A stretch of 64,000 nt of DNA from Paenibacillus sp. sptzw28 (lineage in GTDB: Bacteria > Bacillota > Bacilli > Paenibacillales > Paenibacillaceae). Each line of letters opens with the position of its first letter. Within the stretch, counting starts at the first letter, position 1. Below the pieces are notes generated by a model. The model was not told the origin of the DNA, searched no databases, and saw only the letters and a list, made by a program, of their open reading frames with translations. A program made the position numbers and the translations under genes. Positions 1 through 64,000 of this stretch are shown here, piece after piece. The DNA lies in NCBI RefSeq assembly GCF_019550795.1, contig NZ_CP080545.1, positions 5,561,501 to 5,625,500 of the forward strand, given 5' to 3'.

Positions 1-2399
1 GAGCTTACGAAGCGATAACCTGAAATTCGGTCTCTTGTTTCGGTTTTGGAAATACAATGTACCGGAAAATGCAGCTTGGTCATCCAAGGCCTGCCTGCAA
101 GCTTGTCTTCAATGTAAAACCTCGTGGAAGGGGTATATTCGAGCGTAACTTCTTTGCCGAGATTATTTCGGTAAGCAACCATGATGTGAGGCTTCTTGCT
201 GTTCATCAGGTCGATGTATTTTAAGGGAGCCTGGACATCCTTGGATAAAGGGCTTGACCAGACGATACAGGCCACACCATTGCCCAGTAAATCGGTAACC
301 GTGAGATTGGACTGATGATGAATTTCAGGGAAGGGGATTATTTCAAAAGGAGCGGTATTGAATGCGTTTCCATTTAAGTTCATCCAGCAGGTGAATTTGT
401 TTTTACCCAGATAAATAATATCGGTGGTACCCGAACCGTCGATATCGGCTAACCGCAGGTATGACGGATTGAATGCATCGGGATGATCGAAGACCGGGGC
501 ATCATCCATGCCCACCTTGGCGCCAAACCTTCCGTAGCCGAGATTCGGCCAATAACAGATTTCCCCGTTTCTTATCCTGACGATATCCGTAAGACCATCC
601 CCTGACATATCAGCGAGGAAAATGGTTTGTTTGGACTCGGCGAATACGATACTGGGACCTGTTTCTTCATCAAAGGACTTACTCGTTTTGAGTGAACGTT
701 CAAAGCCTTGTCTGCCCGCTGACTCGTACCAGGTGAATACATGGTCCTCTGTAATTAGAACCTCCGGTCTGCCATCCCCGCTCAGGTCAACCATCCGCGC
801 ATTTGGATCTCCCATATTGATATTGGGCAGGTTTTCAAAAGTCCGGAATGCCAGCCATTCTTCCTTGTCACTTAATTCAAAATACCCTTTTGGTTCGGCG
901 TTCATATGTACCAGCTGTTTACTTCCGTCCGCATCCAGATCCATTAATTTCAACCGTGAACCAAGACCTGCAAATGAAGGTTTGGGTGAAACCAGTTTTG
1001 CCTGTTCGAACTTACCGCCGCCTAAATTGTGTTTATAGAACCACCCTTCGCCCTGTTCAGTCAGAATGCCTGAAAGACCTTCGTTGAATAAATCGGTGAA
1101 TTGATAGAGAGATTCATCCAAACCAGCAGGTGCGTGAATCAGAGCATCGGGAGAAATGGATTTGACATCTATGTTCCAATCGTGTTTCTGATAGTCAAAC
1201 TCGGCAGGCGGCATAAGTTTATCCGTATAGGTCCCGTCCGGTTTCTTAATGTATCCATAAGCGGTGATCGAGTTTAAAAAGGTGAAACCTGCTTCGCTTA
1301 CGGTGTCGTATCCACAGTTGAGTGATTTTACTAAAGCCGAACCGCCGGGGAGTTCAGCAAAATAATGAAACAGCAGCACTCGTTTGCAGAGTCTTGTGGT
1401 TCTGATCTCAAAGCCTGCCTTGTATTCTGAAAATGCGTCTGTTCTGAAATCCCAATCCTTTATTTTTGTATATGGGGCGTGAGTGTCATACTCTCCGTAA
1501 TCTAATACCGTCCGGAACAGGTAATCCGTTTCATTCGGATAGGCGTCATTTAAATTTGTATACGGCATTTTGTTGCCGTACAGCACCTTCTCCAAATACA
1601 GATTGGTGTATGTAATATCCCCCATTTCCGTGCGGTTTCTATTGTGGAGCAGCGAAGTATCCAGTCCTTTGTCGTCTTCTTTCTTATAAACATAATGAGC
1701 GCAATTGCCTTTATCATCGAAGACAAATTCAGGCAGCCATTCGAATATTTTATTAGCATCCCGTGGGTCGGAAATTCTTGATGCGGCGCTCCATCCAAAA
1801 AGTGTCGTGACGTTCTCTCTCGTAATGATCCGCCATTTGATTTCCTGAGATGTATTCCTCGACCACCGCTCGATTCTGGCAAATAAGCCTTCAATACGAG
1901 GTCTGTAAAACCTGATCGTGAACATGCCGTCCTGGGAGTCTTTTTCTTTGATTATGTAGTTCCCACCCACATCCAGACTAAAGCTGCCATCCGCCTCTTT
2001 TGCGAATTCCGGGACAAGGTCTTCAGCTTCAGAGAAAAGGAAAGTATCCGAACCCGCTTCATCCAGGTATTGTGGGAGTCCTTTATCGGTTTTGCGTTTT
2101 ATGGACGGCAGGCTCAAAGTCCACCCTAAGCCGAAAATACCATTTCCAGCTCCTGAATTATACGTGATATTGAGTGCAGGTGAAGCGCCGCCCCTGGCTG
2201 GAGAGAAAGGAAGGGGTATGGAAAAGGAAGCGGTTCCATTTACGGCATTTACAGAGAACTTCTCATCAATTCCTTGAATGGCACCGCCACCCTTTGGCAG
2301 CGAGATGGAAGGGATCTCAATTGCATTGGACTTCGTTTTCCCTCCATCTGCTGCGAGGAATTGAGAAGAAGATTTTGAGTTTTCTATTCCTTTTTCCAT
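1..2399 (-). CDS. Tc toxin complex subunit B (TcaC/SpvB-type), partial
   Basis: The reading frame is open from an ATG at 2399 (preceded by GAGGTGAG) to the left edge, about 800 residues, so the C-terminal part lies outside the window. The N-terminus has the SpvB signature: a Lys-Gly-Gly-Gly-Ala segment followed by FSIPLPFSPARGGASP and a GNGIFGLGW motif. The middle has FG-GAP-like repeats (DLSGDGRPEV, DMSGDGLTDIV, DIDGSGTTDI), and the last visible part matches the TcdB/TcaC middle region (EYTPSTRFYIEDKLAGRPW). In known Tc toxins, B forms with C the cocoon that encloses the toxic enzyme and docks on the A pore. Partner genes would be expected to the left. No frameshift is seen. Confidence 0.9.
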   Translation of the reverse strand, partial: MEKGIENSKSSSQFLAADGGKTKSNAIEIPSISLPKGGGAIQGIDEKFSVNAVNGTASFSIPLPFSPARGGASPALNITYNSGAGNGIFGLGWTLSLPSIKRKTDKGLPQYLDEAGSDTFLFSEAEDLVPEFAKEADGSFSLDVGGNYIIKEKDSQDGMFTIRFYRPRIEGLFARIERWSRNTSQEIKWRIITRENVTTLFGWSAASRISDPRDANKIFEWLPEFVFDDKGNCAHYVYKKEDDKGLDTSLLHNRNRTEMGDITYTNLYLEKVLYGNKMPYTNLNDAYPNETDYLFRTVLDYGEYDTHAPYTKIKDWDFRTDAFSEYKAGFEIRTTRLCKRVLLFHYFAELPGGSALVKSLNCGYDTVSEAGFTFLNSITAYGYIKKPDGTYTDKLMPPAEFDYQKHDWNIDVKSISPDALIHAPAGLDESLYQFTDLFNEGLSGILTEQGEGWFYKHNLGGGKFEQAKLVSPKPSFAGLGSRLKLMDLDADGSKQLVHMNAEPKGYFELSDKEEWLAFRTFENLPNINMGDPNARMVDLSGDGRPEVLITEDHVFTWYESAGRQGFERSLKTSKSFDEETGPSIVFAESKQTIFLADMSGDGLTDIVRIRNGEICYWPNLGYGRFGAKVGMDDAPVFDHPDAFNPSYLRLADIDGSGTTDIIYLGKNKFTCWMNLNGNAFNTAPFEIIPFPEIHHQSNLTVTDLLGNGVACIVWSSPLSKDVQAPLKYIDLMNSKKPHIMVAYRNNLGKEVTLEYTPSTRFYIEDKLAGRPWMTKLHFPVHCISKTETRDRISGYRFVS

Positions 2400-2587
2400 T
2401 TTCTCACCTCTTCATATTCTCATACCGATAGATTGAATTTTCGACGATTGTCGGAAGAAGATGCCAAGATAATTTAAGTTTACTTTGAATCACCACAACT
2501 GTAAACGGGTGGAAATTGTATTAAATTGTCATATAACTAATAGTTACTGCTGCATTTCGATAGAAAGCCACGAGCATACGTCCGACA

Positions 2588-2619
2588 TAAAAAAAGTGCC
2601 CCCGGTTTCCAGGGAGCAT
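2588..2619 (-). terminator. Rho-independent terminator of the small-protein operon
   Basis: Read on the minus strand, a GC-rich imperfect stem (GCTCCCTGG ... CCGGGGGC, loop AAA) is followed by a run of seven T. It lies directly after the stop of the 52-residue gene and separates that operon from the Tc toxin gene. Confidence 0.65.
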
Positions 2620-2624
2620 TTCTA

Positions 2625-2783
2625 TTAGTTGGCTTTTGCCTTACCGACGATCGTGGACGTACCGTAAACTGCAATGGTGGAGGCGACTGATTTCTTACGT
2701 TTGGTAATTCCACTTCGCTGAACGAGGGCTTGTCCGCTTATATGAACTTCGGCTTCCTTTTTCGAAGATTTCGTGCCAAACAT
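2625..2783 (-). CDS. small basic protein, 52 aa, unknown
   Basis: The ATG at 2783 sits 7-8 bases after a strong AAGGAGGGG site; an in-frame ATG at 2789 is too close to that site. The protein begins MFGTKSSKKEAE and ends YGTSTIVGKAKAN. It has many Lys/Arg and no signal peptide or membrane segment. Its ribosome site overlaps the stop codon of the upstream membrane-protein gene, so the two are translated from one message. The end resembles the end of the 57-residue protein at 3722-3895 (WGTTTLVGKQKK). I do not recognise a family. Confidence 0.6.
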   Translation of the reverse strand: MFGTKSSKKEAEVHISGQALVQRSGITKRKKSVASTIAVYGTSTIVGKAKAN

Positions 2784-2796
2784 ATACATCCCCTCC

Positions 2797-3666
2797 TTAT
2801 TCATAGTTTACAACAACTTCCACGAGCTTGTCCACATGACCAAGCATGGTCGCGAGATACGTACTTTGCTCGAATTCAGGCCAATTCTCTTCAATCTTTA
2901 TATCTGCCCTCGTTATGGCGATAAAAAGGCCAAGCCGAAGCATGCCGATATTTCGGATGAGAATAACGGTTTCGGCATTTCCTTTCGGGCGATGCTCTTT
3001 GAACCGCAGCCACTTGGTATGGGTGGTAAGCTTCTCTTCCAGCATGAACTTGGCGGCATCCTTATCGATACCTTTTTGCTGCTCGCTCAGGTCATCCGTT
3101 TTTCCGAACTGCATTTTCGTAAAGATAACGTCCTTCTCGTCTTCCGGATCCGGTCGAATGGCGATAGCCCGGAAATCTGCGCTGTTTAGACTAAAGATCT
3201 CTCGCATGCGATCGACAATTCGCTCCATCAATTGCTTGACGGTAGAATCCATTTCCGCCGAATTCGATTCCTCTTGTTCAAGAACCTGTATAGCGGCGGC
3301 CATTTCGTTATGAAAAAGCACTCTGGCGGGAGTGACGTACTCTACGCTTACGAACCATTTGTACCGAACCCACCTCACCAGCAGAACGACAAGAACAATC
3401 ATCCCCACATAGGTCCAGAACCAAAAGCTGAATAATAACCATCTTGGCCAGTCATGCTTCGGCATATATTGAGCGGCTATGAGAAATGGTTTACTCAATA
3501 TAGGGTTTAAGTCCGGAATGGCTTTGAAGAAGATCGTTTTCAGCTGCCCTAACGCCCAGAGGAGGACCACATAAAACCAGGGGTTCTTAGCTGCTCCGGA
3601 AAGGCGTACGGACTCTATTCTCTTAATGGCTTCATCCCCCCCACATATATTCCCATGGTAAAACAT
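2797..3666 (-). CDS. membrane protein with cytosolic C-terminal domain, unknown
   Basis: 289 residues from the first ATG; the start is uncertain because no clear ribosome site precedes it. Two hydrophobic stretches lie near residues 30-55 and 78-105 (FWTYVGMIVLVVLLVRWV). A soluble domain of about 180 residues follows, with charged helices and a segment that reads like a GAF-type sensor (residues about 160-280). The gene lies between two small related genes on the same strand and ends inside the ribosome site of the second. A sensor or scaffold at the membrane is possible, but this is inference; no family is recognised. Confidence 0.6.
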   Translation of the reverse strand: MFYHGNICGGDEAIKRIESVRLSGAAKNPWFYVVLLWALGQLKTIFFKAIPDLNPILSKPFLIAAQYMPKHDWPRWLLFSFWFWTYVGMIVLVVLLVRWVRYKWFVSVEYVTPARVLFHNEMAAAIQVLEQEESNSAEMDSTVKQLMERIVDRMREIFSLNSADFRAIAIRPDPEDEKDVIFTKMQFGKTDDLSEQQKGIDKDAAKFMLEEKLTTHTKWLRFKEHRPKGNAETVILIRNIGMLRLGLFIAITRADIKIEENWPEFEQSTYLATMLGHVDKLVEVVVNYE

Positions 3667-3721
3667 ACCACTGGTCGTACAATGGGTTCAAGAGGGAATG
3701 CCAAAACGAAAATAGCGATTC

Positions 3722-3895
3722 TTATTTCTTTTGTTTACCAACAAGCGTCGTCGTACCCCAAAGCGCACTGCGAGCCGGCTTGTCGAGACGGATACGACTA
3801 TCTTTGCTCTTTGTCTCATTAGCATTAGGTCCATGCTTATCCCGGCGACCGCTTTCCACGCGATCACTGCGGTCTTTGTTTTTACCAAACCACAT
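3722..3895 (-). CDS. small charged protein, 57 aa, related to the 52 aa neighbour
   Basis: The start at 3895 is chosen because GGAGGTGG lies 6 bases upstream; a start at 3913 would place that site inside the gene. The protein begins MWFGKNKDRSDR and ends ALWGTTTLVGKQKK. Its middle is very hydrophilic and probably disordered. The end aligns with that of the 52 aa protein at 2625-2783 (aromatic-Gly-Thr-Ser/Thr-Thr-hydrophobic-Val-Gly-Lys), which suggests duplication. It is the first gene of this minus-strand group, 55 bases before the membrane-protein gene. Confidence 0.55.
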   Translation of the reverse strand: MWFGKNKDRSDRVESGRRDKHGPNANETKSKDSRIRLDKPARSALWGTTTLVGKQKK

Positions 3896-4004
3896 CGCCA
3901 ACCACCTCCACACATCTATTGTCGGTTGCTAGCGAACTCCTTAAACGTCAAAGCCTATTTTTCAGCCTATTAACTCTCACAATTCCCGCTTGAATTTAAT
4001 CCGG

Positions 4005-4610
4005 CTATTTCGGTTTTACATATTCAAAAATGCGTTCACTAATAAGGTGTAAAAACTGTGCCCATTGCTTTTGAAATTCCGGGTCCTCTGCAGAATACCC
4101 AGTGATCATACGAGTAACGTTGCTGTAAAGAAGAGGGTAAATCGTCAGGCTGGAAATCATTAAGGTGATTAGAGCCGGGTCCAGCTCCGGAGGCACCATT
4201 CCCATCTCCTGTTTAGAGCTCATATCCTCGACATAAGAATGCAGGACTTTCTTCCTGCGTTCTGCTCCGTTACTATTTTCAGGGATCGTCTCTATAGCTT
4301 CCCAAGCTGTATATTTTAAAAAATCCATTAAATGTTCCACATTGACTTTGTATCTGAATTCCGCAATCTGTACAGGATTTGCCGGGAGGGCAAAATTCCC
4401 TTGCGGCAATGATGTAAGGAAATCATCGATAACTTCATTGATGAGCTGATCTTTGCTTTTAAAGTAATGATAGATCAATTGCTTATTGCATCCAGCTCTT
4501 TTCGCAATCGCTTCAACTCTAGCCCCCCTGTAACCTTTATCATAAAATTCTTCCTTTGCTGCTTGGAGTATCGCTTTCCGAGTACGTTCGGCATTTCTTA
4601 TTTCACCCAT
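4005..4610 (-). CDS. TetR family transcriptional regulator
   Basis: 201 residues. The N-terminal 50 residues form a typical TetR helix-turn-helix (ILQAAKEEFYDKGYRGARVE, then IAKRAGCNKQLIYHYFKSKDQL). The rest is a helical ligand-binding domain with low similarity to anything I can name. It is transcribed divergently from the DGPF protein/ECF sigma operon, with about 250 bases between, so autorepression and possibly control of a neighbour are plausible. The start has a weak upstream site (CTGGAGGTAATTTA). Confidence 0.85.
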   Translation of the reverse strand: MGEIRNAERTRKAILQAAKEEFYDKGYRGARVEAIAKRAGCNKQLIYHYFKSKDQLINEVIDDFLTSLPQGNFALPANPVQIAEFRYKVNVEHLMDFLKYTAWEAIETIPENSNGAERRKKVLHSYVEDMSSKQEMGMVPPELDPALITLMISSLTIYPLLYSNVTRMITGYSAEDPEFQKQWAQFLHLISERIFEYVKPK

Positions 4611-4640
4611 TAAATTACCTCCAGTACTTACATTAGCTAT

Positions 4641-4669
4641 ATCGTAGTGATTTTAGGGTTTGAAGTCAA
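4641..4669 (-). promoter_or_regulatory. sigma-A promoter of the TetR gene
   Basis: On the minus strand, TTGACT (4669-4664) and TACGAT (4646-4641) are separated by 17 bases, about 30 bases before the gene start. It is near-consensus. Confidence 0.6.
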
Positions 4670-4698
4670 TCGTAATTAGACCATTTGGTTGATATTAC

Positions 4699-4727
4699 TT
4701 GACGAATAGTTGACTAAATCGTATATT
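4699..4727 (+). promoter_or_regulatory. sigma-A promoter upstream of the DGPF/ECF operon
   Basis: TTGACG (4699-4704) and TATATT (4722-4727) have a 17-base spacer. It lies upstream of the separate ECF-type promoter at 4794, so the operon may have both housekeeping and auto-activated transcription. Confidence 0.55.
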
Positions 4728-4793
4728 ATCGTCGAGGCCAAATTTGATATTCTAAAAGAAGATAACAAGGAAGTTAGAAAAAATTTTTCGATC

Positions 4794-4821
4794 TGTCGAT
4801 TCCGGTTTCTCCCGTTCGTTG
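4794..4821 (+). promoter_or_regulatory. candidate ECF42-type promoter (TGTCGA-N16-TCGTTG)
   Basis: TGTCGA at 4794-4799 and TCGTTG at 4816-4821 are separated by 16 bases, 39 bases before the gene. The same arrangement occurs at 6994-7021. From memory, TGTCGA is the -35 element reported for ECF42 sigma factors; that recollection should be checked. Confidence 0.55.
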
Positions 4822-4860
4822 TGAATATAGAGGCAAATCATAAATAAGGAGAGATTCACG

Positions 4861-5295
4861 ATGAGATTCATGATGATCGTCAAAGCAACCAAAGATTCCG
4901 AGGCAGGCGTCATGCCAAGTGAAGAGCTTTTTGACGCCATGGCAAGGTACAACGAGGAGCTTGCGAGGGCCGGCGTGTTGGTCGCAGCGGAAGGACTCCA
5001 CCCGAGTTCGAGCGCGATTCGCATCTCTTATCCCGAACCAGGTGGAAAGCCGAAGGTGGTAGACGGTCCTTTCACGGAAGCGAAGGAGCTGATCGCGGGA
5101 TTCACGTTGATCGAGGTGAAATCGAGGGAAGAGGCGATCGAGTGGGCGATGCGGATGCCGGATCCGCACGGCTTCGGGGAAGGGCAAATCGAGCTGCGCC
5201 AAGTGTTCGAGGCGCCGGAGCTTACCGGGGACCCGGAAGCGCTAGCCAAGGAAATTGAAATGCGGGCACGGGTCACGAGGAAACCGAGGTCGTGA
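4861..5295 (+). CDS. YciI-like DGPF-domain protein
   Basis: 144 residues, cytosolic, of the YCII/DGPF family: the motif DGPFTEAKELIAGF lies near residues 68-81 and the start MRFMMIVKATKDSE is typical. A good site (AAGGAGAG) precedes the ATG. DGPF proteins are the hallmark partners of ECF42 sigma factors, and the next gene is such a factor; the two overlap by four bases (GTGA), which implies translational coupling. The biochemical role of DGPF proteins is not settled. Confidence 0.9.
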   Translation: MRFMMIVKATKDSEAGVMPSEELFDAMARYNEELARAGVLVAAEGLHPSSSAIRISYPEPGGKPKVVDGPFTEAKELIAGFTLIEVKSREEAIEWAMRMPDPHGFGEGQIELRQVFEAPELTGDPEALAKEIEMRARVTRKPRS

Positions 5296-6548
5296 AGGAG
5301 TCCGCCATCCACCGCACCATCGATGGAATCTGGAGAATTGAGTCGGCTAGAATCATCGCCGGTCTCGCACGTATGGTACGCGATGTGGGGCTTGCCGAGG
5401 ATCTGGCGCAAGATGCCCTTATCATCGCACTTGAACGGTGGCCGGAGACGGGTATACCGGGCAACCCGGGTGCATGGCTGATGACAACCGCGAAACGCCG
5501 GGCTATCGATCATTTGCGCAGGAATAAGCTACGCGACCGTAAATACGAGGAGCTGGGCTGGGAGATTGACCGGCAGCACGAGCCGGATTGGGATGAGGCG
5601 CTCGACGATCCCGTGGGCGACGATCTCCTTCGCCTCATCTTCACGACGTGCCACCCTGTCCTTTCCGCTGACGCGCGGGTGGCGCTTACGCTTCGGCTGC
5701 TCGGAGGATTGACGACCGAAGAAATCGCAAGCGCGTTCCTCGTTCCGGAACCGACCATCGCACAGCGGATCGTTCGAGCGAAGCGCACACTCGTGGCCGC
5801 GCGTGTCCCCTTCGAATTGCCGCCGAAGGCCGAGCTGGCAGCGCGGTTGTCGTCTGTGCTCGAGGTCATCTACCTCATGTTCAACGAGGGGTACGCCGCG
5901 TCTTCCGGCGGAAGCTGGATTCGACCTATGCTCTGCGATGAGGCGCTTCGGCTTGGACGGATATTGGCTGAGATCGCGCCTGACGAGCCGGAAGTCCATG
6001 GACTCGTGTCCCTGTTGGAAATTCAATCCTCCAGATTCCGGGCGCGGGTCAGCCCGAGCGGAGAACCAATTCTACTCATGGACCAGAACCGGGCACTATG
6101 GGATCATCTGCTCATCCGTCGGGGGCTGATCGGGATCGGACGGGCCGAGCGTCTCGGAAGGGCGTTCGGTCCCTATCTGATTCAAGCCTCGATTGCGGCG
6201 TGTCACGCCCGTGCCCGCACGGCTTCGGAGACGGACTGGGTCCGTATTTCGGCGCTTTACGACGCTCTCTCCCAAGTGGCGCCATCGCCCGTCGTCGAGT
6301 TGAATCGTGCTGTCGCGCTCTCGATGGCGTTCGGCCCGGAAGTGGGCCTGGAAGTCGTCGATGCGTTAATGCAAGAACCGTCCTTGAAAAATTATCATCT
6401 TTTACCCAGCGTACGAGGGGACTTTCTTATGAAGCTGGGCCGCAAGCAAGAAGCATGCTTAGAATTCAAACGTGCAGCAACACTGACGCACAATGAAAAG
6501 GAACGCGCGTTACTCTTGAGGCGCGCTTCCGAATGCGCCGCGGAATAA
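5292..6548 (+). CDS. ECF42-type RNA polymerase sigma factor with C-terminal extension
   Basis: 418 residues, starting with GTG inside the stop region of the DGPF gene. Region 2 is near residues 10-90 (LAEDLAQDALIIALERWP, MTTAKRRAIDHLRRNK) and region 4 near 125-180 (LRLLGGLTTEEIASAFLVPE). The remaining 230 residues are the long helical, TPR-like extension that sets ECF42 apart from classical ECF factors. No anti-sigma gene is nearby, as expected for the group. Likely targets are the two operons preceded by the TGTCGA promoters. Confidence 0.92.
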   Translation: MKESAIHRTIDGIWRIESARIIAGLARMVRDVGLAEDLAQDALIIALERWPETGIPGNPGAWLMTTAKRRAIDHLRRNKLRDRKYEELGWEIDRQHEPDWDEALDDPVGDDLLRLIFTTCHPVLSADARVALTLRLLGGLTTEEIASAFLVPEPTIAQRIVRAKRTLVAARVPFELPPKAELAARLSSVLEVIYLMFNEGYAASSGGSWIRPMLCDEALRLGRILAEIAPDEPEVHGLVSLLEIQSSRFRARVSPSGEPILLMDQNRALWDHLLIRRGLIGIGRAERLGRAFGPYLIQASIAACHARARTASETDWVRISALYDALSQVAPSPVVELNRAVALSMAFGPEVGLEVVDALMQEPSLKNYHLLPSVRGDFLMKLGRKQEACLEFKRAATLTHNEKERALLLRRASECAAE

Positions 6549-6575
6549 GACAAGGATATGAGAGGAGAAGTTCAA

Positions 6576-6917
6576 ATGAACCAAGAGGTTACCGAGTTTA
6601 TTGAGAAACTCAAAGAGCCGTGGCAAGCCCAGATGTGCCATGATTTGCGCCAAGTCGTTCGCAACGCTATTCCCGATGTTCAGGAGCGCATGCAATACAA
6701 CAAGCCTCATTTTCTAAAAAACAAAAAATATGCTGCGGTTATCTCGAATTCGAAGGACGCTGTAAGCTTCACGATCTTCAACGCGACGGAGCTGGAGCTG
6801 CCCGAAGGCTTGTTCGACGGCCCTCCGGAACGGAAGACGATCAAGATCCGCAGCGGCCAGCAGATTGATGGCGGAATGCTGGCCGAATTGGTCAAACAAG
6901 CCTCCAGTACGCTATAA
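6576..6917 (+). CDS. DUF1801 (YdhG-like) protein
   Basis: 113 residues from the ATG at 6576, chosen because AGAGGAGA lies 7 bases upstream; an earlier in-frame start at 6558 has no ribosome site. It has the DUF1801 layout: an N-terminal helical stretch (EFIEKLKEPWQAQMCHDLRQ), then MQYNKPHFLKNKKYAAVIS and a C-terminal helix. It is small and cytosolic, with unknown biochemical function. It is the last gene of the ECF42 operon, 27 bases after the sigma gene and directly before a terminator. Confidence 0.8.
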   Translation: MNQEVTEFIEKLKEPWQAQMCHDLRQVVRNAIPDVQERMQYNKPHFLKNKKYAAVISNSKDAVSFTIFNATELELPEGLFDGPPERKTIKIRSGQQIDGGMLAELVKQASSTL

Positions 6918-6925
6918 CACGAACG

Positions 6926-6953
6926 CCGCCCATCATTGGGCGGTTTCTTATTT
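6926..6953 (+). terminator. Rho-independent terminator of the ECF42 operon
   Basis: CCGCCC, loop ATCATT, GGGCGG, then TTTCTTATTT. Confidence 0.85.
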
Positions 6954-6993
6954 CTGGCCCCCTCCAATTATTTTCTATAATTTTGTTCCGATG

Positions 6994-7021
6994 TGTCGAT
7001 TCTCCCGTCGGTGGTTCGTCG
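6994..7021 (+). promoter_or_regulatory. candidate ECF42-type promoter (TGTCGA-N16-TCGTCG)
   Basis: TGTCGA at 6994-6999 and TCGTCG at 7016-7021 have a 16-base spacer, the same geometry as 4794-4821. It lies 43 bases before the hydrolase gene. The flanking TGTCGATTC and GGTTCGTCG match the first site closely. Confidence 0.55.
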
Positions 7022-7064
7022 CTTTAATAGAGACTCGGATAAATAACTACAAAGGAGCATTCAC

Positions 7065-7874
7065 ATGTACACGGTAACATCGAAAGACGGCACCAAGATT
7101 GCCTATGACAAAGCCGGTCAAGGCCCAGCGCTTATCTTAGTTGGAGGAGTGTTCAGCTACCGGAAATTCCCGGGACTGGTGAAGCTCGCCTCCCTGTTAT
7201 CAGAGCGCTTCACGGTCTACAATTATGACCGCCGCGGCCGCGGGGAAAGCGGAGACACGCAGCCCTATGCCATCGAGCGAGAGACCGAGGATCTTCAGGC
7301 CTTGATCAATGAGGCAGGCGGCTCAGCTTATGTATGGGGGCTGTCGTCCGGCGCCGTTCTTGCCTTGCAGGCAGCGGCGAGTGGGTCCAACATCACAAAG
7401 TTGGCGCTGCATGAGCCTCCGTTCATCGTGGATGCGGCGGACCGCCAGCCGCCAAAAGATTTGATCAAGCAAGTGACGGAGTTGATTGCGGACGACCGCC
7501 GTGCCGAAGCCATCAAATATTTCATGACCAAAGGGATGGGCGCACCTTCTTTCGTTGTCGGGATCATGCGTTTGATGCCGGGTGTATGGTCTAACCTGAT
7601 GGCAGTGGCGCACACGATTCCTTATGACGCGGCTTTGCTTGAAGGATATACAGCCGCAAAGCCGCTGCCCGCAGATAAGTGGAGCACGGTCCAAATGCCG
7701 ACACTGGTGCTCGAGGGCAAGGAGAGCCCGGTTTCGATGCGTCGCGCCTCTCAGGCGCTGGCCAAGGTGCTCCCCCTTGCGGAACTGAAAAGCAAGAAGG
7801 GACTCGGCCACACGAAGAAGCTTGATGCGAAGATTATTTCATCGGAGCTAGCGACATTTTTTATGGGGAAATAA
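7065..7874 (+). CDS. alpha/beta hydrolase
   Basis: 269 residues, cytosolic. It has an oxyanion-loop region near residues 24-30 (LILVGGVF), YDRRGRGESGDT at 54-65, the nucleophile elbow GLSSG with Ser94, and a candidate catalytic His in GLGHTKK near residue 249. The substrate cannot be told from sequence. An AAAGGAG site precedes the ATG. It is preceded by a promoter like that of the ECF42 operon and followed by a DUF998 gene 19 bases later, so it is probably part of the sigma factor's regulon. Confidence 0.85.
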   Translation: MYTVTSKDGTKIAYDKAGQGPALILVGGVFSYRKFPGLVKLASLLSERFTVYNYDRRGRGESGDTQPYAIERETEDLQALINEAGGSAYVWGLSSGAVLALQAAASGSNITKLALHEPPFIVDAADRQPPKDLIKQVTELIADDRRAEAIKYFMTKGMGAPSFVVGIMRLMPGVWSNLMAVAHTIPYDAALLEGYTAAKPLPADKWSTVQMPTLVLEGKESPVSMRRASQALAKVLPLAELKSKKGLGHTKKLDAKIISSELATFFMGK

Positions 7875-7893
7875 TGATGAGAGGAAGATCTCT

Positions 7894-8556
7894 ATGCAAA
7901 ATGCTATTGTCCAAAAGAGCAATCTAAATTTGAATAAACTGCTGCTGATTGGTGGGGCGGTATCAACACCGTTGTTTTTCGCAATAGCCATCGTCCAAGC
8001 ATTCACGCGTACGGGATTCAATATCAGGCATCATGCCATCAGCACCTTAACGCTCGGCGATTTGGGTTGGATTCAGAGTGCCAATTTTATCGTTACCGGC
8101 TGTCTCGCGGTGTTGGCGGCCATAGCAATTCGCAGTTTGCTGCACGGCGGCAAGGGAGGCGCGTGGGGACCATTGCTCATCGGGATTTACGGGATCGGCA
8201 TGACAGTGGCCGGGCTTTTCCGTCCGGATCCTGGCCTCAGCTTTCCTCCCGGCGCCCCCGAGGGCATGCCGACATCGATGAGCAGCTCTGCGGCCATCCA
8301 TTCTTTGGCTTTCTTTACGGCATTCATCTGCCTGGTTGCGGCTTGTTTTGTTTTTGCCCGTCGGTTTGCCGCGGTAGGCGATCGCAGCTGGAAGACCTAT
8401 TGCATAGCGACGGGCATCCTTTCTCCTTTGCTTATCGCAGCGGGCATGGTCATAAATAGTTGGATCGGCGTTATAATGGGGTGCGCCGGATTGGTGGCGT
8501 TCGGATGGGTTTCGGCTCTTTCCGTACGATTGCGCGCCGAAGTCTCTAGAGCATAG
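7894..8556 (+). CDS. DUF998 integral membrane protein
   Basis: 220 residues with about six hydrophobic helices. The DUF998 features are a FRPDPGLSFPPGAPEG loop after the third helix and a conserved HSLAFF segment. Function is unknown. It is the second gene of the hydrolase operon, with an AGAGGAAG site upstream, and is followed by a terminator. Confidence 0.8.
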   Translation: MQNAIVQKSNLNLNKLLLIGGAVSTPLFFAIAIVQAFTRTGFNIRHHAISTLTLGDLGWIQSANFIVTGCLAVLAAIAIRSLLHGGKGGAWGPLLIGIYGIGMTVAGLFRPDPGLSFPPGAPEGMPTSMSSSAAIHSLAFFTAFICLVAACFVFARRFAAVGDRSWKTYCIATGILSPLLIAAGMVINSWIGVIMGCAGLVAFGWVSALSVRLRAEVSRA

Positions 8557-8598
8557 CTTCATTGGTGGATGCCGAAACTGGCTAGTTGTTGCCAGTGT

Positions 8599-8633
8599 AA
8601 AGGGCAGCAGCCATAAAGTTGGCGCTGCCCTTT
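8599..8633. terminator. bidirectional terminator
   Basis: AAAGGGCAGC and GCTGCCCTTT form a ten-pair stem around a 15-base loop between two convergent genes. Confidence 0.75.
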
Positions 8634-8741
8634 CCTTGCGAGACTCATTAATGTTCGTAGCTTTGGACAGGTGTCAGCAATCACTCCTTAAGAAGCCGAT
8701 GTGCCTTCACTGAACATCTCCCCTTTGCTATGTACCAGAAC

Positions 8742-9593
8742 TTATACCACCTCCTGGGCGTTGCTCCGGAATTCATTGGGTGTAATCCCATATTCCTTCT
8801 TAAAGGCGCGATAAAACGAACGCAGACTGTTAAATCCTGAGTCGAACGCAATCTCTGTTACCGGGTTCGAGGTAGATAGCAGCAGCACCTGGGCAAGGGC
8901 TAGGCGCCGGCCGTTCACATAATCCCGAAATGATGTATGGAGCTGCTCAGAGAAGATTCGTGAGATAAGAAATTTGCTGACCCCCACTTCTCTTGCAAGC
9001 ATATCCAGGGTTACAGGCTCCAGGAAGTGAAGGTCCACATAGGCAAGGATCCTTTGAATACTGTCCAGATCCTGGGTGTATTCTATTTTCTTCAGAGATA
9101 ATAATGGAAGCACATGTCCTAATACCACAGAGGTGTACGCCCTCAGCAAACGGTTATCGCAATTTCCCTTATATTGTTCATGCAATGCTTTCAGCATGTT
9201 CGAGACGTTATCAATCAAGTGTTCCTTGGGAATCATCGGGTTGTTTGGAATATGCCTCGTTAAATCCCCTGTGAAATCCCCTGGGAATGCAGCATCGAAA
9301 AAAACGAGCTGGATCCGACTGCTCTCTGTTGTTTTGTAGCTGTGGGGTTGGTTGGGAAAAATAACTACCATGTCTCCTTCAGACAGAATATATTCCTGCT
9401 GATCGATGGTAATATGGATCTTGCCGGATAGGACTATTGTGATTTCAACGTGTTTATGCAGATGAAGGGGATAGGTATTATTGGTGGATATGAAAGTGTG
9501 AAACGATTGATGACGATGCTGATATTGGATTTTCACTTCTGAGCCCCCATAGAGGTAATCTGACTTCCCTACAAGCAGTGAAGTGCTTCTCAT
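8742..9593 (-). CDS. AraC family regulator with N-terminal cupin
   Basis: 283 residues. The N-terminal 100 residues form a cupin-type sensor (TYPLHLHKHVEITIVLSGK, SEGDMVVIFPNQPHSY). The C-terminal 100 residues form two helix-turn-helix units (LDMLAREVGVSKFLISRIFS, and NPVTEIAFDSGFNSLRSFYR followed by AFKKEYGITPNEFR). It is divergent from the pectate lyase gene, so an activator of pectin use that responds to a sugar is likely. The start codon lacks a good ribosome site, so its exact position is uncertain. Confidence 0.88.
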   Translation of the reverse strand: MRSTSLLVGKSDYLYGGSEVKIQYQHRHQSFHTFISTNNTYPLHLHKHVEITIVLSGKIHITIDQQEYILSEGDMVVIFPNQPHSYKTTESSRIQLVFFDAAFPGDFTGDLTRHIPNNPMIPKEHLIDNVSNMLKALHEQYKGNCDNRLLRAYTSVVLGHVLPLLSLKKIEYTQDLDSIQRILAYVDLHFLEPVTLDMLAREVGVSKFLISRIFSEQLHTSFRDYVNGRRLALAQVLLLSTSNPVTEIAFDSGFNSLRSFYRAFKKEYGITPNEFRSNAQEVV

Positions 9594-9632
9594 CTCTTCT
9601 AGAATAAAACCTTAATTCTATACTACAGTACA

Positions 9633-9680
9633 TTGGCACAAGTACAAGAATTGGCGCAAAAAAAATTTTTTTTGGCAGGT
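9633..9680 (+). promoter_or_regulatory. candidate AraC-type operator: three TTGGC direct repeats
   Basis: TTGGCAC (9633), TTGGCGC (9651) and TTGGCAG (9672) lie 18 and 21 bases apart, about two helical turns, in the shared region between the AraC and pectate lyase genes. Direct repeats at this spacing are typical AraC-family sites. Confidence 0.4.
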
Positions 9681-9799
9681 GCGAATTATCTGCAAGGTAT
9701 AAAATGATGGAAAGTAAGCAGCATGAGGCTTACTACATTTTTCAATAGGGAAGGGAGGATGTATAACAGGGCTGCAGATGAATCACGGAAGCCGCATCC

Positions 9800-12340
9800 A
9801 TGTTATACAGAAACCAGATGAAAAGTAAGGATAAGAGATTCAGAAGAGTCATGGCCGTCATCTTAAGTATTGCGATTGCAATTTCACTAGGGGTACTGCC
9901 TGGTGGCACGGGTTTAGCGCAATCAATTGAAAGCGGTTCCACCAGCGCGCCCATCGCCGCTTTTCCCGGTGCGGAAGGTGGTGGCGCCTATACCAGTGGC
10001 GGCCGCGGCGGTGACGTATATATCGTAACCACCCTTGAGGATTATAGAGATAATGAAGTGCCTGTCCAAGGGTCCCTTCGTCACGGAATTCTATCTACCC
10101 CGGCAGAGGGTCGTACGATTGTTTTTAACGTATCAGGAACGATTGAACTAGAGAGTTCCTTAAGATTCAAGAACATCAAGAACCTGACCATCGCCGGGCA
10201 AACCGCGCCGGGTAACGGCATTACTATCGCAGGATGGGAAACCAATATCAGTAATTCCGAGAACATCATTATCCGGTATATCTCCTTCCGTCCAGGTGCA
10301 ACGAATGTATTTAACGGCAGTGATTCCATGGATGCCTTGTGGGGAAGAGACAACAAACAATTCATCCTTGATCATTGTTCCTTCAGCTGGAACACGGATG
10401 AGACCCTTTCCACATACAGGGGCGAGAACGGTACCATTCAGTGGTCTATTATTTCAGAAAGCTTGACGCTCTCGGGGCATTCGAAGGGCAGACATGGCTA
10501 CGGCGGTATTGCAGGCGGAGACAAGACCACCTACCATCACAATATTTATCTGAACCATACCTCACGTAATCCAAGACTCGGCGGCGGTTATGCCGGTGCT
10601 GCTAATGCAGACCGTGTAGCCGTGGTTCAATTCTCCAACAATGTAATCTATAACTGGGGCTTTAATGGGGTTTATGGCGGCGGCTATACTTTTACCAATT
10701 ATATGAACAATATTCTGATAGCGGGACCGGGAACAAGAGACAATGTTGCCAATCGGGTTATCGATGCAGGGGAACGTGGTAGGCTTGGCGGTTTCTACAT
10801 CTCCGGGAATAGAATTAACGGTGAGAATACAGGCCTGCTCGATGGATCGTCAGAGCACGTCAAGTTTTCCGGCGACATTAGCGGAATTAATAAAACAACT
10901 ATCGCAGCAGAACCGTATCTATCCGCAGACAGCACAGGAATCAATAACGGGATTACCAATCCGGCGTTTGACGATTATGTTCTGAACGGTGTAGAGGATG
11001 CTAATGACCAATTGCTGAAAACCATTTTACAGCAGGCAGGCGCAACCTATCCGCGTCGTGATGCCATTGATGCAAGAGTGGTAGCAGAAGTGAAAAAGGG
11101 ACTTGGAAGATATATCAATACCGAACATGAAGTTGGCGGATACATCTCGGACTTTGGTGTCATTGAAGAACAGCGCGGCGCTGATTTCGATACGAATCAC
11201 AACGGTATTGCCGACGCATGGGAGAAGGAACAAGGGATCTGGGGCACCGAGGATGCCTATAAAACCATTACAGACAGCGGCTATACCTGGCTTGAGCTTT
11301 ATATTAACGGTCTTGTAGATATGGGACATGCAGCTGAAAATCCTGATGTAAAACTGATGACACCGGAGAACAATGCACAGTTTGCATTAGGCGAAGCGAT
11401 ACCCGTGAAAATTAAAGCTTCCTCCGAATTCGGACACCGTATTGAAAAGGTGGCGGTATACAATGGTTCCGAGTATCTGGGTGACGCAGTATTTGATGGT
11501 ACCAAGTATGAATACACGATCAAGGGGCTTCAGGATGCTTCTTACTATATTTCCGCAAGAATTACCGATTCAGAAGGAAATCAGACACAAACCACTGCCG
11601 CCAATATTCATATCAACACAGACAGCAGTACATTAGCTTCCGGAGGCTGGTCATCGGCTGACATCGGCACTCCAGACATCCAAGGTTCTGCAAGCCTGAC
11701 AGACAACGTGATCACCGTCAAAGGAAACGGAAAGCTAGGCATGAGCGAAGGCAGCACGGAACAATCAGAAGAATCGGACGCTTCCAAGGATGATTTCCAT
11801 TTCGTCTATAAGGAAGTGACTGGAGACATGGAGATCACTGCCAAGCTGGAGGAAATCGGATCCGTTGACAACCATGCATTCACAGGCCTGATGGTTCGCG
11901 ATGACCTGATAGATGACAGCGCAACCGCTGCCCTGGGACTTTCCTGGGTGAAGATCTCCAAAGCTACCAGCTGGTCAACCTATCTGGCAGGTAGGGAAAC
12001 CAAGGGTGGAGACTTTAATGAAATGACCGAAACGCTGGACAACGTTTCTAATGCCGCCAAGGCAGGCATACCGCTTGTAGCAGACATTCCATTCAAGATT
12101 GGCGGTGTCGAACAGGGCTACTGGCTCAAGCTTGTCCGCAAGGGCGATACCTTTTATGCTTATGGCTCCATTAACGGTAATGAATGGACACCGATCGGTG
12201 AGAAAACCGTAGCGATGGAGGGTTCGGTGTATGTTGGTTTTGCCGTAGACAGCAATGATGTTGCCAATGATATCGAGCAGTTGAACTATGCGAAGTTCTC
12301 AAATGTTAGTCTACTGCTAGACGATTTGGGTTCGCATTAA
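9800..12340 (+). CDS. secreted multidomain pectate lyase (PL1-like)
   Basis: 846 residues. A signal peptide covers about residues 1-41 (basic start, hydrophobic core, cleavage near GLAQ); the start could be the ATG at 9800 or the MKSK start at 9818. The parallel beta-helix domain (residues about 50-430) has LTIAGQTAPGNGITIAG, the DHCSFSWNTDETLS segment and SRNPRLGGG, whose Arg fits the PL1 catalytic position. An EF-hand-like loop follows (DTNHNGIADAWE), then an Ig-like domain and a C-terminal sandwich of DUF1349 type. It is predicted to cut pectate outside the cell and is divergent from an AraC regulator. Confidence 0.88.
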   Translation: MLYRNQMKSKDKRFRRVMAVILSIAIAISLGVLPGGTGLAQSIESGSTSAPIAAFPGAEGGGAYTSGGRGGDVYIVTTLEDYRDNEVPVQGSLRHGILSTPAEGRTIVFNVSGTIELESSLRFKNIKNLTIAGQTAPGNGITIAGWETNISNSENIIIRYISFRPGATNVFNGSDSMDALWGRDNKQFILDHCSFSWNTDETLSTYRGENGTIQWSIISESLTLSGHSKGRHGYGGIAGGDKTTYHHNIYLNHTSRNPRLGGGYAGAANADRVAVVQFSNNVIYNWGFNGVYGGGYTFTNYMNNILIAGPGTRDNVANRVIDAGERGRLGGFYISGNRINGENTGLLDGSSEHVKFSGDISGINKTTIAAEPYLSADSTGINNGITNPAFDDYVLNGVEDANDQLLKTILQQAGATYPRRDAIDARVVAEVKKGLGRYINTEHEVGGYISDFGVIEEQRGADFDTNHNGIADAWEKEQGIWGTEDAYKTITDSGYTWLELYINGLVDMGHAAENPDVKLMTPENNAQFALGEAIPVKIKASSEFGHRIEKVAVYNGSEYLGDAVFDGTKYEYTIKGLQDASYYISARITDSEGNQTQTTAANIHINTDSSTLASGGWSSADIGTPDIQGSASLTDNVITVKGNGKLGMSEGSTEQSEESDASKDDFHFVYKEVTGDMEITAKLEEIGSVDNHAFTGLMVRDDLIDDSATAALGLSWVKISKATSWSTYLAGRETKGGDFNEMTETLDNVSNAAKAGIPLVADIPFKIGGVEQGYWLKLVRKGDTFYAYGSINGNEWTPIGEKTVAMEGSVYVGFAVDSNDVANDIEQLNYAKFSNVSLLLDDLGSH

Positions 12341-12378
12341 AGGCATTCTACTCCTTATACTTCATAACAAATATCTAA

Positions 12379-12417
12379 CCCTGATTACACCAGAATTGGT
12401 TAATCAGGGTTTTTGTT
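12379..12417 (+). terminator. Rho-independent terminator after pectate lyase
   Basis: CCCTGATTA and TAATCAGGG form a nine-pair stem, followed by TTTTTGTT. Confidence 0.9.
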
Positions 12418-12565
12418 AATAAACACACAGTCTTTGGCCACAACCTTGACCTTTCGCCCCAACCGACTTGTCTGTCTGGTACATAAAGCCCCTTCCTTCT
12501 GGCTATATTAACAACTGGAAATCAATAACAACTGTACTTTGGTTCAGCGGGAGGAAGGCATTTCC

Positions 12566-13927
12566 ATGGATAATGTAGTTCTGGCGAGGTCCCTGTTCGG
12601 GTCATCGATGGCTTTTCATATCATTTTTGCAACGCTTGGTGTCGGCATTCCATTCATGATCGTCTTAGCCGAAATCATGTTTCAGGCAACAAAAAATAAC
12701 CATTACGCAATACTGGCAAAACGGTGGACCAAAGGCTTTGCGATCATTCTCGGAGTTGCGATTCCTTCCGGGACCATCGTCGGTGTTATGCTGTCGCTGC
12801 TATTCCCCGGCTTTATGGAAATTGTCGGTCAGGTTATAGCCGTTCCGTTTCAGATTGAGATCTGGGCATTTCTTCTGGAAGCCCTGTTTATGTCGATCTA
12901 CGTCTATGCAGCGGATCGTCTTCCGCCGGCTCTGCGCGTAATTAGTGTTATCTTCGTCGCGTTCGGCGCAAGCATGTCCGCAGTCTTGATTACGGATGCC
13001 CATGCCTGGATGAATACGCCCAGAGGCTTTGATTTGGTAGACGGCAAAGTAACGAATGTCGATCCGATCGCGGCGATCTTCAGTCCAAGTCTGGCAACGA
13101 CAACGACTCACGTCCTCTCGTCCGCTTACATGACGGGTGCCTTCATCATCGTTTCCTTAGCCTCATACAAGCTGCTGAGCGGCAAAAGATCAGCCGAAGA
13201 GCGCGAGTTTCACTCCCGCAGCCTTCTGCTCGGACTTATTGTCGGCGGAGCGTTCTCGCTGTTCACCGCGCTAAACGGTCATGCCACAGCCCAAATGCTC
13301 CATCATTATCAGCCGGAGAAGCTCGCTGCCGCGGAAGGTTTATTCGAGACGACAAGCCACGCGCCGCTTGCCGTATTCGGAGTGCCGAATCCGGCAAGCG
13401 GAGAGGTCGAGGGCGGTCTCGAAATTCCGGGGGCGCTGAGCTTTCTGGCAGGCAACAGCTTCGATACTGTCGTGAAGGGGCTGAACGAATATCCGCGTGA
13501 ACTCTGGCCTCCGCTTTACATTCATACATTATTCAATATTATGGTGGTCATCGGCATGCTTCTGATCGGACTTTCCTTCGGTGCCCTGATTTGGAAGTTT
13601 GTTATGAAGAGAACGCTGCCCAAATGGTTTCTTCGGCTGCTCGTCAGCTCGGGCGCACTGTCTTTGATCGGCATTGAAACGGGCTGGATCTTCAGCTGCT
13701 CGGGGCGGCAGCCGTGGACCATTTATCACATGCAGCTAACGGTGGACGCCGCAACCAAAACAGGCAACCTGGGTCTGCTTTTTGGCCTGTTCCTGGGTAT
13801 CTATATCGTATTGCTGTTTGTAACGGCCATCGTTCTCAGGCACTACTTTAAGCGTCATCCCGTGACTAAGGACTTGATTGCACATGCGACCAGCAGAGAG
13901 AACAACGAGGTGCAAACAAATGGCTGA
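12566..13927 (+). CDS. cydA: cytochrome bd-type oxidase subunit I
   Basis: 453 residues from the ATG at 12566, which has GGAGGAAGG 8 bases upstream; an earlier in-frame start is less likely. It is a membrane protein with about nine helices. The N-terminus LARSLFGSSMAFHIIFATLG contains the conserved His of the b595/d site, and GRQPWTIYHM is the subunit I signature. The quinol-binding loop is short. It catalyses quinol oxidation with oxygen reduction. The start of the subunit II gene overlaps its end by eight bases. It resembles the second bd oxidase of Bacillus (YthA). Confidence 0.93.
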   Translation: MDNVVLARSLFGSSMAFHIIFATLGVGIPFMIVLAEIMFQATKNNHYAILAKRWTKGFAIILGVAIPSGTIVGVMLSLLFPGFMEIVGQVIAVPFQIEIWAFLLEALFMSIYVYAADRLPPALRVISVIFVAFGASMSAVLITDAHAWMNTPRGFDLVDGKVTNVDPIAAIFSPSLATTTTHVLSSAYMTGAFIIVSLASYKLLSGKRSAEEREFHSRSLLLGLIVGGAFSLFTALNGHATAQMLHHYQPEKLAAAEGLFETTSHAPLAVFGVPNPASGEVEGGLEIPGALSFLAGNSFDTVVKGLNEYPRELWPPLYIHTLFNIMVVIGMLLIGLSFGALIWKFVMKRTLPKWFLRLLVSSGALSLIGIETGWIFSCSGRQPWTIYHMQLTVDAATKTGNLGLLFGLFLGIYIVLLFVTAIVLRHYFKRHPVTKDLIAHATSRENNEVQTNG

Positions 13928-14945
13928 ATCGACGATTGCCATCCTGTTCGTCTGGCTGCTGCTGTTCGTGTATTCCATTCTCGGTTCCGTTGATTTCGGC
14001 GCAGGCTTCTGGGGCATGATTTTCGGCAGGCACAGCACTACCAATGCAGGTGCATTAGCCAGCAGGTTTCTGTCGCCCACCTGGGAAGTAACCAATACAT
14101 TCCTTGTCATGGTTGTCGTTGCGCTTGTCGGTTTTTTTCCAACCGCCGTAGCCATGCTGGGAACCGCGCTGATTCTTCCGATCAGTCTTGCCCTGTTCCT
14201 GCTGCTCATTCGCAGCAGCTTTATGGTCTACGCGTATTCCTCGAAATTCTACGGAAAGCAGCTCACCTTGGTATCCGGTATTACGGGACTGCTTATTCCG
14301 GGACTGCTGATCAGCGTGCTGCCGATCTCACTCGGGGGCTTCATTGACATCGTCTTGGGGGTGCCGACTTTGTATTTCGGCAAACTGCTTGCTTCACCGA
14401 CGCTTTGGTCTCATCTGGGCTTTGGTTTATCATCCGAGTTATTCTTGGCCGCCTTGTTTCTGTCCGATTATTCCCATGAATCCAGCGATGACAATGCCTA
14501 CATGCTGTATCGCAGAGCCGCACTGTGGCTGGGGCCGTTCACGCTGTTCTTCGCGATCGTTACCATCTACACGATGGCGCCCGATGCCCGCTGGATCGTG
14601 GAAGGCATCGAGCAGAACGCTATCTGGTTTATGCTGTCGATTGTATCGTTTACGGTGGGGTATAATGCTTTAGTCTGGTTCCCGAGCAGAAGCTTCCCCG
14701 GAATTCCAAGAGTCGCGTTCACTGCGATCATCATTCAGTACGTGTTCGCCAGCATCGGGTATGGATTCGCCCACCATCCCTATATTATTTATCCGTACCT
14801 GACGGTGGAACAGGGCTTCACGAACTCCAGCACATTCCGGGCTCTTGTTGTTGCTTATACGGCAGGATTACTTATCCTCGGCCCTGCCTTTTATTTGTTC
14901 TGGAAGCTGTTTCTTAAGGATAAGCGGTATTTGCGTCAGGAGTAA
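13920..14945 (+). CDS. cydB: cytochrome bd-type oxidase subunit II
   Basis: 341 residues from the ATG at 13920, inside the end of cydA, with GAGGTG upstream. About eight or nine membrane helices; the N-terminal VWLLLFVYSILGSVDFGAGF is the subunit II signature. No cydC/cydD assembly transporter follows, as is common for the YthAB-like type. No terminator is seen after it. Confidence 0.9.
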   Translation: MAESTIAILFVWLLLFVYSILGSVDFGAGFWGMIFGRHSTTNAGALASRFLSPTWEVTNTFLVMVVVALVGFFPTAVAMLGTALILPISLALFLLLIRSSFMVYAYSSKFYGKQLTLVSGITGLLIPGLLISVLPISLGGFIDIVLGVPTLYFGKLLASPTLWSHLGFGLSSELFLAALFLSDYSHESSDDNAYMLYRRAALWLGPFTLFFAIVTIYTMAPDARWIVEGIEQNAIWFMLSIVSFTVGYNALVWFPSRSFPGIPRVAFTAIIIQYVFASIGYGFAHHPYIIYPYLTVEQGFTNSSTFRALVVAYTAGLLILGPAFYLFWKLFLKDKRYLRQE

Positions 14946-14975
14946 CCGAGTGCTGAAGAAAATCGATTGCGAAGG

Positions 14976-15059
14976 GGCTATGCATTGGCGGACATCAACG
15001 AAAAGCGCCATGATTTGTCGTATACATACGACCTCGCCAACCGGCTCGTGCGGGTTTAG
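14976..15059 (+). pseudogene. YD-repeat (RHS-like) fragment
   Basis: A 27-residue open stretch ends at TAG and contains YTYDLANRLVRV preceded by DINEKRHDL, a typical YD repeat of RHS or TcC proteins. Nothing else of such a gene is present, so this is a scar, perhaps from an earlier insertion at the edge of the mobile island. Confidence 0.5.
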
Positions 15060-15172
15060 GATTCGACATTTTTCTCTATTCCCTCCAGGTATCGACTAAT
15101 TATTAATTCACAAACACAGGAGCGAGACGGGCGCTGTATTATTCTGCACCCTTCCATTTTAGTAACACTGAA

Positions 15173-15340
15173 CACTCCACATGCACTGTATGCGGTTTCA
15201 TCCCTGATTCTGATAGAATCTGTTATAGCCCGCTTAAGCCTTGATTTTACTGGGTTTTTGGTTTTCGCTTTCGTTCTGATTGGATCTTTAAGGATGGTTT
15301 ATGTTACTCTTTATCACCAGTTTAACACCAATATATCACC
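15173..15340. repeat. left island repeat, rlmD 3'-end-like attachment site
   Basis: It is similar along its length to 23570-23735: both share CACTCCACATGCAC, TATGCGG, GAATCTGTTATA, CCTTGATTT, ACTGGGTTTTT and TTAACACCAAT. On the minus strand it reads KPHTVHVECSVLL followed by a stop at 15139, like the end of RlmD/RumA 23S rRNA methyltransferases, a known integration target. Same orientation as the right copy. Confidence 0.55.
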
Positions 15341-15471
15341 TTCGAAAGTATTGTGTAGTCTACAATCGGCAACGCATGCGATTTGTCCAAAAAAGCAGTT
15401 ATCATTCATTCTTAGTCTATACGGTATATGATAAACTATTAATATTAAAAAAAAACTTTTGGGTGGTTTGT

Positions 15472-17136
15472 ATGACTATAAGAATTCAACAAGTACCATA
15501 TGGTAATGAATTGGCTAAGTTCGCTAATTCCGCCATCTTTTCTTTAAAGGTAACTTCTCCGTATATAACATTCAAAGGTATACAATTCATATTGCAATCA
15601 GAAATAGCCCCGAAGATCATTACAAGGGTTACAGCTTCCAACTTAAGCTCATACGCTTTAGAAGGCAAAGCTTTAAAGCATCTTCTTGTTTTGGGTGCTG
15701 AGATAAGATCAATCCCAAATCTTCATGCGAAATTATATCTTGTTGATGAAACCAAGGGAATTATCACCAGCTCTAACCTAACTGCCTCTGGATTTTCCAC
15801 AAATGTTGAATTAGGTATTTATTTTGAAAATGAAGATCAATTATTTCAAGCTACAAATAGTTTTTTTAATACATTATGGGCAAAAGCATCTCCAGTAACG
15901 CTCGAATCTTTGGAAAAGCTAGAAAACCAGATAAAATCAATAAAACATGTAAATGGGATTTACCGAAACGATGAGTTGATTGATGAGGAAGATATCATAC
16001 CAGTTCCAGCGATCGGAAACTTGGTTTACAATGTTAAAGAGGAAAAAAGTGAAAACACACACCATACAGAACATTTACAATTTCACTACGAAGAGCGTGA
16101 CGAAACTGGTGACTATTTTGCACCATTACCCACAAACGTCTATCCACTGATAGATAACCTGAAATCTTCTGATGACAGGAGAATACAAACAGTTATAAAT
16201 TCACTAGCTCTATCATCAAGTGATGACTTTGCTCAATGGATAGAGAACTTATCTAATAAAGAATTTGATTATTTGGTCTCTCCGAAATCTTTATATCCAT
16301 ATAAAAGATATGTGATCAGAAAAATTATTAAGGATGGAAGTGCGTTGCACTTAGGGCTATTAATTAAGTACCTGGTGTGTGACATTTCTAAGGAGAATCA
16401 ATTGATTATTTATAACGATGATGTAACTGCCAGAGTACGATTATTTACAGCTGAAGAGAAATTGGAGCTTGTCGAAGTCTTATCTGAAGTAGTGGAATTC
16501 TTAATAAAATATATTAATATTGGTCAAATTGATCGGAGGAAAAATTTTTCCAAACCCAACTTAGACAAAATAAATAAATTTATAAAGATATGTGGAGGAC
16601 CAACTAATAACATTAACATTACTAATAAAGAAGATATTGAATCTGAGAAAAAAAACGTTATTCCTGGTTACCAAGAAATAAAAAGAAAACGGGAAGCACT
16701 TGGAGATAATTTTTGGGATTATGCTGAACAATTTTTCTACGATCTTGGCTCGGGATGCTGGAATAATCATTTATCATCAATTAATTCATTGTTTAAGGAA
16801 TTAGAAAAAATTAACCTCTCGATTGAGCAAAAAAAACTTTTAAGGAACTTGGCTAATAACATAGTCAAATCAATGGAAGAGACTATTGATAATGTTACTC
16901 AAAAACTAATTAAAGATTTCACAAGGATGACACTTAACAAAGAGCTTACCTCTTCAGAAAATGAACAGTTAAAAATAGCATTTGATGAACTTAAATATTC
17001 AACTGGTCGATTAGTACAAATTTTCGGACAGTGGACGAAAAGTAAGCGGATCGAAAAAGAATTGAACGTGAAAAAGAAACTGGACTTTTTAAGTACCTAT
17101 TTCTTGACAATTAATACAATAAAAAAATGGAAATAG
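15472..17136 (+). CDS. PLD-like nuclease-domain protein, possible defence gene
   Basis: 554 residues from the ATG at 15472 (GGTGG site upstream); the frame is open further up but has no ribosome site there. The N-terminal 130 residues carry one HKD motif, H85-x-K87-x4-D92, followed by SSNLTASGF, which is typical of PLD-like nucleases that act as dimers. The remaining 400 residues are AT-rich, mostly helical and unknown. Single-HKD proteins with long C-terminal parts occur in restriction and other defence systems. Codon use is much more AT-rich than in the left 15 kb. A hairpin without T-run follows at 17164-17188. Confidence 0.65.
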   Translation: MTIRIQQVPYGNELAKFANSAIFSLKVTSPYITFKGIQFILQSEIAPKIITRVTASNLSSYALEGKALKHLLVLGAEIRSIPNLHAKLYLVDETKGIITSSNLTASGFSTNVELGIYFENEDQLFQATNSFFNTLWAKASPVTLESLEKLENQIKSIKHVNGIYRNDELIDEEDIIPVPAIGNLVYNVKEEKSENTHHTEHLQFHYEERDETGDYFAPLPTNVYPLIDNLKSSDDRRIQTVINSLALSSSDDFAQWIENLSNKEFDYLVSPKSLYPYKRYVIRKIIKDGSALHLGLLIKYLVCDISKENQLIIYNDDVTARVRLFTAEEKLELVEVLSEVVEFLIKYINIGQIDRRKNFSKPNLDKINKFIKICGGPTNNINITNKEDIESEKKNVIPGYQEIKRKREALGDNFWDYAEQFFYDLGSGCWNNHLSSINSLFKELEKINLSIEQKKLLRNLANNIVKSMEETIDNVTQKLIKDFTRMTLNKELTSSENEQLKIAFDELKYSTGRLVQIFGQWTKSKRIEKELNVKKKLDFLSTYFLTINTIKKWK

Positions 17137-17356
17137 TTCAATGAAACGAGCATACAAAAGGAGTAGGTTAGGGGCAACCCCTAATCTAATCCATCGCCGA
17201 CGAATCGTTCAAGTATTTGGAGTGTGGATGGTGGGAATGGCGGTGGATTGTAAAATACCGCTGCATGCACAGCCAGAAATAGAACTGGTTCTTTCGCCGC
17301 CTAATGTGCGATCCATCTGCTGCAACGGCTACCCTTCGGCTTTCCGTCATACCTCT

Positions 17357-18285
17357 CGTTATTGCCCTTTATGCCAAAGGTGTCAGCACCGTGAGATTCA
17401 GGATCATCTGCAAAATCTGTATGGGATTGAGGTCTCTCCCACCTTTATTTCTAACGTGACCAACAAGATCATCCCCTTGATTAAGGAATGGCAGACCCGG
17501 CCGCTCCAAGGCGTGTAAGCGGTTGTCTTCCTGGATGCCATACACTTCAAGGTGAAGCAAGATGGTGCCATTGTCAATAAAGCCGCCTACATGGTAATCG
17601 GCATCGACCTGGATGGCAACAAGGATGTACTGGGCATGTGGATTGGTGAGAATGAATCCGCCAAGTTCTGGCTCAGCGTTCTAAACGACCTGAGGAACCG
17701 GGGGGTGCAGGATATCCTCATCATCTGTGTCGACAATCTGACCGGTTTTAGCCAAGCCATTCAGGCTTGTTACGCGAAAACGGATATTCAGAAAGTGTAT
17801 CATCCACCAGATCCGGAACTCCACCCGTTACGTCTCTTACAAGGATCTGAAAAAGGTAACAGCTGACCTGAAGCCGATTTACAAAGCAGCGACGGAAGAA
17901 ATGGCAATAGTCGAACTTGATTCTTCGAGGAAACCTGGGGGAATAAGTACCCGCTCATCATTCGCTCTTGGCGCAATAGCTGGGATGAGCTGGCTACCTT
18001 CTTCAAGTACCCACCCGAAATCCGTAAGCTCATTTACACCACCAACATCATCGAGCGTTACCACCGCCAGCTTCGCAAAGTGACGAAGGGAAAAAGTATA
18101 TTTCCGACGGATGAATCCTTGTTGAAAATACTTTGCTTGGCCACCATGGATGTCATACGTAAATGGATAGGCCGTGTTCAAAACTGGGGTCAAATGCTGC
18201 TGCAGCTCTCCGTTTTCTATCCGGACCGCATCGGACAGCATCTGCAATAAAATTTCCCCCTCGGGGGAAGCACGAAAAGAGTTTA
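17357..18285 (+). pseudogene. IS256-family transposase remnant
   Basis: It matches the right two thirds of the IS256 copies at 21692-23042 and 39967-41317, but in opposite orientation. The first 400 or so bases of the element are missing, a TAA interrupts the frame at 17516 and a frameshift follows DIQK, the same shift as in the copy at 21692. The sequence stops within the terminal repeat (GAGTTTAC). Not functional. Confidence 0.85.
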
Positions 18286-18618
18286 CCTTTTCCGTCTTCG
18301 TCCTGTTACGAATCCACACGCGTGCTGTTATCCGCGTGTGCAGATACACCAAAAGTGAATAAAACGGACTCCCGCGCCTTCGCTCGGGCTGTGTCCTTCA
18401 CCCAATACGGGAGTTGTATCAATAATATTTCCAGTTGAGCTTGTTACTTGAGAGATGTAGAAGGATGAAAAAATGACAACTTGTGCATTATTACACCTTG
18501 AAAATATAAAAAAGCTGTCTTGACATCTTGTAGCACCATATTGTTGCGATCGATGCGCTTTCCCATGGATGGTCATTTTCACAGCACTTTATTATTATTT
18601 TTCGTAAGTAGCTAACTG

Positions 18619-21147
18619 TTATCTACTTACAGTATAAATTTTCTCAATATTTGACAACAATATTAATTTTGATGCATCCGGTAGATCTTGATTACTTTCA
18701 ATTTTCAATTTTAATACAGAGTACGCATTCCCCCTATATGCAGCAAGATAACATTCTCTAAAGAAAACAGTTATCTTCTGGTCATCGTAACCATTCTGTA
18801 CAAAATGTTTTAATAAAGAAAAAGATTCTTCCATTCCCTTAACGTCACCAAAATGTTTACAAATATCGAACTTATCTCTGCTCAGATAAAACGACTTAGT
18901 AAATTGCTGTAATCCCTCACTTAAAAAATTTATTGATTTATCTTTGTCATTTTCCAAAAAAGCTGCGACCTTAGCTTCAAGTTGATAATAGATCTCAGTT
19001 GGTTTGTTTCTTTGTATCGCTCTAGCAGTAGTTAACATATCTTCAATAGCCTTATTGTCCAACTTTGATTTTGGTTGTCTAATCATACAGTCAAAATATG
19101 CTTGTACATGGTATGTATTTTCTGGTGAACGATGATAGTTTATCTTGGCTAACTCCAACGCTGAATCATAGTTTTGGGTGCTTGTGTACACAATTACTAA
19201 TTCACGTCTTGCATTATGATGCTTAAAGTTCCTTCTTAATACATTGGTTAAATATCTTTCTGCTCTAACATAATGTCCGTTCAATCTGGCATTGAAGCCT
19301 TTAAGAAAATTATACCTATCATATTCTTTATCTGCACGAAAGAAATCAACTTCTGCATCAAATTTCATTGATTTTTTCCTTGCTAGGGCACTGCAGTAGT
19401 AAAACTGAATATTCTTCTGTATTTCCTCTTGTAGATACGTAAAGCCTGAACGCGATTTTAGAGATTCCACAAATTCTATAACTTTATTATATTGCCGTTC
19501 ATTATATAAATCTAGAACAGTTTGTACGTACAACGTCGAGTATAAAAACCTGTCCGGAATAGTTTTTCCTTGTTTTAAATTCTCTTTTATAAGGTACGTC
19601 AACTCTGAAAAATCTAGAAAATCGACGTACTCTGGATCTTGCATCTCCTTATGGAATTGGACTATTCTTTCACTTAATATTGTCTTTATATCATCTGTCA
19701 GTTCGTAATTCATTCTTTGAACATAATCACGAATCACAGCACTTAGCTTTATATATTCACCAGTTGCTCCTGTATGGTTACATATAGTAAATTTTTTCAA
19801 CTTTGCAAGAATAAACTTATAGTCATTGTTTTCTTTTAATACTTGGTTTACGAGACCAATTGGAGTTGAACCAAACTTAGCCAGAAATGCTAAAAATCCA
19901 AAGTACTTTTCTCTTTGTTTAGGTTCAATTACTAATTCAATCATTTTCCCAGAGCTTATGTTAGGCATTTCACTTATCATGTACTGATTATTTGTAACGG
20001 ACTTTATACTTTTTTCTTTAGCCAAATCTACACAATAGACAACTTGAGGTGGATAGCCTGTCAGTACAGAAGCCACAGCATCCAAATCATTTTCTCCAAA
20101 TGGAACATCATTTAATTTAGAATATGTTCTTAAAAAGCCAATACTATCAGATGTTCCAAGTTCTTCAAGACTATACTGGAAAATATATGGATGACGCCTA
20201 TAGTGGAAAGCATCCAAGCTAATATTCGATATGACTGATATCGTTATTTGATTGTTAATTTGCTCTAGTGCTTTTTCAAACCAATATTTAAGAGAACCAG
20301 TTTCATCAATTAAACAAAAATGATCTTCAACAATTATATGTTCCAAATATTGCTGTACAGTCATTAATAGGTCAACAAGAATTTTAATTTTATCTTCGAG
20401 AGCATTGAGTGTCTGGAGATCAGATATGGAATATGCTCCAAACCCTAAATCTGATACTTTAATTATTAAATCTTCTATTCCTTCTGACTTTTCAAGAGAT
20501 ATGGTAGAAGGAAAATAATGCTTGTCCATTAAACCACTATCTTTTAAAGTACCACGCACATAAGACTTCCTGCCTATTCCATCAATTCCTGAAACAACCA
20601 AACACTTGATGTGTTTTATTTTCCCTTCGATAGTACGTTCTTCAAAACAATCTTTAAATGCCTTCTTCTCTAAATCTCTCCCATAAAAAAAATCATATTT
20701 TTGAGAAAAAACTTCATTTTGTCTCATTGTTAATAATGTAAGTTGTGATTCGATCTTTTTGCATGCAATTTTGTAATTCTTTATATGACGAAGATTATAT
20801 GCAGACATACCTGTTCTCAAAAAACTAGGAATCCTAGAATCACTATGTTGTATACTATCATCAATAATTATCGGATATATTTGAGAAAGTTTATGTTTAT
20901 CATCATGAAGCTTTTCTTGTGCTTGATTAATTTCTTTTTTTACCCACTCGGAGTTCAACGCAGATTCAGAGATAAAGTAAACAAAAAGATCAGACTTGTC
21001 TATACTACTAAATATTTCCTCTATAGTTTGCATCCCCGATTCAAATGCAACCTCATCAAAAACACATCTGTCATTACCAAAATACTTTGCTATTGGTCTA
21101 ACATAATTCTTGTCCACACTACTATGAGATAGAAATATCTTATTCAT
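18619..21147 (-). CDS. TIR-NTPase-repeat protein, probable antiphage NLR-like gene
   Basis: 842 residues, with a good GAGGGAG site. The TIR domain covers residues 1-135 (KIFLSHSSVDKNYVRPIAKY) with candidate NADase Glu72 in SEWVKKEI. The NTPase-like middle has a degenerate P-loop near residue 195 (SGIDGIGRKSY, lacking the usual GKT) and a winged part. From about residue 530 to the end are helical repeats of TPR type. This is the layout of bacterial STAND/NLR defence proteins, in which TIR depletes NAD when the repeats sense phage; the function is inferred. It lies between two inverted IS256 relics. Confidence 0.75.
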   Translation of the reverse strand: MNKIFLSHSSVDKNYVRPIAKYFGNDRCVFDEVAFESGMQTIEEIFSSIDKSDLFVYFISESALNSEWVKKEINQAQEKLHDDKHKLSQIYPIIIDDSIQHSDSRIPSFLRTGMSAYNLRHIKNYKIACKKIESQLTLLTMRQNEVFSQKYDFFYGRDLEKKAFKDCFEERTIEGKIKHIKCLVVSGIDGIGRKSYVRGTLKDSGLMDKHYFPSTISLEKSEGIEDLIIKVSDLGFGAYSISDLQTLNALEDKIKILVDLLMTVQQYLEHIIVEDHFCLIDETGSLKYWFEKALEQINNQITISVISNISLDAFHYRRHPYIFQYSLEELGTSDSIGFLRTYSKLNDVPFGENDLDAVASVLTGYPPQVVYCVDLAKEKSIKSVTNNQYMISEMPNISSGKMIELVIEPKQREKYFGFLAFLAKFGSTPIGLVNQVLKENNDYKFILAKLKKFTICNHTGATGEYIKLSAVIRDYVQRMNYELTDDIKTILSERIVQFHKEMQDPEYVDFLDFSELTYLIKENLKQGKTIPDRFLYSTLYVQTVLDLYNERQYNKVIEFVESLKSRSGFTYLQEEIQKNIQFYYCSALARKKSMKFDAEVDFFRADKEYDRYNFLKGFNARLNGHYVRAERYLTNVLRRNFKHHNARRELVIVYTSTQNYDSALELAKINYHRSPENTYHVQAYFDCMIRQPKSKLDNKAIEDMLTTARAIQRNKPTEIYYQLEAKVAAFLENDKDKSINFLSEGLQQFTKSFYLSRDKFDICKHFGDVKGMEESFSLLKHFVQNGYDDQKITVFFRECYLAAYRGNAYSVLKLKIESNQDLPDASKLILLSNIEKIYTVSR

Positions 21148-21149
21148 TA

Positions 21150-21691
21150 TGTACTCCCTCGCTAATGAGAATATATTTTTCGTTATGTAAGCCCTCTATA
21201 TCAAAACTATCTCCTCATAGCCTCTTTAATTATGATAGCCTATTCCCGCTGCAAGATCCAGAAAATATTCCCAATTTCAACAAGCAAAAAGACTGAATTT
21301 AGTCCTATAGCCTTACACGATGACCTTATCCGCATCCACTTGATTCCGTCTTATCGAACCTCGATCCTGCCAATAATCGTACGGACATTTGCTGCTGAAT
21401 CATCTTTGGCAGTTTCAGCATCTTATAACGCCCCTTTATTTATCATCAACGGATTTCCTTGAGACGTTTGGATTCACATTGACGATACCAGATCATCTCA
21501 GTCGGGTAAGAAAAGGTCCAGCATTTATCGTCCTGAAATTAACTTATTCAATATTGTAGCTGCATTAGCTTAGGGATACTTTATTTTTATTAAAGAAGAA
21601 AGTCCGACAAGAAATCGGACGTTCTTTTCTATCTCCAGGATAAATTCGTTTTAAAGATTCCAACTGTTCCGGCTTAACAGCCGCAATGGAA
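21150..21691. other. intergenic with gene scraps
   Basis: No whole gene. On the minus strand there are short frames with stops (for example CWTFSYPTEMIWYRQCE near 21500, and SIAAVKPEQLESLKRIYPGD cut by the IS256 end at 21691). I cannot assign them. Confidence 0.4.
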
Positions 21692-23042
21692 GGGTCTGTC
21701 AAATCTTTTGTGTAAACTCTTTTCGTGCTTTCCCCCGAGGGGGAAAATCTATCGCAAGTGCTGTCCGATGCGATCCGGATAGAAAACGGAGAGCTGCAGC
21801 AGCATTTGACCCCAGTTTTGAACACGGCCTGTCCATTTACGCGTAACATCCATGGTGGCCAGATAAAGCATTTTCAACAAGGATTCATCCGTCGGAAAAA
21901 TGCTTTTTCCCTTCGTCACTTTGCATAGCTGGCGATGGTAACTCTCGATGATGTTGGTGGTATAAATGAGCTTGCGTATTTCGGGTGGGTACTTGAAGAA
22001 GGTAGCCCGCTCCTCCCAGTTATTGCGCCAAAAGCGAATGATGAGCGGGTACTTATTCCCCCAGGTTTCCTCGAAGAATCAAGTTCGACTATTGCCATTT
22101 CTTCCGTCGCTGCTTTGTAAATCGGCTTCAGGTCAGCTGTTACCTTCTTCAGATCCTTGTAAGAGACGTAACGGGTGGAGTTCCGGATCTGGTGGATGAT
22201 ACACTTTCTGAATATCCGTTTTCGCGTAACAAGCCTGAATGGCTTGGCTAAAACCGGTCAGATTGTCGACACAGATGATGAGGATATCCTGCACCCCCCG
22301 GTTCCTCAGGTCGTTTAGAACGCTGAGCCAGAACTTGGCGGATTCATTCTCACCAATCCACATGCCCAGTACATCCTTGTTGCCATCTAGGTCGATGCCG
22401 ATTACCATGTAGGCCGCTTTATTGACAATGGCACCATCTTGTTTCACCTTGAAGTGTATGGCATCCAGGAAGACAACCGCGTACACGCCTTGGAGCGGCC
22501 GGTTCTGCCATTCCTTAATCAAGGGGATGATCTTGTTGGTCACGTTAGAAATAAAGGTGGGAGAGACCTCAATCCCATACAGATTTTGCAGATGATCCTG
22601 AATCTCACGCGTGCTGACACCTTTGGCATAAAGGGCAATAATCTGATCTTCAATGCCGGTCACATTAGACTGGTGCTTCTTCACCACCAGGGGTTCAAAT
22701 TCCCCTTGCCGGTCACGGGGAACGGCGATCTCCTGATCACCGTACTCGCTTACGATGGTTTTCTTACTCTTGCCATTACGACTGTTGGTCGTCTGCTTGT
22801 TCTGCATGTCGTGCTTCTCATAGCCCAGATGTTCATCCATCTCGGCTTCCAGCATCTCCTGCAGCGTTTCGGCAAACAGCTCTTTCAACGCATTCTGTGC
22901 ATCCTGCGCCGAGACCAATTTATTCTCCTTAATGAACTGCCGGAGTTGCTGCTTTGTCCATAATCCCATGTGTTCTCCCCAACCTTTCTTCTACTTCCAT
23001 TGTAATAGGTTTAGGAGTTTACACAATCTATTTTACAGACTC
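21692..23042 (-). mobile_element. IS256-family element, complete ends, dead transposase
   Basis: 1351 bases, the same length as the intact copy at 39967. Ends are GGGTCTGTCAAAT and ATTTTACAGACTC (inverted repeat with mismatches). The flanks CAATGGAA and TGGCAAGG are not a duplication, so one flank has been rearranged or deleted after insertion. The right flank enters the middle of a recombinase gene. Confidence 0.9.
21749..22969 (-). pseudogene. IS256-family transposase, frameshifted
   Basis: The first 260 or so residues match the intact copy, including FLDAIHFKV and CVDNLTGF with the two catalytic Asp residues. An extra T after DIQK shifts the frame, giving an early stop at 22133. The remaining part is readable to 21749 with the shift corrected. 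The same shift occurs in the relic at 17357, so both descend from one dead copy or one duplication. Confidence 0.88.
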
Positions 23043-23369
23043 TGGCAAGGAGATGATAATCACTTTTTCGTATTTGCGAATCCAGACGGTAGACCCTTCC
23101 ATCAAGAGTCACCATACCAATGGTTCCGAAATTTCATATTCAAACATGAGCTTCCGTATATGCGGTTTCACGGCCTAAGGCACACATGCGCTACCTTGTT
23201 AATTAACCATGGAGTTCATGCGAAAGTAATCTCAAGCCGCTTAGGACATGGCAACATAGCGACGACCATGAATATATACGGCCACCGACTTCGTACAGCC
23301 GATCAGGAAGCTGCTCTTAAGTTTGAACATTTGTTTCAAAGCAAACCCAGTAACGACCAAAGACACTGA
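23043..23369 (+). pseudogene. tyrosine recombinase, C-terminal catalytic part
   Basis: 108 residues, with the N-terminal part removed by the IS256 end. It has the recombinase boxes HGLRHTCATLLINHG (HxxR), SRLGHGNIATTMNIYGH with the nucleophile Tyr, and upstream FFVFANPDGRP. Its end lies 200 bases from the right island repeat, as expected for an integrase next to its attachment site. Inactive as it stands. Confidence 0.85.
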
Positions 23370-23569
23370 CTCAATAAGCGAGCAGTGTCTTTTTAATATA
23401 ATGACTGTTACGGTTGCTTTGGCTCCCGTCCGGAGTACTTTTACATCAAAATTACATCAAGGTTGAAACTGCTGGCTTTTCATTAAGAATAATCTCACTG
23501 TTAAACCCCGAGAAACCTTATATATCAAGGATCTTCGCACCAGTCTAATATCTGATCAACAGAGCAACG

Positions 23570-23735
23570 CACTCCACATGCACCGTATGCGGGTTCCGCC
23601 GTAGATCAGATTGAATCTGTTATATTCGGTTAAATCCTTGATTTCACTGGGTTTTTCTCGAGCGCATTCCGTTTTAATTGGGTCTTTTAGGGTGGTTGGG
23701 AAAAAAATTATCCCCAAGTTAACACCAATTTACAC
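23570..23735. repeat. right island repeat, rlmD 3'-end-like attachment site
   Basis: Direct imperfect copy of 15173-15340. On the minus strand it reads NPHTVHVECVALL before a stop. It lies beside the recombinase remnant. Confidence 0.55.
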
Positions 23736-23779
23736 AGTCTAATCCGTTACGAAGTTCCATATTTTTGTTACCGTGGATG

Positions 23780-24240
23780 GATGGTCTGACCTTGCCTCGA
23801 AAAAATGGACACACAGAAAGCCTAAGTGTCACCCTTTAGACTAATGCTTACACCTCATCCCCGACCTTGAATGGAGAGACATAATCGTTGGAGGAATGCG
23901 TTCTCCGGCGGTTTTAGAATAACACGATATATTCAAATACAGCCTCACACGTCTTGAACGAATAATCATTGAGCCATTCCATTTTGAGCTTGCTCAAAAA
24001 GGAGTCCATCGGGGAATATCAAAACAGTCGCCTTTTCGGCTCATGCTGCAGACGAACCCATGCTTCTTGAGAAGCTTCTGGTAACTCTTGCTGGCGTATT
24101 GTACACCCTGATCAGAATGTGGTTGCTTTGTATTTCTTCACAGCTTTAGATCGGATCCCATTCGCTCGCATTAATCGAGCCACGCGGTCTCGACTGGACT
24201 TCCGGTTTTTGTATAAATTCAGTGCGATTAGAAAAATAGA
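23780..24240 (-). pseudogene. IS3-family (IS150-like) transposase remnant
   Basis: The minus strand reads, in several frames and with stops, KNRKSSRDRVARLMRANGIR, then [30 protein letters not shown] and NRRRTHSSNDYVSPF, which are pieces of the OrfB integrase region. It is heavily decayed and has no intact end. Confidence 0.65.
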
Positions 24241-24373
24241 GGGTTGCTTTTTGCACCAACAAAAAGCATTTTAATTTCTAAAAATTTTATAAGTACCATT
24301 GCCTTGCTATAGAAAAATTCCATCATTCGCTTTAAAATAGTCCTTATTAGAATTATGGAAGGGAAAGTATAAA

Positions 24374-25300
24374 ATGGGGAAAATCAGTTTGTTGGTTGGA
24401 AACGGCTTTACCTTAGATTTTATAAAGGATTCTGATCTCAATTCTTCAAGACCTTTACATTGCTTTCAAAACCCCAATCAAAGTAATGAAATTAATTATG
24501 ATAATTACCTTGATAAACTTCATTTCATTAAGAATGAACTTTTTCCTTTACGCAATCAATATTCTAATGATTTTGAAGCCATTAAGATATTTCTCGAAAG
24601 TATTAGCGGTGATACCAAAGAAATAGAAAAGGACTGTCAGCTAAGACGATTTTTAGCATTATCCTATTCCCTATTTCAACTTAAATCTGAAAAGTATGAT
24701 ATGTCTAGTTGGAAGTGGGCAAGGTGGATTCAAAATAATCGTCAAGACATAACATTTGCAGTGTCATTCAATTACGATTTAATTTTAGAAAATGCCTTTA
24801 AGAATGCAAATATTAAATATTATAGAACAGGTTCAAACGAACCTTTTTGCAGCGTCCCGATAATTAAACCGCATGGATCAATTGATTTCGACGTCCCAAA
24901 TTTCTTCCAAGGTAATGTTTGGGGAATTCATACAAGATTAAACGATACACAGTTTGTGAAAATTGTCCCTAAGTGGGAACGGTATTTACCACGATTAGAA
25001 GCTGATATGATTCCTCCATCACAAAAAAACTATCAACGTAAATTGAAATGGACAGAGACGGGGTTCAAACTTTTTAACAACTTAGCTAATTCTAATAATA
25101 TTAGTTATTTTATGATTGGTCATTCCTATTGTGTTGAAGACAGAGAGGAAGTTGACCACTTTATTGATCGACTCCAAAGTACAACTGTTGTCCATATAAT
25201 GCACCCCTACCCATCATCGGATTTATTAGATAAACTAGAATCGAAGAGATTAAAATATAAATACCCAATGGATTGGGATTCGTTGCCTAACTTAACATAA
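24374..25300 (+). CDS. SIR2/AbiH-like protein, possible abortive-infection gene
   Basis: 308 residues, with a GAAGGGAAAG site. The N-terminus LLVGNGF (6-12) matches the nucleotide-binding start of AbiH and SIR2-like proteins. SFNYDLILE (131-139), KPHGSIDF (165-172) and MIGHSYCVEDRE (247-258) fit the remaining SIR2-fold motifs; His167 would be the catalytic candidate. No other domain is present. Such stand-alone proteins are found in antiphage defence as NAD-degrading effectors; this role is inferred. It lies outside the right island repeat and between transposon scars. Confidence 0.6.
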   Translation: MGKISLLVGNGFTLDFIKDSDLNSSRPLHCFQNPNQSNEINYDNYLDKLHFIKNELFPLRNQYSNDFEAIKIFLESISGDTKEIEKDCQLRRFLALSYSLFQLKSEKYDMSSWKWARWIQNNRQDITFAVSFNYDLILENAFKNANIKYYRTGSNEPFCSVPIIKPHGSIDFDVPNFFQGNVWGIHTRLNDTQFVKIVPKWERYLPRLEADMIPPSQKNYQRKLKWTETGFKLFNNLANSNNISYFMIGHSYCVEDREEVDHFIDRLQSTTVVHIMHPYPSSDLLDKLESKRLKYKYPMDWDSLPNLT

Positions 25301-25860
25301 CCAACGACGTTATTACGAATGCCGTTTCTAAAAAACCTCCCTTGTTAGGGGAATGGAAACAGTGTCGGAGTCCGGCCAAGTTAGCCTGCCGGAATCTTCA
25401 GATCAACACGATCGGGCATTTGACTGATCCGGTACTCGCACATAAGTTCAGCAGCCAGATTGACGAACTGTTCGCAAAGTAGAAGGTAAACCATGAATAT
25501 CTATTCAATACTGGATCAACTTCTGCCCAGCGTACCATTTTCGCCAACGAAGCCGACTTTCAGCACGCTCTGGCTTGGCAGATTCATCTGATGTCGTGAA
25601 CAATGTCTTTTTCCATAAGTTCTATATCATTCGTTCTCACGTCACCGACGCGTTCCATGCCGCGAAAAAACACTTCCATAAAAATCCAGGCAACCTCACC
25701 CGTACCGGGACACGATCGCCACTTAGATCAACTTATTTTTAATGTTACTTGACGGGACTATCTCACCACCAAAGCCATTTTTTATTCTGTTGTTGTTCGT
25801 CGAATTTTAAATACCAACATAATAAGAGACTTTTATAAAGACTGTTCTTCACAGCTATGG
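25301..25860 (+). pseudogene. two gene remnants of unknown family
   Basis: The first frame ends with LQINTIGHLTDPVLAHKFSS and IDELFAK before a TAG. Ten bases later an ATG starts MNIYSILDQLLPS, which breaks; the continuation TIFANEADFQHALAWQIH is in another frame. The layout suggests an old two-gene operon that has decayed. The rest up to 25860 shows no gene. Confidence 0.4.
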
Positions 25861-25874
25861 TCGATTCAGTTTTA

Positions 25875-26288
25875 TCAACTTTGTTTTGTCGTATATTTAA
25901 TGAATTGCTCTACCTCAAAAACAAGCGAATACCCTTTATTTTTTTTCATGATAATAACTGGACGTTTATATAAATTAATTCTCCTTCCTATAACTTTCTG
26001 GAATGAGAGGCACCTTCTACCCCACTTTCGTTTTTTGATATTAAATAACCATTCTGGTCCATTATATAATATGACCCAATTTTGTGATAATTCAGGTACC
26101 AGTACTTCGATATCACTTGAAACGTTTGAGTTAATCAAGAGTATTGAATCAAAAGATACGTCTGGCAAAATACTATTAACTTTTTGAAATAGCTTATGTA
26201 ATTCAGAAGTTTTTTTGGATAAAAAATCAAAATGCTTCAACAAGCTTATTCCAAGAATCACAATTAACGCTAATAAAATATTAGTCAT
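25875..26288 (-). CDS. membrane-anchored protein of the Cys-rich peptide cluster
   Basis: 137 residues: one N-terminal membrane helix (about residues 2-18, NILLALIVILGISLL) and a soluble domain with WVILYNGPEWLFNIKKRKWG and several basic residues. It has no cysteine and no thioredoxin motif. Its start overlaps the end of the MauE-like gene by four bases, so it is the last gene of the operon. Immunity to, or handling of, the peptide is possible; I do not recognise the family. Confidence 0.65.
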   Translation of the reverse strand: MTNILLALIVILGISLLKHFDFLSKKTSELHKLFQKVNSILPDVSFDSILLINSNVSSDIEVLVPELSQNWVILYNGPEWLFNIKKRKWGRRCLSFQKVIGRRINLYKRPVIIMKKNKGYSLVFEVEQFIKYTTKQS

Positions 26289-26779
26289 GATTCCATTTCC
26301 TTTTCTAATTCATTCTTATATTTTATATTTTCTAAGATGAAAGTGATGCTCAGTACAATTAGCAAGGATAGCACAAACTCATGGCTAGAATATGACTCCT
26401 TAAGGAGAAAGTAATCAATAACCAACAATAACAAAATTACTACATTACGAAGTATTGGAAACCGACTTAGGGGATGATTTGTCCCAAAGCAACTACATTC
26501 TCTGTTCTTTAAACCATTCTTCACTATTGTAAGTATAGTTAGCGTAATAATAAAAATTGCTGCTAATAATTGCTTCCATTTATTCATGGTATCATTTAAT
26601 AAAAATACAATAAAAAGTCCCGCTTCAAAGATTAGAATAATCCGAGATAGAATTGGAACCCATTTGAAAGGTATCCCATATGAAGCCAGCTCCATATGAA
26701 AATTTTCCATGCTGACTATTTTTGAATAAGAAGAAGAAAAGAAAATAAATGAGATTATGGTCCCTAGCAAAAAAACCAT
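26285..26779 (-). CDS. MauE/DoxX-like redox membrane protein
   Basis: 164 residues with four or more membrane helices. The ECSCFG motif (Cys95, Cys97) follows the second or third helix, as in MauE (usually CGCFG). MauE works with the thioredoxin-like MauD in forming the many disulfides of the methylamine dehydrogenase small subunit. Here two thioredoxin-fold proteins and an eight-cysteine peptide are in the same operon, so a parallel role as quinone- or membrane-linked disulfide partner is the best reading. Confidence 0.75.
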   Translation of the reverse strand: MVFLLGTIISFIFFSSSYSKIVSMENFHMELASYGIPFKWVPILSRIILIFEAGLFIVFLLNDTMNKWKQLLAAIFIITLTILTIVKNGLKNRECSCFGTNHPLSRFPILRNVVILLLLVIDYFLLKESYSSHEFVLSLLIVLSITFILENIKYKNELEKEMES

Positions 26780-26794
26780 TCACAAGCACCTCAA

Positions 26795-27169
26795 TTAATA
26801 TAGACTAATATTTATTGGATACCAACTTCTCTTCACACCATCAATATAGCATTCAAAAAAAATATTTTCTTCACGCTCAACTAGCAGTTTGAAATCAAAA
26901 TTTTGATCCACACCAGGTACTTGGTTCAAACCTCTATAATTGCGATGTACAAAAGCACTTGGAGAGCTAAGTAGTTCTCCTTTGGCGTTTATTATTTTGA
27001 ATTCCGTTAGTACATCTCTTTTTAATGGAAGTTCTGTTATTTTTAATAGGAATGAAAATTTAATGATATACGGAAAAACAGGAACACTAACGGAATTTAT
27101 TACTTTCCCAAGTACATGACGATTGTCTTCTATCTTTATTTCATCGCACGCTATTAATTGAACCTGCAT
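26795..27169 (-). CDS. small soluble protein of the peptide cluster, unknown
   Basis: 124 residues from the ATG at 27169 (GGAGG seven bases upstream); the longer start at 27184 lies before that site. Predicted all-beta: IKFSFLLKITELPLKRDV, LTEFKIINAKGELLSSP, FDFKLLVEREENIFFECYID. The pattern is like small sandwich proteins of the DUF6941 kind, but I would not insist. It lies between the exporter and the MauE-like gene; peptide binding or immunity are possibilities. Confidence 0.6.
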   Translation of the reverse strand: MQVQLIACDEIKIEDNRHVLGKVINSVSVPVFPYIIKFSFLLKITELPLKRDVLTEFKIINAKGELLSSPSAFVHRNYRGLNQVPGVDQNFDFKLLVEREENIFFECYIDGVKRSWYPINISLY

Positions 27170-27198
27170 CGTTTTCCTCCACATTGTTTATTTCCCTT

Positions 27199-28995
27199 TT
27201 AAGGAGCGAGTACTTCAACTTTTGTATCGTTGTACCATTCTCTTTGTGACATCCACATATCATAATAAATATGTTTATTAAACATTAATTCATCATGCGT
27301 TCCGAATTCGACTATCTTTCCTTTTTGCATCACACATATTTTATCGGCCTTTCGTGCTATCCCAACACGATGCGATATCATTATCGTTGTGGTCGTTTTG
27401 CAATATTCTAAAACATCATTAAGTATCCGCATTTCAGCAAGGGGATCCATGGCAGAAGTCGGTTCATCAAATATAATAATCTCTGGATTATCTTTAACAA
27501 ATACTCTCGCCAACGCCAATCTCTGCCATTGACCTCCCGACAAATTAATCGATTCTTGATCGATGAATCCAAGTTTTGTATTCAAACCATGTGGCAAATC
27601 TTTATCGAATACTACTCTCTTTAAAATGGATTCAAGCTTTCCATCATCTTTAATTTGTGAAATATCACCGACGGCAACATTTTCTCGGACATTTGTTTGA
27701 TACTTAATGTAATCTTGAAAAATTGCGCTTGTTTTTTGATATAGGCTATTCACATCAAATTTATTTATTGGAACATTATCGTAAAAGATACAATTATCTT
27801 CAACCTTATACAATCCAAGTAATAATTTCACTAACGTTGTTTTACCTGATCCATTTTCTCCTAAAACAGCTATCGTCTCTCCCTTATTAATTGAAAGATT
27901 AATTTCTGATAGAGCAACATTCTGGCTATTGGGATACGTAAAGTTAAGATTCGATAAGTTAATACTATTTTGAAAACTAAAAGGCAGTTTATCATAAGTA
28001 GTTTTTACAACACTTTTTTCAGCTATTATTGCTCTCATATCGTTTGCCATTTCTGAATACTGTAAGTTTTCAAACCATTTAATGCAACCTTCAATAAGGC
28101 TGGAAATAACATTAATAATAATGGTAACGGCCATTGTAACTGCGATGTAGTCGCCGACAGATGCTTGTTGTTTTTTTATTAAATAGACTAGTAGTACAAC
28201 GACCACCGCTGAATTTACAATAGTCAATATTTCCTTACTTGCGTAGGTTATTTTTTCCATTTTTTCTAAGCATACTTTTTTGAAATCAATTTTATCCAGC
28301 TCTTCTTTCCATTTTTGTTTATAATAATTTGTAGTTGAGTATAGTGTTATCTCCTTTTGAGTATCAACACCGGTTAATAAATTATAATAATACATTGGTT
28401 TCATTAGGCTGGATTCAATCTCTGCATTAAGCTTAACCCTCTTTTTTACAGTTGTTAAGTTGATTATTCCTTTTAATACGCCTACTGCCATTGCTAAAAT
28501 ACTAAAAAGAATAAATGTTTCCGATAAGTATTTAATGAGTGACATCAAAACAATTAATTGCGTTATAAATTCAATTAGATTCAGATAGTTCTCATATATT
28601 TTATTATTCGCAAATTTTAAATACGCGAATTCGGATTGAAAAGAAGGAAACTCTTTAATTAGAAGTTCCATTTTTGCGTTCTGATCAATCATTTCCTCAT
28701 CACTTTTTTTTGAGAAGTTAATACTCATCTTGACAATTTGCAAAGAGGAAAAAAAATCAATTATAAGTTTTAATAATTGAAACCCAACAAACAAACATAG
28801 ACCCCATATAATCACACTCTCATTCATTTCCACTATAGAATCAAGTATGATTTTAGAGAAATAAATATTTACGTAAGAGTAAAACGCACCTACTATTGTA
28901 ACAGTCACCATTAGAATAACAGTCAGTGGACTTATCCTGTAGATTTTGATGAATGAATCGGCCATCATTCCGATCACTTTATTAATTCTATTCAT
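27199..28995 (-). CDS. ABC exporter, fused TMD-NBD, no peptidase domain
   Basis: 598 residues. The N-terminal 320 residues hold about six membrane helices. The ATPase has Walker A GENGSGKTT (about residue 380), Q-loop FQDYIKYQ, signature LSGGQWQR, Walker B IIIFDEPTSA and switch SHR. It lacks the C39 peptidase found in exporters of double-glycine leader peptides, which agrees with a peptide product that shows no leader. The start overlaps the preceding thioredoxin-like gene by four bases (ATGA). Likely exporter of the Cys-rich peptide. Confidence 0.9.
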   Translation of the reverse strand: MNRINKVIGMMADSFIKIYRISPLTVILMVTVTIVGAFYSYVNIYFSKIILDSIVEMNESVIIWGLCLFVGFQLLKLIIDFFSSLQIVKMSINFSKKSDEEMIDQNAKMELLIKEFPSFQSEFAYLKFANNKIYENYLNLIEFITQLIVLMSLIKYLSETFILFSILAMAVGVLKGIINLTTVKKRVKLNAEIESSLMKPMYYYNLLTGVDTQKEITLYSTTNYYKQKWKEELDKIDFKKVCLEKMEKITYASKEILTIVNSAVVVVLLVYLIKKQQASVGDYIAVTMAVTIIINVISSLIEGCIKWFENLQYSEMANDMRAIIAEKSVVKTTYDKLPFSFQNSINLSNLNFTYPNSQNVALSEINLSINKGETIAVLGENGSGKTTLVKLLLGLYKVEDNCIFYDNVPINKFDVNSLYQKTSAIFQDYIKYQTNVRENVAVGDISQIKDDGKLESILKRVVFDKDLPHGLNTKLGFIDQESINLSGGQWQRLALARVFVKDNPEIIIFDEPTSAMDPLAEMRILNDVLEYCKTTTTIMISHRVGIARKADKICVMQKGKIVEFGTHDELMFNKHIYYDMWMSQREWYNDTKVEVLAP

Positions 28996-29474
28996 TTATT
29001 GTTCTCCATAACTCTTAGTAAAGGCAGCATAAGATCTTCGATCATCGGGAGTGTGTTAATAATTCCGGCAGTAATAACTTGTCCAACTTTATTAAGAACT
29101 AATTGATAAGGTATTAGTTGAACTTTCAAACTATTTTCTATTTGATCAATGTGAAAAGAATATAATTTAACATTTCTCTCATCAAGGAGTTGCTTATAAT
29201 TCGAAACAGGGTTCACAGGGCCTTCAAAAAAGATAATATATGAAAATTCAGGGTATTTCTTAATCGCTTCTAATACAACTTCGGCGTCACATGCTTCACA
29301 ATAGTGACTAAGAAAAAACAATATACTTCCATTCATTGTGTCTTTAAGCCAGGATAAATCAGTTGGAGTACCCTCACGTAATAACAATACTTCGTTAGGT
29401 AGAAAAATACCCACCTCATACTCTACTTGTATAGATTTAAAGAACTTTCTATGTTCCATATCTCTTTCAAACAT
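28992..29474 (-). CDS. thioredoxin-fold protein with CEAC motif
   Basis: 160 residues, no signal peptide. A redox motif SHYCEACDAE has Cys59 and Cys62 after a beta strand ILFF, with a cis-Pro site in QLIPYQLVLN. The N-terminus (EYEVGIFLPNEVLLLREGT) is like the adaptor region of MauD. It lies directly after the peptide gene array, separated by a hairpin, and is translationally coupled to the exporter. Probable thiol oxidase, isomerase or adaptor for the eight-cysteine peptide, inferred from context. Confidence 0.75.
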   Translation of the reverse strand: MFERDMEHRKFFKSIQVEYEVGIFLPNEVLLLREGTPTDLSWLKDTMNGSILFFLSHYCEACDAEVVLEAIKKYPEFSYIIFFEGPVNPVSNYKQLLDERNVKLYSFHIDQIENSLKVQLIPYQLVLNKVGQVITAGIINTLPMIEDLMLPLLRVMENNK

Positions 29475-29579
29475 AACAACACCCCATTACTAACGTTTAA
29501 AAATCAATTTGGTACCATTTGAGCCGATTCTGCTTATTCTAAGTATAGTGCAAAATGTAGGGTATAATGGAAAATATAT

Positions 29580-29604
29580 GGAGAAGAGCGTTGCACTCTT
29601 CCCC
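29580..29604 (-). terminator. hairpin after the peptide array (attenuator-like)
   Basis: GGAGAAGAG and CTCTTCCCC flank a seven-base loop. On the minus strand it lies 24 bases after the last peptide stop and is followed by ATATATTTTCC rather than a clean T-run. It could let most transcripts end after the peptide genes. Confidence 0.5.
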
Positions 29605-29627
29605 ATATCTTGATTAATTAAAACAAA

Positions 29628-29822
29628 TTACGCGCAGCATCCAGCGTTAACTTCACATGCTGATGTAGTCGCGTGGCCATCTTTCGTGCAAGTCATCGTT
29701 TTGTATGCTTTGAGGATTTTTGTATACGTATTGCTTCCCGAAGTACATGCACCCCTAACACATGCTGTTCCTAGATCCGAAAGCGTCTTCGTATAGGTCG
29801 AGTCTGGGCAAGAACATGCCAT
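29628..29822 (-). CDS. eight-cysteine peptide, copy 4 (last in transcription)
   Basis: 64 residues, the same product as the three copies upstream; this copy ends in TAA, the others in TAG. Start: the ATG follows AAGGAGG by eight bases. A GTG nine bases earlier lies inside the ribosome site and is rejected. The peptide has Cys at 3, 5, 21, 26, 45, 56, 62 and 63, no signal peptide and no double-glycine leader. Two similar segments, STYTKTL (8-14) and NTYTKIL (31-37), show an internal repeat. It may be a leaderless, disulfide-rich bacteriocin or signal; a metal-binding peptide is the alternative. Confidence 0.85.
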   Translation of the reverse strand: MACSCPDSTYTKTLSDLGTACVRGACTSGSNTYTKILKAYKTMTCTKDGHATTSACEVNAGCCA

Positions 29823-29855
29823 TTCTTTCACCTCCTTATAGAGTTTAGGAGCAGA

Positions 29856-30050
29856 CTACGCGCAGCATCCAGCGTTAACTTCACATGCTGATGTAGTCGC
29901 GTGGCCATCTTTCGTGCAAGTCATCGTTTTGTATGCTTTGAGGATTTTTGTATACGTATTGCTTCCCGAAGTACATGCACCCCTAACACATGCTGTTCCT
30001 AGATCCGAAAGCGTCTTCGTATAGGTCGAGTCTGGGCAAGAACATGCCAT
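29856..30050 (-). CDS. eight-cysteine peptide, copy 3
   Basis: Same 64-residue product as the other copies, with its own AAGGAGG site; ends in TAG. The intergenic segment (33 bases) is also conserved, so the repeated unit is gene plus ribosome site. Confidence 0.85.
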   Translation of the reverse strand: MACSCPDSTYTKTLSDLGTACVRGACTSGSNTYTKILKAYKTMTCTKDGHATTSACEVNAGCCA

Positions 30051-30083
30051 TTCTTTCACCTCCTTATAGAGTTTAGGAGCAGA

Positions 30084-30278
30084 CTACGCGCAGCATCCAG
30101 CGTTAACTTCACATGCTGATGTAGTCGCGTGGCCATCTTTCGTGCAAGTCATCGTTTTGTATGCTTTAAGGATTTTTGTATACGTATTGCTTCCCGAAGT
30201 ACATGCACCCCTAACACATGCTGTTCCTAGATCCGAAAGCGTCTTCGTATAGGTCGAGTCTGGGCAAGAACATGCCAT
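30084..30278 (-). CDS. eight-cysteine peptide, copy 2
   Basis: Same product. One silent difference is visible (CTTAAA for CTCAAA in the LK codons near residue 37, the forward strand reading GCTTTAAGG). Stop TAG. Confidence 0.85.
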   Translation of the reverse strand: MACSCPDSTYTKTLSDLGTACVRGACTSGSNTYTKILKAYKTMTCTKDGHATTSACEVNAGCCA

Positions 30279-30311
30279 TTCTTTCACCTCCTTATAGAGT
30301 TTAGGAGCAGA

Positions 30312-30506
30312 CTACGCGCAGCATCCAGCGTTAACTTCACATGCTGATGTAGTCGCGTGGCCATCTTTCGTGCAAGTCATCGTTTTGTATGCTTTGAGGA
30401 TTTTTGTATACGTATTGCTTCCCGAAGTACATGCACCCCTAACACATGCTGTTCCTAGGTCCGAAAGCGTCTTCGTATAGGTCGAGTCTGGGCAAGAACA
30501 TGCCAT
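30312..30506 (-). CDS. eight-cysteine peptide, copy 1 (first in transcription)
   Basis: Same product. A silent change is visible (CCTAGGTCC for CCTAGATCC on the forward strand, in the Asp-Leu region), and one extra base lies before the ribosome site (TATAAAGGAGG). It is preceded by about 110 AT-rich bases that separate it from the thioredoxin-like gene and probably hold a promoter. Stop TAG. Confidence 0.85.
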   Translation of the reverse strand: MACSCPDSTYTKTLSDLGTACVRGACTSGSNTYTKILKAYKTMTCTKDGHATTSACEVNAGCCA

Positions 30507-30618
30507 TTCTTTCACCTCCTTTATAGAGTTAAAGAAATTATGAAAACATTATGCATTAAATTTTTCAACGCTTGTTTAATTATTGCATTCCAATAATATA
30601 TATACCTTCCTTTTTTAA

Positions 30619-31032
30619 CTACTCAACTATTCGACTAGCAAGCTTCATATAATCAGATTTGTTATAAGCAACACCTGAGACCCTAACAATGCTGTCTTTA
30701 ATAACAATCACGTATGGCAACATTGTTATATTAAAGAATCGTTCCATATCACTTTTATTTAGATGCACAATGGGGAATTTCCAATTAAAATATTCAGACA
30801 TCACTTGACTATCACTTTCATCACCAGTTGAAAATAAAATGAAGTTGAAATCAGGGAATTCCTGCTCTATCTCTGATAAACTTGGGGTGAAATCTATGCA
30901 ATGCAAGCAATGCAATGATATAAAAAATAAAACTTGCGTTCCTTTTTCAGGCAATTTTACTATTCTTTTATCCCAGCTTGAAAACGAACAAGGACTAATT
31001 TCACTATTCACTGTTTTTAATCCATCCACCAA
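30619..31032 (-). CDS. thioredoxin-fold protein with CLHC motif
   Basis: 137 residues; starts with TTG (31032) or more likely GTG (31029), eight bases after AGAAGG. The redox motif LHCLHCIDF has Cys42 and Cys45 after strand VLFFISL; the cis-Pro lies in TMLPYVIVI. It is TlpA/redoxin-like and has no signal peptide. It lies directly before the peptide array. Together with the CEAC protein and the MauE-like protein it makes three redox proteins in one operon, strongly suggesting disulfide handling of the peptide. Confidence 0.75.
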   Translation of the reverse strand: MVDGLKTVNSEISPCSFSSWDKRIVKLPEKGTQVLFFISLHCLHCIDFTPSLSEIEQEFPDFNFILFSTGDESDSQVMSEYFNWKFPIVHLNKSDMERFFNITMLPYVIVIKDSIVRVSGVAYNKSDYMKLASRIVE

Positions 31033-31066
31033 AACAACCTTCTTTCATTTGATAATTAATATCAGT

Positions 31067-32362
31067 TCACTGCTTAGAATCAATTAATTCATTTTGATAG
31101 ATTACTTTACTTTGCTCCACAATTTTATTTAAGCATTCTTTCGGAGACATATTTGTTTGAAGAGCTAATGTTATTACCGAGTCAAGCATCGAATCAAAAC
31201 TGTCAATAAAAGTAGTCGACAGCTTATCACTTAAATAAGGCCTTGTATCTAGTTCTTGTTGCCATAAGGTTGTCAAATCAACACCATTGTACTGATTCAT
31301 GTGTTGCTTTAATGTTGATACAGCGCCTGTATTACTATTTCTTTGCAGATAGGATACAGCATCTTCACTCATCACAGCTTTAATAATTTCCCATGCTACC
31401 TCTTTTTGAACTGCATCATTTGGGATACAAAAAATATCATTAAAAAATATTTCTGAATTAAGATTTCTTGCTTCTGCATCCACTGGGGTGGTAACTATTC
31501 CCCATGTAAAAGCTTGTTGTTGCTGAAGCTTTGGAACCATATCTAACATTCCAAAATACATTGCTGACTTTCCTTGGAGAAAGAGATCACTGTTATTTTG
31601 AACATTATTGTTTCGGGACGTATTCAATACCATTGTAATTGCTTCAGTCCATGCGGATTGATTAAAAAGTAGTTCATTACGCTGTTCATCAACAATCTTC
31701 CATCCCTTAGTTCTAGCTATGTGCCGTAACAAACTCGCAGGGCTAAGTCCCTCCATACCCAGCGTATCAGTTCCTGTAAATCTCATAGTTAGTTGAAGCA
31801 TCTCATCCCAGGTCATTCTATCGGTCGGATAAGCAACCTTATTAACGTCAAACAAATTTTTATTGTAATAAACTCCATAGGCATTAACCAATGGAGCTAA
31901 ACCGTTTAATTGACCAAAATCATTTTTAAGAGAAGCAATCATCTCAGTATAATAATTCTCAAGATTCATTTCATCCGAATTAATGAAGGTCGTTAAATCT
32001 GAAAGTGATCCCAAATCCTTTAGCTTCTGGAAATTCTTATTCCATGTAATAACTAGATCCGGTTTATACTTCTTAATTTCTTCCACTGCTATTTCAGAAC
32101 TACTACTTGTGGATTTAATAAGTCTAAATTTAATATTCGGGTATTTCTGTAAGATGTAATTGCCATAGAATGTGTAAAAATACTCATCATCGAATGTCGA
32201 ATAAACTGTGACTTCAGTATCTGGGATAGTAGATTTATCAACCTCCTCTGATGACGATTGTAGAAGATTACAACCTGATAGTATGAACACGAGGAATGGA
32301 ATTACAGAAATCAACACTATTAGTCTAACTTTATAATCATGGGTTATTGGCTTGAATGACAT
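31067..32362 (-). CDS. extracellular solute-binding lipoprotein 2
   Basis: 431 residues from the ATG at 32362 (GGAGG nine bases upstream); a longer frame to 32401 lies within the preceding gene. The signal ends in a lipobox LSGC, so the protein is anchored outside the membrane. The body is a family 1 solute-binding protein (YNKNLFDVN, TDRMTWDEMLQLTMRFTG, QGKSAMYFGMLDM, PNDAVQKEVAWEIIKAVMSE). It overlaps the upstream paralogue by 26 bases. No sugar permease is nearby, so a sensor, receptor or self-protection role is more likely than import. Confidence 0.8.
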   Translation of the reverse strand: MSFKPITHDYKVRLIVLISVIPFLVFILSGCNLLQSSSEEVDKSTIPDTEVTVYSTFDDEYFYTFYGNYILQKYPNIKFRLIKSTSSSSEIAVEEIKKYKPDLVITWNKNFQKLKDLGSLSDLTTFINSDEMNLENYYTEMIASLKNDFGQLNGLAPLVNAYGVYYNKNLFDVNKVAYPTDRMTWDEMLQLTMRFTGTDTLGMEGLSPASLLRHIARTKGWKIVDEQRNELLFNQSAWTEAITMVLNTSRNNNVQNNSDLFLQGKSAMYFGMLDMVPKLQQQQAFTWGIVTTPVDAEARNLNSEIFFNDIFCIPNDAVQKEVAWEIIKAVMSEDAVSYLQRNSNTGAVSTLKQHMNQYNGVDLTTLWQQELDTRPYLSDKLSTTFIDSFDSMLDSVITLALQTNMSPKECLNKIVEQSKVIYQNELIDSKQ

Positions 32363-33632
32363 TTTGAATATCCTCCTGTAGTTTTTGAACAACTTGATCA
32401 ATCGTTAACTCATTGTTTATAGCTGGTTGCAGGATGTTGTTAATCGCACCTAGCACAGCATTTTCAATAGATAGCGGTATTCTATTTAATTCATTCAATA
32501 CTTTAGGCTTTAGTTGATAAAAGGCTTTATAATTGCGATTGTCATCATCACTGATCAATGATTCACGAACCGGTTGGGTAAACAATGATGAAGCTAAGTT
32601 ATTTTTTAGTCTCGCAGCTTCCTCACTATTAATATAAGACCAAATTGCCTGACTATTTTCAGTATCGTCTGTTTCAACATAAATCCCATTTAAATATTGG
32701 AAATTTATCGTATGACTAACCCCAGGATTGTTAGGGTCTACTGGCTCACTCACAACTTGCCAATTTACTTTCTTAGTACTTCTTTCTAGCTCTTTGGTGA
32801 AATGGTAGGTATTAAGTGTCATGGCTATCTGACCATTCATGAACAATTCCGATAGCACATCATCTCCGGAATTTCCTGAACCATGTTTATAAAATGTAAT
32901 TGTTTTATCCAAAATAGTTCTCCAGGATGGATTATCAAACAAGACGGTTTTATTCAAAGAGTCATACCATTTCAAACCTTCTGCTTTTCCCATAACAAGT
33001 AATAAATCTGCTGCATCATAGAAAGGGAGATATAAACCCGTTATTTTTCCGTCTGAAGGAAATCGTTCTGCTAGTTCCAAAACACTTTCCCACGTCATCT
33101 GGTTAGTCGGTTCTGAAATCCCATATTTCTCAAAGACTTCTTTGTTATAGAATAAAGCTTGAGAGCTCGTTGTATCTGCTAACGCATATAAACTACCATT
33201 TCCCATCTCTTTAATAGCTTCTGTAATATTCGAATTTATTCCATTAAAGTTACCTTCATTTACGTATTGAGACACGTCAGTTAACATATTTTGATTTAGT
33301 AAAGATGAATATATTGAAGATGGAAAAAACAAAATATCAGGCTTTGTATCTCTGACAAGCTTCAAATATAATTCTGAATCCCAATCTTTATTTGAAGCAG
33401 GAACATATTTCATAGCTTTCCAGACGCCTTTTCCAAGTTGTGGCGTAAATTCAACCACCCTAAATTCGATATCCTTAAACTTATCGATAACAAAACCGTA
33501 ATCTTTATAAAAATCCGCTGTAGAACTATAAAGAATTGTGATCTCTTTCTTCTCTTCTACCAGATTTTCAGATTGACATCCTCCTAGCAAAACACATAGA
33601 CATAAGAAAATAGCAAAAATCCTAATATTCAT
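32337..33632 (-). CDS. extracellular solute-binding lipoprotein 1
   Basis: 431 residues; AAGGAG seven bases before the ATG. A signal peptide with lipobox LLGGC (Cys at about residue 19) is followed by a family 1 binding-protein body (FYNKEVFEKYGISEPTNQMT, FMNGQIAMTLNTYHFTKEL, EAARLKNNL). It is a distant paralogue of the next gene, with the same order of motifs (TNQMTWESVLELAERF against TDRMTWDEMLQLTMRF). It comes after the ECF sigma gene and may be under its control. Confidence 0.8.
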   Translation of the reverse strand: MNIRIFAIFLCLCVLLGGCQSENLVEEKKEITILYSSTADFYKDYGFVIDKFKDIEFRVVEFTPQLGKGVWKAMKYVPASNKDWDSELYLKLVRDTKPDILFFPSSIYSSLLNQNMLTDVSQYVNEGNFNGINSNITEAIKEMGNGSLYALADTTSSQALFYNKEVFEKYGISEPTNQMTWESVLELAERFPSDGKITGLYLPFYDAADLLLVMGKAEGLKWYDSLNKTVLFDNPSWRTILDKTITFYKHGSGNSGDDVLSELFMNGQIAMTLNTYHFTKELERSTKKVNWQVVSEPVDPNNPGVSHTINFQYLNGIYVETDDTENSQAIWSYINSEEAARLKNNLASSLFTQPVRESLISDDDNRNYKAFYQLKPKVLNELNRIPLSIENAVLGAINNILQPAINNELTIDQVVQKLQEDIQNVIQANNP

Positions 33633-33825
33633 CGCTTTACTCCTTAAGTTATTTATTAGATTATAAAATTTTTCTGATTTATATCACTATCCTCAAAATT
33701 AAAAATGATTCTTATCCTTCCGACTAAAAGAACAAAACCAAAATAATTCATATATTTTATGTAATACAGTCTATTATTTTTATTTTATAGGACTTTTTAA
33801 CAATAAAGGCAAAAAAAATATATGT

Positions 33826-34311
33826 TTAATTTGCATATTTTTTAATTCTTTTTATTGCTCTAAAGTAAGTTAATTTTACTGATCCTTCAGTTTTGTTTAA
33901 TATTGCTGCAGTATCGCGAATACTATATCCATAAATCAATCTATACGTAACTACTTTTTGTTCGTTAAATAGTAGACTAGACAAAATTCTATTTAACTCT
34001 AATTTGGCTAGGGATTTTTCTTCGATATTGCAATTATCGGTAACAAATGGATTTGATAGTAATTCTCTTTTCCGTTTTCTGCAATAGTCATAATAAACAT
34101 TTTTGGCAATCCTTTTAAATAATGGGATAATGGAGTCAGTTTTCAATTCCCCCTTATTGAGCTCTAAATATAAATATCCTTTCACAAAGGTATCCTGTAA
34201 TATATCCTCAGCGTCGATGTAGTTTTCGGTTATTCTAACGATATATCTGAAAAGCTCTTTTTTATGTGTATTCCAAATATTATGCCAATCCAACTTAGCT
34301 GTCTGTTCCAT
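33826..34311 (-). CDS. ECF-type sigma factor
   Basis: 161 residues with a GAGGGGAC site. Region 2 lies near residues 15-80 (NYIDAEDILQDTFVKGYLYL, RIAKNVYYDYCRKRKREL) and region 4 near 100-155 (YRLIYGYSIRDTAAILNKTE, GSVKLTYFRAIKRIKKY). No anti-sigma gene is adjacent, unless one of the two lipoproteins takes part. It is the first gene of the peptide cluster, and I infer that it switches the cluster on. Confidence 0.85.
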   Translation of the reverse strand: MEQTAKLDWHNIWNTHKKELFRYIVRITENYIDAEDILQDTFVKGYLYLELNKGELKTDSIIPLFKRIAKNVYYDYCRKRKRELLSNPFVTDNCNIEEKSLAKLELNRILSSLLFNEQKVVTYRLIYGYSIRDTAAILNKTEGSVKLTYFRAIKRIKKYAN

Positions 34312-34717
34312 TGAAGTCCCCTCATAAGAAGATAAAATTTTATATTATACCATCTAACTACCTATTTTGTGAAGTAAAATTCGTCATGTCGAATTTAGAT
34401 TGACAAACCACATATTACCATGACTGAATACGGACTGTAAATAGCGATAAATGTCGAAAAACCTCGATCTCAGGAAATTATTAATACTTTCTGACTTTTA
34501 AAGGTATGCATATTATATTGTCACTAGTTATCCAAATGACATATTTCTAGTATTTTATATTTATCCAAGGTGTAAGTTAAAAAAGCCTAGGTTGTTGTTG
34601 AATACACATATCAGGCTAAGAGATCTCGTAAAGAAAAAAAATATAAAAATATCTGGACTTAGCAATTTAAAATAAAAGACTCTTGAGGAAAGAGAATTGT
34701 ATACAATTGGTATAATT
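34312..34717. other. intergenic, 406 bases
   Basis: AT-rich, with no reading frame that has a ribosome site. It presumably carries the promoter of the sigma factor gene and the end of the two-component operon; I see no convincing -35/-10 pair or terminator. Confidence 0.4.
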
Positions 34718-35818
34718 TCACCGTTTTAAGAACTGAGTAATAAATTCTGTTTGTTTTTTATTACTTTTCACCCATATTAATCCTCCATGTTTCTCAACAA
34801 TACTTTTTGTTATTGCAAGACCAAGTCCGCTCCCCCCGGAGCTTTTTGTACGAGATTTATCGACACGGTAAAAACGATCAAAAATATATGGTAGATCTGA
34901 CTCTGGAATGGGGGGTCCATAATTTGTAAAGTTTACAACTACATAATCATCAACTGAAGTAATGCTGATATCTAATTGTTTTCCATCCTTCGCATAACGG
35001 ATAGCGTTGGTAAATAAATTTTCGTATACTCTAACAAGTTCATTAGGATCTGCTTGAATATATACGGTTTCAGAAGGTCCCTTGATGTGATACTTCATAT
35101 TCGCCTGTTCAAGCAATGGCACAAATTCTTCTATAAGTTGACGTAACAAACCAGATAGATCAAGTTTTTCAAATTCCAATTGAATTTCACCGCTTGTCAG
35201 TCTAGTATATTCAAATAAGTCATCAATAAGTTTCTTAAGATTAAGAGATTTTTCATAAACAATGTTTACATAATATCGAAGTTCAACTTCATTCATATAT
35301 TTATCATTCTCTATATACTCAAGAAAGCCGATTATAGATGTTAGTGGTGTTCTCAAATCATGTGATACCCCCGTGATTAGATCACTTTTCCCCTTAACGG
35401 CGCTTCTCTCTTCTTCTATTGATTGCTTTAAACGTTCCGCCATCTGATTTATACTTTTAGCTACGATGCCTAATTCATCTTCAGATTTCACTGGTATTCT
35501 ATGTGTTAATTTACCTCGAGCTATCTCTTCAACACCGAAAGTAATTTCTTCAATATACTTTAATATGTTTCGTGAGAAAAAGAAAAAGAAAACAAAAAAG
35601 AGAAGGACACCTACTATTGACATGATTGGTGTTGAGCCAATATTATTAATGATCCATCTCAACAATGAAGTAACGAATGCAGAAGAAGATGGATTAAACC
35701 ACAGAACCAGAGCAGTTACATAATAACCACACGATAGTACAAGAGCTAAAGAAACTAAACTTACTAAAATAGAAAATAGAACCTTCCATAGGAAGGTCGT
35801 GAACAATCTTTTTTCCAA
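34718..35818 (-). CDS. sensor histidine kinase (VanS-like layout)
   Basis: 366 residues: two membrane helices (about 12-38 and 58-80), a HAMP region (YIEEITFGVEEIARGKLTHR), the H-box GVSHDLRTPLTSI (near residue 155), an N-box NLFTNAIRYAKDG and the G-box SGGSGLGLAI. Membrane-bound; it would phosphorylate the regulator encoded just upstream (15 bases between). With the penicillin-binding protein in the same operon, sensing of cell-wall damage is likely. Confidence 0.92.
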   Translation of the reverse strand: MEKRLFTTFLWKVLFSILVSLVSLALVLSCGYYVTALVLWFNPSSSAFVTSLLRWIINNIGSTPIMSIVGVLLFFVFFFFFSRNILKYIEEITFGVEEIARGKLTHRIPVKSEDELGIVAKSINQMAERLKQSIEEERSAVKGKSDLITGVSHDLRTPLTSIIGFLEYIENDKYMNEVELRYYVNIVYEKSLNLKKLIDDLFEYTRLTSGEIQLEFEKLDLSGLLRQLIEEFVPLLEQANMKYHIKGPSETVYIQADPNELVRVYENLFTNAIRYAKDGKQLDISITSVDDYVVVNFTNYGPPIPESDLPYIFDRFYRVDKSRTKSSGGSGLGLAITKSIVEKHGGLIWVKSNKKQTEFITQFLKR

Positions 35819-35832
35819 TTATACCCCTCACT

Positions 35833-36537
35833 TTAATTCTTCTGTTTCTCAATCTTATAACCAATGCCCCAGACTGTTTTTATATATTTGGGTTTCCGAG
35901 GAATGACTTCTATTTTTTCTCGAATTTTTCGAATATGTACCATCACTGTATTATTCGATTCTAAATAGGCCTCCTTCCACACTTTTTCGTATATTTGTTC
36001 AATGCTAAAAACAATACCTTGATTACGAGCTAAAAGCTCCAATATAGAAAATTCCCTGGGAGTAAGCTGGATAACCTCATTTTCACGCATTATTTCATGG
36101 GTAGCAATATTAATTTTCAAATCGTCAATAACAATTTCGTCAAAATTTGTTTGCTGAGATGATGTATATCGGCTATAACTTCTTAAATGGGATTTAATGC
36201 GTGCCACTAGCTCTAACGGACTGAATGGTTTTGTTACATAATCGTCGGCACCAATGCTTAATCCATTTATTTTATCTACTTCTTGACCTTTAGCAGAAAG
36301 GAATATTATCGGCATGTTATGCTTCTCCCGCATCTTCATGCATGCTTCAATTCCGTCCATTATTGGCATCATAACGTCCATTACAATCAAATCAATTGTA
36401 TGCTTTTTTAATATTTCTAGAGCCTCACTACCGTTTTGAGCAGTGAATAGAAGAAAGTTTTCGTTCTGCAGATAAATTTTCATTAAATGAACGATTTCAG
36501 CTTCATCATCAACTAGAAGAATAGACTGACTACTCAT
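35833..36537 (-). CDS. OmpR-type response regulator
   Basis: 234 residues. The receiver domain has the acidic pair near residues 10-11, phosphoacceptor Asp54 (DLIVMDVMMP) and Lys near 105 (YVTKPFSP). The C-terminal winged helix ends VWGIGYKIEKQ. It is the partner of the kinase that follows, and could control the penicillin-binding protein operon and perhaps the peptide cluster. Confidence 0.93.
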   Translation of the reverse strand: MSSQSILLVDDEAEIVHLMKIYLQNENFLLFTAQNGSEALEILKKHTIDLIVMDVMMPIMDGIEACMKMREKHNMPIIFLSAKGQEVDKINGLSIGADDYVTKPFSPLELVARIKSHLRSYSRYTSSQQTNFDEIVIDDLKINIATHEIMRENEVIQLTPREFSILELLARNQGIVFSIEQIYEKVWKEAYLESNNTVMVHIRKIREKIEVIPRKPKYIKTVWGIGYKIEKQKN

Positions 36538-36606
36538 GAACCCTGTTCCTCTCTTGATTATTTATAGGTATCATAATATTACATTTTTAGGCTATAGACT
36601 TCAACA

Positions 36607-38487
36607 TTACTCACATTGATTTAAAATTAACGAGAACATATGAGCAGCTACACCACTATTTTCTGTCATATAATTATCTTTGTTACTCTTATCGAAACCC
36701 ATCCAAACAGCTGCTGATAATTTTTCAGTGTATCCTACAAACCATAAATCACGATTAGCCTTTTTAGGTACACCACTAATGTCCAGCTGAGTGGTTCCCG
36801 TTTTACCCGCAACCCAATGATTAGTTCTAGCCTTTTTGCCTGTACCATTGTTAACTGCATTAATGAGCATCTTAGTCATATCGTCTGCTGTCTGTCTAGA
36901 AATGACTTGTTTATTTTTCAGGTGATAAGAATAAATGATTCTTCCTGTCTTATCTTTTATGAGTTTAACTGCATGCGCATCATTAAAAACTCCCTTGTTT
37001 GCGAAAACACTATAAGCTTGTGCCATCAAAAGTGGCGATATCCCTTCTCTTGTACCGCCTAGAGCCAGCGCTAAATTACTATCCTGTTCACTCAGTTTTA
37101 TCCCTAACGTTTCTGCAAACTGTATTGCAGAATCCAATCCAATCTCATTAAGTAGCCAGACTGCCGGAGAATTTATGGAGTCTTGTATTGCCCGAGACAC
37201 CGTTATGGAACCTAGATATTTTCCATCTGTATTTGAAGGCTGATAATCACCATAACTAGTCTTTTTATCTTGAAGGATAGACAGAGGAGTATATTTACCA
37301 GATTGTAAAGCAGGACCATAAACAATAATTGGCTTGAAAGCCGACCCCGGTTGACGTGAATTTTGTATTGCTCGATTCCAACCACCCTCTACATACTCCC
37401 TTCCACCAACAATTGCTCTTATCTCACCTGTATTGTTTTCTAATATTACAGTGGCGCCTTGAATTTTTTGATCTTTTCCATCCTTAGGAAAATTAGCAGG
37501 ATTATTAAAAGCCTTCTCTGCTGCCTGTTGATAGTTTTTATCCAAACCAGTAACAATAGTATAGCCACTTTGCATAAGTTCTTTTTTTGTTAATCCAGTT
37601 ATTTTTTCTGCTTCCTGAAAAACATAATCTGTATAGGCCGCATATTTACTAATACTTTTTTTGGGATTTGGTGGTGGTGGTAAAAAGTCAACGCTTTTCG
37701 CTTTTATCATCTGATCTTTACTTATGTAGCCCTGCTCATACATCAACTTAAGTACAACGCTTCTTCTTTCTTTATTTTTCTTATAATTATCTACTGGGTT
37801 ATAGATGGATGGCCCTTTGGGAATGGCGGCTAATGAAGCGATCTGCCAAAGTTTTAATTGGTTCAAGTCATTAATTCCAAAATACCTTTTGGCCGCGGCC
37901 TTAACTCCATATTGTTGTCTTCCAAAATAAATATGATTTAAATATAATTCGAGAATATCATTTTTTGTATAGCGTCTCTCCAAAGCTTTAGCAATGAAAA
38001 CTTCGATTATTTTGCGATTAAAACTTTGTTCATTTGAAAGAAATAACGTTCTAGCAAGCTGTTGAGTAATACTACTACCGCCTTCGACAATTTCTAGATT
38101 AGCTAGATTATTCCCAAATGCTCTCGTTATTCCAATCCAATCAATTCCTTCATGTTTATAGAATCTACGGTCTTCTGTCGCAATAAATGCATATAAAAGT
38201 AGTTTGGGCATTTGTTTAAGTGATGCCTTGTCTTGGTTGCCATTTTCTGTTGAAGATTCTATGACTTCTCCATTTCGATCGGTTGTAATGATTGGTGACG
38301 TTATATCCATTTCTTTTAGGTGACTTTGAAAAATATATTTTCCTGTGGCATCAAAAAAGAGATATCCACTTACAAATATAAATACTGCAACTACAGAAAT
38401 ATCAAAAACTAAATAGACTTTTTTTCTTCTAATAATAAGCCGACTAATTTTTTCTTTATTCTTAAACAATAAAGTATTCATTCTCAA
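36607..38487 (-). CDS. class A penicillin-binding protein
   Basis: 626 residues. One N-terminal membrane helix (about 30-50). The glycosyltransferase domain has EDRRFYKHEGIDW, GGSSITQQLARTLF and RKIIEVFIAKALERR. The transpeptidase domain has the serine motif SRQPGSAFKP (SAFK), SIN (in QDSINSPAVW) and KTGT (AGKTGTTQL). It builds and cross-links peptidoglycan outside the membrane. Its start overlaps the preceding sensor-like gene by 26 bases, and the two-component genes follow. In this context it may be an inducible, stress-tolerant enzyme. Confidence 0.93.
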   Translation of the reverse strand: MRMNTLLFKNKEKISRLIIRRKKVYLVFDISVVAVFIFVSGYLFFDATGKYIFQSHLKEMDITSPIITTDRNGEVIESSTENGNQDKASLKQMPKLLLYAFIATEDRRFYKHEGIDWIGITRAFGNNLANLEIVEGGSSITQQLARTLFLSNEQSFNRKIIEVFIAKALERRYTKNDILELYLNHIYFGRQQYGVKAAAKRYFGINDLNQLKLWQIASLAAIPKGPSIYNPVDNYKKNKERRSVVLKLMYEQGYISKDQMIKAKSVDFLPPPPNPKKSISKYAAYTDYVFQEAEKITGLTKKELMQSGYTIVTGLDKNYQQAAEKAFNNPANFPKDGKDQKIQGATVILENNTGEIRAIVGGREYVEGGWNRAIQNSRQPGSAFKPIIVYGPALQSGKYTPLSILQDKKTSYGDYQPSNTDGKYLGSITVSRAIQDSINSPAVWLLNEIGLDSAIQFAETLGIKLSEQDSNLALALGGTREGISPLLMAQAYSVFANKGVFNDAHAVKLIKDKTGRIIYSYHLKNKQVISRQTADDMTKMLINAVNNGTGKKARTNHWVAGKTGTTQLDISGVPKKANRDLWFVGYTEKLSAAVWMGFDKSNKDNYMTENSGVAAHMFSLILNQCE

Positions 38488-38989
38488 ACTTTTCCTTAAC
38501 GTAATCTATTAATTGTTTTTGTAAACTTAAGAGGTGAATATACGAATCATCAAGGTAAATACGAGTTTTTTCCTCATCGTTTTCGGTATATTTATTTCCT
38601 TGTAAAATAATGAATAACGACTTTTCCAAGGACAATATGGATTGATTTATTGAATCTATTAACTCGGATTTATCACTAAAATCAATACGAACACGATGAT
38701 TCTCTTGTACTCCTGCTAACAAATCTTTTAGATCATCACCAATTTTATTTGATCGATAAAAAAACAATAGTAGAAAAAGAAAACTTCCCGCAACAATCAC
38801 TGTAGGTGTCAGACCGATATGATTTATTATCCAATTAAAGATTCTCACATATATTGAACCATGGTCGATATTTTCATAAATTATACTTGTTGCCTGAAAT
38901 GATAGATATGAAATAAATGAACTTATTAATATACTTCCAAAAGATATGTACAAAAATTTCAAGCGTAGTTTATTTATTAATTGATCCAT
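38462..38989 (-). CDS. sensor-like membrane protein without kinase domain
   Basis: 175 residues: two membrane helices and a HAMP-like stretch. FNWIINHIGLTPTVIVAG resembles LLRWIINNIGSTPIMSIVG of the kinase at 34718, and SELIDSINQSILSLEKS resembles its HAMP end. There are no H-box or ATPase motifs, and it ends after a short charged helix. It is either a truncated duplicate or a regulator that pairs with the kinase. Overlapping with the penicillin-binding protein gene, it is first in the operon. Confidence 0.7.
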   Translation of the reverse strand: MDQLINKLRLKFLYISFGSILISSFISYLSFQATSIIYENIDHGSIYVRIFNWIINHIGLTPTVIVAGSFLFLLLFFYRSNKIGDDLKDLLAGVQENHRVRIDFSDKSELIDSINQSILSLEKSLFIILQGNKYTENDEEKTRIYLDDSYIHLLSLQKQLIDYVKEKFENEYFIV

Positions 38990-39065
38990 ACTGCTGTCAC
39001 CGTCCTTATATTGATGTAGAAAGTTTATAATAGATTCTTTAATAAAAAAGGTGTGATTTTCTTAA

Positions 39066-39254
39066 TTATTTCTTAAAGTAGTTACCACCGGAACCATCTG
39101 CACCATTGATAAATTTAGAAGTGAGACATTTTCCGATACAATCGTACAAGACAAATAGCTCCATACGTGTACTGGTGCATTCTAATGTGGCCATGTTACG
39201 TAGGATATTTCTCACAATAACTAAAAATGAAATCCCCGCGAATTCCAGGCTCAT
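39066..39254 (-). CDS. short open frame, doubtful
   Basis: 62 codons upstream of the sensor-like gene on the same strand; contains LECTSTRMELFVLYDCIGKC and ends NGADGSGGNYFKK. None of its three ATGs has a ribosome site. It may be chance or a decayed peptide gene. Confidence 0.2.
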   Translation of the reverse strand: MSLEFAGISFLVIVRNILRNMATLECTSTRMELFVLYDCIGKCLTSKFINGADGSGGNYFKK

Positions 39255-39966
39255 AGGGATTATTTTTTATTTATTCTATTTACAAGCAACTCAATCAGAC
39301 TCTGCTCTGGAACTAATTAATCATACTACAAAATATTAACATTAACTTCTTTCTTACCGATATTTAGGAATAGAAATAAATAGATTCAACGGAGGATGAC
39401 ACAGATGAAAAAAGTGGTGCCAGTTTTAGTTACATGCCTACTTCTATTTGGTTTATTTGTCAGCGCAGTATCGGCTTCAAGCCCATCAGAGGTAAGTATT
39501 AATGTCAGTAGCCAATATGAATCTTTAGCTCCTGGCCAGAGTTTCTGGGTTAGTGTTGGAGTAACAGGCTCTAGTGCTACGCTTAAGTCAACCGAAATCG
39601 TGTTAAGTTATGATGAAAATGTATTCACTACTGATGGTGCTGTTCGATTTGATGATACATTGGGAAAGAATGTATGGAGAGGTGACATGTATTATGTCGC
39701 TAATAATTATGCAGAGTATAGTACGGATGATTACACGACCGACTTCCCATACCCAGTAGACTTAAATCCATTTGATGGTAAGCAAGAGGTTGTATTAACT
39801 GCAAATGCTAAAGAAGGGAAAATTATAAACCTTCTTCTGAAAAATTTTTTTCTTTCGCCTTGACTGTAAAGGATGACCTTTCGAAAAAAAAACACGTCTA
39901 TTAATGTAAATACTAGCAAATCGGTACTCATTGATGAAAAAGGAAAGACTGTTGAAAATTATGCGG

Positions 39967-41317
39967 GGGTCTGTCAAATCTTTTGTGTAAACTCTTTTCG
40001 TGCTTTCCCCCGAGGGGGAAATTTTATCGCAGATGCTCTCCGATGCGGTCCGGATAGAAAACGGAGAGCTGCAGCAGCATTTGACCCCAGTTTTGAACGC
40101 GGCCTGTCCATTTACGCGTAACATCCATGGTGGCCAGATAAAGCATTTTCAACAAGGATTCATCCGTCGGGAAGATGCTTTTTCCCTTCGTCACTTTGCG
40201 AAGTTGGCGGTGGTAACTCTCGATGATGTTGGTGGTGTAAATGAGCTTGCGGATTTCGGGTGGATACTTGAAGAAGGTGGCCAGCTCATCCCAGTTATTG
40301 CGCCAAGAGCGAATGATGAGCGGGTACTTATTCCCCCAGGTTTCCTCGAAGCGATCGAGCTCGACGAGTGCCATTTCTTCCGTCGCTGCTTTGTAAATCG
40401 GCTTCAGGTCAGCTGTTACCTTCTTCAGATCCTTGTAAGAGACGTAACGGGTGGAGTTTCGGATCTGGTGGATGATACACTTCTGAATGTCCGTTTTCGC
40501 GTAACAAGCCTGAATCGCTTGGCTGAAACCGGTCAGATTGTCGACACAGATGATAAGGATATCATGCACGCCCCGGTTCTTCAGGTCGTTTAGAACATTA
40601 AGCCAGAACTTGGCGGATTCATGCTCACCAATCCACATGCCCAGTACATCCTTGTTGCCATCCAGGTCGATGCCGATTACCATGTAGGCGGCTTTATTGA
40701 CAATGGCACCATCTTGCTTCACCTTGAAGTGTATGGCATCCAGGAAGACAACCGCGTACACGCCTTGGAGCGGCCGGTTCTGCCATTCCTTAATCAAGGG
40801 TATGATCTTGTTGGTCACGTTAGAAATAAAGGTGGGAGAGACCTCAATCCCATACAGATTTTGCAGATGATCCTGAATCTCACGCGTGCTGACACCTTTG
40901 GCATAAAGGGCAATAATCTGATCTTCAATGCCGGTCACATTAGACTGGTGCTTCTTCACCACCAGGGGTTCAAATTCCCCTTGCCGGTCACGGGGAACGG
41001 CGATCTCCTGATCACCGTACTCGCTTACGATGGTTTTCTTACTCTTGCCATTACGACTGTTGGTCGTCTGCTTGTTCTGCATGTCGTGCTTCTCATAGCC
41101 CAGATGTTCATCCATCTCGGCTTCCAGCATCTCCTGCAGCGTTTCGGCAAACAGCTCTTTCAACGCATTCTGTGCATCCTGCGCAGAGACCAACTTATTC
41201 TCCTTGATGAACTGCCGGAGTTGCTGCTTCGTCCATAATCCCATGTGTTCTCCCCAACCTCTCTTATACTTCCATTGTAATGGGTTTAGGAGTTTACACA
41301 ATCTATTTTACAGACTC
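39967..41317 (-). mobile_element. IS256-family element, intact, with 8-base target duplication
   Basis: 1351 bases with ends GGGTCTGT and ACAGACTC. The target duplication TTATGCGG lies at 39959-39966 and 41318-41325. It is inserted in a gene for a secreted protein. The intact transposase and clean duplication show a recent insertion. Confidence 0.95.
40024..41244 (-). CDS. IS256-family (mutator) transposase
   Basis: 406 residues from the ATG at 41244 (GGGGAG site). A full-length DDE transposase: FLDAIHFKV and CVDNLTGF hold the two Asp residues, and YTTNIIESYHRQLRK is the conserved C-terminal region. It can serve as the source of movement for the dead copies at 17357 and 21692. Confidence 0.95.
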   Translation of the reverse strand: MGLWTKQQLRQFIKENKLVSAQDAQNALKELFAETLQEMLEAEMDEHLGYEKHDMQNKQTTNSRNGKSKKTIVSEYGDQEIAVPRDRQGEFEPLVVKKHQSNVTGIEDQIIALYAKGVSTREIQDHLQNLYGIEVSPTFISNVTNKIIPLIKEWQNRPLQGVYAVVFLDAIHFKVKQDGAIVNKAAYMVIGIDLDGNKDVLGMWIGEHESAKFWLNVLNDLKNRGVHDILIICVDNLTGFSQAIQACYAKTDIQKCIIHQIRNSTRYVSYKDLKKVTADLKPIYKAATEEMALVELDRFEETWGNKYPLIIRSWRNNWDELATFFKYPPEIRKLIYTTNIIESYHRQLRKVTKGKSIFPTDESLLKMLYLATMDVTRKWTGRVQNWGQMLLQLSVFYPDRIGEHLR

Positions 41318-41987
41318 TTATGCGGCATCTTCCGCAAGCATTTCAGTCTCAGCGCCTAAAAGTATCGACATTGTTCCAGGTGTTTTGGATTCCAGTGCCG
41401 ACCCCATTAAAATCGTAATTGAAAATAATATGGAACTTAATGCCCGTGCTCTCTACGAAAATGGCGATAGCTCTTACGTAACCGAATTTGCTACTTGGGA
41501 ATCTTCAGACACAAGTGTTATCACGGTTCCTGCATATGGAAGTATTAAAGCAGTTGGAATCGGTAAAGCTTCAATACTAGTAAAACTAGGTTCTGTTACT
41601 AGTAAACACACAGTGATAGTTTTACCAAAATCGAAAGCAAGCGAAATCGTCTATCATGTTGGCATTGGCTGTGCATGCAAAGATGCCTCAAAATTAAATA
41701 ACCCATATGTTAAAATTGTAGTCAATGGGCAGTTGGTTGGGGAAGGTCTTATTTTCAAAGGAAAGACTTATTTACCAATCCGAGTAATCTCAGACTCGCT
41801 GGGACTAACTGTAGGTTACGACAAAATCAAGAAAGCACCTACTATAAATGGTGAAATTGTGAAGGATTTTGAAAAAAAATCCGAAGTAACGTATATAACG
41901 GCTGGAGAGTTTAGAACGTTATTAGGAGTAGAGGTTTTTTTAGATAAAAAGAACAAGAGGCTGTATATCGATAAATAGTACCTGATT

Positions 41988-42024
41988 ACAAAAGGAAGCT
42001 CTTTTGAGAGGAGTTTCCTTTTGT
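41988..42024. terminator. bidirectional terminator
   Basis: ACAAAAGGAA and TTCCTTTTGT form a ten-pair stem with A and T ends, just after the stop of the broken secreted-protein gene. Confidence 0.85.
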
Positions 42025-42182
42025 AATTGTGAATCACTTGTATAGGTAAACCTTCTGTGCCAGGCCAACCCACGAGACCTGTCCGCCCAGAAGCTCCGCT
42101 GCCGATCTGAACAGGCTGCCGTTATTTTGAACTGCACTCCGTCAAGTAGACAATAGAAATAAATAAGATCAATTAAGCGACC

Positions 42183-42344
42183 TTAGTCCTGAATTCCATG
42201 GGACTTTATTCTTTCTCCCTTTTCTCCTTCCCAAAACTCAGTCAAGATAATAACATCAGGGCCATGATTGACAACCGAATGAATGATACGAACCAATCTT
42301 GAAATCGAGCCCCCTCGCAAAATATTCCAGGTAAGAATTTTCAT
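42183..42344 (-). pseudogene. EEP-family nuclease/phosphatase, N-terminal fragment
   Basis: 53 residues beginning MKILTWNILRGGSISRLVRI, then NHGPDVIILTEFW, the start of an endonuclease/exonuclease/phosphatase domain (Asn in the first strand, Glu in LTEF). A ribosome site GGGGGG precedes the ATG. The frame ends at TAA and the remaining 200 or so residues are missing. Confidence 0.65.
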
Positions 42345-42385
42345 GCCTACCCCCCATTATTTCTGATAGTATACCACCGCTAACT

Positions 42386-42570
42386 CCATGATTTGCAGTG
42401 TTAAAGCTTTCCAGCCCCTCATTAGAGCACTTACTCACACGAAGTTGACGTTTGGTCTTCTGTCGCATTTGCTGTTTCACATCCTCTTTCTGAGTCCATT
42501 CAATGACAGCTTGCTCTTGAATGATTTCCGAAATAATGTGAGTAAGTACCTTAAAGGATTATTTATCATC
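42386..42570 (-). pseudogene. type I restriction HsdR C-terminal remnant
   Basis: The minus strand reads IISEIIQEQAVIEWTQKED and KQQMRQKTKRQLRVS, the end of HsdR subunits. It is broken by stops upstream. 42570-42860 holds more decayed minus-strand frame (QVIDWVAEGCQVSNTLRAV) that I cannot assign. Confidence 0.55.
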
Positions 42571-43037
42571 CTCTTTAGGGATTTGTTTCTCCAGCATCCG
42601 AAAGAATGGTTACTGCTCTCGTATAAAGCCGTTTTAACAATATCCATTTACTCTTGTTTTCATTCGATCAACTTCTCCAATCGCTCTCAAACGGTATTTT
42701 CTTTCTTTGTTTCTTACGGCGCGGAGCGTATTTGATACTTGACATCCTTCTGCCACCCAATCGATAACCTGCAAAAACTGTTCACTCGGAAGTAAGTGGT
42801 TCAAGTTAATTATGTCTCCTCTTATACCACATTCTAGCACCACTGCTTCCTCTATTCCAGGATACCGTAAAGATCTTGACCGAGATGGAAACGTATTAAT
42901 TACCGATTAGGATTTAATAAACTATCCATTTTTTAGGCTGGTCATATTTATTACAACTAAGGATAAAGTTGACGACAAGCTCTACTGTACAATTATATAA
43001 ATAATGAAATACAACCTATCAAAACAGGGAGATTAAT

Positions 43038-43235
43038 ATGATTGAGCATGCATTTTTAAAAGGAATTTATAGTAATGGAACAACGATGTGGGTACTGCAA
43101 CGAGGTATCGGTCCATCACCATTAGAAGATCGTATCGACGCATAGCTATTATTTACACTTAATTATTTGGGCAATGAAGGATGGCAGTTCGCTGGAGTAT
43201 TGGAGACGGATGTTTATGTATTGGTAAGGAATTAA
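43038..43235 (+). pseudogene. small DUF4177-like protein with in-frame TAG
   Basis: MIEHAFLKGIYSNGTTMWVL opens after GGGAG; an in-frame TAG at 43143 interrupts, and the frame goes on LLFTLNYLGNEGWQFAGVLE to TAA at 43235. LNxLGxEGWxxxGV is typical of DUF4177-like small proteins. One nonsense change is the simplest explanation. Confidence 0.5.
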
Positions 43236-43241
43236 TATGAA

Positions 43242-43269
43242 AGAGAGTCTGGCTTTATCCAGACTCTCT
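43242..43269. terminator. terminator
   Basis: AGAGAGTCTGG and CCAGACTCTCT form an eleven-pair stem around CTTTAT. Confidence 0.8.
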
Positions 43270-43645
43270 CCACAATTTCCATTGCTGAACAACAATCAAG
43301 ATGTTTCCCATTAACCAGTCTATAAGTGTGAGAACTGAGGAACCAAACATTATCAACATATGCTATAACACACCCCTAGAAGGCTTGTCCATGACTCCCC
43401 GACGTTCTTTGAATGCCGGGATATACTCATCTGTGAGGATTTCCATAATTAGCTTGATATCAGGCATCTCTCACCTCAATCAGGAATACACGCCAGTATT
43501 GAGCTTCTTTCCGGCTTTGACCCGAAGCTTTTGCGCGAGGTGGTTCACGCGCTTACATCATCATGCTGACCTTTCCAAGTAATCAGCGTGTGTTTCTCGC
43601 CTGTGGTTCTACCGATCTGTGCAAGTCGATCGACGGGCTTGCCGG

Positions 43646-45803
43646 TGTGAACGGCAGTGGTAAAATCCCCAACAACGGCACTTGAAAATTCCCCATAATC
43701 GGCAGATACTCTTCCTTACGGGGGAGAGAGACAATGATCAAGAATGGGGAGTTTTACGTGATCCAACACATGCGACAAAAAGGTATGAATAAGACGCAGA
43801 TTGCCGAGGAACTCGGCCGAGACCGGAAGACCATTGACAAGTGGCTTCGTGAAGAAGGACCCAAATCCTATCAACGCCAAAAATCAAAACCGAGCATCCT
43901 AGCGCCATATCAAGACTACATCCATTCCCGTATGGAAGAAGGCTGCCTGAATGCGGCTGTGCTATTCGACGAAATCAAAGCCAAAGGGTACCCGGGTCAG
44001 ATCCGGTTACTGCGACCGAACGTTTCGAGACGCCCCCTGGTAAACAGGCGCAGGTCGATTGGGGCTACTTCAAAGTCGAGTGGAACGGTGAAGCTAAGCG
44101 GCTGTATGCTTTTGTCATGGTGCTCGGCTACTCCCGGATGATGTACCTGGAATATACGGAAGACGAAAGATTAGATACCCTGATGGGCTGCCATGTCCGG
44201 GCCATGCAATACTTCGGCGGAAGAACAGAAACGGTACTCTACGACAATATGAAAACGGTGGTCACCGGTACAGATAAACAGGGTCATCCTCTATGGAACG
44301 AACGGTTCGCCCGTTTTGCCGCCCATCACGGGTTTCTGCTCCGACGCTGTGCCCCGTACCGTCCGCGCACCAAAGGGAAAGTGGAAAACGGCGTCGGATA
44401 TGTACGCAAAAACTTCTGGCCGAGGATACGTACGTTTACCGGTTTAACCGATCTCAACACTCAGGCTCGTTTATGGCTCGATACCGTTGCCAATATTCGT
44501 ATCCATGGCACCACCCATGAAGTGCCGCAGCAGCGCCTGCTGCAGGAGGGCCTGAAAAGCTTTAATCTCGTACTCTTCGATGAAGCGGAGCGGCACCCCC
44601 GCAAGGTAGCCGCTGACGCGCTCATCTCCTACGCGGCCAACCGCTATTCGGTGCCTTGGCGGTATGTGGGTCAAGTGGTGGAGGTCCAGGATGAACGTAA
44701 CGGACGTATCCGAATCTTCGCACAGAACAAGCTCATCGCCGAACACAACAAAGCCGCCGGACATCGCGAGGTCATCTTCGATAGGAAGCATACCGAAGGC
44801 ATCCGTGCAGCAGGCGGCAAACCCATGCAGCTCCCACTGCCGCACCTCGTGCAGCAAGCGTTGCCTGACGTCGCTCAACGCGACCTGTCGGTCTACGAGC
44901 AGTTTCTGGATGAGGCCGGTGATTCAATGATGGTCGTGACCGAACGCTTGCAGGAGGCTTTCGAGCATCTCGGATGGAGCCGGATTCCCGATATTTTGCA
45001 CCAACATGCCGAAGAGGCCGCTGCCCAGAACCGAACGTATCTGGAGTTTCTTGATGGGCTGCTGCAGGAGGAGCTCTCTGCCAAGCATGACCGCTTTATT
45101 CGCATGAAAACCCGAATGGCTCACTTGCCGTACCACAAAACGCTTGATCAGTTTGAATTCGGGTTCCAACCATCGGTCGAAGAACGGCGAATCCGGGATC
45201 TGGCAACGCTTCGCTTTGTGGAGCACCAAGAGAATCTGATCTTTTTGGGGCCACCCGGCGTGGGTAAAACGCACTTAGCCGTGGCACTTGCACTAGAAGC
45301 CATTAAACGGCGATACACGGTGTATTTCACCACCGCACACGATCTGGTACAGACGCTGCAGCAAGCGCATCTGAGCAACACGATTACACAAAAGATGAAG
45401 GCGCTCATCAAGCCAAATCTGCTGATCATCGACGAGATCGGCTACCGCAAGATGGACGAAACGGCAGCGCACTTTTTCTTTCAGATCATTGCCGAGCGCT
45501 ATGAGACCGGCTCCATCATTCTCACCTCCAACAAGTCCTACGGTGCTTGGGGAGAGATTTTCGGTGACTCCGTTTTAGCTACAGCGATTCTCGACCGTCT
45601 GCTTCACCACTCCACGACGATTAACATTAAGGGGGAGAGCTACCGCATCAAAGAAAAGAAAAAGGCAGGCTTTTTTCGACCTGATACGGAAAATGAAAAA
45701 ACAAACTGAACCAATTTTCGCCGCCCCCTTGGGGGCGTTCACCTTGCAATTAATGGGGAAAATTCAAGTGCCGATTTTGGGTAATTTTCGTTTGCAGTTG
45801 ACA
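43646..45803 (+). mobile_element. IS21-family element with CCGG target duplication
   Basis: 2158 bases, from TGTGAACGGCAG to GCAGTTGACA; CCGG is duplicated on both sides (43642-43645 and 45804-45807). It is inserted in the tnpB gene of an IS66. Confidence 0.88.
43734..45709 (+). pseudogene. IS21 istA (frameshifted) read into istB
   Basis: IstA starts at 43734 (HTH: MNKTQIAEELGRDRKTIDKW). Near 44005 a deletion shifts the frame; it resumes at TERFETPPGKQAQVDWGYFK (44022 on) and runs with no stop through the istA end straight into istB (VTERLQEAFEHLGWSRIPDI from about 44934). The IstB ATPase has GPPGVGKTHLA, LLIIDEIGYRK and LTSNKS and looks intact. IstA is the transposase, IstB its helper. The element is probably inactive because of the istA deletion. 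Confidence 0.85.
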
Positions 45804-46573
45804 CCGGCATCGGTCAAGAAAGCTTTGATCTGAATCCGTTCTCCTCCGGCTTGTTCGTATTCTGTAATCGGGCATGCAACAAGCTCAAAATCCTTTACTG
45901 GGATCACACTGGGTTCTGACTCTACTATCGCCGCCTGGAAGGTGGCAGATTTCAATGGCCTTCAGGTAAGGAAGAAGTAGTGGCCATTTCCAGCAGGGAG
46001 CTTCGCTGGCTGCTGGACGGACTTTCACTCAGACTGGCTTACTGCATTGCTCTCTTCAATATTGAGCGCGAGCTGAAGGATGATTCGCCAGAAGAACGAT
46101 ATGCCGAACGGAAGAAGTGAAACCTTCCGATCCTGGAGGCTTATTCAGTGTGGCTCAAGCAGCAGCGCTCTCAAATACTGCCGAAGAGTCTGTTTGGACA
46201 AGCGATTGCTTACAGCCTGAATCAGTGGGAGAAATTGACCGCATTCCTGAAGGATGGCCGACTCGAGATCAATAATAAGCGCAGTGAACGCTCGATCAAG
46301 CCGTTCGTGATCGGAAGAAAGAACTGGTTATTTGCGAACACGCCTCGCGGCTCAAAGGCAAGTGCGGCGATCTACAGCGTCATCGAGACGGCGAAGGAAA
46401 ACGGACTTCTTCCGTTTCAATATTTAAAGTACCTATTCGAGCAGCTTCCCCAGCTCCCAGATTCACAAAATCCAGAAGCGCTCGAGTCTTATTTGCCATG
46501 GTCATCTTTGCTTCCGATCACTTGTCGCGTTATGGGATAGTAATGGACTAGTTCGAGGTTATGTGACGCTTAC

Positions 46574-46791
46574 GTCGATAATGCTACACAGTACTGTTCT
46601 GATGCTAGTGACGACATTAGAGCTAATGGTTTTATCTTACGAGTACGTCGTGTTCTGACAAAGGAAGCATCTTCTCCAGTTTTGGGGTGGGTGATGTTCA
46701 ACAGAGATTTTGCGATAACGCTTCGCGATCTGCTTTACCTAGGGGTACCAGTTTATAAACTTGGTTCTTTTAGTTCATTCCTTTTTATTTG
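46574..46791 (+). pseudogene. C-terminal gene fragment, unknown, cut by IS66
   Basis: The frame is open from the IS66 end: NATQYCSDASDDIRANGFIL, then VLGWVMFNRDFAITLRDLLY, to TGA at 46791. The missing start presumably was lost with the IS66 insertion. No family recognised. Confidence 0.4.
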
Positions 46792-46850
46792 AATTCTGAT
46801 AATTTTAATAAGGAACGATTTGGAAACAAACAACACATGGAGGAATGAAA

Positions 46851-48050
46851 GTGAGAAAGATCGGTTTCATGGCAATTACAGTAATGGCTCTATCGTTGGC
46901 AGTACCTCTTACTTCTTTTGCAGCAACAGACTCTAGCCTAGTTCAAGGTGACGTCAGTAACGAATTGGAGCAGATCAGACTTGAAGCCATCAATGATGTA
47001 TTAACGCTTAATGGTAACACAGAAATATCTGCAGGTGACTTATCACAGACATCTATTGAACTCACTAATGATTTGAAAAGTGATTCTGTTAAAGATAATG
47101 TGATTAATGAAGTTGAATCTCTTAAAAACATTGAAATTGTAAAGGTTGTTGCGGATGCCGAAGGGAAAATTAGCGAAGCTATCAGTTCTGTTGAGGGTAA
47201 TGTTGAAGATAGACTAAAATATGTAACGGAAACGTCTGTAGAATCCACTTCTGTTGCAACTTCAATGTCGGCGACTAAACTACCTACATTATTCACATTG
47301 TCTAAACAATTCTCAAGCAAAAGAGCCGTAACACCATTCGTGTTGTTGACTAACTCTAACAATCCGGCTGGATATGAAACAGGGGCGTTTAACAGGCAAA
47401 CTACTCCCGCAAATACAAGTGCTTATACAGGTACTTTTGCAACCAGTGTAATGCTCCCCTCATATGATGCAGCCACAGCTCAGGGGGATGGTGAGTCTGC
47501 ACTTATGTATACAGGTATTGGAAGTTATGTTGAGGCTGGATTCCATTCTTATTCGGGTACTCAAGGAAAAGGATGGTTTCCATACTTTAGAGTAGAACAG
47601 GGTCATACTGATAACACTGGTGATGGTCACACCAACTCGACTCGGGGTTATTATTATGATTTTGGACATCCACAAACAGCAGGACAAGTAATCTCAAGTT
47701 ATAAAGTATACTATAAAACATCTGAGTCAGTTTTAAGAATTCGATTTTTAGTCGGCGGAACAACATTTTATGATATAACAGTTACAGGACAACCGACTAC
47801 GAATGTTAGGGTTAAACGTGTCGTTTCAATTGCAATAAATAATTCGCCAACCTCGACTACTAAATTTAAAACTCCGTTTACCTCGTATGCTAAGTGGTTT
47901 GATTTCAAGTTTCTTAAGAATGATGGAACTGTTGCTGTCTTCCCAAGTGAAGTTACAGGATTAAGTAATGAGACGTGGAGCCATGGTGGAAGTATTGATT
48001 ATATTAAATCTGGCTCTAATCCTGTATCGGAATCGTACAAAATTTATTAA
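46851..48050 (+). CDS. secreted protein, YrpD-like C-terminal domain suspected
   Basis: 399 residues from GTG at 46851 (GGAGG seven bases upstream); the ATG at 46845 almost touches that site. A signal peptide ends near SFAAT. Residues 30-130 are helical and acidic. From about 165 to the end is an all-beta domain (GSYVEAGFHSYSGTQGKGWF, YYYDFGHPQTAGQ, RIRFLVGGTTFYDITVTG) that reminds me of the Bacillus surface protein YrpD; this is a weak guess. It is followed after 20 bases by a second secreted-protein gene, so the two form an operon. Confidence 0.7.
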   Translation: MRKIGFMAITVMALSLAVPLTSFAATDSSLVQGDVSNELEQIRLEAINDVLTLNGNTEISAGDLSQTSIELTNDLKSDSVKDNVINEVESLKNIEIVKVVADAEGKISEAISSVEGNVEDRLKYVTETSVESTSVATSMSATKLPTLFTLSKQFSSKRAVTPFVLLTNSNNPAGYETGAFNRQTTPANTSAYTGTFATSVMLPSYDAATAQGDGESALMYTGIGSYVEAGFHSYSGTQGKGWFPYFRVEQGHTDNTGDGHTNSTRGYYYDFGHPQTAGQVISSYKVYYKTSESVLRIRFLVGGTTFYDITVTGQPTTNVRVKRVVSIAINNSPTSTTKFKTPFTSYAKWFDFKFLKNDGTVAVFPSEVTGLSNETWSHGGSIDYIKSGSNPVSESYKIY

Positions 48051-48070
48051 TTTTTATTGAGGTGAAGATT

Positions 48071-48562
48071 ATGTTTAAAAAAGTAGTGTTTAAAGCATCG
48101 CTTTTAGTCGTTGTAATATCGGCAGTGGCATTATTAACTACAACCGCGTTTGCAGCTGATTCCCCCCGTTTAACAGCTAACGGTGAATCCTACCAACAAA
48201 AAGATTTTACACTCATTAATGGTCATGCTTATGTCAATATTAATGTGCTAACCGATATGATGGGGGCATTAAACGACTGGGGCTATGAAGATAAAGAAAA
48301 GGTGGGATTTATAACTCATTTTTCAGAAGAAGGTAATTCTGACGAATCTATTTACTGGTATAAAAACTCTAAAAAAATTCAAATGATCACCGTTAAAGAA
48401 GGCGTAGAATCCTCGAAGTACAGCACAATGAAAAATTCTACAATTTCAAAAAATAGTCACATTCTACTCCCACTGCGTGATGCTGTAATTGCATTGGGAA
48501 AAACGATTAAATGGGACAGTAAAAAGAAAGAAATTACTGTAACAGGAAAAATCACCTACTAA
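48071..48562 (+). CDS. secreted stalk-domain (copper amine oxidase N-like) protein
   Basis: 163 residues from the ATG at 48071 (TGAGGTGA five bases upstream). The signal peptide is cleaved near AFAAD. One stalk-type domain: ANGESYQQKDFTLINGHAYV, then LPLRDAVIALGKTIKWDSKK, EITVTGKI. Such domains are common in Paenibacillus wall and secreted proteins. The partner may be the preceding gene. The frame is intact, unlike the similar domain at the end of the gene broken at 39967. Confidence 0.75.
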   Translation: MFKKVVFKASLLVVVISAVALLTTTAFAADSPRLTANGESYQQKDFTLINGHAYVNINVLTDMMGALNDWGYEDKEKVGFITHFSEEGNSDESIYWYKNSKKIQMITVKEGVESSKYSTMKNSTISKNSHILLPLRDAVIALGKTIKWDSKKKEITVTGKITY

Positions 48563-48719
48563 ATGAAAAATGCCTGTCGACCGAGAGGTCTAATCTGTAC
48601 CCCATAGTCAAGGACCCTTTAAAAAAGAGCTAAGACTCTTTTAAGAGTTGATTCCCGTACTGTAAACGAGCCCACTGAAGAACTCATGGTTTGGCAGAGA
48701 AGCTAAAGGCACGAAACAA

Positions 48720-48762
48720 AAAAACCAGCATTATTCCCTATTATTGGGAATTATGCTGGTTT
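48720..48762. terminator. strong bidirectional terminator
   Basis: AAAACCAGCATAATTCCC-type arms (one mismatch bulge) pair with GGGAATTATGCTGGTTTT, followed by TTCC. Confidence 0.85.
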
Positions 48763-48779
48763 TTTCCTGTAAATCCAGG

Positions 48780-49040
48780 TCGTTTCTGGTTTCTTACTTC
48801 TAGTGATCTATGAAAATAAAGTTTGGGATCCGTGTAGATTCAACTGTGCCAGTAGATTGGAACCATGGGAACGTTTGTTGGCTTATGATGTCCGACCAAG
48901 GAGAGCTTTTTGTTAAAGTGCACGATAAAATACGGAATAAACGAACAATGGAAGGACACGTCAAGCATTAAAGCTGCAAAATCAAATACACATTGCAGGG
49001 ATTCCTTGCCAGCCTGTAATGTGCTATAAGGGCGAATGTA
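48780..49040. other. no gene recognised
   Basis: Short frames on both strands without ribosome sites or known motifs; probably decayed sequence. Confidence 0.3.
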
Positions 49041-49366
49041 CTTATTGGACGGCAAGAGATGTTGAATACACCATAACTGGGGCTAGCCAAGGAAGGCATA
49101 TCCAGGCTGGATAAGCGAATTCTTCCCAGATGTTCACGCTAGGGAAAGCAGCCGGGCATATGCATAAATGGATGAACACCAACTTATCACCACTTGCAGT
49201 GCACCAAGCTTTCATCGTGAGGCCACTTGTCCTAGGCTGCGATGCGTGCCTGCCAATCTTGTCTTTGTTGTTCTTTGGCATTCATGAGATACCCTCCGTA
49301 ATCAGGCTAATCTCATGATCTCATAGCTAGCCTAGTGGTTGAAGGTGGGAAGAGTTTGACGCTTAC
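49040..49366 (-). mobile_element. IS66 left-end fragment with start of tnpA
   Basis: The end GTAAGCGTCAAACTC lies at 49366 on the minus strand, then GAGGGTATCTCATG and the tnpA start (KNNKDKIGRHASQPR, SGLTMKAWCTAS), similar to the copy at 50083. It breaks after about 30 residues. Confidence 0.75.
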
Positions 49367-50082
49367 AGAGCAATCGTCCGTTCGATTCAGGATCATTTCA
49401 GTGACCACGGTAAAAACTTTGAACCATATATTGCAGAAACCCAAATTATTCCTACCGAAGTCAGTTAGTCCTAACGATGACAGATGATTTCTTTTCTCTT
49501 AAACCATCTGAACAATACAATTATAAAATTTATATACGACAGACTGTAAGAAACTCTAAACATCTGCCGCAGCAAATAACTCCTCGAGATGTTCTGCTCA
49601 ATACGTTTTAAAAATAGGGAGAATACAAGAAGACTTTTTGCAGGTGAGATTAAGACCTGGCGCAATCCCGTAAGTGAGTCGCTTACCGACATGCCAGCGA
49701 ACGACCAAACAATTCTAAATTTATATAGTCTCCCATATGTCGTTTAATACAGGATTCTTCCTTGAGCATCAAACGCTCCTCGGGGCACTCATGCAACGAC
49801 ATATTGTACTCCCCCACCTGGATAAGTTTGTTATCCTGAATTTCGAAAGCTCATGAACTGTAGGTAAGATGCCGTTAGTTGATGGTGATTATTGGATTAA
49901 TTGGAGATGTGGGTTGTCAAATCAAAAATAACGACGTTTTCGAAATTCAGGTTTATACCTCTGCAATATGGTCATCCCGTTGTTTCGACTGGAATACTAT
50001 AAGTATAACCTGTGGCGAGCAAAATAATTATACAAAAGAAATGGCGGCTCTGTTGACTACCATTTCTTTTGCTAATATAAAA
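49367..50082. other. gene scraps between IS66 copies
   Basis: A plus-strand frame AYRAIVRSIQDHFSDHGKNF to PTEVS ends at 49470, cut at its start by the IS66 fragment. A second plus-strand frame from about 49943 (FEIQVYTSAIWSSRCFDWNT, ISITCGEQNNYTKEMAALL) is cut by the IS66 at 50083. Neither is recognised. Confidence 0.4.
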
Positions 50083-50163
50083 GTAAGCGTCAAACTCTCC
50101 ACACCTTCAACTACTAACCTAGCTATGAGATCATGAGATTAACCTGAATACGGAGGGTAACTC

Positions 50164-50505
50164 ATGAATGCCAAAGAACAACGCAGACAAGATTGGCACA
50201 CACGCATCGCAGCCTATCGGGCAAGTGGCCTCACGATGAAAGCTTGGTGCTCCGCAAATCATTGTTCTGTCGAACAATTGAAATATTGGCTGTACAAAAT
50301 AAAGCGTGTATCATCCTCAGCTACTCCAGATCCAAAGACTTCTCCCGTACAGTTTGTACCTCTTGCCACTGTAGATCCACCTGGCAGCGTTTCTCCTGCT
50401 CCTTCTCTAATCCTTCATATCGGTGAAGCCAGTATCGAGCTTCATTCCGGCTTTGACCCCATGCTTTTGCGCGAAGTGATTCACGCGCTTACTTCACCAT
50501 GCTGA
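50164..50505 (+). CDS. tnpA: IS66 TnpA accessory protein
   Basis: 113 residues, GGAGGG site. Helix-turn-helix type: QDWHTRIAAYRASGLTMKAW, CSANHCSVEQLKYWLYK. It overlaps tnpB by seven bases. Confidence 0.9.
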   Translation: MNAKEQRRQDWHTRIAAYRASGLTMKAWCSANHCSVEQLKYWLYKIKRVSSSATPDPKTSPVQFVPLATVDPPGSVSPAPSLILHIGEASIELHSGFDPMLLREVIHALTSPC

Positions 50506-50852
50506 CCTTTCCAAGCAATCAGCGTGTGTTTCTTGCTTGTGGTTCCACCGATCTGCGCAAGTCGATCGACGGACTTGCTGCCATCGTTCAGGAAAGCTTT
50601 GGTCTGAATCCGTTCTACTCCGGCTTATTCGTATTCTGTAACCGGGCATGCAACAAGCTCAAAATTCTATATTGGGATCACAATGGGTTCTGGCTTTACT
50701 ATCGCCGCCTAGAACGTGGCAGATTTCAATGGCCTACAGGCAAGGAAGAAGTAGTAGCCATTTCCAGCAGGGAGCTTCGCTGGCTGCTGGATGGTCTTTC
50801 ACTTAGCCAGCGGCAAGCCCATCCCAAGGTTAATGCCGTTACCGTCATTTAG
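50499..50852 (+). CDS. tnpB: IS66 TnpB (Orf2) accessory protein
   Basis: 117 residues with the IS66 Orf2 signature VFLACGSTDLRKSIDGLAAI, YWDHNGFWLYYRRLERGRF and FQWP. Intact, between tnpA and tnpC. This is the IS66 protein, not the IS200/IS605 TnpB nuclease. Confidence 0.93.
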   Translation: MLTFPSNQRVFLACGSTDLRKSIDGLAAIVQESFGLNPFYSGLFVFCNRACNKLKILYWDHNGFWLYYRRLERGRFQWPTGKEEVVAISSRELRWLLDGLSLSQRQAHPKVNAVTVI

Positions 50853-50922
50853 ACACATCTTTGTAATCATTTCGTCATAGGCCCTTACAGGGATTGGGTT
50901 TTTTCTATCTAATGAGTAAAGT

Positions 50923-52476
50923 ATGGAAAAACATGCAGATACGCCAACCATCGAATCCCTACAACAACAAATCATCGAACTATCGGCCAAGCTCAAATGG
51001 TACGAAGAGCAGTTCCGCTTAGCGCAGAAGAAGCGTTTCGGTGCTTCCAGTGAGCAGACGCATCCGGATCAATTAGAACTCCCGTTGTTCAACGAAGCCG
51101 AAATGATTGCAGCACCTGCTGGTGAAGAGCCGCGGTCTGAACAAATTACCTACGAGCGGCGCAAATCATCCGGCAAGCGAACAGAGGATCTCTCCAAGCT
51201 TCCAGTAGAAACAATCACCTATTCACTGGAGGAAGGCGAGCAAGTATGTGCGTGCTGCGGTGGGTTCCTTCACGAGATGAGTACAGAGACGCGCAATGAA
51301 ATTGCCGTTGTACCGCCACAAGTGAAGGTCATCCGTCACGAGCGAAATGTGTATGCCTGCCGTCATTGTGAACGTGAAGATATTGAAACCCCGATCGTCA
51401 CAGCTGCGATGCCAAAACCTGTTTATCCGGGAAGTTTGGCATCACCGTCGAGCATGGCTTACGTTATGAGCCAGAAATACGTCGACAGCTTGCCGTTATA
51501 CCGGCAAGAGCAGCATTTCGCGCGTCTTGGATACACGTTATCTCGTCAGACGATGGCGAATTGGATGATCTATGGTGCACAGAAATGGCTCATGCCATTG
51601 GTCTCCGTGATGAAAGCTTATCTGCTAAGGCAGGATGTGCTTCATGCAGATGAGACGACACTGCAGGTGCTGCGTGAACCTGGGAAGTCTGCTCAATCGT
51701 CCTCGTATTTGTGGCTGTATCGCACCGGACGCGGTGTAGCGCCGGCGGTCATCTACGATTACCAGAAGACACGTGGCGGCGAGCATCCACAAATCTTCTT
51801 ATCCGGGTTCAAAGGTTACCTGCATGTCGATGGTTATGCGGGCTATCATAAGGTTCCTTGTGTGACTCTTGTGGGGTGCTGGGCACATGCGCGGCGTAAA
51901 TACGATGAAGCGTTGAAAGCAGCCCCGTCAGCGACGAGAGGTAACAAGGATTCGGTAGCTAGTCAAGGACTGGCTTACTGCAATGCTCTCTTCAATATTG
52001 AACGCGAGCTGAAGGATGCTTCGCCAGAAGAACGATATGCCGAGCGAAAGAAGCGAAGCCTTCCGATCCTGGAGGCTTATTCGGTATGGCTCAAGCAACA
52101 GCGCTCTCAAACACTGCCGAAGAGTCTGGTTGGAAAAGCGATTGCTTACAGCCTGAATCAGTGGGAGAAATTGACTGCCTTCCTGAAGGATGGTCGGCTC
52201 GAGATCGATAATAATCGCAGTGAGCGCTCGATCAAGCCATTCGTAATCGGGAGAAAGAACTGGTTATTTGCGAATACGCCTCGCGGCGCGAAGGCAAGTG
52301 CGGCGATCTACAGCGTCATCGAGACGGCGAAGGAAAACGGACTTCTTCCATTTCAATATTTAAAGTACCTGTTCGAGCAGCTTCCGCAGCTTCCGGATTC
52401 ACAAAATCCAGAGGCGCTCGAGCCTTATTTGCCATGGTCATCTATGCTTCCGATTACTTGTCGCGTTATGGGATAG
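50923..52476 (+). CDS. tnpC: IS66 transposase TnpC
   Basis: 517 residues: an N-terminal leucine-rich coiled coil, a zinc-binding CXXC pair region (CACCGG, YACRHCERED), then the DDE core (VLHADETTLQVL, HVDGYAGYHKV, GRLEIDNNRSERSIKPFV). All regions are present, so it is likely active. Confidence 0.93.
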   Translation: MEKHADTPTIESLQQQIIELSAKLKWYEEQFRLAQKKRFGASSEQTHPDQLELPLFNEAEMIAAPAGEEPRSEQITYERRKSSGKRTEDLSKLPVETITYSLEEGEQVCACCGGFLHEMSTETRNEIAVVPPQVKVIRHERNVYACRHCEREDIETPIVTAAMPKPVYPGSLASPSSMAYVMSQKYVDSLPLYRQEQHFARLGYTLSRQTMANWMIYGAQKWLMPLVSVMKAYLLRQDVLHADETTLQVLREPGKSAQSSSYLWLYRTGRGVAPAVIYDYQKTRGGEHPQIFLSGFKGYLHVDGYAGYHKVPCVTLVGCWAHARRKYDEALKAAPSATRGNKDSVASQGLAYCNALFNIERELKDASPEERYAERKKRSLPILEAYSVWLKQQRSQTLPKSLVGKAIAYSLNQWEKLTAFLKDGRLEIDNNRSERSIKPFVIGRKNWLFANTPRGAKASAAIYSVIETAKENGLLPFQYLKYLFEQLPQLPDSQNPEALEPYLPWSSMLPITCRVMG

Positions 52477-52539
52477 TTATCGCAAAACTTTTGGTCTTAG
52501 ATGGAGATGGAGCTAGTTGTACGTGATGGGACGCTTACG

Positions 52540-53702
52540 ATATAACTGCAGCAAAGCTGCACACACATTTACTTACTCTGCTTACGAATAAATTTGAGTT
52601 ATTTAACAAAGTTGTTCAATCTTTCACTTCTATTTTTAATGAGGTTGAACGGGTATCACCGGAAACAATAGATAACCACTCTGTTGTGATTACGAACATA
52701 CAGATCAAGTTTAAAGGTAGGGAGCAAACCATTCCGATTCAAGAATGTGGCAGTGGTTTTTATCATGTATTAATACTTTTGACCCTGATTCATAGTGAAC
52801 AAGATAGCAAAGTGATACTATTTGATGAACCGAATTCATACCTACACCCCTCAGCTGAGAAATCAGTTTACGATTTATCTACGTTACAAAGTAATCATCA
52901 TTTTGTGTTCACATCACACTCGCATATTTTAGTAAATTACCCGTGTGAAAAAAACATTTACCTTGTCAAAAATAAAGAAGGGAGATCAAATTACTTTAAA
53001 ATCCAAGAGGTCGGCCCTATAGTTGAAGAATTAGGGATCCATAACAGTGACTTTGCATTTGCTGATAGGATTATATTTGTTGAAGGTCCAACGGAACGTA
53101 ATGAACTGCCTAAAATACTGGAACACTTCGGCATGCCACAAGTTGGATACAACTACAGTCTAGTCAGTCTAAAGGGTACTGGAGATGAGTTTAAGATAGA
53201 AAAAGCAATGGTTTCCAATGCCAGGGTTTATGATGAACTCTTTAGTTGTATCTCTACTCAACCTATCCCGCATTTATTTTTTATAGACCGGGATGAAAGA
53301 AAATACGATACATTAAAGAAACACTACAACGAAGAACGTATTGTTTTGTTGATGAAACGTGAATTTGAAAATTATTTATTACATCCACAGGCTATTCAGT
53401 TCTTCCTAAAAGAAGTTTTTAACCAGCAAGTAGCTGTTGAGCAAATCGAAGCATTTATTGAACATTGTTTGAAGATGATTACTGATAAAAAATACTTTCC
53501 AGAGGGGCTGATTAGTGATCCAGCCAGTGACATTAAAGGCAGTAAGGTATTAGATGATATGATTAAGAAGTTTGTCAGTGAAGACTATACATACAGTAAA
53601 CCAAAAAACGGTGCATTTTAAGTCGATTGGTTGCTAAAAAACCATCCCGAACAGTTAAAGGAAATTTCAGATCTGCTGAAACCGTTTATTAAAACTGACT
53701 AA
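52540..53702 (+). pseudogene. OLD-family ATPase/TOPRIM nuclease, N-terminus lost to IS66
   Basis: The frame is open from the IS66 end (KLHTHLLTLLTNKFELFNKV). It has the ABC ATPase C-terminal half: CGSGFYHVLILLTLI (signature region), VILFDEPNSYLHPSAEKS (Walker B), FVFTSHSHILVNY, then TOPRIM FVEGPTERNELPKIL and FIDRDERKY. Walker A is missing. A TAA at 53619 interrupts; the frame goes on VDWLLKNHPEQLKEISDLLK to 53702. A shorter product could start at GTG 52686. OLD nucleases, such as GajA, act in phage defence; this copy is dead or reduced. Confidence 0.8.
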
Positions 53703-53720
53703 TTATCCTTATGATTCGCG

Positions 53721-53755
53721 GCGGCAGTCTTCATGTTGAAACTGCCGCTATATTT
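53721..53755 (+). terminator. terminator after OLD remnant
   Basis: GCGGCAGT and ACTGCCGC with a twelve-base loop, then TATATTTTATT. Confidence 0.75.
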
Positions 53756-53762
53756 TATTCGG

Positions 53763-53828
53763 CTACGACCATTGGTCAATGTTGTACACGATTCTAACGA
53801 TGCGGCCAATAACGTTTTCAAGTGACAT
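53763..53828 (-). CDS. very short frame behind a LexA-type promoter
   Basis: MSLENVIGRIVRIVYNIDQW then Ser and stop, 21 residues, with GGAGGG six bases upstream. Probably the start of a gene whose remainder is lost. Confidence 0.35.
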   Translation of the reverse strand: MSLENVIGRIVRIVYNIDQWS

Positions 53829-53860
53829 TTCAATCCCTCCGATTGAGAACGTATGATCTC

Positions 53861-53882
53861 ATTATACACCGAATGTATGTTC
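53861..53882 (-). promoter_or_regulatory. promoter with candidate LexA (DinR) box
   Basis: On the minus strand TATAAT lies at 53866-53861. GAACATACATTC at 53882-53871 has one mismatch to the DinR consensus GAAC-N4-GTTC and would cover the -35 area. Confidence 0.45.
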
Positions 53883-53997
53883 ACTATAGTGGTGCCGACT
53901 TCGCTTTCTTCTGGATCCATACCGTCTCGCCGCAACCACCGTATAGACCTTCGCCTCAAAACGGCCGATCGCCTGCTTGACCATTTCGTGTCCGTTC

Positions 53998-54573
53998 CTA
54001 TCTATAACTTTCTAACAAATCCAATGGGTTCATTTCTCTTGGTTTCCATGAATCCTCAAATATGTAGATGTAGTGGTTCGTCAGTTCATTCCCAAGTTCA
54101 CTTATTAGTCCATAATCGTTCTCAAAATCCTTGTAAACGTTAAAATTATGTAACAACCAATACGCAGGAATATCAGAGAAATTGTATCCACTCGTGATTA
54201 AGTCAATCGTAAATTTCTTATAAAAATCAATGCAGGCTATAACATTTTTATACAAATTATTCCCACTATTCTCAAAGTAATTGGGTAATTGTCTTTCTAT
54301 TGCGTTAAGAATATTTCCGTAAAAGTTACTCTCTGAAATAGATGGAGAGTGCAGAGCCACGCCCAATGCTGATACAGTGTACAACTCCATAAAAGCGAAT
54401 GAGTAATCGTCAGCCACTTCCTTAAAAGCTGGAAACTGCTTACTCAATGTTCCATAATAAAACCCCGAGTAAATATGTGTATAGCGGATTATGGCTTCTA
54501 ATTTTTGGTCGAGGCCTGTTATTTGTGGTTCTACAATCGCTTTCTCTATAACTTTCTTTTTAGAAAAAAACAT
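53998..54573 (-). CDS. unknown soluble protein, 191 aa
   Basis: Starts MFFSKKKVIEKAIVEPQITG. Mostly helical (LDQKLEAIIRYTHIYSGFYY, FMELYTVSALGVAL), no signal or membrane segment, AT-rich codons. The ribosome site is unclear (AGTGGAGGAACC about 10 bases upstream is a candidate). No family recognised. It lies downstream of the PD-(D/E)XK-like gene on the same strand with 170 bases between. Confidence 0.65.
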   Translation of the reverse strand: MFFSKKKVIEKAIVEPQITGLDQKLEAIIRYTHIYSGFYYGTLSKQFPAFKEVADDYSFAFMELYTVSALGVALHSPSISESNFYGNILNAIERQLPNYFENSGNNLYKNVIACIDFYKKFTIDLITSGYNFSDIPAYWLLHNFNVYKDFENDYGLISELGNELTNHYIYIFEDSWKPREMNPLDLLESYR

Positions 54574-54743
54574 ATACTTGGTTCCTCCACTTCTGCTCTT
54601 TTTCGAAATATCAATATGTAAGAAGTATAATCCAAAAGGTGGAACGATCGCTGCAGTACATAAATGGATTCTGTTTCAATGACACGAAATCCAGCATATT
54701 TTGCTTCACACTACGGTCACCTCTTGTGAGCCGGCAGCTGTGG

Positions 54744-55715
54744 TTATTTCATGGCTAACTTCTTTCTTCGATCCTGATAAGCAAAATCAATAATATCCTT
54801 AATCTGCGACATGTCATCAACCAAATCCATGTTTATGTGGACTTCCCTTAGAGCTTTTCGGTGGTTATATTTTTGGTTGCCAATAAACCGAGAGTCCATC
54901 TCAGCCTGCCATTCAAGCGCAGATTGGCTATCGAGCAAATGAGCGATGTAGATCCCTTTTTTGTATTTTGATGACGAAAAAAACTTCGGCGTCTTCTTTC
55001 CGCTGGGCAGCCTCAGTTTATATCCAAAACAATCTCGAATGTCTTCCTCGAAATAAACTTCCGGCAGGGACTTCAGGTAGATGTCGATCTCTTTTATCAC
55101 CCTTTGTATACTAGGGCGATTAATGAAGTCGGCCAATATAAAACTTTCTTCCTTTTCGTACACAAAACCCATATGCTCGCAATAAGACAAGTACTGACCT
55201 AGAAGGAACGCAGTCACATCATTCCAGTTATAAAGGTAACGATCTTGAATCTGCTTCAGGAATGAATGGATTTCCTGCCAGGTGATAAACTTTGGTTCGT
55301 GGATGATCTCGCCTTCTGTAAAGCGAGCTTCGTGGTTTTTAATCTGTGAAAGATCTACTTTCGCACCATCCAGCTTTGCTTCAATCAAGAGACTTACATT
55401 GTTGAGTTGAATCAGTGCATCAGGTATCGAATCCTTCCCCCGATCTGTATAAACTCGTGTTTCGACCGATTCTCGTTTGGCATCACTGATGGCCACCACA
55501 TATCCATACCCCCGAGGTCTAAGGAGTTGCTGCCCAATCTGCAGGTCATAATGTCGGTCCTCTCCAGTGGGATCGAGTTCGGAAATTTTCAATAAAGAAG
55601 AAAGGAACAGGCGGGTCAGACGAGTTTCCGAGTGACGAAGTAAATCGATCAAGGCTTTGGTCGCATTGTTCTCTTTTTCAGAGTAATGATCGAATATAGT
55701 TAGGCTTTTCACCAT
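54744..55715 (-). CDS. PD-(D/E)XK nuclease-like protein
   Basis: 323 residues from the ATG at 55715; an in-frame GTG nine bases earlier is possible. The N-terminus SEKENNATKALIDLLRHSE is typical of a nuclease family with an E..N.ATKAL helix. The core IPDALIQLNNVSLLIEAKLD gives PD-x(n)-(E)xK (Asp in PDA, Glu and Lys in IEAK), followed by SQIKNH. The C-terminal part is DUF-like with IYIAHLLDSQ. It is probably a DNA-cutting or DNA-binding defence protein, judged by fold and neighbourhood. Confidence 0.65.
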   Translation of the reverse strand: MVKSLTIFDHYSEKENNATKALIDLLRHSETRLTRLFLSSLLKISELDPTGEDRHYDLQIGQQLLRPRGYGYVVAISDAKRESVETRVYTDRGKDSIPDALIQLNNVSLLIEAKLDGAKVDLSQIKNHEARFTEGEIIHEPKFITWQEIHSFLKQIQDRYLYNWNDVTAFLLGQYLSYCEHMGFVYEKEESFILADFINRPSIQRVIKEIDIYLKSLPEVYFEEDIRDCFGYKLRLPSGKKTPKFFSSSKYKKGIYIAHLLDSQSALEWQAEMDSRFIGNQKYNHRKALREVHINMDLVDDMSQIKDIIDFAYQDRRKKLAMK

Positions 55716-55783
55716 AATGGACACTCTTTTCGTTAGGTTCTAAGGGATTCGCTTAGAGAACCCCCGTCCACTGTAAGAGATAA

Positions 55784-55823
55784 AACGATATTGAACTATC
55801 TTACCCGAGGGCTCAATATCGTT
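55784..55823. terminator. hairpin, possible terminator
   Basis: AACGATATTGA and TCAATATCGTT form an eleven-pair stem with an 18-base loop and TCTTCTT after it. It could end transcription from the left or be part of a small repeat. Confidence 0.45.
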
Positions 55824-55956
55824 CTTCTTCACTGTTTATTATAGGGATAGCGCCAGCATTTTGACCGTTTTATCGCTTAGCATTAGCGGACATGCACTCT
55901 TGTCGTTCCTAAAATGTTGGCTGGTCCCCTTTTAGCCAGACTGTTTGGAGGTTATT

Positions 55957-56919
55957 TCAATATCTCAATGGTATATCAGACTTCTTTATCTTTACTTGGC
56001 CTGGATGTTTTCCAACCTTATACCCTAAATTCAATAAAAACATTTTTAATCCTTTTTCTGCAATGTCAATATTATTTCTTGGTCCGATTGTAATGCTTTG
56101 CAAGGGTAATTTATCCTCGAAAAAAAGAGTTATATAAGGGATGAATGCACCGTGCTGCGGACGATACTCTACAAACGATTTTCTGTACCGTCTTTTTTTG
56201 AGTGTTAAAATAAGCGATATTCTTCTTCTTGAGAAAATGAACTGTTTTTAAAAAATTGAATGTTGTACGAAATGGAATTAAGTATCTCATCTAGCCATGT
56301 ATCAAAAAAGGGGAATGAATTTCCTTTTGGTATTAACAAATCTAGAGCTTTTAATAATTTGAAGATCAATTCTTTTTGGTAATCTGTGTCATATTGTACA
56401 TTACCTGAACAATATGAAAAAGTGTCGTCTACTAGTTGAAGATACCACTTTTGTTCTTGCCCTGTAGTATTATTAATTTTAGCGTATACTTTTTCCTCAG
56501 CAAGTTGCTTACGAAAAATCTCTTCTAGGTTTATCTCAAAGTTATACCCTTCGAATTTTGAATAAATTCCCCATAATGCAAGCGAATCAGAATTTTCGAT
56601 AAACTCAAAACATAACTATCCTCAATAAACCCTTTCATCTGATTAAACCATCTATTAAAGATTTCTTGATTCAGTGAGCGCCAATGATTATCTCTAAAAA
56701 ATTTTTGAATTAATTCAATAGAATGGGCAACTTCTTTTGGATCATTGAGAAAACGTATTTAGTTAATCTGAATGATTTGTTGGTTAAAATGGATTCTAAG
56801 GCAAAGATTCCAGTATAGTGAAAAAAAGATCCCTTAAAATAATCACCTCTCTTAAAAAGGCTATAAGGTTCGATGTGTTCTTTATAAAAATCGGCACTCT
56901 CTTGTAGAGAAGATGTCAC
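55957..56919 (-). pseudogene. DUF2971 family protein, frameshifted
   Basis: It begins MTSSLQESADFYKEHIEPYS with FHYTGIFALESILTNKSFRL, the DUF2971 start. A shift after FRLTK leads into LRFLNDPKEVAHSIELIQKF. A second shift follows SYVLSLS, resuming at DSLALWGIYSKFEGYNFEIN. A third at about 56205 leads to FVEYRPQHGAFIPYITLFFE and the end at 55957. The function of the family is not known; it is often near defence genes. Confidence 0.75.
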
Positions 56920-57397
56920 TTTATCAAGTCCCTTCTATCAAAAGAAATTACACGGTGGTTTTCCGCTGCACCGAGTTCGCTATAAGAACCCCGTGGAAAG
57001 ATCGTCTGAAATGCTTCGACGATAAAAGAGAAATCCCTTTATTTCGTCACTCGAGAAGCACCATATCGAGGTAGTTCCAGCGTAGCTGATACCATCCCAT
57101 AGAGACATCTGCCCAGCTCGATAAACTGCGGCGGACGGTCGAGAAAATTTGAAGCCCAGCTGTGGGAAGAATACGAGTTGAGTAAAGGATAAAAAGCGGA
57201 TACAGGACAAACGTCTTACGAAGCGTATGATTGCCGACCGATTCAACGTCAGCGAATTCATAAGAACGTACATTAGAATTCAGCTAGAAAAGAAATACAC
57301 CGCATGGTAATATTTGCTTATACACTGGCATAGCCCCAAGCAGACGCTATTGGGGCGAAATGTAATAAATGGTAATCACATTTATAGTAAAGAGGCG
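56920..57397. other. no intact gene; small remnants
   Basis: A plus-strand frame with KRIQDKRLTKRMIADRFNVS and FIRTYIRIQLEKKYTAW ends near 57308; start unclear. The sequence GGTAGTTCCAGCGTAGCTGA at 57070 has a near copy at 58284. Confidence 0.35.
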
Positions 57398-57403
57398 ATG
57401 ACA

Positions 57404-58228
57404 ATGAGGAGAAAACTTCAGGTTTTCGTATCATCTACATTTACTGATCTAATTCCTGAAAGGCAAGCTGCAGTCGCAGCTATATTAAGCGCCGGTCACA
57501 TACCTGCTGGTATGGAATTATTTAATGCCGGGGACAAAACCCAACAAGAAGTTATAAAGAGATGGATTGATGAATCAGATGCGTACATGCTAATTTTAGG
57601 CGGTAGATATGGCAGTTTAATGCCAGACGGCGATAAAAGCTATACTCATTGGGAGTATGGATATGCACAAGAAATTGGAAAACCAAGTTTTGCTCTGGTG
57701 CTAACGAAAAGTGCCATCCAATCCAAAATCACTTCGATGGATTATCAAGATTTTGTTCAAAACGTTGATAAATTGGATAAATTCAGAAATATTGTCGAAA
57801 GCAAAGTTGTAAAGCATATAAATAACGCCACGGAAATAGAAAGTGCAATACTTAGATCGCTGAAGGATATTGAAAATGAACCAGGACTTGCTGGATGGAT
57901 TTCTGCTAAAAATGTATCGGACGTTTCTTTTGTTACTGAGGAAAAACTGACAATTAGTAACCAGATATATAAACAACAACGGGTTATTATTGATAATAAG
58001 GAATTTGTGAATTGTGTATTTCTTAATTGCGAGCTGATTTTAAAAGGGAATGGCATATTAGGAATAGTTAATTGTAAATTCTCTGATGATTGTGAGTTCA
58101 CATTTATCGATTCGGCGGCCCTTACCGTTGACTTTCTCCGGCATTTGTATTCGGAGTTTGGAGAGGGAGGAAGAATTAGGGTAGAAAGTTTAATAAATGA
58201 TATTCGTAGAGGTGGTAAGGTATCTTAA
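57404..58228 (+). CDS. DUF4062 protein with C-terminal beta-repeat segment
   Basis: 274 residues from the ATG at 57404 (AGAGG eight bases upstream). Residues 1-130 are a DUF4062 domain: KLQVFVSSTFTDLIPERQAA, HIPAGMELFNAG, YMLILGGRYGSL, SYTHWEYGYAQE, a fold related to TIR. A linker helix follows, then from about residue 195 a short segment with strand periodicity (FVNCVFLNCELILKGNGILG, IVNCKFSDDCEFTF) like a small pentapeptide or beta-helix. DUF4062 is often the effector or adaptor part of STAND-type defence proteins; here it stands alone. Confidence 0.75.
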   Translation: MRRKLQVFVSSTFTDLIPERQAAVAAILSAGHIPAGMELFNAGDKTQQEVIKRWIDESDAYMLILGGRYGSLMPDGDKSYTHWEYGYAQEIGKPSFALVLTKSAIQSKITSMDYQDFVQNVDKLDKFRNIVESKVVKHINNATEIESAILRSLKDIENEPGLAGWISAKNVSDVSFVTEEKLTISNQIYKQQRVIIDNKEFVNCVFLNCELILKGNGILGIVNCKFSDDCEFTFIDSAALTVDFLRHLYSEFGEGGRIRVESLINDIRRGGKVS

Positions 58229-58363
58229 TTCTAGTTTTTCCGATTTGGTAGCGATACATTGGAATCTTCGTACCCTTAACTGGGGTAGTACCAGCGTAGC
58301 TGACAAGAAGTGCGCGAACTGGTCAAGCAATAGTTACAAAGTTCTCACTTCTATTTATTCATT

Positions 58364-58920
58364 TTATAAAGAAAAGCTTTGCATTGCTTGGTCAATCATG
58401 TCGTCTGTAATTCCAATATATCGCATTGTCACGGATTGGGATGAATGTCCGAAAATTTGTTGAAGCAAAGCCAAATCCTTATACTTTTGATAAAAGTGAT
58501 AACCAAAAGTCTTTCTCATGCTATGTGTCCCAATCGAGTCCTGAATGCCGGCATCCCGAGCAGCAGCATTAATAATATTCCAGGCTTGCACGCGGCTAAT
58601 CGGTTTGTCACCACTTCGTGAAGGAAACAAATAATCGGAATCCCCCAATGACCGGCAATACTTTTCAATTTCGTTTCTAAGTGTATCCGTTATTAAAATA
58701 CGACGGCTGTTACCGGTCTTCTTCTCTCGTACCTTAAGATGCGTGGCCGCCTTCACCTCGCATACTCGCAGAGGCAGAATGTCTCCGATCCTCAAGCCTG
58801 AGTTAATACCCATGAAGAACAAAAAATAGTCCCGGTAAGATCGATGTATGAGCAGTCCTTTTATCTTGCAGACCTTTCACGGATTGGCTGAACGGTATTC
58901 GCACCTTGAGATGGTCTCAG
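58364..58920 (-). pseudogene. tyrosine recombinase (phage integrase type), broken
   Basis: Residues from MGINSGLRIGDIL to the end hold the catalytic set: Arg in GLRIGD, HSMRKTFGYHFYQ (HxxR), IFGHSSQSVTMRYIG (H and nucleophile Tyr). Upstream, GANTVQPIRERSAR is in another frame, ending at TAA, so a frameshift lies near 58870. An AGGAGG site stands before a CTG where a start codon would be expected (58920). A start inside the gene at 58822 would give a shortened protein. Confidence 0.75.
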
Positions 58921-59019
58921 GGGTAACCCTCCTCTGACCCGAAATGTTTAGCTAAATTATACAATAGAATCAAAATGTTAAATACAAGTTTTTAATGGAT
59001 TCGAAAATAAATAAAAAAA

Positions 59020-59054
59020 GCTTACTGGAAGCCATTTTTCGGCTAATAGTAAGC
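59020..59054 (-). terminator. terminator on the minus strand
   Basis: GCTTACTATTAGCC and GGCTTCCAGTAAGC (one mismatch, one shifted base) with T-run TTTTTTTATT on the minus strand. The gene it once served is not evident. Confidence 0.6.
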
Positions 59055-59108
59055 ATTTCTCCAATTTAACACTTTGTAATAAATGTTAAATAAATAATGG
59101 GTGGGACC

Positions 59109-59278
59109 ATGCCTCAATCCGCTACTACTGCACCTAAGTTGTTAGAGCACTTAGTAAAGCAAAAAACGACAATCACACAAAGATGGGTTTAGGTTCAAAA
59201 AAATGGCTGACAACAAAGGAAATTCCGCCCCATTTGTCGAATTACGTCGATGAGGTGAAAACAATTGAAACGTTATAA
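59109..59278 (+). pseudogene. small frameshifted gene, unknown
   Basis: MPQSATTAPKLLEHLVKQKT and TITQRWV end at TAG; the frame continues as KKWLTTKEIPPHLSNYVDEV to TAA at 59278. The upstream sequence ATGGGTGGGACC offers only a weak site. Unknown family. Confidence 0.35.
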
Positions 59279-59492
59279 AGGGTTCCGAACCTTAACTTCA
59301 TCCATTCATTTATTCACGGCCGCAACCGAGCGTGAGCTGGTTCTTGTATTCCAGGACAATGAGCTAATCGGAAGTGGCGTAATCGACGAAATAAAGAAGA
59401 ACGTAACAGTCAGGGAGATAACAGAGGACATTATAATCATTAAAGGAGAGCGTTACATCCGGAGTTCGTGTACATTCGTTTTTCCAAGGTAA
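59265..59492 (+). CDS. small protein, 75 aa, unknown
   Basis: The TTG start at 59265 is seven bases after GAGGTG, inside the end of the preceding frame. It reads LKRYKGFRTLTSSIHLFTAA (first residue read as Met) and ELVLVFQDNELIGSGVIDEI, and seems to form a small beta barrel with charged strands. No family recognised. Confidence 0.5.
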   Translation: MKRYKGFRTLTSSIHLFTAATERELVLVFQDNELIGSGVIDEIKKNVTVREITEDIIIIKGERYIRSSCTFVFPR

Positions 59493-59493
59493 A

Positions 59494-59960
59494 TCAAACG
59501 ATAAACTCAACAAACTCCGGCGATCGCAATAATCCTCTTATAGCAGTTCCGAAATCGTACGCGTGTCTTTATCCGCGGCTGCACGTAGACGTAATTCCGA
59601 TCCTCTCCAGTCACAATCGTTTTCGCGACGCCGTAAAACGCCTTCTTATGCGCGCTGGTTACCGCGAGTTCGATAACTCCCGCCGGTTTCCATTCAAGTG
59701 CACCATCCATCCGAATTGATCCTTCCGATATGCCGCGATTTGAACGTCGACGTACTGGTAATTGATAATCTTCAGCTTCGCCGGCTAACATATACGCTAT
59801 CTTTCCGCTTTGAAACGATCCCCTCTAAATGATGCGCTTTAATCGTATCAAATAACGCAATCCCGCTGTCTTCCATGGAAAATGCAGGCGAATAAAATGC
59901 GTTCGCGGTCAGGATCTGCCCAAGCAGCACTTTCCGTTCCGTAAGCGGCCGACTCCGCAT
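59494..59960 (-). pseudogene. ATP-dependent DNA ligase, C-terminal remnant
   Basis: RSRPLTERKVLLGQILTANA, FYSPAFSMEDSGIALFDTIK and HHLEGIVSKRKDSVYV are followed after a frameshift by LKIINYQYVDVQIAAYRKDQ, then AGVIELAVTSAHKKAFYGVA, EDRNYVYVQPRIKTRVRFRN and LLRSPEFVEFIV. These are the nucleotidyltransferase end and OB-fold of Paenibacillus-type ATP-dependent ligases (LigD/NHEJ-related). At least two frameshifts; the N-terminal active-site part is absent. Confidence 0.75.
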
Positions 59961-60005
59961 ATCGATTAATTAAATATTGACAAGCTATTAGCTGGAATAG
60001 CTCAA

Positions 60006-60368
60006 CTAGGGCAACCTCATTTTTGTGTTTTTCCACGATATCATATTACCTTCACTTGATAAAGCTTCGATCTTTAAGGGGTCTCCTGATTGTCCAGCGG
60101 CATTTTCAAGAATCTCGACATAGGTAAACCAAAATCTCCCTTGTTCTGTTGAAACAATTTTTGCTTGTTGATTTAATGTCTTTTGTCTTACCATCACATT
60201 TTGTATGTCGTCATCGGTAATTAACCCTGCGAATGTCAGTTTTGGAATGTTAGGGTCATTCATCATTCCCCAAGTAAAGCATCTATTTCTGCTTATATTC
60301 CAGGATTCTATTTTATTTGAGAAGAATGCATGGCGAAATCCCGATTCGTCTTTATACAAGACAATCAT
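60006..60368 (-). CDS. unknown protein, 120 aa
   Basis: MIVLYKDESGFRHAFFSNKI, ESWNISRNRCFTWGMMND, FTYVEILENAAGQSG. Soluble, mixed alpha/beta. A site AAGAAGAAG precedes the start loosely. It lies 144 bases after the GmrSD-like genes on the same strand and may belong with them. No family recognised. Confidence 0.5.
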   Translation of the reverse strand: MIVLYKDESGFRHAFFSNKIESWNISRNRCFTWGMMNDPNIPKLTFAGLITDDDIQNVMVRQKTLNQQAKIVSTEQGRFWFTYVEILENAAGQSGDPLKIEALSSEGNMISWKNTKMRLP

Positions 60369-60512
60369 TCCGTTTTCACTTCTTCTTGTAACTTCTCAAT
60401 TTTATCCTCATTCGAAATTAGGCATCCAGTCGATTGGTTCCCAATGCCAAACTGCAGTCGTGAAAAATAACGCCCAAAAAGTCCGTAATAATCTATTATT
60501 CATGACTTATTT

Positions 60513-61478
60513 TTATTCCTCGTCGCGATGCTTCTCAAAGGATTGCTTTATCAGGAACATAGCGTAGTCAATCTCATCAGCGGAAGACACCCCGATCTCT
60601 ACATCACCATTGCCCCAACGTCCGACATTGCTTACATCCTTACAAATGCCGTGAGGATCCAGAATCTCATTGAATGCCATATTTAAGCTTAATCGAAGCC
60701 TGCTCTTCTGGGGCACGATATCTACAAAGTTCGTTGTCGTCTTGAACGCAATGTAAAGTTTTTTGAACTCCATTCGAACAGCACTATCCAAGTTGTAGAT
60801 TCTCTTGCTTAATTCCTCGAATAAAGCCAGCATCTCCCCCTGTAACTCTGGGTGATCTGCAAGGGTGTATGTAACGGCTTCATTATCGGATTCCTTTTTA
60901 CTATATTTCGACGACACATCTTCCGGAAGCTGTGGAAACTGCCATACTTGCAATGCCTGGTCAGCCAGTGAGCGAGCACGTTTTGTAATTTCGTCTTCAT
61001 TCCAAGCTTCGAGCTTCACAAGCCCTTTGTTGAGTCGTAACGGACTGTTGGCAAATCCGCCTTCCATGTCCCTCTTTGCCTTAAATGGTCGATCACTCAG
61101 CTCGGAATTATATCGTGTTAAAGTCAAGTTGCCGAGCGTATGTAAATATGTCTTTTGTAACTCTTCCCAATTTGCCCCCAAATCGTGTCTCCACTCAGGC
61201 AACAAGTTTTTATTTTGAGGCATGATGTGTTCAATGGTATAAGCCTCGATATCAACAATTTCTTTTCGATTAAAATTCTCCAGCTTCCGAAGAAGGTAGT
61301 AGCGATTCCTGAAATTGTAGACATCTTTGATAGTTAATTCACGTACAAATTCCTCATCAGATGGAAAGCGTTTATACGAGTCTTTGAGTAAAAATGTCGC
61401 AAATACGGATTCTAAATAATTCTCTTTATTCAATTCTTTACTAATAGTCGCAAAAGGGAATTGGTCGGGACGCCACAA
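60513..61478 (-). pseudogene. GmrSD-like restriction protein, C-terminal half (DUF1524 HNH)
   Basis: Downstream half of the gene that starts at 62590, in a different frame. FATISKELNKENYLESVFAT continues the DUF262 part. The HNH-type DUF1524 motif AYTIEHIMPQN and HTLGNLTLTRYNSELSD follow, then a C-terminal DUF5655-like domain (FKKLYIAFKTTTNFVDIVP, IGVSSADEIDYAM). The nuclease half would need its own start, or recoding, to be made. Confidence 0.8.
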
Positions 61479-62590
61479 ATCGCTCGACGGAACACATAGG
61501 TTTCAACCAGTTTCAGTATGGAGATAAAGTCTGACTTCGATAGCCTCTGATTCTCATAGTCATCATAGACCTCAAGTAAGAACGGATAGGAAACATCAAC
61601 CTTTAATGTATTGATATCCATCAAAACCTGATTGATGTCTTTGTCTTTTTCGGTCTGGAACGCCAGCTTCACGAAATGTTTGGAGAATCGGTAGATATCC
61701 TCAACAATCTGCTGGACGATCAGATCATTGTTTTGAAACACGGACTCTTTAAAGCTCGAATACACCTGTTCAATATTTGGAATTCGCCCTGTCTTCACCG
61801 TCAAATAATCACGCATGAAGCGGTCAAAAAGTGCCGAATCATTGAAATTTCCAAAACTCTTCTCCATTGGATGCCAATATTCTTTGTATAGTTCCTCTTG
61901 CTTTTTGGGTTCGAGCTTCATTAAAACAAAGTTTCTAATCAAATCAGCTTGTGATAGATCAAGTCCCGTTGAATTTAGGCTTTCAAAAATCAACTGCGGG
62001 TTATCATGGTCTCGATCCAAGGAAATATCTACGACGATCAGCTTCGCAATTCCCTGATAGAGCTTGTTCAAGTCGATTTCACTCTTCTTGATTTGATCCA
62101 GGAAAAACGTATAGTTTTCGTACACTCGTTGAGAGTATTCTTCGGGGATCTTTTTATCTGCAATTAAGCAGATGAGGGTGTCTTTGTCACTTTGCGTTAA
62201 AATCAACTTATTGTATAATTCGTCTTCTTCGTCACTATTGACCAGGTGGTAATTCATAATTTTCTTTTTCGTCATATCATAGGGTTGTCCACTTTCTTCA
62301 ATTGCTTTCCCTAACGCTAGCAAAAACAATGTCAGCGTGGTCATCCGTTGCTGTCCATCAATGACAAGCAATTGAGGGACAGACGAAATTTGATATAATC
62401 CCTTTTCGATATATACAATCGAGCCGACAAAATGCCCCTTTATTTGATCCTCACTAGCCGCTCGAACAATATCGTTCCACAACTGGCGGCATTGTTGAAT
62501 TGTCCAGCTATATTTACGTTGGTAAATGGGTATGATGAACTGCTTTGTACCTTGTAAAAACTTCAAGAAATTTGTTTCCGATGCCTTCAT
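61430..62590 (-). CDS. GmrSD-like restriction protein, N-terminal half (DUF262)
   Basis: 386 residues, AAGGAG twelve bases before the ATG. The DUF262 NTPase-like domain shows IPIYQRKYSWTIQQCRQLWN, LLVIDGQQRMTTLTLFLL (the DGQQR motif) and IFESLNSTGLDLSQADLIRN. The frame ends after GVPTNSL with a few altered residues because a base is missing or extra near the CCCTTTT run at 61455-61462. Members of this type IV family cut modified DNA and normally carry DUF262 and DUF1524 in one chain. Confidence 0.8.
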   Translation of the reverse strand: MKASETNFLKFLQGTKQFIIPIYQRKYSWTIQQCRQLWNDIVRAASEDQIKGHFVGSIVYIEKGLYQISSVPQLLVIDGQQRMTTLTLFLLALGKAIEESGQPYDMTKKKIMNYHLVNSDEEDELYNKLILTQSDKDTLICLIADKKIPEEYSQRVYENYTFFLDQIKKSEIDLNKLYQGIAKLIVVDISLDRDHDNPQLIFESLNSTGLDLSQADLIRNFVLMKLEPKKQEELYKEYWHPMEKSFGNFNDSALFDRFMRDYLTVKTGRIPNIEQVYSSFKESVFQNNDLIVQQIVEDIYRFSKHFVKLAFQTEKDKDINQVLMDINTLKVDVSYPFLLEVYDDYENQRLSKSDFISILKLVETYVFRRAICGVPTNSLLRLLVKN

Positions 62591-62652
62591 TGAACTTTAG
62601 ATCTCCTTTGCCCGTTAGTCTTTTCAATAATTAACGAAGCATTTTTTTGCTG

Positions 62653-62920
62653 TTACGAACCTGCTATTTCTTTTCGCTGATAAATTTGTAGTGATTCCAA
62701 ACTATGACTCATCCGAGAAGGATGCCTGGGATGCCCCGATTCGGCAATACCTAAACAATATAGATCGTGCCCTTTGGAAAGTAAATCGCGAGCAACCATT
62801 TTGTTTCGTTGTTTAATAAGATGCTTCTCGCCCCATGCTAATACAATTCTCTCAGGATCAGAAGCAGATTTAAGCTGTTTAGGGTCAGTCGAAATGAGTG
62901 CAAATTATCCGCGATATGTC
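62653..62920 (-). pseudogene. DUF1643 protein, C-terminal remnant
   Basis: FALISTDPKQLKSASDPERI, VLAWGEKHLIKQRNKMVARD and LYCLGIAESGHPRHPSRM are the family hallmarks (TDP, AWG, LG-x3-GHPRHP). The first half is missing and no start is visible. The stretch from 62591 to here is otherwise without genes. Confidence 0.65.
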
Positions 62921-63002
62921 ATCCGTACTCGTTTGGAATCTGAAATGCAATTCCTCTGTTCACTTTTATGATCTCCTTACTGAAAAAGTAAGCCTCATTA
63001 CG

Positions 63003-63602
63003 TCAATCCCCCAAAAACCTGTTATAGTACCAACTATGCAGTTCATCATCCGTCCTAAATCTCGGCACTTCTCCTTCAACATACCGACGCCAGCACAAAT
63101 CGAATTCTTCGATGGTTGCAACTCGAAATGTCATGATATCACGTATTTCCGTCAGAAAGACAAATCCATCTTCTTCTTTCACCAATACCTCGCCTTGAAA
63201 CCCACGCCCTCGATTTGTATCAAAGAACCGTACCTGCTCCGTATTTGCTTCATTCCGCATTTCTACTTCTAATGCGAGTAGAACGTTATTCCTGGTGTTT
63301 ACATCAACAAAGTATAGCTTTCTTCCGCCGCCGGCTCCTGTTTCAAACAAGCGATACGTTCCTCGTCCAATTCGCTCATAATCATTATAGGTTACAGCAT
63401 GGTTTGCGGTGGCATTGACACAACACCTGGATGTAACATGTGTCCGAATGGTCGAAACGTTCAAATTCGGATTTTTGCTGAGCATGTAATCCACTACCTC
63501 GCCAATCTCGAACTCATTATTTCCTTTACACTTTACGATCTCACGTACAGCGGCTAAGATTACATCTCGATAATTAATCCGATTGTTTATTTTCTGAGGC
63601 AT
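63003..63602 (-). CDS. winged-helix protein (DUF7669-like N-terminus)
   Basis: 199 residues. Residues 1-90 form a helix-turn-helix domain (YRDVILAAVREIVKCKGNNE, VVDYMLSKNPNLNVSTIRTH, GRGTYRLFE), of a kind often attached to restriction enzymes. The rest (ALEVEMRNEANTEQVRFFDT, TFRVATIEEFDLCWRR) is unknown. It lies ten bases after the next gene on the same strand, so they form an operon that may include the DUF1643 and GmrSD-like genes. Confidence 0.65.
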   Translation of the reverse strand: MPQKINNRINYRDVILAAVREIVKCKGNNEFEIGEVVDYMLSKNPNLNVSTIRTHVTSRCCVNATANHAVTYNDYERIGRGTYRLFETGAGGGRKLYFVDVNTRNNVLLALEVEMRNEANTEQVRFFDTNRGRGFQGEVLVKEEDGFVFLTEIRDIMTFRVATIEEFDLCWRRYVEGEVPRFRTDDELHSWYYNRFLGD

Positions 63603-63612
63603 CCTTCTTCTC

Positions 63613-63924
63613 CTATCGCTCGTTATTCTTCTGCATTGTCAGTTTATCCCTCATCAATAATACCTGTACCAACAAGTCCCTGATTTCATTTTCAGTGAAG
63701 TCATGTACAAGTATCCAGCCGCGTTCATCAATTTTGTACTTATCCGTAAATTCAGCGATATCTTTCCCCCACACATAAGCTACGGGGCTTCCTTCCCTCA
63801 TTTCCCTTACAATGACCTTGCCTTTGTATCTAAAGTTAGTCTTATTCGGCTTGATCGAATACCTTTCCATTCCGTACTGACTGTCCTCGAAAATAGCCAG
63901 CTTTTGCTCGAACGATAATGACAC
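63613..63924 (-). CDS. small unknown protein, 103 aa
   Basis: GTG start after GGAGGAGAAG. SLSFEQKLAIFEDSQYGMER, NFRYKGKVIVREMREGSPV, VHDFTENEIRDLLVQVLLMR. Basic, soluble, one small alpha/beta domain. It is the first gene of the operon with the wHTH protein. No family recognised. Confidence 0.6.
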   Translation of the reverse strand: MSLSFEQKLAIFEDSQYGMERYSIKPNKTNFRYKGKVIVREMREGSPVAYVWGKDIAEFTDKYKIDERGWILVHDFTENEIRDLLVQVLLMRDKLTMQKNNER

Positions 63925-64000
63925 CCCTTCTTCTCCTCCCCGTTTATCATATATTTCTTTGCTAATACTGAAAAAGCCTGCATATTACAAGCTCTTTTAC

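Follow-up and report, generated by a model that had tools for sequence, protein, structure and literature searches.

The window, by which we mean the whole 64,000-nucleotide stretch of Paenibacillus sp. sptzw28 DNA that was analysed, is part of one 6.1-Mb contig. An ORF listing placed every gene named in the sequence-only reading of this DNA on the minus strand between 25875 and 34311. The features are given below from the 5′ end of that strand.

33826..34311, minus strand: ECF-type sigma factor, possible regulator (Pfam Sigma70_r2, r4_2 and r4 over cut-off)
32337..33632, minus strand: SBP1, solute-binding lipoprotein (PF13416, E 8.8e-15; lipobox LLGGC by eye)
31067..32362, minus strand: SBP2, solute-binding lipoprotein (PF01547, E 3.9e-10; lipobox ILSGC by eye)
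30619..31032, minus strand: TRXA, soluble thioredoxin-fold protein with CLHC (PF13905, Thioredoxin_8, E 1.8e-7, above cut-off)
30312..30506, minus strand: peptide gene copy 1, 64 aa, eight Cys, no recognisable leader
30084..30278, minus strand: peptide gene copy 2
29856..30050, minus strand: peptide gene copy 3
29628..29822, minus strand: peptide gene copy 4
29576..29608, minus strand: 15-bp hairpin and short T-run directly 3′ of peptide copy 4 (RNA fold −21.5 kcal/mol, z −5.4)
28992..29474, minus strand: TRXB, soluble MauD-like thioredoxin-fold protein with CEAC (profile against Paracoccus MauD, hhalign)
27199..28995, minus strand: ABC exporter, membrane domain and ATPase, without peptidase domain (PF00005, E 3.3e-27)
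26795..27184, minus strand: SMALL, DUF6941-like beta-sandwich protein without signal peptide (AF2 pLDDT 95.7)
26285..26779, minus strand: MauE, membrane protein with CxC (PF07291, E 1.9e-16)
25875..26288, minus strand: ANCH, one N-terminal membrane helix and a soluble domain of unassigned fold, without CxxC

Wide gaps follow the ECF gene (193 nt) and flank the peptide array on its 5′ side (112 nt) and its 3′ side (153 nt, where the hairpin lies); all other adjacent genes either share 4 or 26 nt or are separated by 14–34 nt. SBP2 starts at the ATG at 32362, which is preceded by AGGAGG and overlaps the 3′ end of SBP1. The coordinates thus confirm that the listed genes lie on one strand and mostly overlap or stand close together. 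Matches above Pfam cut-offs were obtained for the sigma factor, both solute-binding proteins, TRXA, the ABC ATPase, and MauE (60.9 bits against PF07291, cut-off 27), and no Pfam family exceeded its cut-off for TRXB, the peptide, or ANCH. SMALL reached 13.3 bits against the DUF6941 model PF22091, below the cut-off of 27, and the two relatives of it that were scanned passed (38.9 bits in L096, a laterosporulin locus described below, and 35.9 bits in locus L016). What had been described only as a small soluble protein is therefore present and, by profile comparison, is a remote member of DUF6941. No peptidase family was found in the ABC protein by Pfam at E≤1, indicating that it lacks the N-terminal domain of C39-peptidase exporters. 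In addition, the operon contains no permease for its two solute-binding lipoproteins.

The four peptide genes form a tandem array with a period of 228 bp. Their proteins are identical, the coding copies vary at three synonymous positions only (48, 111, and 195), and the three 33-nt spacers between them are identical, including the Shine-Dalgarno sequence AAGGAGGTGA. The synonymous differences among copies of one protein argue against an assembly duplicate of a single gene. The ORF tool gave a length of 67 aa by beginning at a GTG in the same frame, which lies partly on the Shine-Dalgarno sequence; given the ATG start, the four identical 64-residue peptides with eight Cys are as originally read. 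For the predicted mature peptide of 63 residues, without Met and with four disulfides (minus eight hydrogens), the computed average mass is 6430.2 Da. At E≤1 the peptide matched no Pfam or NCBIfam family, whether a known non-secreted one or the laterosporulin family PF17861. A set of 5.8 billion proteins held one match, at 83%, and our genome collection held a relative in one species, Cohnella faecalis, in whose locus the gene order from TRXA to ANCH is the same as in the window.

Spread of the machinery and its peptides

The distribution of the machinery was surveyed with TRXB and SMALL, and the counts include the window's own genome. As sole query, TRXB gave matches in 7 of 98 related genomes. 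The SMALL profile matched 39 of 394 genomes (9 of 19 genera) at the family level, 10 of 398 at the class level, three of them weakly, and 2 of 299 at the phylum level, these being the window genome and one weak match. We examined six places from the TRXB search, 40 of the 47 family rows for SMALL, and six class-level places for SMALL; the omitted family rows were the own genome, two places already in hand, three rows on one Cohnella contig (probably that of locus L012), and a weak match in genome G253. Three of these 52 places (L106–L108) contained no further cluster gene.

In 48 of the 49 other cluster loci, which had been located without the peptide, the operon strand carries at least one short Cys-rich ORF that has a ribosome-binding site but no recognisable leader; one of these loci, L050, is the Cohnella locus also reached by the peptide search. 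The sole locus without such an ORF, L077, has TRXA and SMALL and lacks TRXB, an exporter of this type, and MauE. In a set of 51 loci, consisting of the window, one Cohnella contig, 46 surveyed loci, and three laterosporulin loci, TRXA was present in 51, SMALL in 50, TRXB in 49, the ABC exporter in 47, MauE in 44, and ANCH in 34, and a peptide was present in 50. The operon strand of the clusters, 393 kb in all, carries 59 ORFs of 35–80 aa with at least six Cys and a Shine-Dalgarno match of at least 5, and 51 of the 59 come from the 46 loci that the peptide search had not supplied. The control, both strands of 556 kb outside the clusters plus the cluster antisense strand, contained four. These results demonstrate that the machinery is repeatedly associated with a variable Cys-rich peptide, and the co-occurrence of these genes in other genomes proved widespread. 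The ECF sigma gene, which had been counted as a member of the cluster, is present in the window and absent from the other 48 of the 49 loci searched with a model built from this gene alone, apart from weak echoes in locus L019, some 5 kb outside the cluster; it is joined to the operon by position only.

The loci encode 62 distinct predicted peptides of 41–72 aa, three of which are laterosporulins. Six Cys occur in 12 of them, eight in 44, and ten in 6. The C-terminus is CC or CCx in 42 of the 62 and the N-terminus is MAC in 32, and the residue after Met1 is small (A, S, G, C, T, P, or V) in 57, which fits the requirement of Met removal. In front of many of the peptide genes, the ribosome-binding site agrees with the consensus over 8 nt. 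Identical tandem copies are found in the window (four), L014 (three), and L016 (two), and diverged sets of three in L082, L103, and L104. A profile of 16 relatives' peptides searched against the whole PDB returned one row, ‘Bacteriocin’ 6lwz, at E 0.47.

Laterosporulin loci and the class of the operon

Since the start of the peptide, ACxCPD, resembles that of laterosporulin, the laterosporulin loci were compared. Laterosporulin, a class IId bacteriocin of Brevibacillus (PF17861), was purified from culture supernatant as an antibacterial peptide, begins with Ala after Met, and keeps its activity unchanged with DTT, according to the relevant passages of PMC3293901, in which its ABC protein is also said to have no significant protease domain. 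The sequence in Table 5 of PMC6510442, used as query, matched 4 of 398 class genomes; three matches were strong and all in one genus, presumably Brevibacillus. The fourth (E 0.0087) is interrupted by a stop, and the 9 kb around it contain none of the cluster genes.

In the three strong loci (L094–L096) the gene order is laterosporulin, TRXB, ABC, TRXA, MauE, ANCH where present, and SMALL. HMMs of the cluster genes, made without the laterosporulin loci, detected TRXB at E 1e-31 to 2e-32, ABC at 1e-178 to 4e-178, TRXA at 4e-15 to 6e-16, MauE at 2e-30 to 2e-31, and SMALL at 9e-26 to 2e-26. ANCH was detected at E 2e-4 in two of the loci, with no match in L094. TRXA is a 153-codon open frame with CSYC in all three. 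In L096, the one of the three that was scanned against Pfam, the peptide belongs to PF17861 (E 1.8e-41) and MauE and SMALL exceed their cut-offs; the peptide also includes the N-terminal sequence favoured in PMC3293901. The gene ahead of it encodes a LuxR-type regulator. Furthermore, a profile built from 31 cluster peptides other than laterosporulins detected the three laterosporulins at E 2.8e-4, 3.9e-4, and 0.096, and the best of 20,000 shuffles (E 0.13) scored below all three.

The window contains a leaderless Cys-rich peptide with TRXB, ABC, TRXA, MauE, and SMALL on one strand, and because the three laterosporulin loci have the same machinery, with five families at E 4e-15 or better, its sequence assigns it to the laterosporulin type, its peptide being new, highly divergent, and encoded four times. 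The two systems share the leaderless peptide with its ACxCPD start, the hairpin 3′ of the peptide gene, and the machinery genes. They differ in that laterosporulin has six Cys in 50–52 aa and a single gene, whereas the window peptide has eight Cys in 64 aa and four genes, and in that a LuxR-type regulator (in L096) stands in place of the ECF sigma factor. As for family and role, the window is thus probably a laterosporulin-type operon with four copies of a gene for a leaderless, disulfide-stabilised bacteriocin.

Two other roles were considered for the peptide. It is Cys-rich and has no signal peptide, features that a cytoplasmic metal-binding (metallothionein-like) or structural protein would also have. 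This reading is highly improbable, given the lack of any hit at E≤1 in Pfam and NCBIfam, noted above, the exporter-type ABC gene in 47 of 51 loci, and the extracellular location of laterosporulin described in PMC3293901. Alternatively, the peptide could be a secreted signal with the solute-binding lipoproteins as its receptors. The two lipoproteins without a permease in the window would suit such a role, and in 15 of 54 loci solute-binding proteins are encoded close to the cluster; however, the remaining 39 have none nearby, among them all three loci of laterosporulin, the only peptide of this cluster type known to have been tested, which PMC3293901 reports as purified and antibacterial. A signalling role is accordingly quite unlikely, and we retain the bacteriocin reading.

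The operon had also been called apparently undescribed, which holds in part. A 4-kb laterosporulin piece with a regulator, the peptide, a hypothetical protein, an ABC transporter, and a ‘dehydrogenase’ was published in 2012 (PMC3293901, in the part describing that piece). Because the span from the regulator to the end of TRXA is 3.94 kb in L095, that piece probably stops before MauE, ANCH, and SMALL. Attempts at expression failed with the 4-kb piece and also with EcoRI pieces of about 6.7 kb, as related in PMC6510442, and the latter failure makes it less likely that an incomplete gene set explains everything. In Streptomyces, decRiPPter yielded three candidate families in which a mauE homologue, proposed to act in RiPP modification, adjoins a predicted precursor with at least eight Cys (PMC7794033). 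The likeness to the window is one of description; these families belong to another phylum, and the passages of that source concerned with them present candidates with no mention of a tested product. The actifensins are likewise defensin-like bacteriocins from multi-copy operons, but they have a 32-residue leader, unlike the leaderless window peptide, and the word ‘thioredoxin’ is absent from the main text of their report (PMC6989792). In the open-access literature, a scope that mostly excludes subscription journals, we came across no account of the complete set of genes around laterosporulin or of how widely it occurs. The operon is a real, conserved one of bacteriocin type, which extends the laterosporulin kind and is not a wholly new kind. 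An isolated bacteriocin thereby becomes one member of a family of 62 distinct predicted peptides in Paenibacillaceae, related families of the same order, and a family presumed to be Brevibacillaceae. The probable full gene set can now be named, which gives a testable reason for adding MauE, ANCH, and SMALL in the heterologous expression of laterosporulin-type clusters.

Redox proteins and the proposed route

The TRXB family profile matched the thioredoxin domain of Paracoccus MauD (hhalign 96.4%, E 1.1e-9); against the MauD equivalog TIGR02661 TRXB reached 20.3 bits, far under the cut-off of 188.6. MauE matched genuine Paracoccus MauE at E 1.3e-8, and F, K, F, E, CxC, and R are common to both. 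All TRXA (45 of 45) and TRXB (44 of 44) counted contain CxxC, both Cys being invariant in a 40-row TRXB alignment, and all 42 MauE counted contain CxC. The system therefore resembles the MauE/MauD pair for methylamine dehydrogenase maturation in Paracoccus denitrificans, in the conserved MauE residues and the MauD-like domain of TRXB, but the Mau client is an enzyme subunit and not a small peptide, the window TRXB has no membrane anchor, and the window contains a pair of CxxC proteins together with an ABC exporter.

A hydrophobic N-terminus was found in 0 of 44 TRXB and 7 of 45 TRXA. By crude hydropathy and the positive-inside rule, the CxC of MauE is predicted to face inward in 38 of 40, and the soluble part of ANCH in 28 of 29, K and R being more numerous after its helix than before it. 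The CxC of genuine MauE also faces inward by the same crude rule, which suggests a common feature and not an inversion. The predicted topology would place thiol chemistry, oxidising or reducing, in the cytoplasm before export, and oxidation of the peptide there is a plausible reading that we adopt tentatively. The computed data leave the direction of electron flow free, and the absence of a hydrophobic N-terminus from TRXB and most TRXA, which points to action inside the cell, would equally suit a reverse chemistry for the same product, in which the thioredoxin-fold proteins hold the peptide reduced and unfolded, MauE supplies electrons, and disulfides form outside after ABC export. Because MauE is speculated to aid disulfide formation in methylamine dehydrogenase, according to the passage on it in PMC7794033, we regard this reductive scheme as unlikely and proceed with the oxidative one.

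The product that the operon makes, folds, and exports is very probably a small, leaderless antibacterial peptide rich in cysteine. Met1 would be removed by Met aminopeptidase to give ACSCPD..., TRXA and TRXB would make or sort four disulfides in the cytoplasm, and both would be re-oxidised via the CxC of MauE. The ABC exporter, which lacks a peptidase, would then carry the peptide out, perhaps after its delivery by the DUF6941-like protein, and outside the cell the peptide would kill or inhibit competing bacteria; the lipoproteins and ANCH may serve in self-protection or assembly. That the operon produces, oxidises, and exports its peptide had been proposed from the start, and this gains support from the same gene set around laterosporulin, a purified, secreted bacteriocin; the oxidation by these proteins is a step that we infer. 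More tentatively still, the loci may represent a widespread cytoplasm-facing machine for oxidative folding, in which a pair of soluble CxxC proteins passes electrons from leaderless Cys-rich peptides to an inward-facing MauE, ANCH serves as tether and the DUF6941 protein as escort, and the peptide, once folded, leaves through the ABC protein, with laterosporulin as the first known member of a large class. If so, disulfides would be made in a reducing cytoplasm by conserved machinery acting on peptides of nearly unlimited variety (6, 8, or 10 Cys in 41–72 residues), which raises the question of whether bacteria can form disulfides in the cytoplasm ahead of export.

The hairpin after the last peptide gene was seen in some loci but not in all. 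In the three laterosporulin loci it lies at the same place as in the window, with z of −4.6 to −6.6 against −5.4. It is probably a partial terminator, which would let peptide mRNA exceed that of the downstream genes.

Genomic setting of the window cluster

When GC content was calculated in 2-kb bins, the laterosporulin-type cluster was found within a low-GC island (window 18000-40000), whose bins were 32-37% GC with a single bin of 46%, while bins outside it in the window were mostly 39-54%. The neighbouring genes were as follows:

22133-22969, Mutator-family transposase, adjoining
22932-23369, short integrase piece, adjoining
24374-25300, + strand, SIR2-like protein (PADLOC SIR2, E 1.5e-6)
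34718-38487, - strand, sensor kinase, response regulator and penicillin-binding protein, immediately upstream of the cluster and on its strand

The low GC content together with the adjoining transposase and integrase piece suggests that the cluster region was acquired. The SIR2-like gene is a possible anti-phage defence gene, and the three upstream genes are possible candidates for self-protection or regulation of the cluster.

Related loci in other genomes

A more distant relative (L019:8136-11717) encodes two leaderless 6-Cys peptides together with MauE, TRXA-like (thioredoxin-fold) and ABC genes; neither the second thioredoxin-fold protein, TRXB, nor the DUF6941-like SMALL was found in this cluster, which is perhaps a sister cluster type. 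The MauE reading frames of L064, L069 and L070 span about 257-298 aa, possibly representing MauE fused to a further domain. Solute-binding lipoproteins were observed within or close to the cluster in 15 of 54 loci, for example L018, L062 and L070.

Cohnella faecalis loci

In the Cohnella faecalis loci L012, L013 and L050, the ABC frame is broken and transposase-like ORFs are found next to the cluster; the TRXA frame is also broken in L013 and L050.
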